Part shown: piece by piece, positions 1-41,551 of the stretch
Layout of the letters: every line of letters starts with the position of its first letter
How positions within the stretch are numbered: position 1 is the first letter of the stretch
From: an uncultured Ruminococcus sp.
GTDB lineage: Bacteria > Bacillota > Clostridia > Oscillospirales > Acutalibacteraceae
Assembly (NCBI GenBank): GCA_902779615.1
Contig: CACZCM010000006.1
Location: 1-41,551, forward strand
Direction: 5' to 3'
DNA length: 41,551 bases
The notes under the pieces: generated by a model
What the model was told of the DNA's origin: nothing
Database searches by the model: none
The model's input: only the letters and a program-made list of their open reading frames with translations
Program-made: the position numbers and the translations under genes

Positions 1-96
1 TGCAAGGGCAAGAAGCTCTACGACAAGCGTGCGGACATGGCGGAGCGTTCCGCAAAGCGTGACATCGAGCGCACCATCAAGGAACAAAATCGGTAA
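1..96 (+). CDS. smpB: SsrA-binding protein SmpB, C-terminal fragment
   Basis: The window opens inside this gene; only the last 31 codons and the TAA are present. The basic tail, with KKLYDKR followed by AERSAKRDIERTIKEQ, matches the SmpB C-terminus, which enters the mRNA channel of stalled ribosomes during trans-translation. The tmRNA gene begins 7 bp after the stop, so the protein and its RNA partner are adjacent, as in many Firmicutes. The short length is due to the window edge, not to decay. Confidence 0.9.
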   Translation, partial: CKGKKLYDKRADMAERSAKRDIERTIKEQNR

Positions 97-103
97 CACA
101 CAC

Positions 104-449
104 GGGGGTGTAAAGGCTTCGACGGGGATTGCGAGCCTTGGTAAGCGAGCAGCGGTGCGGAACCGCTATAAAAGCCGCACTTAAAAAACAAACGACAACG
201 ATACAGTTGCATTAGCAGCCTGAGTGCTGCTCGTCCTGCCTGAGAGTACCACGGCTCAGGCAAGGGCGTCGATCAGTGGTGAACGCATTCGGGCATACTC
301 CTTTAACCCGTCTGTGTATTAAAGGATACCTTCCTCATAAGCCCGTCATCGGGCGTTTGCGGGAGGGAATCTCAAAACGATGACTACGCTCGTAGAAAGC
401 CTTGGCAACGGGTTTTCGGACAGGGGTTCGATTCCCCTCACCTCCACCA
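104..449 (+). tRNA. ssrA: Transfer-messenger RNA (tmRNA, SsrA)
   Basis: The 5' end GGGGGTG pairs with CACCTCC at 439-445 to form the acceptor stem, followed by A-CCA encoded at 446-449. The 5' part has the hallmark GTAAAGGCTTCGACGGGGAT and the 3' part a T-loop GGTTCGATTCC. The tag frame ends GTT GCA TTA GCA GCC TGA (206-223), giving the usual hydrophobic VALAA degradation signal preceded by NDNDT. An in-frame TAA at 182-184 limits the resume codon to AAA (185) or ACA (188) instead of the more usual G-starting codon. tmRNA rescues stalled ribosomes and tags the nascent peptide for proteolysis. Confidence 0.97.
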
Positions 450-455
450 AAAGTA

Positions 456-504
456 CCTTACTCGAATGCTTATGATAAGCAATGATTCGAGTAAGGCTTT
501 TTTT
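456..504 (+). terminator. Intrinsic terminator of ssrA
   Basis: A 12 bp perfect stem, CCTTACTCGAAT (456-467) with its complement at 485-496, is followed by C and seven T. It lies 7 bp after the encoded CCA. Confidence 0.9.
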
Positions 505-551
505 ATTTAAATCAAAACATATGCAGCGAGATAACCGTCAGCAAAGGGACA

Positions 552-593
552 AAAGCTTTCAATTAATAGTTTTTAACTCGTTCGAAAGCTGCG
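552..593 (+). repeat. Interspersed repeat family B, copy 1 (tail only)
   Basis: AATTAATAGTTTTTAACTCG followed by TTCGAAAGCTG recurs with few changes at 36372-36405 (plus) and on the minus strand at 41186-41217; a weaker match is on the minus strand near 30250-30280. In this copy the long A/T hairpin that precedes the tail elsewhere is reduced to AAAGCTTTC. Confidence 0.6.
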
Positions 594-612
594 CTGACTT
601 TACATCTTTGTA

Positions 613-641
613 TTTACAACCGCTTCGTTTTTTGATATAAT
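613..641 (+). promoter_or_regulatory. Sigma-A type promoter of the dockerin protease
   Basis: TTTACA (613-618), a 17 bp spacer and TATAAT (636-641). The ribosome binding site AAAGAAGG (675-682) lies just upstream of the ATG at 689. Confidence 0.8.
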
Positions 642-688
642 ATATTTGTAAGATCCTTTTATCGTAAATTACAGAAAGAAGGTATGTT

Positions 689-2461
689 ATGAATAGTGTT
701 TATTTTATCAAATACTGTGCTGCTGCGCTGTCGGTTGTCATTGCGGCAGGATCTGCGTTTGCCGTAAATACAAATGCCTCAGATCGGCGTTCACTCAGCG
801 CGAACAAGCTGTCGGCTGCTCCCGTTTACGCTTCGGGCGCATATGAGGAGTTCTCCCGCAGCGACCCGTCATTCCATGAAGACGATGTAAGCATCAGCGA
901 TACTGTCGGCGAAGAGAATGGTTCCGCTCCGCTTTCTTCCTATTATATCGCGCCATCCGCTGCGCCTGACGGGCCTGTGGAAAGCAATGATCTTCCCTCA
1001 TCATATAAAACCGAAACTACCGGTATTCGCGAGCAAGGCTCATACAACACCTGCTGGGCCTTTTCGGGTATCGGCGCACTCGAAGCCCGCCTCTCGAGAG
1101 AGGGGAGAGGCAGCCACGACTTCTCGGAGCAGCACCTGACTTGGTGGGCGTCGAAGGATTATAACATCGATGGGATCGGTTGGCTGTGTCCGAGCCTTTC
1201 ATATGGCGGATACTCCATGATTTCTGCGGGGTACTTTGCTTCATGGCAAGGTCCGAAAACCGAAGAGGATATCCCATACCTTCTCAGCGGAAATAATCAG
1301 CCTCCCGAAAATATGGATTCCACCGACACTCCTTTTGGCGTTACCGGTATCATGTATGTTGACAACGACATAGAATCCGTAAAGCACGCTGTCTACAAAT
1401 ACGGCGGAGTCGCAACCTCGTACAATAACGGCTCGGGATACGGCGCCAACAGATCAAACTATTACCAAAACGGCGACGCTTCTTATTTCTCGGGTCATGC
1501 GATCACCATAATTGGATGGGACGATTATTATTCAAAAGAGAATTTTAAAGAAAACAATCAGCCTCCGTTTGACGGAGCATGGCTCGTCAAAAACAGCTGG
1601 GGTGAAAGCAAGGGCGATAACGGATACACCTGGATATCGTACTACGACAAGTACGTTCTTGACACTCAGCTTTGGGGTGAGAATCTTGCCATCACGAACG
1701 TCCGCACAATGAACGAATATGACAAGCTGTATCAAAACGAGAAATACGGCGCAACGTTTTTTACCTATGTTTCCGACAACAACACGGGCGTAACACTTCC
1801 CGACGTTACATTTGCAAACATATTTAATTTTGACAGCGAGCACAAGTATCTTCAGAAAGTGATATTTGAAACTCACTGCGAAGGCGCAAAATACACCGTG
1901 TATTATATTCCTCTCCAAAACGGAAGACCTGTGACCGACCGCAGTGAATGGCAGACTTTGGCAAGCAGCATTATACCGTATGCCGGATATATCGGTGTTG
2001 ATGTTTCGGGCAAGATAGAGGTTAGCGGCAAGGCGGCTATCGCAGTCGAGATCGATGCTTCAAATCTCGAAAACGCCGAAGCGCAGATGGGTGTTGACGA
2101 GTGGCTCATCAACAGCAGCGGAGATTATGTATTTATGCCGAAGCAGCGCCGAAATCAGAGCTTTGTTATCAACGGCGACGACGTTTACGATCTTGTAGAC
2201 ATTTATGCTGCAAATGACGATTCTACCGGCGGTACGCTAGTCATAAAAGCGATAGCGGGCAGCGATGTTGTCGGCGATGCAGATGACGACTCGGCTGTGA
2301 CCGCGTCGGACGCTTTAACAGTACTTCGAAAATCGGTCGGCTTAGGGGAGATGACGGATCTCCAAATAAAGAACACCGACGTAAACTACGATAACTCCAT
2401 CACTGCAACGGACGCATTGATGATACTGAGAAAATCGGTAGGACTGTTAGAGGAGTTCTGA
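689..2461 (+). CDS. Secreted papain-like (C1A) cysteine protease with C-terminal dockerin
   Basis: This 590 aa protein has a signal peptide (about residues 1-25, cleavage after AFA). It continues with a roughly 80-residue Ser-rich linker and a papain-fold domain. The catalytic set is visible: Gln116 in REQGSYNTCWAFS, Cys122, His270 in SGHAITIIGWDD, and Asn302 in LVKNSWG. A middle region (about 330-520) of unclear fold follows. Residues 527-590 hold two Ca-binding dockerin repeats, each with a D-x-D/N-x-D/S pattern and ATDAL.ILRKSVG, i.e. a type I-like dockerin. Dockerins bind cohesins on scaffoldins, so this protease may be displayed on a cellulosome-like complex; no scaffoldin or cohesin is in the window. 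It is monocistronic, with its own promoter and terminator. Confidence 0.93.
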   Translation: MNSVYFIKYCAAALSVVIAAGSAFAVNTNASDRRSLSANKLSAAPVYASGAYEEFSRSDPSFHEDDVSISDTVGEENGSAPLSSYYIAPSAAPDGPVESNDLPSSYKTETTGIREQGSYNTCWAFSGIGALEARLSREGRGSHDFSEQHLTWWASKDYNIDGIGWLCPSLSYGGYSMISAGYFASWQGPKTEEDIPYLLSGNNQPPENMDSTDTPFGVTGIMYVDNDIESVKHAVYKYGGVATSYNNGSGYGANRSNYYQNGDASYFSGHAITIIGWDDYYSKENFKENNQPPFDGAWLVKNSWGESKGDNGYTWISYYDKYVLDTQLWGENLAITNVRTMNEYDKLYQNEKYGATFFTYVSDNNTGVTLPDVTFANIFNFDSEHKYLQKVIFETHCEGAKYTVYYIPLQNGRPVTDRSEWQTLASSIIPYAGYIGVDVSGKIEVSGKAAIAVEIDASNLENAEAQMGVDEWLINSSGDYVFMPKQRRNQSFVINGDDVYDLVDIYAANDDSTGGTLVIKAIAGSDVVGDADDDSAVTASDALTVLRKSVGLGEMTDLQIKNTDVNYDNSITATDALMILRKSVGLLEEF

Positions 2462-2600
2462 TCTGATTAATTGCGCTATTAAAAACAGAATTCGCACCCT
2501 GCGGTTTTTCGAACAGTATTCCTGAAAAACCGACTGTGCATTATGGGTATTCGATTTAATCAGTGTCTGAGTAATAGTATAACAGGTAGATTTAATAACA

Positions 2601-2634
2601 AAAAATGGCAGGGCTTATCGTCCTGCCATTTTTA
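2601..2634. terminator. Bidirectional intrinsic terminator between convergent genes
   Basis: AAAAATGGCAGG (2601-2612) pairs perfectly with 2622-2633, giving an A-tract/T-tract flanked hairpin that can work on both strands. It can stop the protease transcript (plus) and the prmC operon (minus). A second, weaker hairpin without a T tract lies at 2503-2531. Confidence 0.85.
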
Positions 2635-2871
2635 TTTCTAAAGCTATTATTCAGAACCACACTCAACATCAACAGCAAAGCCAAGAACAATTTGTAATAA
2701 TTCTCTGTTACGACTTTGCGTGCTGCTCCCCTGGATGTGAAATCAGACAATACTGTTGAACCGTATCCAAAAGCGTGGGCGCTGTTGCATAACCTTCCTT
2801 ACCATCGTTTTTGCAATAATCAACCTGTTGTGCTATTAAAGTCTGTTAATAACAAGTTTATTGCATTATGC
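2635..2871. other. Intergenic region, possibly decayed coding sequence
   Basis: About 240 bp between the terminator and the end of prmC with no intact gene. On the minus strand several short, protein-like open stretches in different frames are broken by stops, which would fit a decayed gene tail. No family was recognised. Confidence 0.3.
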
Positions 2872-3729
2872 CTATTTTCCGAAACGGCCGTAGGTGGTTC
2901 GTTTGTACATTTGAAGGTCGAGATCGTATGAGATATCACAGAATCCCGACGCCTTCATTATGTCCGCAGTCGCTTCGTGCTCGTCCTCGCCCGTTTCATA
3001 GACAAGCCAGCCGTTAGGCTTGATTTTTGCCGCCCATCTTTCGGTTATTATGCGATAAAAATCAAGGCCGTCTTTACCTCCGTCGAGAGCCATTCTCGGT
3101 TCATAAGAAAGCTCACGCTGGAGAGTGTCTATCTGATTCGATATGATATAAGGCGGGTTCGAAACGATCATATCAAAGCTGCCGTCGGCAAATTTTTCTG
3201 CGTCTGTCGAAACATCGCCTTTGACGATCGTTATTTCCGCTCCGTTTCTCTCGGCGTTTCTCTTCAAATATCCCAGCGCGTCCTCTGAAAGCTCCAACGC
3301 CGTTACCTGCGCCTGCGGCATCATCTTTTTCAGCGATATCGCAATCGCTCCGCTGCCCGAGCACAAGTCGATCACTCTTGGAGCTTCTCTGCCGTTAAGC
3401 AGCTTCAGCGCGCGTAACACTGTCGTTTCGGTGTCATCACGGGGGATCAGAACTCCTTCGCCGACATAAAAATCATATCCCATAAAATTCCATGTGCCCA
3501 TGATATACTGAAGAGGTCTGCCCGATGCGCGTTCGTCTATACAGTCAAAAAAACGGCGGCAAAGTCCGCTGTCAGCGGGTCTGTCGCCGTGAAGTATCAG
3601 CGCGGTGCGATCGGCGCCGAATATATTTTCCGTCAAATATAAAGCATCGACCTCGGCATCGGGAACTCCTGCTCCCTCAAGTGTCGCTTCGCCCCTTCTG
3701 TATACTTCGTTAAGTGTGAGATTTTCCAT
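2872..3729 (-). CDS. prmC: Peptide chain release factor N5-glutamine methyltransferase PrmC
   Basis: This 285 aa protein methylates the glutamine of the GGQ motif of RF1 and RF2 using S-adenosylmethionine. The N-terminal helical substrate-binding domain covers about residues 1-90. The methyltransferase domain follows, with the SAM-binding DLCSGSGAIAISL loop and the family-defining NPPYI motif (IVSNPPYI, near residue 188) that holds the glutamine side chain. Length is normal. The start ATG is 1 bp after the yqhQ stop, indicating translational coupling. The nearest downstream terminator is the bidirectional hairpin at 2601-2634. Confidence 0.95.
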   Translation of the reverse strand: MENLTLNEVYRRGEATLEGAGVPDAEVDALYLTENIFGADRTALILHGDRPADSGLCRRFFDCIDERASGRPLQYIMGTWNFMGYDFYVGEGVLIPRDDTETTVLRALKLLNGREAPRVIDLCSGSGAIAISLKKMMPQAQVTALELSEDALGYLKRNAERNGAEITIVKGDVSTDAEKFADGSFDMIVSNPPYIISNQIDTLQRELSYEPRMALDGGKDGLDFYRIITERWAAKIKPNGWLVYETGEDEHEATADIMKASGFCDISYDLDLQMYKRTTYGRFGK

Positions 3730-3730
3730 G

Positions 3731-4687
3731 TCAGATCCTGTCCTCGCCGTTTTCGGGAATGACCGGCTTGATCGCTGCTATCGCTATTTCTATCATGCTG
3801 TCGTCAGGCTCGATCGTCGTTATTCTCTGCGCCGCAAGCCCCGGCGCTGCAACTATTCGTGTGAATACATTGTCGTATTTTGCGCACAGCTTTATAAGCT
3901 CATAGCCCACGCCGCATGATACGGGAAGCAGCAATAACTTTATCAGCGTTCTCAGCAGCGGATTTTTCGCTGTTATGAATAATCCGATAATAATGCCTAC
4001 CAGAAGCATGATTATCATGAAGCTGGTTCCGCACCTTGGGTGGAATCGCTTGTATTTTCTCACGTTTTCAACCGTCAGCTCCTCAAGATTCTCATAGCAG
4101 AAGATCGTTTTGTGTTCCGCTCCGTGATACATAAACGTCCTTTTCATATCGGGTGTTCTTGAGATAATAATAATGTATCCGAGGAATATAATGATTTTTA
4201 ACAATCCCTCAAATACGCTGCGCCACATTGTTCCCTTGTCAAGAGCAGGCTGCACCTTTGCCAGCAGATTGAAGATCACCGTCGGAACAGCAAAAAACAG
4301 CAGAACGGCAAGCCCCACGCCGAGTATCGAGGCAAGTGTCATGATGACTCCGAACAGCTTGTCACCAAGCTTGTCCTCGAGCCATGCCTCAAACTTCGAA
4401 GGCTCCTCGTTCTCCTCGTCTGTTCCTTCGACCGACTTTTCGGCGGACAGCATCAAACACTTCATGCTCAGGCGCATCGAGTCGATCATCGTAACAGTGC
4501 CCCTGATAAACGGCAGCTGCAGGAACTTGCTCTTGCTTGCGAGTGATTGAAATGCGATATCCTCGGTGTAGATCGATTTATCAGCCATTCTCACCGCTAC
4601 CGTTGTGCGCTGCGGGCCTCTCATCATAATGCCTTCGATGAGAGCCGATCCTCCTATGGACGTTTTTATTTTCGTGTTTTCCGCCAT
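3731..4687 (-). CDS. yqhQ: DUF1385 family membrane protein, YqhQ-like
   Basis: This 318 aa protein opens with the family signature IGGSALIEGIMMRGPQ, followed by predicted membrane segments near residues 110-135, 150-175, 220-240 and 245-265. Between them are the conserved AEHKTIFCYE and FHPRCGTSF stretches, with His and Cys residues suggestive of metal binding. The family is widespread in Firmicutes next to prmC, and its biochemical role is not known to me. The ATG is preceded by AAGGAA at a rather long spacing. A GC-rich hairpin at 4751-4777 separates it from the kinase gene upstream but has no T tract, so read-through is likely. Confidence 0.88.
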   Translation of the reverse strand: MAENTKIKTSIGGSALIEGIMMRGPQRTTVAVRMADKSIYTEDIAFQSLASKSKFLQLPFIRGTVTMIDSMRLSMKCLMLSAEKSVEGTDEENEEPSKFEAWLEDKLGDKLFGVIMTLASILGVGLAVLLFFAVPTVIFNLLAKVQPALDKGTMWRSVFEGLLKIIIFLGYIIIISRTPDMKRTFMYHGAEHKTIFCYENLEELTVENVRKYKRFHPRCGTSFMIIMLLVGIIIGLFITAKNPLLRTLIKLLLLPVSCGVGYELIKLCAKYDNVFTRIVAAPGLAAQRITTIEPDDSMIEIAIAAIKPVIPENGEDRI

Positions 4688-4776
4688 TGACTAACCATTT
4701 CCTTTCATTTTGTGATGCCGATCTGTTGTCATGACTGACTCAAAGCCCGGGCGGCGAAAAAAACTCCCCGCCGCCG

Positions 4777-6183
4777 TCACAGCATTTTTTCATCGTCCCT
4801 ATCGAGAACCGGTATGGTGATCGTTACCGTTGTTCCGACGTCCTCCTTGCTCTCGATCTGAAGGCTTCCTTTGTGGAGAGTCATTATTTCGTCGGCGACC
4901 GCAAGCCCGATGCCGCTGCCCCGAACAGTTTTATTCGCCTTGAAGAACTTCTCCTTTATTCTCGGAAGATCCTTTTCGTTTATTCCGCAGCCTGTGTCGC
5001 TGATAACGACATTTATCTTCTCGTCTTCACTGCGGACCTCGATCCCGATGACACCGCCTACAGGCGTGTATTTCAGCGCATTGTCTATTATGTTTATGAA
5101 CACCTGTCTGAGTCGGTTTCTGTCGGCAAGTACAGGCGGCAGCGACTCCGGCTCGTCATATACAAAATGCTTTTTCTCTTTTGCGGCGCGTTCCCTGAGC
5201 ATATATACCGCTTCGCCAAGCTCCGCAAGCAGGTCGGTCTTATCCATTGCAAGCACCATTCGTCCGCTCTGGATCCTCGAGAAATCGAGCAGCTCCTCGA
5301 CCATTCCCGTCAGCCTTTCGGACTCGTTGATGATGATCCCCAGCCCCTTGCTCAGCGTTTCGCTGTCAGGCTCGCCTACCGACATGGTTTCAGCCCAGCC
5401 TTTGATCGCCGTCAGCGGTGTGCGAAGCTCATGCGATACCGACGATATAAAGTCGTTCTTCATGCTGTCGGCAGCCTTTATTTCCTCCGACATATGGTTG
5501 ATCGAATCTGTCAGTTCGCCGATCTCATCGTCATACATTTTTTCGACTCGAGTTTCCATATCGCCTTGGGCGATTCTATGCGCGGTTGCCCGCAGCTCCC
5601 TGACAGGCTTGACGATCGTATTCATAAACAGCAGAGTTGGAGCGGCAAACGACGCAAGCAGCAGCAGCGCCGCCGCAAGGAAAAGAAAGATCCACTTCAT
5701 TACCTTCTTGTCGACCGCATCCAGCGGCTTAAAATATCGGATAAGATCAGCGTCGCCGCCTTCAGGGAGCGACACCGTATATGTCATCAGCTTTTCGCCG
5801 CCCTCTCCCGAGTCGGTTCGGAATTTGGGACGGTCGTCACTTTCCCTGTTTGCAGAGGGGAGAGCGAGCGCATCTCCGTTTTGGGGCACGCCGCCCGACA
5901 AGCATATCACATTCCCGTCTTCCGAGAAAACGGCAGTGTCCAGCGACTCCTTTTTTTCGATGCGCTGAACATAGGCAGTCAGCCACTCCCGTTCGCTGCC
6001 GTTTTCAAGCGCGTGGGAATACTGCTCCGCGGCATCGCTGCCAAGCTCCTCAAGATCTGCCTTTACGTTTTCATAATAATATGTTCTGACAGCAAAAGCT
6101 GCGCCGATCACCGTCAGCACCAGTAAGATCACACTGATACTGAGATAATTGAATATCCATCTTTTAACAATACTTTTTCCCAA
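4777..6183 (-). CDS. Sensor histidine kinase (two-component, HisKA/HATPase)
   Basis: The start chosen is TTG at 6183, because GGAGG sits 6 nt upstream; the frame stays open further upstream but only into repeat DNA. The product is 468 aa. A first membrane helix (about 10-32) is followed by an extracytoplasmic sensor region of about 130 residues, a second helix (about 165-190) and a HAMP linker. The H-box is SSVSHELRTPLTAIKG, the N-box NIIDNALKYT, and the G boxes are DTGCGI and GSGIGLAVADEI. It phosphorylates the response regulator encoded upstream at 6599-7303. The 415 bp between the two genes is unusual for such a pair and holds an interspersed repeat. The signal sensed cannot be read from sequence. 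Confidence 0.93.
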   Translation of the reverse strand: MGKSIVKRWIFNYLSISVILLVLTVIGAAFAVRTYYYENVKADLEELGSDAAEQYSHALENGSEREWLTAYVQRIEKKESLDTAVFSEDGNVICLSGGVPQNGDALALPSANRESDDRPKFRTDSGEGGEKLMTYTVSLPEGGDADLIRYFKPLDAVDKKVMKWIFLFLAAALLLLASFAAPTLLFMNTIVKPVRELRATAHRIAQGDMETRVEKMYDDEIGELTDSINHMSEEIKAADSMKNDFISSVSHELRTPLTAIKGWAETMSVGEPDSETLSKGLGIIINESERLTGMVEELLDFSRIQSGRMVLAMDKTDLLAELGEAVYMLRERAAKEKKHFVYDEPESLPPVLADRNRLRQVFINIIDNALKYTPVGGVIGIEVRSEDEKINVVISDTGCGINEKDLPRIKEKFFKANKTVRGSGIGLAVADEIMTLHKGSLQIESKEDVGTTVTITIPVLDRDDEKML

Positions 6184-6305
6184 AAAATGCCTCCGTATTT
6201 GAATATATGTTGAATTCTGCTTTTGATCGGGTATCTGAAAACTTTTTACGCAGATCAAAAGCAGTAAAGCGCATCTTAGTATGCGGTAATAATTATCTTG
6301 TTGTG

Positions 6306-6560
6306 CCTGCCCAATGTAATTAATTAAGGTTCGATAGAGCACAGCATAAAGTTTTCGCCAAGCCTTTTTCAAAAGGCTTGCAGGGTGCAGGGGTGCGGGT
6401 CTCCGGCTGGGAGCCGTCCCCGACGGGGGAGACCTCTGCGCACGTGATCACCGACCGAACCGGTTGGGAACCGTCCCCGACGGCAGGTGAGACCGGAGTC
6501 CCTGCCTGCCAGAGGCGTATCTTCGGCGAACAAAGGCTTGCGCCGGGTTTATTCGTGTTA
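6306..6560 (+). repeat. Composite repeat (family A copy 1, hairpin, GC-rich module) between regulator and kinase
   Basis: The 415 bp gap between the response regulator and kinase holds no gene. At 6312-6345 lies the family A core (CAATGTAATTAATTAAGGTT, then CGATAGAGCAC), also found at 11615 and, inverted, at 36274-36320. It is followed by a hairpin (CAAGCCTTTT near 6360, AAAAGGCTTG at 6371-6380) and a GC-rich stretch to about 6500. That stretch contains two 18 bp near-copies of GGGAGCCGTCCCCGACGG (6409-6426 and 6466-6483). Its CGGCAGGTGAGACCG recurs at 41357-41373. No right-hand inverted end of family A was found. Confidence 0.65.
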
Positions 6561-6598
6561 TTACTGCACAACAAATAAAAACATTTCAAAAACCGTAC

Positions 6599-7303
6599 TC
6601 AGGCGTCCCACTTGTAGCCAAGACCCCAGACGGTCACTATGTACTTCGGGTTGGACGGCTCGTCCTCGACCTTCATTCTCAGGCGTCTGATGTTTACGTC
6701 AACGATCTTTTCTTCTCCGACATACGCAACGCCCCATACATGATTCAAGATGTTCACTCTGTCAAGAGCCTTGCCCGGATTCGAGAAGAAATACTCCATG
6801 ATCTGAAACTCTACCTGCGTCAGCTCGATCGTCTTGCCGTTTTTCAGAAGAGTCCTGTTTCTCAGATTAAGAACAAAATCGCCCGATTTTATCTCTTCTT
6901 TGAAGTTGCTTTCTATATTTGCTTTTGCAAGCGACACCCTCCTGTAAAGAGCGTCAACTCTCGCAACAAGTTCCGACGGGGAAAACGGCTTTGTAACGTA
7001 ATCGTCTGCGCCCAGCATCAGACCCGTCACCTTGTCCATCTCCTGCGTGCGCGCCGTCAGCATGATGATCCCGATACCGCCGTTTCTCGCTCTCAGTTCC
7101 TTACACACGGCAAATCCGTCGCGGCTGCCCGGCATCATTACGTCAAGTATCGCTACGTCAAGATCGCCGTTGTTCTCGTCGTATTTTTCGATCGCTTCGT
7201 CGCCGTTTTCCGCCTCTATCACGTCGTAACCGGCGCGGGTAAGATTAATCACCACGAAGTCGCGAATAGCCGCCTCGTCCTCGCATACCAGTATTTTTTT
7301 CAT
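6599..7303 (-). CDS. OmpR/PhoB-family response regulator
   Basis: This 234 aa protein has a receiver domain (1-120) with acidic pocket CEDE, phosphoacceptor Asp54 in AILDVMMPG, conserved Thr in LTAR and Lys in YVTKPFSPSEL. A C-terminal winged helix of the PhoB type (about 135-232) follows, ending IVTVWGLGYKWDA. The RBS AAGGAGAA precedes the ATG. It is first in the minus-strand run regulator, kinase, yqhQ, prmC, and is presumably the partner of the kinase at 4777-6183. Its DNA targets are unknown. Confidence 0.94.
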   Translation of the reverse strand: MKKILVCEDEAAIRDFVVINLTRAGYDVIEAENGDEAIEKYDENNGDLDVAILDVMMPGSRDGFAVCKELRARNGGIGIIMLTARTQEMDKVTGLMLGADDYVTKPFSPSELVARVDALYRRVSLAKANIESNFKEEIKSGDFVLNLRNRTLLKNGKTIELTQVEFQIMEYFFSNPGKALDRVNILNHVWGVAYVGEEKIVDVNIRRLRMKVEDEPSNPKYIVTVWGLGYKWDA

Positions 7304-7387
7304 AGCTATATTCTCCTTTTGAAGGTATATATATTCCCAAACGCACCGCCCGGAATAATGCGGCGGGAGCGCTTTATGATCTGTGGT

Positions 7388-8053
7388 TTATTTTTGGTTC
7401 ACCTTGACCGCACGGCAGTAATTTATTTTTATACCCTGCTCGCTGAACATGATCTCGTGCTCGGTCAGGATATTCCCTTCAACGCTGCTGTTGTGCAGAT
7501 CGTATGTTTTGAACACAACGTCAAATCCCGACTGACCAAAATATTCAAGACTGTCTTCGAAGAGCGGAAGATCGTCGGTCTTGAAGCGTATCTCTCCGCC
7601 CTCGGGCAGCAGCTGCCAATATTTTTGAAGCTTATTCGGATATGTCAGCCTGCGTTTTTTGTGTTTCGGTTTTGGCCATGGATTGCAGAAATTTATGTAG
7701 ATACGCTGCACATTGTCTTCAGGCGAGAGGATCTTCTCCAGATGCTCGACATTATATGCCGTCAGCATGATGTTGGAGATTTCACGTCCGTTTTTCTCGT
7801 ACAGCGCAGATATATTTCGTCTGGCATTGCCCAGCATATCGCTTTTTATGTCGAGAGCAAGAATATTCACGCCCTCGTTTCGGATACCCAACTCTGCTGC
7901 AAACGTTCCTTTTCCGCAGCCAAGCTCCACATAAAACGGCTGATCCTTCGAATAGCAGTCAGCCCACGAACCGATACGGCTTTCGGGCGATCTCTCAAAA
8001 TAAGGACACACCTCAAGCTCGGGTCTTGCCCACTTTTTTCTTCTGATTCTCAA
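7388..8053 (-). CDS. trmB: tRNA (guanine-N7-)-methyltransferase TrmB
   Basis: This 221 aa SAM-dependent enzyme makes m7G46 in the tRNA variable loop. Visible motifs are ELGCGKGTFAAEL (SAM loop), ALDIKS, and the family signature INFCNPWPKPKHKKRRL, with the substrate-recognition residues. The start codon is TTG at 8053, preceded by GAGGG at 7 nt spacing; no better in-frame start lies nearby. It reads toward the response regulator with an 84 bp gap that holds only a weak hairpin, so partial co-transcription is possible. Confidence 0.95.
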   Translation of the reverse strand: MRIRRKKWARPELEVCPYFERSPESRIGSWADCYSKDQPFYVELGCGKGTFAAELGIRNEGVNILALDIKSDMLGNARRNISALYEKNGREISNIMLTAYNVEHLEKILSPEDNVQRIYINFCNPWPKPKHKKRRLTYPNKLQKYWQLLPEGGEIRFKTDDLPLFEDSLEYFGQSGFDVVFKTYDLHNSSVEGNILTEHEIMFSEQGIKINYCRAVKVNQK

Positions 8054-8169
8054 AATATATCCCTCACTGAATACTCACTGAATATAGAACTCCGGTTAAT
8101 GAATAAAAATTTGTAAATTGTGATTACATTATTCAAAAACGGATTAACGTCTATTTACACTTATTAGTA

Positions 8170-8178
8170 ATTATATCA
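8170..8178 (-). promoter_or_regulatory. Extended -10 promoter candidate for trmB
   Basis: On the minus strand TGATATAAT forms an extended -10 (TGN-TATAAT), about 115 nt upstream of the trmB start. There is no good -35 hexamer. Confidence 0.4.
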
Positions 8179-8285
8179 AACAAACCTTACATTATATTTC
8201 GTTATTAGAATTAAAAATAAAGATTTGTAACATTTGATTAATAAAATGAAACATAACGTTCGTAGCGGCGCCAACAGACTCTAAA

Positions 8286-8335
8286 AGCTCTGCTTTCAAC
8301 AAGCAAAGACAAGCGGCAGGCTCCTCTGCGGTTAT
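8286..8335 (-). repeat. Two-hairpin repeat family, copy 1
   Basis: Read on the minus strand, this segment shares the core AGCCTGCCGCTTGTC followed by TTGAAAGCAGAG and a T-rich end with copies at 20184-20238, 38697-38746 (minus) and 40292-40345. It folds as AGC/GCT, then CTTTGC/GCAGAG with a GTTGAAA-containing loop, then TTTTA. Located between trmB and dnaG. Confidence 0.65.
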
Positions 8336-8468
8336 ATCGCCCTGCGTTACGCAGTTAATGGAGAGCGAAAACAAAATTTAAAAAATTTGAAAATAAATAA
8401 AGGTATTATGCGAATTTTTGCGTATATATAAATACAAGGAATATTAATATTTTATGGGAGGCTGAGAA

Positions 8469-10295
8469 ATGGCATTACCTGACAGCTTCCTGCGTGAGAT
8501 CCACGACAGGAATGATATTGTGTCAGTGATTTCAGGGTACGTTAATTTGAAACAGCGAGGGCGAACTCGTGTGGGTGTATGTCCTTTTCACAGCGAGAAA
8601 ACGCCGTCCTTCACTGTGTATCCCGAAACGCAGTCGTTTTATTGCTACGGCTGCGGCGTCGGGGGAGATGTGATAACCTTCACAATGAAGATGGACAACC
8701 TCGATTATATCGACGCAGTGAAAGAGCTTGCGCAGCGCAGCGGGATGAGTATGCCCGAATATGACGAGGACAAAAGCGGGATTGCCCGCGAGATAAAGCG
8801 CACGGTGCTTGAAGCAAATAAAGAAGCGGCGAGGTTCTTTTATCGGTCGCTGTATTCGCCAGAGGGCAGGGCGGGACTTCAATACTTCAAGAACGACAGG
8901 CGCCTGAGCGACGCCACGATACGTTCGTTCGGTTTGGGTTATGCGCCCGCTTCAGGCTCGGCGCTGACCGATCACCTTATAAAAGAGAAGGGCTTTCGCG
9001 CTGCAGACCTCGTAACGGCGAATCTGACCGTTTTAAGCCGCAGCGGGCGATATATTGACAGGTTTCGAGATCGGGTCATGTTCCCGATCATTGATGTGAG
9101 AGGGAATGTCATCGCTTTTGGAGGAAGGATCATGTCGGACGAAAAGCCCAAATATCTCAATACGTCCGATACGCCCGTCTACAAAAAGACATACAATTTT
9201 TTTGCGCTTAATCTTGCAAAAAAATCCAAGGCGGATCATTTTATCCTGTGCGAGGGCTACATGGACTGCATAGCGCTTTATCAGGCGGGATTTGATAATG
9301 TTCTGGCGGGGCTTGGAACTGCGCTGACGGAACAGCAGGTGAAGCTGTTCAAGCGATACCGCAGCAAGGCGGTTTTATGCTACGACTCCGATGAAGCCGG
9401 GCAGAAAGCGGCAATGAGGGCGATAATGATGTTCGATAAACAGGACATGAATACGTTCGTGATAAAGGTTCCCGACGGCAAAGACCCCGACGAATATCTG
9501 AAGCACCACGGCGCAAACGGGTTCGTTCGCTTCAAGGCGCTTGTTGACAAGGCCGACAACGAGGTGGATTATTTCTTCGGCACACTGAGCGAGAAGTACA
9601 ATTATCAGACCGTTGAGGGCAAGATCTATGCGCTCAATGAAGCGGCGAGATTTCTGGCAGAGCTGTCCAGTCCGCTGAAGCGTGATGTGTATGCAGGACG
9701 GCTGAGCGAGCAGCTTGACGTCAGCAAGGAATCGCTTGAGGAGATAATTACAAAGGTCCGGCGAGAGATCGATATCAGAAACGAGGCAGACGCAGAAAGG
9801 CAGCAGGAGCGTGCCGAACAAAGCAGAATGCATCTCTATATTCCCGAGTCGATCGACCCTGCGCTGATACATGCAAAATCAAAGCGCGCAGAGAAAGCAG
9901 AGGAGTCGCTCATCGCCTGTCTGCTGACGCAGCCCGAGCTGTACTCCGCAGTAAAAAATACGATACGAGCAGAAAACTTTACAATGCCGCTTGCGTCGAA
10001 GGTCTATAAGGAGATAACACAGAGAGCCGAGGCAGGACGCAGCTGCAGGCTATACGACCTGACGAATGCGTTTTCGGAAGATGAATATAACCAGCTTTCG
10101 AGAATTCTTGGAGAATACAGCGAAAAATCGCTGAGGGTGACGGCGGAAACGTGTCTTGCTTATGCCGAAGCGATCTTGGAGGAGGGCGAAAAACGCACTC
10201 CGCAGGAGCTGGCGCAGGAGAGCGATGAAAACGTAATGGAGAAGTTCAGGGAATTGAAGGCGCGAAAGAAAAGGAAAAGATCCGCAGACGAATAA
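8469..10295 (+). CDS. dnaG: DNA primase DnaG
   Basis: This 608 aa protein synthesises RNA primers for replication. An N-terminal zinc finger uses Cys38, His41, Cys59 and Cys62 (CPFH and CYGCG). The RNA polymerase core includes YAPASGSALTDHL. The TOPRIM domain (about 257-335) has CEGYMDCIAL with Glu262 and YDSDEAG with Asp306 and Asp308. The C-terminal helicase-binding part follows from about residue 440. Length is typical. The RBS GGGAGG is 7 nt before the ATG. It is followed by rpoD after 104 bp, the conserved macromolecular synthesis arrangement. Confidence 0.97.
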   Translation: MALPDSFLREIHDRNDIVSVISGYVNLKQRGRTRVGVCPFHSEKTPSFTVYPETQSFYCYGCGVGGDVITFTMKMDNLDYIDAVKELAQRSGMSMPEYDEDKSGIAREIKRTVLEANKEAARFFYRSLYSPEGRAGLQYFKNDRRLSDATIRSFGLGYAPASGSALTDHLIKEKGFRAADLVTANLTVLSRSGRYIDRFRDRVMFPIIDVRGNVIAFGGRIMSDEKPKYLNTSDTPVYKKTYNFFALNLAKKSKADHFILCEGYMDCIALYQAGFDNVLAGLGTALTEQQVKLFKRYRSKAVLCYDSDEAGQKAAMRAIMMFDKQDMNTFVIKVPDGKDPDEYLKHHGANGFVRFKALVDKADNEVDYFFGTLSEKYNYQTVEGKIYALNEAARFLAELSSPLKRDVYAGRLSEQLDVSKESLEEIITKVRREIDIRNEADAERQQERAEQSRMHLYIPESIDPALIHAKSKRAEKAEESLIACLLTQPELYSAVKNTIRAENFTMPLASKVYKEITQRAEAGRSCRLYDLTNAFSEDEYNQLSRILGEYSEKSLRVTAETCLAYAEAILEEGEKRTPQELAQESDENVMEKFRELKARKKRKRSADE

Positions 10296-10399
10296 CGAAA
10301 ACGAGCCGTTGAAGCGGCGTTTGTGGTTTTCGCTGCAAATTTGCTGCGGCAAAGATAATGCTCCCGAATTGGGATATACTAAAAAGAGAGGAATTTATT

Positions 10400-11500
10400 A
10401 TGGCTGTATCAACAACACCGGACAAGAAAACTATACTCAAGGAGCTGGCTGAAAGAGGAAAGCTCAAGGGCAGTCTCACGAATAAAGAAATTCTTGACGC
10501 AATGGGCGAGATCGACTTTGATCCCGAACAGCTTGAAAAATTCTACGATTCGCTTGAGGCGGCGGGAGTCGACGTTATCGACGATTTTGATGACAATCAG
10601 TTCGACAATATAGAGCACGAGCTTGCAGCAAGCGGCGAAACGACGTCGTCCGACATGGGGGACGGGTCGATTGCGATCGACGACCCTGTAAAGGTCTATC
10701 TGAAGGAGATCGGTAAGGTTCCGCTCCTGACTTCGGAAGAGGAGGTCGATCTTGCGATCAGGATCAAGGAGGGCGATTCGGCAGCGAAAAAGCGGCTGTC
10801 TGAAGCGAATCTGCGGCTTGTTGTCAGCATCGCAAAGAGATATCTCGGCAGGGGAATGCAGTTCCTCGATCTTATACAGGAGGGCAACCTGGGACTTATC
10901 AAGGCTGTCGAAAAATTTGATTATACAAAGGGATTCAAGTTTTCTACATATGCAACGTGGTGGATACGTCAGGCGATCACAAGGGCAATAGCCGATCAGG
11001 CGAGGACGATAAGGATACCCGTTCATATGGTTGAAACGATAAACAAGGTGAAGAAGGTGTCGTCACAGCTTCTTCATATTAACGGACACGAACCGTCGGC
11101 GGAGGAGATAGCCGAAGAGCTTGATATGCCCGTTGACAGGGTTCGCGATATAATGAGAGTGGCTCAGGAGCCTGTTTCTCTGGAAACCCCGATCGGCGAA
11201 GAGGAGGATTCGCATCTGGGCGATTTTATCCCCGATGACGACGCGCCGGCTCCCGCAGATGCCGCAAGCCACACAATGCTGAAGGAGCAGCTGGCGGAGG
11301 TGCTGAGCACGCTTACTCCGAGAGAAGAAAAGGTGCTTATCCTCAGATTCGGTCTTGATGACGGGCGATCAAGAACGCTCGAAGAGGTAGGAAGAGAATT
11401 CAGGGTCACAAGAGAAAGAATCCGTCAAATTGAGGCGAAAGCGCTCCGAAAGCTCCGTCACCCGACACGGAGTAAGCGCCTGAAGGACTTTTTGGATTAA
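10400..11500 (+). CDS. rpoD: RNA polymerase primary sigma factor RpoD/SigA
   Basis: The ATG at 10400 is chosen because AGAGGAA lies 7 nt upstream; an in-frame ATG at 10358 would add 14 unconserved residues. The 366 aa product has a short region 1.1 (1-80), region 1.2 ([16 protein letters not shown], 95-110), region 2 with the -10 recognition helix ([17 protein letters not shown], about 181-197), region 3, and region 4 with helix-turn-helix [20 protein letters not shown]. This is the housekeeping sigma factor, consistent with the many TTGACA/TATAAT promoters in the window. A 9 bp hairpin without T tract (11503-11524) follows. Confidence 0.97.
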
Positions 11501-11502
11501 AG

Positions 11503-11524
11503 GCGGATCTTACGCAAGATCCGC
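11503..11524 (+). terminator. Hairpin after rpoD
   Basis: GCGGATCTT (11503-11511) pairs with AAGATCCGC (11516-11524) around a 4 nt loop. There is no T tract, so it may only stabilise the 3' end or be a weak terminator. Confidence 0.45.
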
Positions 11525-11614
11525 AGCGAACCTCTTCGCTTATCCGGCGGAAGAATAGATTTGATTTGCAGCGACAACTATCGTTTCAAATAAAGCCGGG
11601 CGGGATTTGTCTGC

Positions 11615-11748
11615 CAATGTCATTAATTTAAGGTTCGATAGAGCACGTCATAAAGCTTTAGCCAAGCCTTTTGAGGGGAACTAACGGGTTGCATCAAAGC
11701 ACTCTCGCCGCCTCAAGGCGATGCTAAAGTCTGAAGTCAATGACATTG
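11615..11748 (+). repeat. MITE-like element, repeat family A copy 2
   Basis: A 134 bp segment bounded by CAATGTCATT (11615-11624) and its inverted copy AATGACATTG (11739-11748). Just inside the left end is the shared core TTAAGGTTCGATAGAGCAC. It codes for nothing and fills most of the 302 bp between rpoD and the next gene. Related copies are at 6312 and, inverted and only 47 bp long, at 36274-36320. Confidence 0.65.
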
Positions 11749-11802
11749 TTTGACTGTAGGCGCCCGCCTGCCTTATTAAGCTGCTGCAGGAGGTGCGACT
11801 AT

Positions 11803-12198
11803 GTGAAAACATATGAGCAAACTGAAAAAATGCTTGATATAATAGTAGACGCCGTTCCGACTGCACTTTTTGAGGGGCTTAGCGGCGGGGTGATCCTTTC
11901 GGAGAAAATAAAGCTGCACCCTGCGTCCGCCGAAAGGCCGCTGTTCGTTATGGGGGAGTATCAGCGCAGCACGTTGGGCAACTGTATTGTTATTTATTAC
12001 GGTTCGTTCAACGTTGTTCACGGATATCTTGACGATGACGCATATTACGAAAAGCTCCGTCACACATTTGCTCACGAGCTTCGCCATCATATGGAGTTTC
12101 GCTCGGGAGTAAAGGATCTGGAACGCTTCGACGAGGAACGTTACAGCCGATACGTGCTCGGAATGGATATTTCAAGCTTTCATGAACCGCCGATATAG
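11803..12198 (+). CDS. Small zincin-like metallopeptidase family protein
   Basis: The start is GTG at 11803, because AGGAGGT (11788-11794) is 8 nt upstream; the ATG two bases earlier is out of frame. The product is 131 aa. The HTFAHELRHHMEF motif (about residues 90-102) is an HExxH zinc-binding site, and the size fits the DUF1025-type minimal zincins. A preceding Ile-Val-Ile-Tyr-Tyr strand and the C-terminal acidic and Tyr-rich helix are seen in that family. No signal peptide, so it is probably cytoplasmic; the substrate is unknown. The family assignment rests on motif and size only. Confidence 0.75.
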   Translation: MKTYEQTEKMLDIIVDAVPTALFEGLSGGVILSEKIKLHPASAERPLFVMGEYQRSTLGNCIVIYYGSFNVVHGYLDDDAYYEKLRHTFAHELRHHMEFRSGVKDLERFDEERYSRYVLGMDISSFHEPPI

Positions 12199-12254
12199 AC
12201 ATATTTCAGGTGTATGATAAGCAGTGATTTGTTAATTAAAATTTAACAAAATGC

Positions 12255-12283
12255 TTGACATTTTCCAAATAATAGTTTATAAT
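12255..12283 (+). promoter_or_regulatory. Perfect-consensus sigma-A promoter
   Basis: TTGACA (12255-12260), 17 bp spacer, TATAAT (12278-12283). It drives the Ala/Lys-rich gene at 12392 with a leader of about 100 nt, implying strong expression. Confidence 0.9.
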
Positions 12284-12391
12284 CAAAACGGTGAACGTAT
12301 TATTTCGTTCTGAGTACATTTGTTTTTAAAGAAAAGAAACGCAGCAAGGCATATGTCCTCCTGCGGAAGATCAAGAAAGAAGGTTATTCCT

Positions 12392-12877
12392 ATGGCAAAG
12401 GCAAAGGCAACATCCAAGAAGGCTGCTACAACTAAGGCTGCTACAAAAACCGTTAAGGAAGAAGCTGCTGTTAAGGCTGTCGAGGTTAAGGAAGAAGTAA
12501 AGGCGCCTGCAAAGGCTGCCGAGCCGAAGAAGGCTGAAACAAAGAAGGCTGAGCCGAAGAAAGCTGAGCCGAAGAAGGCTGAGGCTAAGGCAGAGGTCAA
12601 GGCGGAGCCTGTAAAGGAAGAAACTAAGGCACCCGCAAAGGCTGCTCCTGCAAAGAAGGCACCCACAAAGGCAAAGGCTGAAACTAAGGTAGACGTAGTT
12701 CTTCAGTTTGCAGGCGGCGAAGAGGCTGTTGCAGATATCATTGAGAACGTTAAGAAGGTTCTTGAGGGCAATGGAGTTAAGGACGTTAAGGATCTGAAGA
12801 TCTTCGTAAAGCCCGAAGACAAGAAGGCATACTTTGTTGCCGACGGTGTTGAAGGTGACATGGACGTTAACTTCTGA
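12392..12877 (+). CDS. Ala/Lys-rich protein with C-terminal DUF6465-like domain
   Basis: The ATG at 12392 has GAAAGAAGG just upstream; an earlier in-frame ATG at 12320 lacks a comparable site. Of the 161 aa, residues 1-95 are low-complexity Ala, Lys, Glu and Pro with repeated KKAEPKKAE units, resembling histone H1-type tails. Residues 96-161 form a compact domain (VDVVLQFAGGEEAVADIIEN, then VKDLKIFVKPEDKKAYFVAD), which I recall as DUF6465 of Clostridia, though without a search this is tentative. The basic tail suggests nucleic-acid or cell-surface polyanion binding, which is inference. It is monocistronic with a perfect promoter and a strong terminator. Confidence 0.8.
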   Translation: MAKAKATSKKAATTKAATKTVKEEAAVKAVEVKEEVKAPAKAAEPKKAETKKAEPKKAEPKKAEAKAEVKAEPVKEETKAPAKAAPAKKAPTKAKAETKVDVVLQFAGGEEAVADIIENVKKVLEGNGVKDVKDLKIFVKPEDKKAYFVADGVEGDMDVNF

Positions 12878-12897
12878 TCTCCATAAAACACAGATCC

Positions 12898-12930
12898 AAA
12901 ACGGACAGCTTTTGCGGCTGTCCGTTTTTT
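12898..12930 (+). terminator. Intrinsic terminator
   Basis: ACGGACAGC (12901-12909) pairs with GCTGTCCGT (12917-12925), followed by five more T. It ends the Ala/Lys-rich gene. Confidence 0.92.
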
Positions 12931-13059
12931 GCAATATTGGCAGCGGAATAATTTCGGTATCGCCAATCTTTGACAATAATCGCTGCTGATTTTGTGTATA
13001 ATTCACAATAATAGATGAAATATTTGTATATTCGGTGAATAGTTTTTTTTATGGGAATA

Positions 13060-13068
13060 TGGTATAAT
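13060..13068 (+). promoter_or_regulatory. Extended -10 promoter candidate of the ROK kinase gene
   Basis: TGGTATAAT is an extended -10 with TATAAT at 13063-13068, 76 bp before the start codon. The -35 region is poor. A second TATAAT (12997-13002) has TTGACA 21 bp upstream, a spacing that is too long. Confidence 0.6.
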
Positions 13069-13144
13069 AGCATTGTAAGAAGTACACATATTTGGAAGCG
13101 CAATGAAGATTGTGTAGAAATTTCATTGAAATGAGATGATGACG

Positions 13145-14104
13145 ATGTACTATGTTGGTATAGATCTGGGCGGCACAAATATTGTTGCAGGCGTTGTTGA
13201 CGATCAGTTCAATATTATAGCAAAGGCTGATGCGAAGACCGCAGTGCCGCGCCCCGAAAGCGAAATATGTGATTCTATGGCAGCTGTTACAATGGCTGCT
13301 TTGGCGAAAGCGGAGCTGTCGCTCGAAGATATTGAATGGGTAGGTATCGGAGTGCCGGGCGCAGTTGATCCCGATACAGGTATAATCGAGTATTCCGCTA
13401 ATTTCGGTTTCCATAACTGGAAGATCGTGAAGATGATGGAGGAAAGACTCGGCAAGAGAGTTCTCATTGAAAACGACGCAAACGCTGCGGCTTACGGTGA
13501 GTATCTTGCAGGCGCCGCAAAGGGCAGCACGAACGCTGTTGCTATTACTCTCGGAACAGGCGTAGGCGGCGGAATTATCATAGACGGCAAGATCTACAGC
13601 GGCTCCAACAAAGCAGGTGCAGAGCTTGGTCATATGGTAATAGTTCATGGCGGACGCCAGTGCAACTGCGGCAGAAAAGGCTGTTGGGAGGCGTACGCAT
13701 CTGCTACCGGACTCATTAACTTGACGAAGGAGGCCATCGAAAAAGAGAACCCGCTGCAGTCTTACATGCTCAAGTCGGTAAACGGCGATGTAAATAAAGT
13801 TAACGGAATCACGGCTTTCAACGCAATGCGTGCGGGCGACAAGATCGGCACAGCTGTTGTCAAGGACTATATTGGCTACCTTGCAACGGGTATAGTTAAT
13901 GTAATAAATATTTTTCAGCCTGATGTCCTTTGCATCGGCGGCGGTATCAGCAAGGAAGGCGACAATCTTATCGTGCCTCTTATGAAGATAGTCGAGAAGG
14001 AGCGCTATACAAAACACAATGACAAGCAAACGCTCGTGTGCACGGCGAAGCTTGGAAACGATGCCGGAGTTATCGGCGCAGCGCTTTTGGGCAATCTTGC
14101 ATAA
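13145..14104 (+). CDS. ROK family glucokinase
   Basis: The start at 13145 is preferred to the in-frame ATG at 13136, because GAGATGAT lies at SD position only for the later one. The product is 319 aa. Phosphate-1 motif GIDLGGTNIVAG (5-16), phosphate-2 IENDANAAAYGE with catalytic Asp111, LGTGVGGG (136-143), the ROK ELGH motif with zinc ligand His163, zinc cysteines CNCGRKGC (173-180), and adenosine motif CIGGGISKEG appear in standard order. It phosphorylates glucose with ATP; the bacterial ROK glucokinase assignment follows the complete motif set. It is a single-gene unit ending at a strong terminator. Confidence 0.93.
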   Translation: MYYVGIDLGGTNIVAGVVDDQFNIIAKADAKTAVPRPESEICDSMAAVTMAALAKAELSLEDIEWVGIGVPGAVDPDTGIIEYSANFGFHNWKIVKMMEERLGKRVLIENDANAAAYGEYLAGAAKGSTNAVAITLGTGVGGGIIIDGKIYSGSNKAGAELGHMVIVHGGRQCNCGRKGCWEAYASATGLINLTKEAIEKENPLQSYMLKSVNGDVNKVNGITAFNAMRAGDKIGTAVVKDYIGYLATGIVNVINIFQPDVLCIGGGISKEGDNLIVPLMKIVEKERYTKHNDKQTLVCTAKLGNDAGVIGAALLGNLA

Positions 14105-14166
14105 GCTTATACAATTGAATATTTTGAATGTATTACTTCTATATAGAAGCTGATATATTGTAAATG

Positions 14167-14224
14167 CACCTGCGAAACGCACCACACAAGGGAGTTTATT
14201 CTCCTTGTTTCGCAGGTGTTTTTT
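14167..14224 (+). terminator. Intrinsic terminator of the ROK kinase gene
   Basis: CACCTGCGAAAC (14167-14178) pairs with GTTTCGCAGGTG (14207-14218) and is followed by six T. An inner AAGGAG/CTCCTT pair extends the structure. Confidence 0.92.
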
Positions 14225-14512
14225 CAATTGCGCGCTTTAATTTTACGGTTGAGTGTTTTTTATGCACGCGTGCCCGGTGACCACCTGAACAGAAAATTTT
14301 GCGGTGCGAGTGTTATCTTACGATTAAAGTAAAGTCCGCCGGAACCTGCCTGTCAGCGCATGCCGACCGTCCATACTTTGCTAAAACAGTTAGCTGCTCC
14401 CGCGTTTGCAGCTTGGTGTTAATACGGTTTATTTTAGACACTTAATCCCGCACGATTGGTCTGTTATACCTTTCGTGCGGGATCGCTTTATGTTTTATGT
14501 AGGTTTATATTG
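14225..14512. other. Intergenic region between convergent genes
   Basis: 288 bp with no gene. The only structure seen is an 11 bp perfect hairpin stem, ATCCCGCACGA (14444-14454) with TCGTGCGGGAT (14473-14483). It lies 30 bp beyond the stop of the minus-strand BspA-like gene and may terminate it, although its T tract is poor. Confidence 0.5.
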
Positions 14513-16876
14513 TTAGTCTGGCATGTGGGATTCGAAGTGAATAATAGCATCATCGCTAATGCTGGAATCATACTTGCTTATATCGTTCCACTGCTGTATT
14601 GTTCCGGTGAAATATACATCTTTAAGGGGGCACCACATAAATGCAGAGTCGCCGATTGAAGTAACGCTTGAAGGTATCTCGACTTTCGTCAAGCCGCAGC
14701 TATTATCAAATGCGTTAGAACAAATTCCGGTAACACCATCTGAAATTATTACTTTTTGAAGTGCTTGACAATCACAGAAAGCAGAAGAACCAACATTAGT
14801 AACATTGCCCGGAATTACTATACTTTTTAATGCGCTGCAACCTTCAAACGCGCCATCAAGGATACTCGTTACACTATCGGGAATCACAATATTATTCAGC
14901 GAACTGCACCTGCTAAACGCACCATATCCGATTCTTGTTACGGTGTTGCGAATTACTACATTTTTCAGCGAAGTGCATTCTGCGAAAGCTCTATTATCAA
15001 TATTTGTTACACCCTTGGGAATTGTTACGCTTGTAAGATTCTGACAGCCATAAAATGTTTCGGCGCTGATTTTCGTAACGCTGTCCGGGATTTCTATGCT
15101 TCTAAGATTTAGGCACCCATTAAAAGCATACTCGCCGATTGCAACAACAGAGTTCGGAATCACAATCCTTGTTAAGCCTGTGCAGTTCTCAAATGCACCG
15201 TCAGCAATTCTTATAACGCCGCTTGGAATCACAATTTGTGAAAGAGAAGAACAATCCTTGAAAGTACTGGATTTGATTGTCGTAAGATTGCTCGGAAGTG
15301 ATACGCTTGACAAACTAAAACAGCCTGAAAATGCGTCTTCACCAATACTTACAACGCTATTAGGTATAGTGATTGTAGGAAGATTATCACAATTTACGAA
15401 TGCCCAATTTCCAATACTTGTAACGCTGTCAGGAATGCTAACGCTTGTCAAGTTTTCAAAGGAGTCAAAAATATATGCACCAATGCTTTTAACTCCGTCC
15501 TCGATCACACATTTGGTAATAATGTTTTTGACATCATCGTTCATATATATATAGCTATCTATATCACCTGTACCAAAAATGTAAATTGTACCGCTGAGAT
15601 GAACCTCAAATTCCACATTTTCGCCGCAGGTTCCCGAAGCAACGATCGCTGTTGTATCTAAAGTGTGCGGTGTAGTGTTATCTACAACATCTACATCAAA
15701 TGTTTTTGTTGCCGTTGCGCCTGCCGCGTCTGTTACAACTACTTTAATGTTATAGGGAACCGCTGTACCGGGTTTAACGGTAGTCGAAGTAACGGTGTTT
15801 GCAACATTCTTCTTCGACCAATCGGTCTTCGAAGCTTGCTTGAAATAATACTCGTATTTGTACGGAGTTACGCCGCCCGTTGCCGCGCCGGTGATGTTAA
15901 TTGTTTCGCCAAGGTTGATCGAGCTCGACGCGGTCGATGTGTTCACAAGCGGTGCTGCCGCCGGATTTACTGTTACATCGAATGTCTTCTCGGATTTTGC
16001 GCCTGCTGCGTCGGTTACAACTACTTTAACGTTGTACGGAACCGCTGCACCGGGTTTAACGGTAGTCGAAGTAACTGTGTTTGCAACATTTTTCTTCGAC
16101 CACGCCGATTGAGAAGCCTGCTTAAAATAATACTCATACTTATAAGGTGATGTGCCGCCCGAAGCCGAACCCGTAATATTGATCGTATTTCCGAGAGTAA
16201 TCGAGCTTGACGCGGTCGATGTGTTCGTCAAATTTGAAGTGACCGAAACATTGAAAAACTTCTCGATCATTACGCCCTTTGAATCTGTTACAACTACTTT
16301 AACGTTGTACGGAACTGCCGCGCCGGGCTTAACGGTAGTCGAGGTAACTGTATTTGCAACATTCTTCTTTGACCATTCCGAATAAGAAGCCTGCTTGAAG
16401 TAATATTCATACTTATAGGGAGCGGTGCCGCCCGAAGCCGAACCCGTAATGTTGATCGTTTCACCGAGTCTGATCGATGTTGATGCGGTTGACGTATTAG
16501 TCAATGTCGCCATAACGTTTACATTGTAATAATTCTCGCTCTTTGCGCCCTCCGCGTCGATTACAACAACTTTGATGTTGTAGGGAACAGCTGAGGAGGG
16601 TTTTACCGTCGTTGAAGAAACCGTATTTGCAACGTTTTTCTTCGTCCAACCGCTCTGTGCAGCTTGTTTGAAATAGTATGAAAATTTGTAGGGCGATGTG
16701 CCGCCGGTTGCTGATCCGGTGATGTTGATCGTCTCGCCAAGCGTGATCGAACTTGAAACCGTGGAAGTATTCGTAAGCACCGTGTCTGCATACGCAGTAA
16801 ACGACATGCCGAAACACGAGAACACAAGCACGATCATCAGGACGATCAGGGTCACACGAAAAGTTCGTTTTGTCAT
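14513..16876 (-). CDS. Secreted BspA-like leucine-rich repeat protein with four Ig-like repeats
   Basis: The start is placed at the ATG at 16876, because GGAAAG lies 6 nt upstream; an in-frame ATG at 16894 adds six residues. The product is 787 aa. A signal peptide (about 1-30, ending FTAYA) is followed by four near-identical modules of about 90 residues (about 32-400), each opening NTST.SS..LGETINITG and containing YKYEYYFKQAS and KNVANTVTSTTVKPG. The remainder is about 14 BspA-type repeats built on SVTSIG..AF.GC..L..I.IP, as in the Treponema pallidum/BspA LRR family. No membrane anchor or sortase motif is seen, so it is probably released or loosely wall-bound. Such proteins often mediate surface adhesion; a role here is inferred. 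Confidence 0.88.
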   Translation of the reverse strand: MTKRTFRVTLIVLMIVLVFSCFGMSFTAYADTVLTNTSTVSSSITLGETINITGSATGGTSPYKFSYYFKQAAQSGWTKKNVANTVSSTTVKPSSAVPYNIKVVVIDAEGAKSENYYNVNVMATLTNTSTASTSIRLGETINITGSASGGTAPYKYEYYFKQASYSEWSKKNVANTVTSTTVKPGAAVPYNVKVVVTDSKGVMIEKFFNVSVTSNLTNTSTASSSITLGNTINITGSASGGTSPYKYEYYFKQASQSAWSKKNVANTVTSTTVKPGAAVPYNVKVVVTDAAGAKSEKTFDVTVNPAAAPLVNTSTASSSINLGETINITGAATGGVTPYKYEYYFKQASKTDWSKKNVANTVTSTTVKPGTAVPYNIKVVVTDAAGATATKTFDVDVVDNTTPHTLDTTAIVASGTCGENVEFEVHLSGTIYIFGTGDIDSYIYMNDDVKNIITKCVIEDGVKSIGAYIFDSFENLTSVSIPDSVTSIGNWAFVNCDNLPTITIPNSVVSIGEDAFSGCFSLSSVSLPSNLTTIKSSTFKDCSSLSQIVIPSGVIRIADGAFENCTGLTRIVIPNSVVAIGEYAFNGCLNLRSIEIPDSVTKISAETFYGCQNLTSVTIPKGVTNIDNRAFAECTSLKNVVIRNTVTRIGYGAFSRCSSLNNIVIPDSVTSILDGAFEGCSALKSIVIPGNVTNVGSSAFCDCQALQKVIISDGVTGICSNAFDNSCGLTKVEIPSSVTSIGDSAFMWCPLKDVYFTGTIQQWNDISKYDSSISDDAIIHFESHMPD
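15676..16783 (-). repeat. Four tandem ~275 bp repeats inside the BspA-like gene
   Basis: The units run roughly 16783-16507, 16504-16232, 16231-15961 and 15954-15676. They encode the four Ig-like modules, and long stretches are nearly identical at DNA level, for instance the GTTGCAAACACTGT-like and GGTTTAACGGTAGTCGAAGT blocks. Such identity allows copy number change by recombination and makes assembly collapse possible. Confidence 0.8.
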
Positions 16877-16926
16877 GAAAATCTTTCCTTTCATTTTTAA
16901 TTGACAAATAAATCATTGCCAATAAT

Positions 16927-16955
16927 ATTGTAACTCACATGACAAAAAATAACAA
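16927..16955 (-). promoter_or_regulatory. Promoter of the BspA-like gene
   Basis: On the minus strand TTGTTA (16955-16950), a 17 bp spacer and TACAAT (16932-16927), about 50 bp upstream of the start codon. The rest of the gap to the rpsI terminator (16956-17084) shows no gene or clear structure. Confidence 0.6.
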
Positions 16956-17084
16956 TTCGGTTAATCGCTAAAAAAAACGAATTTTTTTGTGCATGCTGCA
17001 TAAAAGCTCTTTTCTCCAAAGATTAAGAACCATATATGTGATATCATTGCTTATTCAAACTTTTCCACAAGGTTAAACAACTGC

Positions 17085-17116
17085 AAAAAAAACCGCACAA
17101 AGAAACCTTTGCGCGG
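17085..17116 (-). terminator. Intrinsic terminator of rplM-rpsI
   Basis: On the minus strand CCGCGCAAAG pairs with CTTTGTGCGG (one G-U pair) around a 4 nt loop and is followed by eight T. It starts 31 bp beyond the rpsI stop. Confidence 0.92.
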
Positions 17117-17147
17117 TGAATTTGCGTATTGTACCGAAGCGGTAAAA

Positions 17148-17549
17148 TTATCTCTTCGAGAACTGCGGAGCACGGCGAGCTGCCTTCAAACCGTACTTCT
17201 TTCTTTCCTTCATTCTCGGGTCACGAGTGAGGAAGCCTGCCTTCTTGAGAGCGCCTCTGAGGTTCTCGGAATCATACTGAAGGAGCGCTCTTGAAATACC
17301 GTGACGAATTGCGCCAGCCTGGCCTGTAACGCCGCCGCCTGCAACTCTGCATACAACGTCGAACTTGTCGGCTGTATCTGTAAGGTTGAGAGGCTGTCTT
17401 ACAATTACCTTGAGTGTTTCAAGACCAAAATAATCATCGATATCTCTGTCGTTGATCGTGATCTTGCCTGTGCCCTTGTAGATTCTTACTCTTGCTACCG
17501 AGCTTTTTCTTCTGCCTGTGCCGTAGAAATAATTAGAATTATCGTACAT
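17148..17549 (-). CDS. rpsI: 30S ribosomal protein S9
   Basis: This 133 aa protein starts with [20 protein letters not shown], continues with the conserved [19 protein letters not shown], and ends in the universal FSKR tail that reaches the P-site tRNA. Length is normal. It follows rplM by 21 bp in the conserved L13-S9 operon and has a good AGGAGG-type RBS. Confidence 0.98.
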
Positions 17550-17570
17550 TGTATAGTCCTCCTCTCTTAA

Positions 17571-17999
17571 TTACAGCTCAAAAGCTTCGGGCTTCTGTGC
17601 TGCGTGTGTGTGCTCTGCACCTGCAAACAGACGGAGTCTGAGAAGTGCATCTCTGCCGATGGAGTTGCTAGGGATCATGCCCTTAACTGCAAGCTCCATT
17701 GCCTTTGTCGGCTTTGTAGCCATAAGTGTATCGTAGCGAGTTTCTTTGAGGTGACCAACGTAACCTGTGTGACGCTGCCACTTCTTCTGAGTAAGCTTGC
17801 TGCCCGTAAGCAGAACTTTCTCGCAGTTGATGATAATTACATGGTCGCCGCAGTCAACGTGCGGTGTAAATGTAGGCTTGTGCTTGCCTCTGAGCAAAAC
17901 TGCTGCCTGAGCGGCAACACGGCCGAGCGGCTTGCCTGCAGCATCGATTACATACCACTTGCGCTCAACTTCGCCTTTTTTAGCCATATAAGTTGACAT
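17571..17999 (-). CDS. rplM: 50S ribosomal protein L13
   Basis: The start is set at the ATG at 17999, which has AGGAGG 9 nt upstream; a longer frame to 18020 would run through the RBS. The 142 aa product matches the family length. Typical stretches are [31 protein letters not shown], and the C-terminal [12 protein letters not shown]. It is first in the rplM-rpsI operon, with its own consensus promoter and a possible structured leader. Confidence 0.98.
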
Positions 18000-18032
18000 A
18001 TTTTTCTTCCTCCTGAACAAATTGTTAAGTCC

Positions 18033-18055
18033 GCACGGATAGCTTAATTCCGTGC
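18033..18055 (-). promoter_or_regulatory. Leader hairpin upstream of rplM, possible L13 leader
   Basis: In the roughly 60 nt leader, GCACGGA and TCCGTGC form a 7 bp stem about 20 nt before the RBS. Firmicutes often carry an L13 autoregulatory leader at this position; identity with that RNA family was not tested. Confidence 0.4.
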
Positions 18056-18067
18056 TCGTGCCTATTT

Positions 18068-18096
18068 ATAATATCACAATCGAAGCGGCTTGTCAA
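18068..18096 (-). promoter_or_regulatory. Promoter of rplM-rpsI
   Basis: On the minus strand TTGACA (18096-18091), 17 bp spacer, TATTAT (18073-18068). Upstream, 18097-18279 holds no gene or obvious structure. Confidence 0.88.
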
Positions 18097-18279
18097 CAGA
18101 ATTTCCGAATTTTTTAATTTAGTTTATACAAATCTCCGTTATTCTCAATTATACTCTCAAAATCTCCCGAATACTCAAACGGCATTTTTATTTTGACCTG
18201 TGCGGCTGCGACGTAATCGCCTGATCCGGGCGCTTTGTTGCTTAGCCAATTAAACTAATACAGCTTGAATTTCGGGTGT

Positions 18280-18319
18280 AAAAAAAGCAGCAAAGCCAAA
18301 AGTTCGGCAGTGCCGCTTT
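18280..18319 (-). terminator. Second, tandem terminator after the coiled-coil gene
   Basis: On the minus strand AAAGCGGCA pairs with TGCTGCTTT (one G-U pair) and is followed by further T. It lies 60 bp beyond the first terminator. Confidence 0.6.
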
Positions 18320-18340
18320 GGTTATGATGAAAGATGACAC

Positions 18341-18375
18341 AAAAAAGTCCCGAAATACTGGTTTTTCGGGACTTT
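18341..18375 (-). terminator. Intrinsic terminator after the coaD / coiled-coil operon
   Basis: AAAGTCCCGAAA (18344-18355) pairs perfectly with TTTCGGGACTTT (18364-18375). On the minus strand the stem is continued by a T tract. It is 26 bp past the stop of the minus-strand gene. Confidence 0.9.
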
Positions 18376-18401
18376 CATTTTGGTGTGATCTTTCTGTATT
18401 G

Positions 18402-18935
18402 TTACTGTTCGGCAGTCTCTGTGCTGGCAGTAGTCATGTTCACGCTGGGCGCAGAACTGATCGATGGTGATGAGGGCGTTTGCGCGCTGTTCTTTAAGCT
18501 CAGGATCGCCTGCCTTTTCTTATGGAAGTCAGAAAGATTTACAGAAAGCGCTTCTTCGGTTTTTTGAAGAACTGTGTCAACGTAATTGTTCGTTGCGTTT
18601 TTGATCTTCTTTGATGTTGTCTGCGCCTCAAAGATGATCCGCTGCGCTTCCTGGCGAGATTGTTTTACGATCTCGCTGCTTTCGAGCATATCGGTTCGCT
18701 GTTGGCTTGCTGCACTTATCAGCGTTTCCGCCTGCTTTTTTGCTTCTTCCAATATCTTGTTTCGTTCGGAAACTATCCTCTTTGCCTGGCGTGTTTCAGC
18801 GGGCAGATTTGCTTTTATTTCATCTATGATCTCGGATATCCGCACCTTGTCTACCATTACCTTGTTAACAACAGGCAGTTCCTTTGAATCTTCAAGAAGG
18901 TCAGTCAGATCTTCAAGCAACTCGTCAACCTTCAT
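18402..18935 (-). CDS. Coiled-coil protein downstream of coaD
   Basis: This 177 aa acidic/basic helical protein has no membrane segment. Residues about 1-20 are acidic (DELLEDLTDLLEDS). Residues 45-140 are a long heptad-rich coiled coil with many K, E, A and Q, resembling V-type ATPase subunit H/E or DivIVA-like stalks. The last 25 residues are a Ser/Thr-rich tail. The ATG overlaps the end of coaD by 11 bp and has AGGAGG upstream, so it is translationally coupled to coaD. Similar proteins often follow coaD in Clostridia, but no function can be assigned. Confidence 0.75.
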   Translation of the reverse strand: MKVDELLEDLTDLLEDSKELPVVNKVMVDKVRISEIIDEIKANLPAETRQAKRIVSERNKILEEAKKQAETLISAASQQRTDMLESSEIVKQSRQEAQRIIFEAQTTSKKIKNATNNYVDTVLQKTEEALSVNLSDFHKKRQAILSLKNSAQTPSSPSISSAPSVNMTTASTETAEQ

Positions 18936-19425
18936 TGTTTACTCCTCCTCTGCATAATCTGTCACGAATCTCATCGTGTATACATTCGGGTACAAAATCC
19001 CGTATATCGCCCCCAAAGCCTGCCACGCTCTTTACGATGCTGGAGCTTACGTACATATTTTCCGCAGCCGATGAAAAGAACAGCGTTTCAAGCTCGGGGT
19101 TGAGCATTTTATTCGTCAGTGCCATTTGAAATTCGTATTCAAAGTCACTCATTGCACGAAGTCCCTTTACTACCGCTGTGGCATGGCGTTCACGGGCGTA
19201 ATCGGCGAGCAGTCCTTCACACGAAACCACTTCAATATTGTCGATGCCCTCAAGCGCTTTTTCGAGAAAATGTATTCTTTCCTCGATAGTGAAGCAGGGG
19301 ACTTTCGCCTTGTTGATGAAAACGGCAACGATCACCTTTTCAAAGGTTTTCGCGGCGCGTGTGATGATATCCACATGACCTCTGGTCACGGGATCGAAGC
19401 TGCCCGGACAAATAACAGTCTGCAC
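18925..19425 (-). CDS. coaD: Phosphopantetheine adenylyltransferase CoaD
   Basis: The start is GTG at 19425 with GGAGG 7 nt upstream; the frame stays open to 19449 through the RBS. The 166 aa enzyme joins ATP and 4'-phosphopantetheine to give dephospho-CoA, the penultimate step of coenzyme A synthesis. Motifs are CPGSFDPVTRGHVDII (nucleotidyltransferase T/HxGH), KGLRAMSDFEYEFQMA, and YVSSSIVKSVAGFGGD (ISSTxVR-like). It follows rsmD by 36 bp, the standard rsmD-coaD pairing. Confidence 0.97.
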   Translation of the reverse strand: MQTVICPGSFDPVTRGHVDIITRAAKTFEKVIVAVFINKAKVPCFTIEERIHFLEKALEGIDNIEVVSCEGLLADYARERHATAVVKGLRAMSDFEYEFQMALTNKMLNPELETLFFSSAAENMYVSSSIVKSVAGFGGDIRDFVPECIHDEIRDRLCRGGVNNEG

Positions 19426-19461
19426 AGCCACCCCTCCTTTTTTGCACATTCGTGCAAGATA

Positions 19462-20010
19462 TTATTCTGCATAATCGCTATGGCAGTAGGTGGTAATCTT
19501 GATCTTACCGTGGCGGTACTCCCGCAGGCGCACAAACTCACCCAATGATTCGGGCAGTTCCTCGTTTTGAGGCGACTCGCAGATAACGATGCCGCTTTTA
19601 TTCATAACTCGTTCCACGCATTGCAGGCACTGCTGAAGCACTCCTGTTCCGTAAGGCGGATCCATAAAAACGAGATCGAATTTTTCACGGGTAGTCTGAA
19701 GATACCCGAGTGAATCGGTGCGGAAAACGGCGGCGTGCTCCTCAAGCTTTGTAGTTTTGAGGTTGCGTTTAACAATATCGATCGATTCCTTGGCGCTGTC
19801 GCAGAATACTGCACGGGCGGCGCCTCTGCTGAGCGCCTCAATACCCATCTGCCCCGATCCTGCGAACAGATCGAGAAAGGCTCGTCCTTCGATATTAAAC
19901 TGTATGATGCTGAAAACAGCTTCTTTGACCCGTTCGGTAGTAGGGCGGACGTCGTTCCCCTGAAGCTGTTCAAGCCTTCGGCCTTTTGCGAAGCCTGTAA
20001 TAACACGCAT
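19462..20010 (-). CDS. rsmD: 16S rRNA (guanine966-N2)-methyltransferase RsmD
   Basis: The ATG at 20010 is chosen with AGGTGAT upstream. The 182 aa product opens MRVITGFAKGRRL and has the SAM motif FLDLFAGSGQMGIEALSRGA and the catalytic DPPYGTG. It methylates G966 of 16S rRNA. First gene of the rsmD-coaD-coiled-coil operon, under the TTGACA/TATAAT promoter at 20039-20068. Confidence 0.95.
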   Translation of the reverse strand: MRVITGFAKGRRLEQLQGNDVRPTTERVKEAVFSIIQFNIEGRAFLDLFAGSGQMGIEALSRGAARAVFCDSAKESIDIVKRNLKTTKLEEHAAVFRTDSLGYLQTTREKFDLVFMDPPYGTGVLQQCLQCVERVMNKSGIVICESPQNEELPESLGEFVRLREYRHGKIKITTYCHSDYAE

Positions 20011-20038
20011 AAAAATCACCTATCTTTTACTAATAGAA

Positions 20039-20068
20039 ATTATAACATTGTTGTAACTGTTTTGTCAA
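20039..20068 (-). promoter_or_regulatory. Promoter of rsmD-coaD operon
   Basis: On the minus strand TTGACA (20068-20063), 18 bp spacer, TATAAT (20044-20039). The transcript would have a leader of about 20 nt. Confidence 0.88.
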
Positions 20069-20087
20069 CCTTTTTTAATAAAAAATC

Positions 20088-20114
20088 TTGTAAAGTGTAT
20101 ATTTGTGATATAAT
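20088..20114 (+). promoter_or_regulatory. Promoter candidate reading into the intergenic repeat
   Basis: TTGTAA (20088-20093), 15 bp spacer, and the extended -10 TGATATAAT (TATAAT at 20109-20114). No protein gene lies downstream on this strand; the transcript would cover the repeat at 20143-20250 and stop at the hairpin at 20276-20314. Confidence 0.5.
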
Positions 20115-20142
20115 CGCAGAAGAAATATCTCTTGTTTCTAAT

Positions 20143-20250
20143 GCGGCGGGATATATTCCACGTTCAGTAGGCTTTTAAATCCACTACCGGACGCACAAGC
20201 CTACAGCTTGTGTCTGCGTGCTGAAAGCAGAGTTTTTAATTGTGGTAATT
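20143..20250 (+). repeat. Two-hairpin repeat family copy 2, candidate small RNA
   Basis: This copy is alignable over about 100 bp with 40252-40355 and over the 50 bp core with the minus-strand copies at 8286-8335 and 38697-38746. It can form CACAAGC/GCTTGTG and then TCTGC/GCAGA followed by GTTTTTA. A third pairing, GTAGGC (20168-20173) with GCCTAC, would involve the first loop like a pseudoknot. With the upstream -10 and downstream terminator it could be a transcript of about 195 nt. Confidence 0.55.
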
Positions 20251-20275
20251 TGGAGTGGAATTCCGGGTAAAAATC

Positions 20276-20314
20276 AAAAAGGCACAACGCTTCCCGGGGA
20301 GATTGTGCCTTTTT
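20276..20314. terminator. Intrinsic terminator, bidirectional
   Basis: AAAAAGGCACAA (20276-20287) pairs with TTGTGCCTTTTT (20303-20314). It can end the MBL-fold gene on the minus strand and the putative small RNA on the plus strand. Confidence 0.88.
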
Positions 20315-20397
20315 GCAGTGCGGTAATATGTATTATGTACAGCCGGATATATTTATATGTGTACTGTGGATATGAATGATATCCGGTCATCTGCAGA

Positions 20398-21318
20398 TCA
20401 CCATGTGATCATTACGCCGTGTTCTTCGTCTGTTCGGCGTATTTCACAGCCGCACTCACGAAGCCTTGCTATCGCTTCTCCGGAGGGTAAATATCTGCTC
20501 TCCTGCGCCGAAATGACCGCCGTTTTCGGTTTGACCGCTTCCAGGAATTCCGTGGTTGAAGATCCTGCGCTGCCGTGGTGGGGCACTTGGAGTATATCTG
20601 CTTTTATGTCTGCGTTTGAGTTCAGTATGTCACGCTCCGCCTTTGACGATATATCGCCCGTAAACAGTGCGGTGTGATTGCCGTATTCAAGCTTCATCAC
20701 TACCGAATTATCATTGGAATCATTATAGATCTTATCCGGCGATATAACGGTGATAACCGTATCGCCGAATGTATAAACATCGCCGGTGTGTGTGCATTCG
20801 CATTTTATCCCGCTGCTGATCAGAGTTTCGCTCAGTTTATCGTATCCTTCGTTACCGCCGGCAAGCGAGTACTCGCAAGTAACGAAACTGCTGATCGTTT
20901 TTTCCTGCGATACCCTTGCAAAATCGCCGATATGGTCGGAATCGGGGTGAGTCAGCACCGCCATGTCAATAGTTTCTATATTCAGATCGTCAAGCACGGC
21001 GATAATGTCGTGCTGCGCCTTTTCGCGTCCGCAGTCGATCAATATTGCCGCATCGGGAGTCTTTACGATAGCACAGCCCGCATTTCCCGCATCGGGGAAA
21101 TATATGGCCGCTTCGGATCGTTCCGCCTTTATAAAATCAGAGCCGACATTTACCGCCGTCAGCAGAGAAGGCAGCTGATCTCTGAATATAAAGCTGATCA
21201 CCGCCGTGACCATGATCATTGTCGCTGCGGTGATCTGTTTTTTGCGTCTGACTGTATTATTTTCGGGATCTGAAGCGGGACTTTTAGATTTTGTTTTTTC
21301 TTTATTGTTCCGTAACAC
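20398..21318 (-). CDS. ComEC/Rec2-like MBL-fold hydrolase, membrane-anchored
   Basis: The start is uncertain: GTG at 21318 (AAGGAA 8 nt upstream) is used here, and TTG at 21336 is the alternative. Of about 306 aa, a basic N-terminal tail and one membrane helix (about 30-50) precede a metallo-beta-lactamase domain. That domain has DAAILIDCGRE, the zinc motif VLTHPDSDHIGD, LFTGDIS, and QVPHHGSAGSST. It matches the soluble domain of ComEC, thought to be a nuclease, but lacks the competence channel. The domain would lie outside the membrane. The gene overlaps the end of ftsK by 17 bp, so it is co-translated with it. Substrate unknown. Confidence 0.85.
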   Translation of the reverse strand: MLRNNKEKTKSKSPASDPENNTVRRKKQITAATMIMVTAVISFIFRDQLPSLLTAVNVGSDFIKAERSEAAIYFPDAGNAGCAIVKTPDAAILIDCGREKAQHDIIAVLDDLNIETIDMAVLTHPDSDHIGDFARVSQEKTISSFVTCEYSLAGGNEGYDKLSETLISSGIKCECTHTGDVYTFGDTVITVISPDKIYNDSNDNSVVMKLEYGNHTALFTGDISSKAERDILNSNADIKADILQVPHHGSAGSSTTEFLEAVKPKTAVISAQESRYLPSGEAIARLRECGCEIRRTDEEHGVMITW

Positions 21319-24112
21319 CCGAGATTTTCCTTTCAATGTATTCCTGCTGGGTCATGAGGACTTTTCTGGATTTGCTTCCTTCGTGCGGCCCTACTATTCC
21401 CATTTGTTCCATTGTATCTACGAGTCTGCCTGCGCGCGCGTAGCCTACTCGCAGCTTGCGCTGAAGGAGCGACGTTGAAGCCTGCCCTAATTCGACTACA
21501 GCCTTGATCGCATCTTCAAGCATCGGATCCGAATCGTCTATGTCATCGGGGTCGGTATCTTTTGCGCCGCCGCCCTTTACGCCTACGCTTTCGCTGATAC
21601 GCTCGATCTCCTCGGAGATTCCGTCGTCATAGTCGCTCTGCGCGTGCTCCTTAATGAAATCGGTGACAGCCTCAATATCCTCATCGCTGGAGAATCCGCC
21701 CTGAACGCGGACAGGCTTCGGTACGCCGACGGGCATATACAGCATATCGCCCTTTCCGATCAGCTTTTCGCCGCCGCCCGTATCAAGTATTGTCTTGGAG
21801 TCTACAAACGATGCGACCTTCAGTGAGATTCGGCTTGGTATATTTGCCTTGATAACGCCGGTGATGACATTTACGCTCGGGCGCTGTGTTGCGATGACAA
21901 GATGCATTCCCGCCGCACGCGCCTTCTGAGCCAAGCGGCAGATGTAGTCCTCGACTTCGCCCGGAGCTGCCATCATAAGATCTGCCAGCTCGTCAATAGC
22001 GATCACGATCTTCGGCATCTTCTTCGTTGCCTTCGGCGGCACAAATTCGCCGTCTATCACTTCGCCGTCGCCCACGCTGCCTTCAAGCTCTTCGGGCGTC
22101 ATGGACGCAAGGTTTTTCTCCACCATTTTGTTGTAGCTGTCGATGTCCTTTACGTTGTAAAGCGACAGTTCCTTGTAGCGGTCTTCCATTTCGCTGACCG
22201 CCCAGCCCAGCGCACCAGCCGCTTTTTTTACGTCGGAAACAACCGGTACGAGCAGATGCGGGATACCTTTGTATTTCGAAAACTCAACCAGCTTCGGGTC
22301 GATCAATATCAGCTTTACTTCATCGGGAGTTGCGCGGAAAAGAATACTCATCAGTATCGAGTTTACACATACCGATTTACCGGAACCTGTTGTGCCTGCG
22401 ATCAGCAGGTGCGGCATTTTCGCAAGATCCATCAGCACGATTTTGCCTGCAACGTCCTTTCCGATAACGCACTCGAGCTTTCGTGTCTTTTTGTTTTTGT
22501 TGAACTCCGACGATTCGAGAAGCTCTCTCATCGTAACGGAGGTGACGGACTTGTTGGGTATTTCAACGCCGATAGCGGGCTTTCCGGGTATCGGGGCTTC
22601 CATACGAACGCCGCCCTCCGCCGCAAGATTCAGCGCAATATCGTCAGAAAGACCTGTTATCTTGGAGATCTTTACGCCGGGTGCCGGTTGTATCTCATAT
22701 CTTGTGACCGAAGGGCCTCGGCAGTAGCCGATGATCTTTGCGCCTACAGAGAAGCTTTCGAGAGTATCGATCAGCTTCCGTGCGTTTTCCTTCAGTTCCT
22801 TTTCGTAGCTGACATTTGCCGATCTGCCCTCCGTCAGAAGCTCGCTCGGCGGGTAGATATACGACTTCTTGCTGCGCTTTTTCTCCTTCTTGATATTCGC
22901 CTTTTCGGGAAGATCGTCTGCGGGTATCGAGCTTTTTTTGCTTTCCTTGATCTCTCTGACTGCGCCGGCCGTTTCGGGCTTGTAGCCCTGTTCAACAGTA
23001 TCGAGAAAATCGTCGCCGAAAATGTCTGCAAACAGCTCCTCGTCTTCGTCCTGCGGAGTTTTCTTTTTTAGCTCGATCGGTTTTTCGGGCTGCTTTTTTT
23101 CGGGCAGATCATCAATATCTATATCGATCGAGTAGCTGTCATCATCTTCTTTGCCGGCGTTTAAAGGCGCATTCGTTGCATCGTCAACGGGTACGAAATA
23201 GTCGTCCTCGCCGTCTGCTTCTTCAGCGGGGAAGTAATCATCGTCATCGTCTTCAAACAGATTCTCCGACATGACCGGCGACTGCGGCAAGCTTTTGTGA
23301 TCGCCGTCTTGATCGTCATATGCGTCATATTCGCCGCCGCTGTTGTCTTTATAATCGACGTCATCATCGCTGAGATCGTAGGAATCGTAATCGTCATTGT
23401 CGAAGAAATCATCTGTATCGATCCTCTTCGGCGAACGATCGGATGCACTTCGCTTGATCTTATCGATAAGCTGAGATATCTTTGACGAAAGCAGCTCGAA
23501 CAGCCTTGTGTATATCTGCTTGACCGGAATGCCCAGCGCAAATACCATCAATACAAGAATAACCATAATTATAAGTATTCTTGCAGGGATAATGCCAAAC
23601 AGCTTGATGAATGGAGCGCCCAATATGAATCCAAGAGCGCCGCCACCGTTGTAAGTTATTCCGTCAGCGAATGTTTGGCGAATGTTGAACTCATCATCGA
23701 ATTTATATATGTATATGCAGGCGTTCAGCGCCGCTGCAAGACCCGCTCCGAAGGAGGTTCGGAACATCAGCTTCGGGATCTCCTTGTCGAGCATCGTTGC
23801 GACCGACAAAAACAGCAGCAGCAGAGGCCAGAACAGCGACAGCACGCTGAATGTGCCCCTTACGGCCTTGTGCAGCCACAGCCACACCATATCGCCCGGG
23901 ATAAATATTATCGAGGCCAGCACAACTGCCGACACAAACATCACAAGCGAGCGCTTTTGTTTCTGAGCCGTTTTGTCGATCGTATTTGCATGGCTTGAGT
24001 TATTTGACTGTTTTATCTCTGCTGCGCCGCCGGGCATGATGTCCATAGGCTCGCTCTTTTTTGTTTTCGGCCGCTTCACGGTCTTCTTTTTTTCTTTCTT
24101 TTCTTCAGCCAA
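21302..24112 (-). CDS. ftsK: DNA translocase FtsK/SpoIIIE
   Basis: This 936 aa protein starts at TTG 24112 with GGGGTGA upstream. Several N-terminal membrane helices (about 50-200) are followed by a very acidic, Asp-rich linker (about 220-400). The alpha/beta motor has Walker A AGTTGSGKS (570-578), Walker B IVIAIDELADLM (about 700-711) and IATQRPSVNVITG. The C-terminal gamma winged helix (from about 865, with ARAGRLVDTMEQMGIVGPHEG) recognises KOPS/SRS-like sequences. It moves chromosomal DNA across the division or sporulation septum. It lies 28 bp after uppP and overlaps the MBL gene. Confidence 0.96.
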   Translation of the reverse strand: MAEEKKEKKKTVKRPKTKKSEPMDIMPGGAAEIKQSNNSSHANTIDKTAQKQKRSLVMFVSAVVLASIIFIPGDMVWLWLHKAVRGTFSVLSLFWPLLLLFLSVATMLDKEIPKLMFRTSFGAGLAAALNACIYIYKFDDEFNIRQTFADGITYNGGGALGFILGAPFIKLFGIIPARILIIMVILVLMVFALGIPVKQIYTRLFELLSSKISQLIDKIKRSASDRSPKRIDTDDFFDNDDYDSYDLSDDDVDYKDNSGGEYDAYDDQDGDHKSLPQSPVMSENLFEDDDDDYFPAEEADGEDDYFVPVDDATNAPLNAGKEDDDSYSIDIDIDDLPEKKQPEKPIELKKKTPQDEDEELFADIFGDDFLDTVEQGYKPETAGAVREIKESKKSSIPADDLPEKANIKKEKKRSKKSYIYPPSELLTEGRSANVSYEKELKENARKLIDTLESFSVGAKIIGYCRGPSVTRYEIQPAPGVKISKITGLSDDIALNLAAEGGVRMEAPIPGKPAIGVEIPNKSVTSVTMRELLESSEFNKNKKTRKLECVIGKDVAGKIVLMDLAKMPHLLIAGTTGSGKSVCVNSILMSILFRATPDEVKLILIDPKLVEFSKYKGIPHLLVPVVSDVKKAAGALGWAVSEMEDRYKELSLYNVKDIDSYNKMVEKNLASMTPEELEGSVGDGEVIDGEFVPPKATKKMPKIVIAIDELADLMMAAPGEVEDYICRLAQKARAAGMHLVIATQRPSVNVITGVIKANIPSRISLKVASFVDSKTILDTGGGEKLIGKGDMLYMPVGVPKPVRVQGGFSSDEDIEAVTDFIKEHAQSDYDDGISEEIERISESVGVKGGGAKDTDPDDIDDSDPMLEDAIKAVVELGQASTSLLQRKLRVGYARAGRLVDTMEQMGIVGPHEGSKSRKVLMTQQEYIERKISGVTEQ

Positions 24113-24140
24113 TTTGCTTTCACCCCAATTACAAATCTTA

Positions 24141-25106
24141 TCAGCCGAACGTCAGAGGCTGACCGCTGAACAGATTGCTGCCGGTCTTCAGCTCAATGAT
24201 GCCGATAACAATAACGGCGATCCCGGCGACTGCCGTATATACGACAAATACATTCGTTCTGTCCTTTTCCAGCATCCATTTGAACAGCATTATTGCAAAG
24301 AATCCGACTATCATTGCTGCGATCATGCCTGCGATCATTGCGCCTGTGCCGACCTGGATAGTGTCCTGAGTTCCCTGAGCCTTGAACGCTTCGACAGACT
24401 CAAGCAATGCGGCTGCGATTATTGAGGGGATACCGAGAACAAAGGCGTAGTCGAGCGCGACCTGCTTGTTAAGACCGCGCAGCTCGCCCATGGCAAGCGT
24501 AGAGCCGGAACGTGAAAGTCCGGGGAATATCGCCGCAAGGCATTGAGCCAAGCCGATAAGAACGGCGTCTACCGTTTTCAGACGGCGTCTGCCGGGCACT
24601 TCGGACGTGGAGCGCGCGGCATATTTTTTGACGGTATTTTCCATCGCCTTTACGCCGACCCACAACAGCACGCTCGTAGCCAGCAGCGCAAAGCCCGTGA
24701 TGATAAAATATCCCGTGTTGCCCTGCCAGATCTCTGCGATTTCCTTTCCGTTTATCCCGCCTGCGCCCGGGATAGGAACGAAGAGCAGAAACAGCGGAAC
24801 CAATCCGATAACGATCATGACGAGAAGGTTTGTGTCGCCTTTCATTTTGCTCCAGCGGAATTTTCCCGAGAACACATCTCTTATCAATCCGAAAAACGCT
24901 TTGATGAGCCTGCCGATAAGCTTATGGTAAACAACACACACCGAAACAAGCGTTCCGACATGGAGCATGACGTTGAAGAAGAGGTTGCCCTCCATGTTGA
25001 CGCCCATAATGTGCTGAAAGATAGTCAGGTGACCGCTGCTGCTGACGGGCAGAAACTCGGTCAGACCCTGCACAATACCAAGTATTATTGCTTCTAAAAT
25101 GTTCAT
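24141..25106 (-). CDS. uppP: Undecaprenyl-diphosphatase UppP (BacA)
   Basis: This 321 aa polytopic membrane protein removes a phosphate from undecaprenyl pyrophosphate, recycling the lipid carrier for peptidoglycan; it confers bacitracin tolerance when abundant. Motifs are the N-terminal GIVQGLTEFLPVSSSGHL and the catalytic FPGLSRSGSTLAMG. There are about eight membrane helices. Residues about 180-195 form an extended cytoplasmic loop (KKYAARSTSEVPGRRRL), making the protein longer than the common 270 aa form. First gene of the uppP-ftsK-MBL operon. Confidence 0.96.
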   Translation of the reverse strand: MNILEAIILGIVQGLTEFLPVSSSGHLTIFQHIMGVNMEGNLFFNVMLHVGTLVSVCVVYHKLIGRLIKAFFGLIRDVFSGKFRWSKMKGDTNLLVMIVIGLVPLFLLFVPIPGAGGINGKEIAEIWQGNTGYFIITGFALLATSVLLWVGVKAMENTVKKYAARSTSEVPGRRRLKTVDAVLIGLAQCLAAIFPGLSRSGSTLAMGELRGLNKQVALDYAFVLGIPSIIAAALLESVEAFKAQGTQDTIQVGTGAMIAGMIAAMIVGFFAIMLFKWMLEKDRTNVFVVYTAVAGIAVIVIGIIELKTGSNLFSGQPLTFG

Positions 25107-25236
25107 ACTATGTACTCCTTAAATAAGAATAGCTATGTGATATGATACGGTCGAACTTGCATATGATCGGCAAAGATAACTGCCAATTTTATGCAGAATA
25201 ATATTCGGAGCGTTCGCTCCCGATTATACAACCTAC

Positions 25237-25265
25237 ATTATACCATTAAATGAAAAAAGTAACAA
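25237..25265 (-). promoter_or_regulatory. Promoter of the uppP-ftsK operon
   Basis: On the minus strand TTGTTA (25265-25260), 17 bp spacer, TATAAT (25242-25237), with an extended TGG before the -10. It gives a leader of about 125 nt. Confidence 0.75.
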
Positions 25266-25347
25266 GTAAATTTGAGAAATTTATTGCAGATTTTTAAATT
25301 TTGTTACATTTTGATAATAATATGATTATTTACTTTTTCGCAGGATG

Positions 25348-25356
25348 TGCTATAAT
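25348..25356 (+). promoter_or_regulatory. Extended -10 promoter of the small lipoprotein gene
   Basis: TGCTATAAT forms an extended -10 (TATAAT 25351-25356), with TTTACT 16 bp upstream as a weak -35, and lies 51 bp before the start codon. Confidence 0.65.
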
Positions 25357-25407
25357 CATATTAGAGGATTTTGATAACATACGCAATATACAGATGAAAG
25401 GTGTAAT

Positions 25408-25824
25408 ATGAAAAAGAAAATAAGGTATTGCTTTATTATAGCAGCGGCAATGATAATGATATTTGCGAGCGCCTGCGGAGAAGAGGAAAGTGAAAACAAA
25501 AACGAAGCTGTACCTGCGACGGTTCAGACGCAGGAGACCGCCGAAAAGCAAGACCGCAGCGCAGATGAAGTAAGACAGGAGCTTATAGGCGAATGGGGAC
25601 GTCTTGGCGAAGTTATGCACGAATTTTACGATGACGGCGGGTGCGTGATCGGAGGAATGTATGGCAGCTATGAGGTCGGCGATGATCTGACGCTTATAAT
25701 GACGACTCAGGGGGGCACTGTAACGGACTATAAATGGGCAGAGCCAACGGCGGAGAATTACTGGCGGCTTGAGGGCGATATGCTGACGGTCAACGGCAGT
25801 ACTTTTACAAAAGTGACGGAGTAG
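25408..25824 (+). CDS. Small lipoprotein, unknown function
   Basis: This 138 aa protein has a lipoprotein signal (KKK start, hydrophobic core, lipobox FASAC with Cys23). An acidic, Gln/Thr-rich linker (24-50) follows. The small domain (about 52-138) contains GEWGR, FYDDGGCVIGGMYGSYEV and DYKWAEPTAENYWRLEGD, a pattern like lipocalin-type DUF domains of Firmicutes lipoproteins. RBS AAGGTG. It has its own promoter and precedes ribF by 79 bp. The family is not recognised with certainty. Confidence 0.75.
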   Translation: MKKKIRYCFIIAAAMIMIFASACGEEESENKNEAVPATVQTQETAEKQDRSADEVRQELIGEWGRLGEVMHEFYDDGGCVIGGMYGSYEVGDDLTLIMTTQGGTVTDYKWAEPTAENYWRLEGDMLTVNGSTFTKVTE

Positions 25825-25903
25825 TCATATCAAAAGCTGCATCAGCCGAAACAGCAGCCGTTCAGTGCTGTCGGAATAAAATAATACGTCCCTCGAGGTA
25901 CAT

Positions 25904-26878
25904 ATGAAGATATATTACGAAACAAAAAAAATAAATACCCCGTCATGCGCTGCGCTCGGTTTTTTTGACGGCACACATACGGGGCATCGCACGCTTTTGA
26001 GCGCAATGAGGATCTACGCCGCCGAACACGGACTGACGCCCTGCGTATTTACATTTTCAAAATCGCCGTGCGCCATTCTCGGAAAAAACGAAAGCCGTTC
26101 GCTCCAGACTCTCTCTCAGCGGCTGAGCGGGATAGAAGAATTCAGCGGAGCGGAGATGTGCTTTGCTGTCGATTTCCTGAAATACCGTGAAATGGAGGCG
26201 CGGGATTTTGTGTCGGATATACTGGTCAACACTCTTAATGTGAGGGCAGTGTTCTGCGGATTTAATTTTCGTTTCGGCAGAAACGCTGCGGGTGATACAT
26301 CGCTTCTAAAAAATATGCTGGAGCCTATGGGAATAGAAGTTTTTGTGATCGAGCCTGTATGCAGCGAGGGCGAAACTATCAGCTCCAGCCGAATTCGCCG
26401 TATGATCGAGCAAGGTAAAATGCTCGGGGCGAATTCAATGCTCGCCCACCCGTTTTCGATCACGGGAGAAGTCGTTCACGGTAAACAAAACGGCAGAACT
26501 GTTGGTATTCCCACGATCAATCAGCAGCTGCCCGAGGGTTTTGTTGTTCCCAAAAGAGGCGCTTATGCATCGTTTGCCGTTGTCGGCGGTCGGCGTTTGA
26601 GAGCCGTTACGAATGTCGGCGTACGTCCTACCGTTCAATGCGTCATATCAGAAGAACCTGACGATATTCTGATCCCGAATATAAACTGCGAAACGCATAT
26701 ACTCGAAAAAATCAGCGGAGAGCTTTACGGAGAGGATATCCGCACGGAGCTTTTGTGGTTTGAACGAGAGGAGCGGAAATTTCCCGACCTGAATACGCTT
26801 GCGCAGCAAATACAAAAGGATATAAAACACATCGGCGATCTCGATATTTACAATAAATACTTAAACGGAGTTGTATAG
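25904..26878 (+). CDS. ribF: Bifunctional riboflavin kinase / FAD synthetase RibF
   Basis: This 324 aa enzyme converts riboflavin to FMN and FMN to FAD. The N-terminal nucleotidyltransferase has GFFDGTHTGHRTLL, VFTFSKSP, CGFNFRFGRNAAGD and ISSSRIRRMIEQG. The C-terminal flavokinase (about 185-310) has GEVVHGKQNGRTVGIPTIN and TNVGVRPTV. The linker and C-terminus look slightly divergent (GIPTIN in place of GFPTAN), but all catalytic motifs are present. It begins a tight run of plus-strand genes ending at 30208; the next gene starts 3 bp after its stop. RBS GAGG. Confidence 0.95.
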   Translation: MKIYYETKKINTPSCAALGFFDGTHTGHRTLLSAMRIYAAEHGLTPCVFTFSKSPCAILGKNESRSLQTLSQRLSGIEEFSGAEMCFAVDFLKYREMEARDFVSDILVNTLNVRAVFCGFNFRFGRNAAGDTSLLKNMLEPMGIEVFVIEPVCSEGETISSSRIRRMIEQGKMLGANSMLAHPFSITGEVVHGKQNGRTVGIPTINQQLPEGFVVPKRGAYASFAVVGGRRLRAVTNVGVRPTVQCVISEEPDDILIPNINCETHILEKISGELYGEDIRTELLWFEREERKFPDLNTLAQQIQKDIKHIGDLDIYNKYLNGVV

Positions 26879-26880
26879 CT

Positions 26881-28062
26881 ATGGCGGACGCTGCGGTAAA
26901 AGAACGGCAGATACATGATGAAAACGAAACCAAAGCACAAAAAAATAAACGGCTGTCGGGATATTGGTTATTTGTTATAATTTATAGCGCCGGTATCTTA
27001 TCGCTTAATGTTTTGTCACTGCTGTCGGCGAGGTTCGATGATTTTTATTTAGATCATATATTCCGATATACAGGAGGAACATTAAGCCGGATCACGGGAT
27101 TTGCGTCGTTTTCATGCGGGGAGATTATGATAACATCAGGCATTTTGCTTGTGGTTGCCGCGCTGATCTTGTGCATTGTAAACATATTTGTTCGGCGGCG
27201 CAGGCTGCGCGCGTTTTTTGTGCGGTATCTTAGATCGCTGTTAATAATTGTACTTACAGTTGTCATGATCTATACGCTCAACTGCACGATCATGTACTGC
27301 AGCACTCCGCTTTCGTTTGCGGGCGGCAGGAAGGATTTTGACATTGAAACGCTTGAATCGGTTAGAAACGATGTTGTCACACAGTGCAATGAATTGGGTC
27401 TTGAAATGAAGCGCGACGAAAACTATACGTTGGTGTTTGACAAGGATGCGGCTGATTCGGCTGCTGAAGCACTCAAGGGTATATCTGATGAATTCCCGAG
27501 GCTTGGGGGGTACTATCCGCCTGCGAAGGAGATACTCGGATCGTATTATATGTATAAGTCGGGGATCATAGGCATATACTTTCCGTTTTCAATGGAGGCA
27601 AATTACAGCCGATATGTTTCCGACTCTTATTTGCCTCACGTGATCGCGCATGAATATTCCCACTTGAAGGGGTATATATATGAAAGCGAGGCGAATTTCA
27701 TGTCGTATCTGGCTTGTTCGAGAAGCGATGACCCTGCCGTCAGGTACTCCGGGCTGCTTTGCGTGCTGTATTATATCGATAATGACTACAAGTCGGCGGT
27801 AGGGGAGGAGCGCTACAATGAACAGCCGCAGATCGAGAATTATGTTATTCATGACGACAATTGTTACGACCGCAAAACGTATGAATATTTGAAGGAGCGT
27901 GACAAGGAAGAGCAGCCGAAAGCGGCAGAGATCGCCGAAAATGTAGGCGAAAAGGTGACCGACGCATACATGGAGGCGCTTGACTATACGCCGAATTACA
28001 GTGAAGTCACGCTTTTGATGCTGCAGTATTACGCAGAGCAATCGGAGGAGCAGAGTGAATAA
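26881..28062 (+). CDS. DUF3810 family membrane metalloprotease
   Basis: Of 393 aa, a cytoplasmic N-terminus is followed by three membrane helices (about 28-48, 80-102, 115-140) and a large extracytoplasmic domain. That domain contains the zinc motif HVIAHEYSHLKGYIYESEANF (about 256-276), with HExxH and a downstream Glu as third ligand. This arrangement is characteristic of DUF3810. The C-terminal 60 residues are Glu/Lys-rich. The start lies 3 bp after the ribF stop, and the end overlaps the next gene by 8 bp, so the genes are co-transcribed. Substrate unknown. Confidence 0.88.
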   Translation: MADAAVKERQIHDENETKAQKNKRLSGYWLFVIIYSAGILSLNVLSLLSARFDDFYLDHIFRYTGGTLSRITGFASFSCGEIMITSGILLVVAALILCIVNIFVRRRRLRAFFVRYLRSLLIIVLTVVMIYTLNCTIMYCSTPLSFAGGRKDFDIETLESVRNDVVTQCNELGLEMKRDENYTLVFDKDAADSAAEALKGISDEFPRLGGYYPPAKEILGSYYMYKSGIIGIYFPFSMEANYSRYVSDSYLPHVIAHEYSHLKGYIYESEANFMSYLACSRSDDPAVRYSGLLCVLYYIDNDYKSAVGEERYNEQPQIENYVIHDDNCYDRKTYEYLKERDKEEQPKAAEIAENVGEKVTDAYMEALDYTPNYSEVTLLMLQYYAEQSEEQSE

Positions 28063-28438
28063 AGATAGGCTGTGTATAATAATTATTGCTGCTGTGGTGG
28101 TATTGTCGGCGGGCGTGATAGCGGTGAGTCATCTGAATGAAGGTGAACAACGCACCGCATATATCTACTCAGATGATAAGCTGATCGATACGATCGACCT
28201 TGGCAGCGTTGAAGATGAATATTTTTTTCGTGTGGAAAACAGTGACGGCACGGGCTTTAATACCGTAACGGTCCGCCCGGGCGAAATAGGGGTGACTGAC
28301 GCCTCCTGCCCCGATAAAGTGTGTATGCATACGGGGTTTATCCATTCGTCTGCGCTCCCCATAGTTTGTTTGCCAAATAAGATCGTAATAAAAATATCGG
28401 AAAATGAAAATAACGGAATAGATACCGTTACACAGTAA
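28055..28438 (+). CDS. NusG domain II-containing membrane-anchored protein
   Basis: This 127 aa protein starts at GTG 28055, with GGAGG 6 nt upstream inside the end of the DUF3810 gene. A single N-terminal membrane helix (about 7-26) precedes a NusG domain II fold with the signature ASCPDKVCMHTGFI and PIVCLPNKIVIKI. The conserved Cys pair (CPDKVC) and PIVCLPN are typical of this family, which lies outside the membrane and is unrelated to transcription elongation despite the name. Function unknown; relatives often neighbour flavin- or electron-transport genes, and ribF is nearby here. Confidence 0.88.
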   Translation: MNKDRLCIIIIAAVVVLSAGVIAVSHLNEGEQRTAYIYSDDKLIDTIDLGSVEDEYFFRVENSDGTGFNTVTVRPGEIGVTDASCPDKVCMHTGFIHSSALPIVCLPNKIVIKISENENNGIDTVTQ

Positions 28439-28448
28439 GGTGAATATT

Positions 28449-29090
28449 ATGAATAAAAACATTAAATATATGGCGGCATCAGCGGCGATACTTCTTATGA
28501 TAACGGCAGGAGGCTGCAAGCCGAAAAACGACAGTGGATCGAAGGCTCAGTCCTCCTCAAACACGATAGCCGATACCGTGTTGACCGAGGATAATGGAAC
28601 AAGCGGCACATCGAGCAAAAGCGGCACATCGAGCAAAAGCGGCACATCGAGCAAAAGCGATACATCGAGCAAAAGCGATACATCGAGCAAAAGCGATACA
28701 TCGAGCAAAAGCGATACATCGAGCAAAAGCGATACATCGAGCAAAAGTGACACGTCCAGCAAAAGCGATACATCGGACAGAAATGATACAGCGACCCGGA
28801 ACGAAGGCGCAGCCGAACAAAATACATCTGACGTCAGTGATGAACAGATAACTATGAGCAAGCTTGGCGAGATCATGTCACGTCTTGCCGAGGAAGAATC
28901 GGAGATAAAACTGCCGTTTGTTCCATATGAGCCTGCAAGCAGCGAAGGCGGCAGCGCCGACAGCTCCTCGCGAAGTGAAACAAGCAGCAAATCGGCAGAC
29001 GGCTCTTCTTCGTCCCGAACATATACGATAGACGGCGAAACATATACGCCCGACGAGAATGAAACCCCAATATTGAGAATGCCTGATTAA
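28449..29090 (+). CDS. Lipoprotein with Ser-Lys-Asp-Thr hexapeptide repeats
   Basis: The ATG at 28449 has AAGGTGA upstream; the in-frame GTG at 28440 overlaps that site. Of 213 aa, a signal peptide ends in a lipobox-like TAGGC (Cys about 23). Residues about 52-105 are nine hexapeptides, three SGTSSK-type and six SDTSSK-type, encoded by an 18 bp tandem repeat. A short helical stretch (MSKLGEIMSRLAEEESEI) follows, then a second Ser-rich region and TYTIDGETYTPDENETP near the end. The repeat is probably a flexible surface stalk. No enzymatic domain is visible. Confidence 0.78.
   Translation: MNKNIKYMAASAAILLMITAGGCKPKNDSGSKAQSSSNTIADTVLTEDNGTSGTSSKSGTSSKSGTSSKSDTSSKSDTSSKSDTSSKSDTSSKSDTSSKSDTSSKSDTSDRNDTATRNEGAAEQNTSDVSDEQITMSKLGEIMSRLAEEESEIKLPFVPYEPASSEGGSADSSSRSETSSKSADGSSSSRTYTIDGETYTPDENETPILRMPD
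28603..28764 (+). repeat. 18 bp tandem repeat, nine copies
   Basis: Nine units of 18 bp in phase with the reading frame: three GCGGCACATCGAGCAAAA, five GCGATACATCGAGCAAAA and one variant GTGACACGTCCAGCAAAA. Copies within each class are identical, which suggests recent slippage. Changes in copy number keep the frame. Confidence 0.95.
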
Positions 29091-29101
29091 TTGGTGATAT
29101 T

Positions 29102-30208
29102 ATGGATAATCCTTTTTTGATAAGATCGGACGATCCCAAAAAGTCCGATCGGCTGACACCTTTGTGTTCGGTCAATAAGGTGGTGATCGCAAAGCTGCCT
29201 GTTTACGGTGTTGATGATCCGATCGAAGGCATGAATGTCAAGAGCTTTTTCAGTGCAAAGATAATAGCCGACACTGTGCGAAAAAATGCGCCGCTGCTTC
29301 ATATCAATGATATGGCGTACAGCGACAAGGATCTGCCGAAGGTCCTGGCAAGGAAGGCAAACGATGCTTCGGATTGTTACGGAGCGAAAGAAGCGCAGCG
29401 GATAATAAAGAAATTCGGAAGTCGTTTGGGGCTGCTGCTGCTGACGCTGAAGCTGGGGGAGAAGGAGAACCGCTACGCCCGTCCCGACTGGACTTTCGCG
29501 CACTGGGAGTATTGGAAAAATGTCAGTGATATAGTGCTGGTAGGGGGGCTTGCGAGCGGGTCGTTCGGCGAGATACTTCGTGACAGCGCCAACGAGGTAT
29601 TTGCGCTGAAATGCGTCAAGCCGTATAATATTTTGCTTTACGCGAACGCAGCGCAGGCGGCGGTGCTTGGGTGCGCTGCCTGTATCGAGGCGAGAAGCGG
29701 AGTGTTTGTCGTAATGGATTTCGGACAAACGGGAATCAAGCGCAGCTGCGTTGTTATGAGGGATGGAGAAGCGGCGGAGATACACAGCTTTGAAACGCTG
29801 CCTTCAAGGTACATGGACTGGGAGCTGCCGAGCGAAGAGGAAAAGCTAAGGCAGGCGAAGAAGCTTCACGCTTACCTGATATCGGCGCTTGAGAAGACAT
29901 ACAGAGAAGCCGAACGGAAGCTGAAAACAGATATAGGCGACGAAATAATAATCAGTATAGCGAGCTATACGTCCGACGGGGTACTCGACAGTACAAGAGG
30001 CGGGTACGCCAAGCTTTGTCTGCTTGGAGAAAACTATGCAGAGGTACTGAACTGGGAATTATCCGGCAGATTAAGGCGGGAGGTCAGAGTAAAGCTGATA
30101 CATGACGGAACGGCAGTTGCGCTGAATTTCCGCAGCCGCCGCAGCACGGTGTGTTTATCGGTTGGATCGTACTTTGGCGTAGGGTTTCCAGAAACGGAGA
30201 TCGTATAG
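29102..30208 (+). CDS. ROK-like sugar kinase fold protein, motifs in circularly permuted order
   Basis: Of 368 aa, RBS GGTGAT precedes the ATG. The region 95-193 looks like the C-terminal half of a ROK protein: helix AQRIIKKFGSRLGLLLLTLK, adenosine-type SDIVLVGGLASGSFGEIL (142-159), then ANAAQAAVLGCAA (181-193). Only afterwards come N-terminal ROK landmarks: phosphate-1 VVMDFGQTGIKRS (203-215, Asp206), ISIASYTSDGVLDS (284-297), phosphate-2 LIHDGTAVALN (332-342, Asp335) and SVGSYFGVGF (353-362) at the end. The CxCGxxGC zinc motif of the ROK glucokinase at 13145 is absent. It is last in the ribF run. Kinase activity and substrate are unknown; it could be a non-catalytic relative. Confidence 0.7.
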   Translation: MDNPFLIRSDDPKKSDRLTPLCSVNKVVIAKLPVYGVDDPIEGMNVKSFFSAKIIADTVRKNAPLLHINDMAYSDKDLPKVLARKANDASDCYGAKEAQRIIKKFGSRLGLLLLTLKLGEKENRYARPDWTFAHWEYWKNVSDIVLVGGLASGSFGEILRDSANEVFALKCVKPYNILLYANAAQAAVLGCAACIEARSGVFVVMDFGQTGIKRSCVVMRDGEAAEIHSFETLPSRYMDWELPSEEEKLRQAKKLHAYLISALEKTYREAERKLKTDIGDEIIISIASYTSDGVLDSTRGGYAKLCLLGENYAEVLNWELSGRLRREVRVKLIHDGTAVALNFRSRRSTVCLSVGSYFGVGFPETEIV

Positions 30209-30249
30209 AGTAATGCGCTGAACTGTTGGCGGGCAGCATGGTTTTTTAT

Positions 30250-30305
30250 CGAGATGAAAATCTATTAACCGAAGCATTCGGCAAGTCTTTCTCAAAAGGC
30301 TTGCC
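30250..30305 (-). repeat. Interspersed repeat family B, divergent copy
   Basis: Read on the minus strand: a hairpin GGCAAGCC...GACTTGCC, then GGTTAATAGATTTTCATCTCG, similar to the hairpin plus TTAATAGTTTTTTAGCTCG tail at 41186-41257 and 36334-36405. The match is weaker than among the other copies. Confidence 0.45.
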
Positions 30306-30310
30306 TTTTT
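30280..30310 (+). terminator. Intrinsic terminator of the ribF operon
   Basis: GGCAAG (30280-30285) and CTTGCC (30300-30305), extended by inner CTTT/AAAGG pairing, followed by five T. Confidence 0.8.
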
Positions 30311-30316
30311 AAAAGA

Positions 30317-30358
30317 GATCCCCCTTTCGCTTAGAATGGTCCAAGCGAAGGGGGGATC
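30317..30358. terminator. Long hairpin between convergent operons
   Basis: A 16 bp stem, GATCCCCCTTTCGCTT (30317-30332) with 30343-30358, containing one G-U pair. On the minus strand it is followed by CTCTTTT, so it may terminate the Gld-type ABC operon. Confidence 0.65.
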
Positions 30359-30420
30359 AAGTTTGTTTTGCAGTGTATCAACGCTGTATCATGCCGTGAA
30401 GCGGTAACGATCGGCGGTAA

Positions 30421-31902
30421 TTACTGCTCCGAGAGAGATTTGATCTGTTCGATCATCTTTGTAACGTAGCTTTCGTATGCCGTTAACGTTACGGTGCCGT
30501 TTATTAAAACGGGGCATTTTCTGTTTTCTGCGGTAAAGTACTCGGCAGTGGCCTTTGAGCCGTCGGTGAAGGTGTATTCGACCTTCAAAATGGATTCGCC
30601 CGACGAAGGCTTTTCGGTTACGCCTCCTGTGCGCTGCGCATCTGTCAGCTCACTGTAGAACGAGTCGAAATCGCTTTTGTTTACTTCGGCGCCGTTTCGC
30701 TTTACCGTTGTAACGGTTTCGGTCTGTTCGCTGTCTTCCTGTGCTGCGGCAGTTTCGGTTTTTACGTCAAACCTACAGCTTGCGCCGCCGCCGGTTATCT
30801 CGATCGAAGAGAGCGATTCGAGCTTCGGGTCAAGTATCTTCTTTGAGATGCAGCTGCTGTAATCGTTCAGTATCCAGGGCGCGCTGTCGGTCTTTAGTTT
30901 GTATATGATCCCGTTGGTGAGCAGATAGAACTCTCCCTCGGGGCTTGGCTTTGAGGCTTTATAATCGACCGTCAGATCAGGGTACTCTGCGTTTACTGTA
31001 ACGTATGGAATGTCAAGTCCGTATTCCTTTACCGCGGCCTCATCGGGATCGACCGTCATGACCTCTTCCGCTGTCAGACTGCGGATATTATTCAGCATAT
31101 ATGTGACGTTCTCCTCATCGGCGACAAGTCTGTCGGGAGAGGTTATCATATAGGTTGAGCTATATTTGTCGCTGTCGGCATATCCGAACTCTACGTCAAC
31201 GCCGTAATGCTCGCCGCCGAGGATCATTTTTGTGAAGACATTTTCGCTGTCGTCATCGGCGGATTTTCCGATATTGGTGGACATCATATTCATAGCGCCG
31301 ATCAAAAATCCGTCTGCCGAGTCTGTTGTAACAAGATAAATATTTTTGTCATCGTTCACGGTGAGATATGTGCCCTGATTGTCCGGGGCATCGTCGCCTA
31401 CGGTGATCGTCGCCTTGTCGCCGTTGGTGAATTCCACTTTGACGACCGAACGAGGCTCATCAAATCCGAAGTCTGATTTTGCCGTGCCGTCGTTCACGAT
31501 CTTGCCGGCTGTTACTGCGGCAGCGTCAGACGCGACCATATCGGGCGAGCCTTGAAGAAGCTCTTTGTCTTCGTAGCCCACGAGAGTGTAGATCGTGGAA
31601 TCGGTCACCTGTGATGATTCACCCTCGGCATTTGTAACAGTTGATACGGGAGTTCTTGAAAGCAGAGTGTATTCTCCCTTCTCGTTCTTGACGTCGATCT
31701 GCTTTATATCTGCGGGGACGTGGGATATCAGTGAATACTCTTCGTGGGTGTGCTCCTCGCCGTCCGAATGCGCCGCAGTGATATCGCTGTCGGCTGAAGT
31801 GTCGCTTTGGTCGGGCAGAAGGAAATAAACTCCTAAAAATGCGCCTGTCAGAATTGCTACGGAGGCAATTGATATGATAAGCGTTTTTGTTGTTTTCTTC
31901 AT
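30421..31902 (-). CDS. DUF4340 domain protein of a Gld-type ABC system
   Basis: This 493 aa protein has an N-terminal membrane helix (about 8-28) followed by an extracytoplasmic region with duplicated DUF4340-type modules (YTLVGYEDKELLQGSP, VKVEFTNGDKATITVGDD, YLTVNDDKNIYLV, and later LKVEYTFTDGSKATAEYF). RBS GAGGTGAT. It is last in a four-gene operon behind a GldG-like protein, an ABC-2 permease and an ATPase. The operon resembles the GldAFG gliding/export transporter with its accessory DUF4340 protein. The transported substrate is unknown. Confidence 0.85.
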   Translation of the reverse strand: MKKTTKTLIISIASVAILTGAFLGVYFLLPDQSDTSADSDITAAHSDGEEHTHEEYSLISHVPADIKQIDVKNEKGEYTLLSRTPVSTVTNAEGESSQVTDSTIYTLVGYEDKELLQGSPDMVASDAAAVTAGKIVNDGTAKSDFGFDEPRSVVKVEFTNGDKATITVGDDAPDNQGTYLTVNDDKNIYLVTTDSADGFLIGAMNMMSTNIGKSADDDSENVFTKMILGGEHYGVDVEFGYADSDKYSSTYMITSPDRLVADEENVTYMLNNIRSLTAEEVMTVDPDEAAVKEYGLDIPYVTVNAEYPDLTVDYKASKPSPEGEFYLLTNGIIYKLKTDSAPWILNDYSSCISKKILDPKLESLSSIEITGGGASCRFDVKTETAAAQEDSEQTETVTTVKRNGAEVNKSDFDSFYSELTDAQRTGGVTEKPSSGESILKVEYTFTDGSKATAEYFTAENRKCPVLINGTVTLTAYESYVTKMIEQIKSLSEQ

Positions 31903-31913
31903 TATCTATCACC

Positions 31914-33611
31914 TCACATATTACGGCGTTTAACGAAAATAACGATGCCTGTAATAAGGATAACAAGAGGCAGAACTATCACGAACAATACGGTGAACAC
32001 GCCGAGCTGTACCGACGAGATATTAAGCGTTTCGGCTTTCAGCGACTGCGTTTCGATCTGAACGCCAACGTTATCTCTGCCGACAAGCGTATTCAGCAGC
32101 GCCGACATATACTGCGCATTTCCGTATATATTAGATGAAAGGAACGACTCCGTGACAGCGTAGTTCGAACCGATGACGACGATGTGAGATTCCTTGCTTT
32201 CTTCCGAGCTGTCGGATGAATCTTCTGTCTTTGCTTCGCCCTGAGATGCGATCGCTCCGACAGCCGCTTCGGGTGTGGTTTCTTCAACCGGCTCTGCGTT
32301 GTCGTCTGTTTCGGGAGGATAAATGATACTGCTCTGCTCCGAAAGCTTCATCAGCGATTGAGCTTTGTTGTCGTCAAGAATTCCGATGGCGCGGGTATAA
32401 ACGCCGTTGCCATGGAGAACGCAGAACGGAAGCTCGGAATTCTTCATCTTGGCAGTGTATGTTGAATCTGTGTATTCCGATGCAAAGAGATACATTCCGT
32501 AAGTTATCTGCGACACCTTCGTCATGTCGTTCTCAACCGCATACCCGTTTTTGACCTCAAGACCCCACTCTTCCAGGAGTGAATCGATGTTCGGAGTTTC
32601 GGCGAGTGAGGCGCTCGGCAGATAGAGCAGCTGTTTGCCGTAATTTCCGCCGTTTGTAAGGTAATTTGCGATCTTGTCGACATATGCCGAATCGAGATCT
32701 ATGTTCGGCGCATAAAGAACAAGCACTTCGGTATCGTCGGGGATGTCGTCGATAGCGGGAGATATCTCATCGGTTTCAAATCCGTTGTCGCTGAGAAATT
32801 TTACAAAGGCGGAATAGTCCTCGTTCGTGATGCCCGATATGAAAGACACCTTCGGTTTGGTGTCAAGCGTAACGTTCAGAATTGCAGATGTCACAGCCTG
32901 TTCCAGCTTGCAGCCTGCGATATAGTATGAGTACGATTGGTAATCGATCTGAACGTCAAAATATTCCGTGGTCGGCAAATATTTATAATCATTCTGACCC
33001 TGAACGATTATTCCGTACTGCGCAAGCTGTTCATCGGGATATTTGCTTGTGAAGGTCGGGTTCGATGCAAGGTCGGAGAAAGAAAGCTTGATATGATCCG
33101 ACTTGTCGGCATAGTCATGAAGCAGAGCGTCGGACTGGATATAGTATTCGCCGCCCTCACGATATGTTTTTTCGTCGCAGAGAACGATCAGCTCAATGTC
33201 CTCGTTAAGCTTGTCGAGGTAATCGATCGTTTCGTCTGTCAGCTCAAAGCTTCCCGAGCCTGTTGTATCGGCAACAAGAGCGGGCACTTTTTCAACAAGC
33301 GTATTTGCGATAAGATTTACAAGTATCACTGCGGCAATAAAGAACGCAACTAATGCGATGGAGAACCAGCCCCGCCTGAAAGCGCGCGCCTTCAAAGCGC
33401 GTCTGGCTTCTCGGCGCGCCTTCTTCTCCTTTTGTTCCTCGGTCAGCTCTTTTCGAGGCTTTTTTGGCTCTTTTGCTTTTTCGTCCTTCTGCGTTTCATC
33501 TGTGGTTTCAACATCGGCTTCAGCGGCGTTTTCGGCCTTGTCTTCGGCGGCTTTTGCCGCTTCTTCGGCTGTGTCTTCCTTCTGAAGGCTCAATTTGTTT
33601 TCACTGCTCAT
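31914..33611 (-). CDS. GldG-like ABC transporter auxiliary protein
   Basis: Of 565 aa, a charged Ala/Glu/Lys-rich cytoplasmic tail of about 85 residues (partly coiled-coil and followed by RREARRALKARAFRRGW) precedes a membrane helix (about 88-108). A large external domain of the GldG/ABC_transp_aux type follows, with LNEDIELIVLCDEKTYR, YLPTTEYFDVQIDYQ and NYLTNGGNYGKQLLYLPS. A Ser/Glu-rich linker (about 450-480) and a C-terminal helix (about 538-560) with RRN complete it. RBS AAGGAGGTG. The long N-terminal charged tail is more than the family usually has. Confidence 0.85.
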   Translation of the reverse strand: MSSENKLSLQKEDTAEEAAKAAEDKAENAAEADVETTDETQKDEKAKEPKKPRKELTEEQKEKKARREARRALKARAFRRGWFSIALVAFFIAAVILVNLIANTLVEKVPALVADTTGSGSFELTDETIDYLDKLNEDIELIVLCDEKTYREGGEYYIQSDALLHDYADKSDHIKLSFSDLASNPTFTSKYPDEQLAQYGIIVQGQNDYKYLPTTEYFDVQIDYQSYSYYIAGCKLEQAVTSAILNVTLDTKPKVSFISGITNEDYSAFVKFLSDNGFETDEISPAIDDIPDDTEVLVLYAPNIDLDSAYVDKIANYLTNGGNYGKQLLYLPSASLAETPNIDSLLEEWGLEVKNGYAVENDMTKVSQITYGMYLFASEYTDSTYTAKMKNSELPFCVLHGNGVYTRAIGILDDNKAQSLMKLSEQSSIIYPPETDDNAEPVEETTPEAAVGAIASQGEAKTEDSSDSSEESKESHIVVIGSNYAVTESFLSSNIYGNAQYMSALLNTLVGRDNVGVQIETQSLKAETLNISSVQLGVFTVLFVIVLPLVILITGIVIFVKRRNM

Positions 33612-33623
33612 TTCGACACCTCC

Positions 33624-34328
33624 TTAACTCCAGCGCTTCTTCTCGATGACCCTGATCGTCAAAAACAGGAACAATGCGATGATCGAGAGGAAGAATATCA
33701 CATCGGCGAGGCTCAGCAGACCCACCGTAAAATTCTGATAATGCGACAAAAACGATACTGCCGACAGCGCCTTGCTGACGATCTCCGCTGATACTGCGCT
33801 TGCAACGTTGTCGAGCAAATATACAAAAAGCCCCGCAGCAAAGCCCGATATAGCGGCGATCATCTGGCTTTCGGTAAGTGACGAAAGGAAAATATCGATC
33901 GCAATGAATGCAGCCGCAAGCAGGAACAGCCCAAGGCAGTTGCACAGTATCACAGACCACTTTGGCGAAACAAAAAACGAAAGAACAAATCCGTAGATCA
34001 AAAATATCGACATACAGATCAGGTACATGATGCTGGCGGAGAAAAATTTTCCGAGTACGATCTCTCCGATCCCAACGGGTGAGGTGAGAAGCGCCTGATC
34101 GGTCTTCAGCCTTTTCTCATCGCTCATCAGCCGCATACATAATATCGGAGTGAGAAATATTGTTACCAAGAACATATTTGTAAAAACATATGTTAATTCG
34201 GACGTGCTGTTGCCAAGGCAGATCAGCGTGAAGAAAAGTCCCGAGAAAAACAGGAAGATAGACAGGATCACATATGCGAGCGGAGAGCAGAAGTAGGAAT
34301 ACAGCTCCCTTTTGATTATTGCGCCCAT
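33624..34328 (-). CDS. ABC-2 type permease (GldF-like)
   Basis: This 234 aa protein has six predicted membrane helices, beginning IIKRELYSYFCSPLAYVILSIF, a typical ABC-2 start, and with RLMSDEKRLKTDQALLTSPVG, the conserved coupling region of GldF/NosY-type permeases. The start overlaps the ATPase stop (TAATG), showing translational coupling. Next is the GldG-like gene, 12 bp downstream. Confidence 0.9.
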   Translation of the reverse strand: MGAIIKRELYSYFCSPLAYVILSIFLFFSGLFFTLICLGNSTSELTYVFTNMFLVTIFLTPILCMRLMSDEKRLKTDQALLTSPVGIGEIVLGKFFSASIMYLICMSIFLIYGFVLSFFVSPKWSVILCNCLGLFLLAAAFIAIDIFLSSLTESQMIAAISGFAAGLFVYLLDNVASAVSAEIVSKALSAVSFLSHYQNFTVGLLSLADVIFFLSIIALFLFLTIRVIEKKRWS

Positions 34329-35290
34329 TATTTTGCCGCCCCCTTATGATTATTGTATTGAGTGTCATTTGTAAGCTTGAGGAAGATCTCTTCAAGCGAC
34401 GGGTCTGCGCTCTGCATAAGCATAAGCGGCATTTTCGCTTCCGCAAGCTTGTAGAAGATCTGTTCTCTAAGGTCAATATCGCCGTTGAGTTCAACGATAT
34501 AGTCGATCACGCCGTCGGAGTGTTCGCGTTCCTTTGTGACGTTATTTACTCCCTTGATCGATGACAGCAGATCGATAGCGGCGGACTTGCCGCCCTTAAC
34601 GCCGACGCGAAGCTTATCGGAACGACCCAGTGTTTTCGCAAGATCCTCGGTGGGAGAATCGGCAACGATCTTTCCGTTGCTGATGATAAGCACTCTGTCG
34701 CAGATCGCCTGAACCTCCGAAAGAATATGGGAAGACAGGATCACGGTGTGCTTTTTCCCAAGACTTTTAACGAGGTTTCTGATCTCGATTATCTGTTTGG
34801 GGTCGAGTCCGACCGTCGGTTCGTCGAGTATCAGAACGGGAGGGTTGCCGAGTAGAGCCTGCGCAAGACCGACACGCTGGCGATAGCCCTTCGAGAGGTT
34901 CTTGATAACTCTGTCTTCAACCTGGCTGATCTTGACCAATCTGCACACATCGTCAATATGAGTATCACGATCCAGCTTGATCTTTTTGAGGTTATACATA
35001 AACTCAAGATATTTTCTGACTGTCATATCAACGTATAACGGCGGTATTTCAGGAAGATAGCCTATCTTCGATTTAACGCCCTTGGGATCATCGAGGATCT
35101 CGCAGCCGTCAACTGTGACAGTTCCGCTTGATGACGAGAGATAGCCGGTAATGATATTCATGGTAGTTGACTTACCTGCGCCGTTCGGCCCCAAAAAGCC
35201 GACGATCTCGCCGCTGTTCACAGTAAAGCTAATGTCATCAACGGCTTTTTTGTCGCCGTAGACTTTGGTGACATTTTTTACTTCGACCAT
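34328..35290 (-). CDS. ABC transporter ATP-binding protein (GldA-like)
   Basis: This 320 aa ATPase has Walker A GPNGAGKSTT, Q-loop YLPEIPPLY, signature LSKGYRQRVGLAQAL, Walker B PPVLILDEPTVGLDP and H-loop ILSSHILSEV. A C-terminal accessory domain (about 225-315) contains IVELNGDIDLREQIFYKLAE. It energises the permease encoded immediately after. First gene of the operon; no convincing sigma-A promoter was found in 35291-35430, although TATAGT and TATATT occur there. Confidence 0.95.
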   Translation of the reverse strand: MVEVKNVTKVYGDKKAVDDISFTVNSGEIVGFLGPNGAGKSTTMNIITGYLSSSSGTVTVDGCEILDDPKGVKSKIGYLPEIPPLYVDMTVRKYLEFMYNLKKIKLDRDTHIDDVCRLVKISQVEDRVIKNLSKGYRQRVGLAQALLGNPPVLILDEPTVGLDPKQIIEIRNLVKSLGKKHTVILSSHILSEVQAICDRVLIISNGKIVADSPTEDLAKTLGRSDKLRVGVKGGKSAAIDLLSSIKGVNNVTKEREHSDGVIDYIVELNGDIDLREQIFYKLAEAKMPLMLMQSADPSLEEIFLKLTNDTQYNNHKGAAK

Positions 35291-35432
35291 AATTATTGTT
35301 CACTCCTTATATATCGGATCGCCATTCGGCAAACCGGACATTCTTTAACGGAATATACTATATCCTATAAAAATGAACAGAATATGAACTGAAGGAGTAT
35401 TCTCTATGAAAACTCCCCGTCCGTAATGACGA

Positions 35433-35470
35433 AAAAACGCAGAACGGCTCATAGGTCATTCTGCGTTTTT
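35433..35470. terminator. Intrinsic terminator after the pilin gene
   Basis: AAAAACGCAGAA (35433-35444) pairs with TTCTGCGTTTTT (35459-35470). It lies 53 bp beyond the pilin stop and is symmetrical. Confidence 0.9.
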
Positions 35471-35522
35471 GAATAATAAACTTCAATTTAACATTGCCGA
35501 CATACTGCGGCAGCTTATATGA

Positions 35523-36008
35523 TCAGCTGTTGGGATCGAGGTCGGAAACGTTAAGACCCGAATTCAGACGAAAGCGAATATCGCTTGCCGGTATGGGATC
35601 ATCCTCGTTGTCGATCTCTACCTCGTTTTTCTCGGTGTATACCATTTCGTACGAAACACCGCCGATAGTTCGCTTGAAAAATGTTCCGTCTGATACTAAA
35701 TAATCGCCGCTCTGACCGAGGTTTGCGGCAATGCAGACATCGCCGATGTTCGCCAGCATAGCGGTTTTGCCGTTATACTGCGAAAGACTAAGCTCGACCT
35801 TAGAGGTGTTAACAGCTTCTTTTACGATCATGTTCATGGTTGCGGCGTCTGATTCCATTACAGAAAGCTTAGAGGAGTTAATGAGCGTTGAGATAACGGG
35901 CACGGCAATTCCCGCAAGTATCGCCAGAATAGCGATAACAATTACAAGTTCCACCAGCGTAAAGCCTTTTTTGCTTTTCCGTTTTGCCTTTTTGATCTTT
36001 TCTTTCAT
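35523..36008 (-). CDS. Type IV pilin-like protein (prepilin N-terminus)
   Basis: This 161 aa protein has a 14-residue, Lys-rich leader ending in KKG, then FTLVELVIVIAILAILAGIA, the class III signal peptide. PilD cleaves before Phe, and Glu5 of the mature form is present. A hydrophobic helix extends to about residue 40. The C-terminal domain is small, with no obvious disulfide pair. The SD is weak (GGTG, 6 nt before ATG), and an in-frame TAG just upstream excludes a longer protein. No secretion ATPase, prepilin peptidase or platform gene is in the window. Confidence 0.88.
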   Translation of the reverse strand: MKEKIKKAKRKSKKGFTLVELVIVIAILAILAGIAVPVISTLINSSKLSVMESDAATMNMIVKEAVNTSKVELSLSQYNGKTAMLANIGDVCIAANLGQSGDYLVSDGTFFKRTIGGVSYEMVYTEKNEVEIDNEDDPIPASDIRFRLNSGLNVSDLDPNS

Positions 36009-36073
36009 AGGCTACACCGTTCTTTACTATATTAAGTTTGATTCCCTTTTGGCGCATTATTTCACCTATGTAC

Positions 36074-36103
36074 ATTATACACTATATGATCATATTTTTT
36101 CAA
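36074..36103 (-). promoter_or_regulatory. Promoter of the pilin gene with internal palindrome
   Basis: On the minus strand TTGAAA (36103-36098), 18 bp spacer, TATAAT (36079-36074). The spacer contains the perfect 12 bp palindrome ATATGATCATAT (36084-36095), which could be an operator. Confidence 0.65.
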
Positions 36104-36273
36104 TACTTCTAATCAAGTAAAGTTAACAAATCTTTAGATCAATTCTTGTACAATAAATCGATCGTTTGTGAACTTTATGTGAAATCCTTCAAAAGATATG
36201 AGCTTATATCCGGATTCGGGGACGCACCGATCAAATCGAGTTCCCCTGTTTGCGGGGTGCGGATCTTAGGCGG

Positions 36274-36320
36274 CAATGTCATTATGCTGTGCTCTATCGA
36301 ACATTAAGCTAATGACATTG
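36274..36320 (-). repeat. Repeat family A copy 3, minimal element with terminal inverted repeats
   Basis: 47 bp flanked by CAATGTCATTA (36274-36284) and its exact inverse TAATGACATTG (36310-36320). The centre, read on the minus strand, is GTTCGATAGAGCACAGCA, shared with 6312-6350 and 11615-11650. Confidence 0.7.
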
Positions 36321-36333
36321 GCTCGTCCCTCCC

Positions 36334-36405
36334 CTCGGCAGCTTTTTTGAAAAAAGCTGCGCAAGAATCTGTTGATTAATATTTTATTAACTCATTCGAA
36401 AGCTG
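36334..36405 (+). repeat. Repeat family B copy 2
   Basis: CCTCGGCAGCTTTTTTGAAA forms an A/T hairpin with AAAAAGCTGC. It is followed by GCAAGAATCTG and the GATTAATATTTTATTAACTC tail. It aligns along its length with the minus strand of 41186-41257 and sits 14 bp from the family A copy. Confidence 0.7.
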
Positions 36406-36426
36406 TTGAACATATATATTTTTCAC

Positions 36427-36455
36427 TTTACAAATCAATCGAAATGTGATATAAT
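36427..36455 (+). promoter_or_regulatory. Promoter of htrA
   Basis: TTTACA (36427-36432), 17 bp spacer, TATAAT (36450-36455). RBS GGAGG at 36524-36528. Confidence 0.85.
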
Positions 36456-36536
36456 CACAGAAAGATCGTTTGTCTGCGTTAAGCCGATGATCCGGATCTT
36501 TCTATTTTGTGTGGTGACTCCATTGGAGGTTTCTTT

Positions 36537-38060
36537 ATGGAAAATAATTCTGACAACACACTTCCCCGCACAGGCGGCGAGCCTGTAACGACCGAGGATG
36601 CTCCCGCCGAAATGTCTTTGGAAGGCAGAAAGGCGCAGCTCGAAAAAAAGGTCAGCGAGGAGCTTGACCGAAAACCCGATGTATCGCCTGCGGAGGATCG
36701 TCCGTATGCATATGAGGGCGTATATGCGGATCCGTTCGATAAGAGCGCTGAGCCAAAGAAGCCCAAGTTCTCGGGAGGATCGAGAGCATATCTTGTCCTG
36801 CTGATCGGAGTAACCGCTGCATTTATTATCGGTTTTGTCATTGAGTGCGGGCGGGCGTATTCTGAAAACGGCTTGTTTGGAGGCGATCTCGACAGGTTTG
36901 TGATGCCCTCTCCGGACGACGGAGACAGCCCGTTCGGCGGAATGTTCCCGTTTGAGTTTGACTTGCCGGACGATGACGACGCCCCGGATACGAATGATGA
37001 CAGTGACGCCGACATAAGCGCAGACAGCAATCTCGTGAAAGCGCCCGGCGAAGACGATATTCTTGATCCGAACGCAAAGCCGATCGAAGCGGAGGATCAG
37101 CCCGATGATATAGATTCACCGGAATACTCTGCTCGAAAAGCTTATAAGGTAGTCGAGAATTCTGTAGTTAACGTTGTGGTATATACAGACCCGAAATATA
37201 TCGGAGATGATGTCTATAAAGACGGTACGGGCACGGGTATCGTAATCAGCAGCAGCGGTTACATAATAACCAACAGTCACGTGCTTGACGACAGCACCGA
37301 ACGAGGCGTCGAAATTATAATGAAAAGCGGCGAGCGATATGCGGCGGCAATTGTTGGCTGTGATTCCAGAACCGACTTGGCAGTTCTGAAGATCGATGCA
37401 GATGATCTGACAGCCGTATCGTTTGTGGATTCCGATCAGGTCGAGGTGGGGCAGGACGCGATCGTTGTCGGCAACCCCGGCGGCGTAAACTACTCTCATT
37501 CCTTGACCAGAGGCTGTGTTTCCGCCGTGAACAGAAGCATTCCGACCCGGTCGATGGTATCCTACATTCAGACTGACGCTGCGATAAACCCCGGTAACTC
37601 GGGCGGGCCGCTCCTCAACAGCGCAGGACAGGTCATGGGTATAACGACTATCAAGATCGCAAATACCGATTATGAGGGAATGGGGTTTGCAATACCTTCG
37701 AATCTGGCCATAGAGATCGCAAACGATCTCATCAGGCAGGGCTACGTTGACGGCAGAGTTCGTCTCGGAATTATGGCGAGCGTGTATGACGGAGGCTTGA
37801 CATCAGGCATTGAAGGTATAGTGATAAAGGACATTCTTCCGGATTCGCCTCTCAACGATACCGAAGTGAAGGCAGGCGATGTGATAACTGCGATCAACGA
37901 TGTTCCTACTCCGAACTTCTCTGTTTTCTACAGCGAGCTTGGAGAATACGAACCCGGCGATGAAGTAACGCTGAAGCTTTATCGCGAACCTTCACCGGGC
38001 GACGCAGGAAAGACATACACCGTGAAAACAGAATTGCTTGAAGACACAGGGGATAAATAA
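36537..38060 (+). CDS. HtrA/DegP-like membrane-anchored serine protease with PDZ domain
   Basis: The ATG at 36537 has GGAGG 8 nt upstream; the frame open from 36507 would include the RBS. Of 507 aa, a long charged cytoplasmic N-terminus, one membrane helix (about 80-102) and an acidic Asp/Pro-rich linker (about 115-200) precede the trypsin-like domain. Its triad is His248 (TNSHVLDD), Asp280 (SRTDLAVLKI) and Ser355 (NPGNSGGPLL). A C-terminal PDZ domain (about 405-500, with GIEGIVIKDILPDSPL and VKAGDVITAINDV) completes it. It would degrade or refold misfolded envelope proteins. Gene monocistronic by its own promoter. Confidence 0.94.
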   Translation: MENNSDNTLPRTGGEPVTTEDAPAEMSLEGRKAQLEKKVSEELDRKPDVSPAEDRPYAYEGVYADPFDKSAEPKKPKFSGGSRAYLVLLIGVTAAFIIGFVIECGRAYSENGLFGGDLDRFVMPSPDDGDSPFGGMFPFEFDLPDDDDAPDTNDDSDADISADSNLVKAPGEDDILDPNAKPIEAEDQPDDIDSPEYSARKAYKVVENSVVNVVVYTDPKYIGDDVYKDGTGTGIVISSSGYIITNSHVLDDSTERGVEIIMKSGERYAAAIVGCDSRTDLAVLKIDADDLTAVSFVDSDQVEVGQDAIVVGNPGGVNYSHSLTRGCVSAVNRSIPTRSMVSYIQTDAAINPGNSGGPLLNSAGQVMGITTIKIANTDYEGMGFAIPSNLAIEIANDLIRQGYVDGRVRLGIMASVYDGGLTSGIEGIVIKDILPDSPLNDTEVKAGDVITAINDVPTPNFSVFYSELGEYEPGDEVTLKLYREPSPGDAGKTYTVKTELLEDTGDK

Positions 38061-38292
38061 TAGTACTGACCGATATATTTGTATAAACTTATGCGGCGAT
38101 GTATATAACGATCGGAGTTTTATTAGACAAGTGTCGGAGAAATTGTAAATTTTAATTCTGAATTAGAATTAAAATAAAAAAATCCAAAAAAATTTTAAAA
38201 AAATTGATTTTTTTTAAAAAAAACTATTGGAATTTTACAAAAAATATAGTAAAATATATACGGTAGATTTTTATATTTGGGTGGGATGATTT
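38061..38292. other. A/T-rich intergenic region after htrA
   Basis: The hairpin TTTTAATTC (38150-38158) with GAATTAAAA (38166-38174) is followed by a poly-A/T tract (38175-38225). This may end htrA transcription. The promoter of the next gene lies at its right side. Confidence 0.5.
38227..38255 (+). promoter_or_regulatory. Promoter candidate of the small membrane protein gene
   Basis: TTGGAA (38227-38232), 17 bp spacer, TAAAAT (38250-38255), 37 bp before the start codon, in very A/T-rich DNA. Confidence 0.5.
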
Positions 38293-38643
38293 ATGCGTGG
38301 AGTAAAAATTGTAAGTAGAACCGAAACTACGAAAATCATAGTTGATGACGAGACCAGACCGATCCCGATCATACTGTTCCTCCTGTTCACAATTGCAACT
38401 ACGGCGGTGAGCATTGTAGGTATTGTAAATGAAGAGCAGCGGCGGTGGGCATTTATCATGGCAGTATGTTACTTTATTGTCAGTGCCCTTATCTTCTCGG
38501 GCTATTCCACAACGGTTTCCAAGCAGAGTACCTACAAGTACAAGGTTATCGTTGCAGAAGGCACGGATATGGATGAATTCTATGACAAGTATGAGGTGCT
38601 CACACAGAAGGGCAGAGTATACGAGGTTATAGAAAGAAGTTAA
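38293..38643 (+). CDS. Small two-helix membrane protein, unknown function
   Basis: This 116 aa protein has a basic/acidic N-terminus (1-24), two membrane helices (about 25-46 and 54-74) and a cytoplasmic or external C-terminal part. That part has KYKVIVAEGTDMDEFYDKYE and KGRVYEVIE, resembling a small alpha/beta sensor-like domain. RBS GGTGGGATGA. It has its own promoter and terminator. No family recognised. Confidence 0.8.
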   Translation: MRGVKIVSRTETTKIIVDDETRPIPIILFLLFTIATTAVSIVGIVNEEQRRWAFIMAVCYFIVSALIFSGYSTTVSKQSTYKYKVIVAEGTDMDEFYDKYEVLTQKGRVYEVIERS

Positions 38644-38660
38644 GTTCAGAATACAATTTT

Positions 38661-38697
38661 ACGGGCAGCCGAAAAGCTGCCCGTTTCTCCTTTTTTA
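38661..38697 (+). terminator. Intrinsic terminator
   Basis: ACGGGCAGC (38661-38669) pairs with GCTGCCCGT (38676-38684), followed by TT, CTCC and six T. Confidence 0.88.
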
Positions 38698-38746
38698 GCT
38701 TTGTTTTCAACAAGCAGGGACAAGCCGTTGGCTTCTCTGCGGTTAT
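38697..38746 (-). repeat. Two-hairpin repeat family, copy 3
   Basis: On the minus strand it reads GCAGAGAAGCCAACGGCTTG, then TCCCTGCTTGTTGAAAACAA. It aligns with 8286-8335 with few mismatches over 50 bp. The AAGCC/GGCTT stem is conserved while its loop differs. The repeat supplies the TAA stop of the lipoprotein gene at 38743. Confidence 0.65.
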
Positions 38747-39267
38747 TGGAATTTTATGGTAATGCCCATTTCCTTTGAGGAGATCGACCTGATCTGACCG
38801 GTGGAAAAGTCGGTGGATATGTTGTACTCAAAGCTGCCCGCATTACCCTTAAACAGGGCAGAGGGAGGCTGCGAGTCGGGGTTTGAGGAGGATAGGACGA
38901 GCGACTGAGGGTCGGCTGCACTGCGCATAATATCAAACAGGATCCTAGGCAGCGAAGCAGCGCTCAGCGCAGAAGAGTCCGACTTGTAGCTGAGGTCATC
39001 AAAGCTGACGCTGCAGCCGTTCGGCATAAAGGCGCATACCATGCCGTTTAGCGAGTCGGGCGAGGAGAACGAAACGGAAAAAAGACTTTGGGGTGTATTG
39101 GTGAGCGAAAGAGAATATTCACGTCCTAAGTATTCTGCCGTACATTCACACCCGCCCAGCGACAGCGACGGACGGGCAGGCTCGGGAGGCTCGCCGCATG
39201 AAGACAGCGGCAGCGCAAGAGCGAGAGTGAGTGCGGCGCAGGTGAATTTTTTGATATGGATCACCAC
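38743..39267 (-). CDS. Lipoprotein, unknown function
   Basis: The start is uncertain: GTG at 39267 or the adjacent GTG at 39264, both right after the nnrD stop region; an SD-like GGTGATCC follows rather than precedes them, so initiation may be coupled to nnrD. Of about 174 aa, a lipoprotein signal (ALTLALALPLSSCG, Cys about 22) and a Pro-rich linker are followed by a domain with GGCECTAEYLGREYSLSL, NGMVCAFMPNGCSVSFDD and a last strand MGITIKFQ. The domain resembles outer-surface lipoproteins with two Cys pairs. It overlaps a repeat copy at its 3' end. Confidence 0.72.
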   Translation of the reverse strand: MVIHIKKFTCAALTLALALPLSSCGEPPEPARPSLSLGGCECTAEYLGREYSLSLTNTPQSLFSVSFSSPDSLNGMVCAFMPNGCSVSFDDLSYKSDSSALSAASLPRILFDIMRSAADPQSLVLSSSNPDSQPPSALFKGNAGSFEYNISTDFSTGQIRSISSKEMGITIKFQ

Positions 39268-39272
39268 ACAAA

Positions 39273-40166
39273 TTACATAAGATATTTTACAGCAAAAATA
39301 ATATCTCTGGCATTGACGCATGAGGAAGACATTTCGTCGATACATTCATCCGCCGCAAAGCCGTGCAGATAAACGCCTGCAGCCGCAGCTGAAAACGGCT
39401 CGATCCCCTGGCACACCAAAGCTCCGATAAGCCCTGCAAGAACATCTCCGCTTCCGCCCTTTGCAAGGCAGCCGTTGCCGGTGGGGTTGATGATCGTGGA
39501 AGAACCGTTGGAAATGACAGTGTTCACTCCCTTCAGAACTACGATGCAGGAATGCTTTTTGGCGAAATCCTCGGCAAGCTTTACACGGTTTGACTGTACG
39601 TCGGCAGCGGTTATCCCGCACAAGCGAGCCATTTCGCCGGGGTGGGGAGTAATGATCGCAGGCGCATTTCGCTGTAATAATATATCTGTATGCTGAGAAA
39701 TGCAATTAAGACCATCTGCGTCAATAATAAGCGGGCGGGACGTGTTCTTTATGATCTCCTCACAGATTATCCGCGTATCGTCTGTGACCTTAAGCCCACA
39801 CCCGAGAACGGCAGCGGAGGAGGAATCTATCTCGCTGACAATGCGGTCTGCGCAGTCGGCGCTGAGAGTTCCGGAGGCTGAGGCGGGCAGCGGGACAAAC
39901 ACATTTTCCCACAGATTTGATGCGCAAATGGGATATATGTTCTCGGGAACGATCATTTTAACGATACCCGCTCCCGCCGTAACAGCTGCGCTCCCGCAAA
40001 GCATGGCAGCGCCCGCCATGCCAAAGCTTCCACACACGCACGTAAGAGTTCCGAAGGTTCCCTTGTTGCAGTCGCCGTCACGCATTTCGTTCAATTTGTC
40101 GATAACGCTGTCAAAAATGACCTCGGGCTTCAGGGCTTGATCATTCTTAAAATCAAACATTTTCAT
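39273..40166 (-). CDS. nnrD: ADP-dependent NAD(P)H-hydrate dehydratase NnrD
   Basis: This 297 aa enzyme repairs NADHX and NADPHX, using ADP to remove the water. Motifs are GTLTCVCGSFGMAGAAML (nucleotide-binding start), PLIIDADGLNCI, IITPHPGEMARL and NPTGNGCLAKGGSGDVLAG, the anion-hole GGSGD of ribokinase-like folds. It is about 297 aa, the length of a free-standing dehydratase without the NnrE epimerase domain found in the fused form. RBS AAGAAGG. The downstream lipoprotein follows almost immediately. Confidence 0.94.
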   Translation of the reverse strand: MKMFDFKNDQALKPEVIFDSVIDKLNEMRDGDCNKGTFGTLTCVCGSFGMAGAAMLCGSAAVTAGAGIVKMIVPENIYPICASNLWENVFVPLPASASGTLSADCADRIVSEIDSSSAAVLGCGLKVTDDTRIICEEIIKNTSRPLIIDADGLNCISQHTDILLQRNAPAIITPHPGEMARLCGITAADVQSNRVKLAEDFAKKHSCIVVLKGVNTVISNGSSTIINPTGNGCLAKGGSGDVLAGLIGALVCQGIEPFSAAAAGVYLHGFAADECIDEMSSSCVNARDIIFAVKYLM

Positions 40167-40251
40167 TCGGCTGCCTTCTTTCTGTTTAATTGCATAGTAA
40201 ATATATTATTCACTTACGGCTTGTATATATTCATATTTTATCCATCTAACC

Positions 40252-40355
40252 GCGGCGGGACACATTCGGCGTTTGGCAGGGGCGTAAATCCCTAACCGAT
40301 GCAAAAGCCTGCGATTTGTATCTGCTCAAAAGCATAGTTTTTAATGTAATGTGGG
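40252..40355 (+). repeat. Two-hairpin repeat family, copy 4
   Basis: It aligns with 20143-20250: GCGGCGGGA, CATTC, GTAAATCCCTAACCGATGC, AAGCCTGC, TTTGTATCTGCTC and AAAGCATAGTTTTTAATG. GCAGG...CCTGC replaces the GTAGGC/GCCTAC pairing of the other copy, a compensating change. It occupies most of the nnrD-to-membrane-protein gap (40167-40463), followed by a hairpin at 40374. No good promoter was seen upstream. Confidence 0.6.
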
Positions 40356-40373
40356 AATAATACTTAATCAAAG

Positions 40374-40399
40374 CCCCCTCTTCGATATAAAAGAGGGGG
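40374..40399 (-). terminator. Hairpin after the membrane protein gene
   Basis: CCCCCTCTT (40374-40382) pairs with AAGAGGGGG (40391-40399). On the minus strand it is followed by CTTTGATT, a poor T tract; likely a weak terminator, 65 bp past the stop. Confidence 0.5.
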
Positions 40400-40463
40400 T
40401 CGTTGAATTTGCGGAACGGTCCATAGGGTTCGACAAAGTGTATGCGCATATCGGGATAGCAGA

Positions 40464-41087
40464 TCATTTATTATTCTTCGGCTTATCTGAAGACGAGCCG
40501 CTCTCGGCGTTTGATTTTTTCTGCTGAGAAGACCCGCTCTTAAAAACACCTGCCTTCAGAAGCTCTGCCTTGACATTCGTGCGAAGATAGGGCTTCATTG
40601 TATTCAGCGTTTTCTCATCGGGAGAAAACAGCAGAAGGCAGTCGCCTCCGAATTTATCGAGATGCATTTCGGCAGCATAAACGTCGGAGCCGTTTTCCGT
40701 AACAGACGCCTTGAAGATCTTTTTGAAGCTTTTGTTGTCAAGCTCGGCATTTTTCAGCGTTCTGAGGGTATTAAGTTTTTTAACGTCAACGCTGATAATG
40801 CGTTTGCGGCTGCGCTTAGCGGTTATTCTGTCGATCGTGAGGTTGCTGTTGGTAACTGCGTATTCATATTCGACGTACATACCCGTAACAAGATAGTATG
40901 AGCCGTAAACGGCAAAAAGAAAGGCGCACACGGCAACGATAACGAAATAGTGCGTACCGATACCGTTAAGCCCCATAAGCATCAACACGGCAGGAACGGT
41001 AAATATCAGCAAAAGATAAATAATAAGTTTCATGATGTGCTTGCTGTTGTTTTTTCGGATCACAAGCTGTTCGGTAAATGAATCCAT
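40464..41087 (-). CDS. Two-helix membrane protein, DUF6106-like
   Basis: This 207 aa protein begins MDSFTEQLVIRKNN, has two membrane helices (about 18-40 and 45-68), and then a soluble domain with EYEYAVTNSNLTIDRI, KRKRIISVDVKKL-like and DVYAAEMHLDKFGGDCLLLFSP segments, ending in a Ser/Lys tail. The membrane-then-EYEY...TIDRI pattern resembles the Clostridial DUF6106 family as I recall it, and is a PH-like membrane-associated arrangement. RBS GGAGTG. Own promoter. Function unknown. Confidence 0.72.
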   Translation of the reverse strand: MDSFTEQLVIRKNNSKHIMKLIIYLLLIFTVPAVLMLMGLNGIGTHYFVIVAVCAFLFAVYGSYYLVTGMYVEYEYAVTNSNLTIDRITAKRSRKRIISVDVKKLNTLRTLKNAELDNKSFKKIFKASVTENGSDVYAAEMHLDKFGGDCLLLFSPDEKTLNTMKPYLRTNVKAELLKAGVFKSGSSQQKKSNAESGSSSDKPKNNK

Positions 41088-41133
41088 GAAATCACACTCC
41101 GTTTATAAACTTTTTAATCATAGTATATATTAT

Positions 41134-41162
41134 ATAATACCACAAAAGGACAAATTTTGCAA
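41134..41162 (-). promoter_or_regulatory. Promoter of the DUF6106-like gene
   Basis: On the minus strand TTGCAA (41162-41157), 17 bp spacer, TATTAT (41139-41134), with TATAAT-like sequence overlapping. About 45 bp before the start codon. Confidence 0.7.
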
Positions 41163-41185
41163 TACAGAACATTGGCAGTGTTACG

Positions 41186-41400
41186 GCTTTTGAGCGAGCT
41201 AAAAAACTATTAACTAAAAGTTTTTTGCGCAGCTTTTTTGAAAAAAAGCTGCCGAGGGTGTGGTGGTGCGGTCTACCAGTGGCAGACATAGCCGCAGGCA
41301 ACAGCACCGACCGACGCGGCAGCCGAGACCGCGGCGTCGCAGAAGCCCCGACCGAACCGGCAGGTGAGACCGCAGCTCCACAAAGCGCACTTGCGCACAC
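41186..41400 (-). repeat. Repeat family B copy 3 with GC-rich module
   Basis: On the minus strand the hairpin arms GGCAGCTTTTTTTC and AAAAAAGCTGC are followed by GCAAAAAAC and the TTAATAGTTTTTTAGCTCG tail (down to 41186). On the other side (41258-41400) lies a GC-rich module with CCCCGACCGAACCGGC and GGCAGGTGAGACCGC, shared with 6383-6500. No protein gene is present in 41163-41551. Confidence 0.6.
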
Positions 41401-41551
41401 TTTAACATTTAGTCTTCACTATCGACTTCAATATTTTTCGTTATTACAAATATTTGACGTCTCCATCATCCCCCAACCCCCTTCTTCCTCAAGGAAGAAG
41501 GGGGCTATAGGTGGCGGGCTGCGCCCGCCGCCCCTCGGGGAGCTGCGCTCC
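41401..41551. other. End of window, intergenic, with a long hairpin
   Basis: It contains a 13 bp inverted repeat, CCCCCTTCTTCCT (41477-41489) and AGGAAGAAGGGGG (41492-41504), with a very short loop, and a C-rich end with GGCGGGCTGCGCCCGCC (41513-41529), another perfect short hairpin. This may be the edge of another repeat cut by the window. Confidence 0.5.

Follow-up and report, generated by a model that had tools for sequence, protein, structure and literature searches.

The window, as we call the whole analysed stretch of 41,551 nucleotides from an uncultured Ruminococcus sp., contains at 29102-30208 on the forward strand a single open frame (368 codons and a stop codon), with a predicted product of 368 amino acids. 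The motifs of this protein recall those of the ROK family (PF00480; repressor, ORF, kinase) and stand in the order GG adenosine-like strand, C-terminal-type helix, DxGxT phosphate-1, HDGTA and GTxxGxG-like hairpin, so that phosphate-1 begins only at residue 203 of 368. The features are the following:

29102..30208 (+): whole gene, very probably for a circularly permuted ROK-like protein (open frame, homologues, full-length AlphaFold2 model with pLDDT 94.4 and pTM 0.89)
29102..29698 (+): N-terminal half, aa 1-199, the counterpart in the models of the ROK C-terminal half
29525..29578 (+): adenosine-type GG strand with following turn and helix start, aa 142-159 (strand 143-147, helix 153-169; G148, G149 and L150 identical in 44/44 aligned sequences)
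29648..29680 (+): helix aa 183-193, in the predicted place of the ROK C-terminal helix (secondary structure, alignment ranges to ROK chain ends)
29696..30205 (+): C-terminal part, aa 199-368, the counterpart in the models of the ROK N-terminal half
29708..29740 (+): phosphate-1 motif VVMDFGQTGIK, aa 203-213 (D206, G208 and K213 in 44/44, DxGxT in 41/44)
30095..30127 (+): catalytic-type Asp segment LIHDGTAVALN, aa 332-342 (H334, D335, T337 and A338 in 44/44)
30158..30187 (+): phosphate-2-like hairpin SVGSYFGVGF, aa 353-362, last chain element (strands 349-354 and 358-361; G355, G359 and G361 in 44/44)

The adenosine-type motif reads SDIVLVGGLASGSFGEIL at aa 142-159, ANAAQAAVLG lies at aa 181-190, and SVGSYFGVGF stops six residues before the C-terminus. 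Each motif was thus found where a preliminary description of the locus had placed it, with one label in need of change. Phosphate-2 had been assigned to 332-342, but this segment bears the catalytic-type Asp. In ASKHA usage the term denotes the contact with the beta and gamma phosphates (excerpts of PMC1079889), and we take the GTxxGxG-like loop 353-362 to be the probable phosphate-2 element and 332-342 the putative catalytic-type Asp segment. The window also encodes an ordinary ROK glucokinase-type protein, which matches PF00480 at E 1.3e-65 and, as had been claimed, has the usual order, by eye DLGGT, NDANAA, LGTGVGGG, the zinc cysteines, IGGG and GAALL.

The open frame is a genuine, constrained gene. 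Non-synonymous changes were far below synonymous ones in all eight pairs compared, for example pN 0.129 versus pS 0.763 against the nearest relative (L025). Homologues at E <= 0.001 were detected in 23 of 148 genomes, namely the own genome, 19 of 21 from the same genus and three from the same family; the two same-genus genomes without a match are 82% (G004) and 76% (G008) complete. In wider samples, own genome counted, the gene was present in 7/394 genomes at the order, 3/391 at the class and 1/398 at the phylum level. A scan of species genomes resulted in 47 loci, mainly from Ruminococcus-labelled and other Clostridia MAGs, together with Clostridium bornimense (L065) and a single copy in a Spirochaetes MAG (L070, 28% identity). 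In genome G011 the gene is divided over two contig ends (L023 and L024, aa 1-214 and 222-368), which looks like an assembly break and not a split gene. The copy of Clostridium sp. SIG253 (L071:6001-6634) is interrupted by frame changes, the result of either gene decay or faulty assembly. An origin from mobile elements was rejected, because the plasmid and phage collections searched contained no match to the family.

The conservation alignment comprised 44 sequences, i.e. the window protein and 43 of the 47 scanned loci. In addition to the residues listed above, N3, P4, S23, N25, R127, W130 and W135 are identical in all of them. Since the adenosine, phosphate-1, Asp-segment and hairpin residues are invariant, the motif match goes beyond chance. 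The retention of D335 and D206 and the loss of the zinc motif had both been proposed before and hold throughout the alignment (CxCGxxG[CH] in 0/44); the sugar-contacting ExGH motif is likewise found in 0/44. The permuted order is retained across the homologues examined: it is the same in all 44 rows and, by eye, in L072, L073, L074 and L097, where conservation is imperfect (L097 has no NPF; L073 and L074 carry Ser in place of G359).

The genomic neighbourhood was compared at 47 loci (the window and 46 of the scanned loci, L067 being left out), with many short contigs and with neighbour families verified on single examples per cluster. No neighbour is constant across loci. In one clade an orphan protein of about 390 aa is encoded downstream (16/47); 13 of these 16 loci also have a GH13-cluster ORF (GlgB-type in the L030 example) and eight a GlgC-like-cluster ORF. 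The example of the orphan neighbour (L034:7183-8352) had no Pfam or NCBIfam match, and a search of the window's own genome, run without positive control, did not find this protein. In a second clade a PF06182-cluster permease ORF ends 16-55 nt upstream (11/47; family checked on L061 members), and at ten of these loci a GH13-cluster ORF lies downstream, which in L061 has starch-binding, pullulanase-type and dockerin domains. A third clade has YqfD-type genes nearby in 8/47 and PduL-type genes in 5/47 loci; the PduL-type phosphate propanoyltransferase ORF is situated downstream in L045, L050, L051, L052 and L056 (checked in L056). Overall, the GH13 cluster occurs at 25/47, the GlgC-like cluster at 8/47 and the permease cluster at 15/47 loci. 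Permease-cluster ORFs lie farther off on other branches (L041, L030, L031), and because permease neighbours are scattered over several separated branches of the 48-row tree, this pairing may be old. Neither of the two permease clusters has an ORF at 31/47 loci, window included, many contigs being short.

The window gene itself adjoins none of these clade neighbours. Upstream are RibF-type, DUF3810, NusG_II and repeat-rich ORFs, among them 28440-29090 (+), which is lipoprotein-like (by eye, GGCK stands close to the N-terminus), rich in SSKSDT-type repeats and without Pfam match; ORFs of its cluster also occur near the homologue in L025, L027, L068 and L069. From downstream an ABC cassette at 30421-35290 (-) converges on the gene (DUF4340, ABC_transp_aux, ABC-2 membrane protein, ATPase), and all four clusters are also represented by ORFs upstream of the L034 homologue. 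Roles in alpha-glucan metabolism or in ABC export were considered from context and set aside, because the GH13, GlgC-like and PF06182-cluster neighbours are inconstant and absent beside the window gene.

AlphaFold2 gave a confident two-lobed model of the full protein, and ASKHA structures make up the Foldseek matches listed for it, in agreement with the intact fold that had been postulated; the N-terminal half folded by itself reached pLDDT 93.4. For the full model the top Foldseek matches were mostly Hsp70-type, with low TM-scores by query length of 0.15-0.32 among the matches listed, EutJ and PilM also appearing there, and for the N-half model Foldseek gave no match at E <= 0.001. The exchanged pattern emerged in the VIA-align superpositions, which were confined to Foldseek's candidates. 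There, with predicted models and the halves superposed one at a time, the C-terminal half of the model fits ROK N-terminal halves, and the separately folded N-terminal half fits ROK C-terminal halves, as well as the C-terminal parts of two PanK entries, which likewise occur in both half searches. ROK-type proteins are the first 26 N-half matches listed, ahead of other sugar kinases. For ROK-type PDB entries listed in both half searches, the two pieces are complementary and tile the chain in 12 of 12 cases, and they meet just past the GTGxGGG region, the shift of the natural termini that the preliminary description had suggested. On ROK-type entries the exchanged halves together cover 262-295 residues, compared with 183-231 residues at 3.8-5.8 A for the sequential superpositions among the matches listed; with the undivided full model, ROK matches tie in Z with sequential PilM matches. 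In our reading, the sequential ASKHA matches would place each lobe on the opposite lobe. In these predicted models the protein has the ROK tertiary fold, and the reading as a circularly permuted ROK-like order is supported; that the chain is permuted relative to ROK proteins we regard as very probable. We class it as a circularly permuted ROK-like (ASKHA) protein and not as a ROK member.

In the sequence comparison, a profile of aa 200-368 aligned collinearly with positions 8-146 of a profile from 13 ROK proteins of related genomes (probability 85, 131 columns, E 5.8e-6 as a single comparison). With the full ROK profile as target the probability was 77 for the C-half and 56 for the whole protein as query. 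With realignment, hhalign set D335 on the Asp of ROK NDANAA, and without it two columns off. The DxGxT nucleotide-binding motif, listed among the ROK signatures in excerpts of PMC5458393, is present in most members, though within the second half of the chain, and the strictly conserved Asp of the ROK active-site loop has its counterpart in D335, for which a role as base is predicted. According to the same excerpts, the zinc motif CxCGxxGCx(E/D) is also missing from some accepted ROK kinases, e.g. F. nucleatum NanK (PMC5458393). The N-half profile shared no sequence similarity with ROK (E 0.31). In native order, PF00480 gave no score for the window protein and reached one of 44 members at E 0.019, Hexokinase_1 gave weak matches in six of 44 (best E 0.029), Pfam and PHROGs had no match to the window protein, and the NCBIfam (E 0.11) and PDB sequence (E 0.22-1.9) rows appear to be chance hits. 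Profile rotation by ten-residue steps yielded no hhalign match to ROK longer than that of the C-half.

The proposed profile search with swapped halves made little difference. No significant Pfam or PDB sequence match was obtained, PF00480 scoring two of seven proteins at a best E of 0.042, and among 197 genomes no unpermuted close relative rose above noise. In 12 of these 197 genomes there was a row at E <= 1. In four of them (G000, G041, G197, G210) the exchanged profile hit the permuted gene, in two separate stretches that follow the permuted order; the remaining eight had rows only at E 0.035 or worse. These failed searches in native and exchanged order weaken a strong sequence claim for ROK kinship, and the homology is invisible in the Pfam, NCBIfam, PHROGs and PDB sequence libraries owing to circular permutation and divergence. 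Judged by predicted structure, the family probably descends from a ROK gene, though sequence does not prove it.

The best explanation, which we hold with considerable confidence, is a permuted ROK-like ASKHA-fold protein that most likely acts as ATP-dependent small-molecule kinase. According to the models, the chain would open just past the point matching the ROK GTGxGGG hairpin and then build the C-lobe. It would pass the helix that normally ends ROK proteins, predicted at aa 183-193 and equated with it through alignment ranges (e.g. 1..197 versus 3r8e 145..300), and reach the phosphate-1 strand by way of a short linker. The N-lobe would be built next, and the chain would close with the phosphate-2 hairpin belonging to the C-lobe. 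Judged by motif conservation, Mg-ATP would bind in the cleft between the lobes, with the phosphates next to D206, K213 and loop 353-362 and the adenosine next to GG 148-149, and D335 could serve as base for phosphorylation of a small-molecule hydroxyl, probably sugar-like. From the chain order, the new N-terminal segment (NPF, SxN) is probably on the substrate side, replacing the ExGH/zinc region.

Since Asp and Lys of phosphate-1 are invariant in 44/44, as are the catalytic-type Asp, the glycine loop and the GG strand, ATP binding with phosphate transfer to a small-molecule hydroxyl appears the most economical reading, held with roughly balanced confidence. Kinase activity as such, predicted from the same motifs, we judge to be evenly poised, and the assignment of any particular substrate class would be doubtful. 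The substrate probably differs from that of ROK proteins, since the ROK substrate elements after the cut are missing and the NPF/SxN segment takes their chain position. Taken as a previously undescribed ROK/actin-type permutant, the protein would represent an old conserved family, mostly of Clostridia, with an active site completed by the new N-terminal segment instead of the ExGH/zinc region; that it is then a kinase is slightly favoured, and we lean to about the same degree towards the new chain ends lying on the cleft's substrate side.

The main alternative is the same permuted fold without kinase activity, i.e. an ATP-dependent switch or regulator, perhaps acting alongside membrane proteins, for example the ABC-2 exporter whose gene immediately precedes it in some genomes. 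The fold has members that are not kinases (ROK repressors, EutJ, PilM, FtsA), EutJ and PilM were among the listed Foldseek matches, the sugar-contacting ExGH and the zinc motifs are missing throughout the alignment, and the close permease pairing at 11/47 loci, with its more distant counterparts in L041, L030 and L031, fits such a role. However, the invariant Asp at the catalytic position would be needless for a pure switch, and permease clusters were not seen at the 31 loci mentioned above. We give this alternative an appreciable but minor share. A very old ASKHA branch, ROK-like in structure and not derived from a ROK gene by permutation, is somewhat unlikely: the dissimilar N-half, the Hexokinase_1 matches beside the single one to ROK and the lack of an unpermuted close relative in the 197 genomes are consistent with it, but the priority of ROK-type proteins over other sugar kinases in the N-half search and the collinearity of the C-half profile with ROK 8-146 argue against it. 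That pseudo-symmetry of the lobes merely simulates a permutation in an ordinary-order two-lobe actin-like protein without leading hairpin is very improbable, considering the smaller sequential cover, the choice of opposite ROK halves (plus the two PanK parts) by each half alone, and the position of DxGxT and the catalytic-type Asp in the C-half and of the GG adenosine motif in the N-half.

If the permuted ROK-like order is correct, the two-lobed ATPase fold accommodates a break within the C-lobe beside the phosphate-2 loop while the ATP motifs are kept, and the role of chain order in kinase folding and domain closure becomes testable. Moreover, there would be a testable biochemical hypothesis for this orphan gene, which is conserved in Clostridia of the rumen and gut. 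Among the open-access papers listed for permutation in ROK proteins, actin-like ATPases, ASKHA proteins, hexokinases, sugar kinases and glucokinases, and for ROK signatures, there was no permuted ROK or ASKHA kinase, in line with the novelty assumed in the preliminary description. Circular permutation within kinase fold groups is allowed for in general in excerpts of PMC1079889, which name none for the ROK/ASKHA group. Natural permutants of ATP-dependent enzyme families are represented by the circularly permuted type 2 ATP-grasp proteins and by glutathione synthetase of eukaryotes (excerpts of PMC7701253 and PMC2876114); their fold is unrelated, and they are a precedent for persistence only.

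Hexokinase, pantothenate kinase, PilM, FtsA and Hsp70 match the permuted protein sequentially, with fewer residues covered than by the exchanged ROK halves. The closest comparison is with ROK proteins such as the human ManNAc kinase domain of GNE (2yhw), the Mlc homologue 1z05, and the sugar kinase 3r8e and glucokinase 3mcp, both of which we take to be ROK proteins. In contrast to them, the permuted protein has an exchanged chain order, no ExGH and CxCGxxGC zinc motifs, no significant PF00480 score and an N-half that is unalignable by sequence. It shares with the ROK family both lobes in predicted structure, and it keeps DxGxT, the catalytic-type Asp, the GTxxGxG-like loop and the GG adenosine strand.
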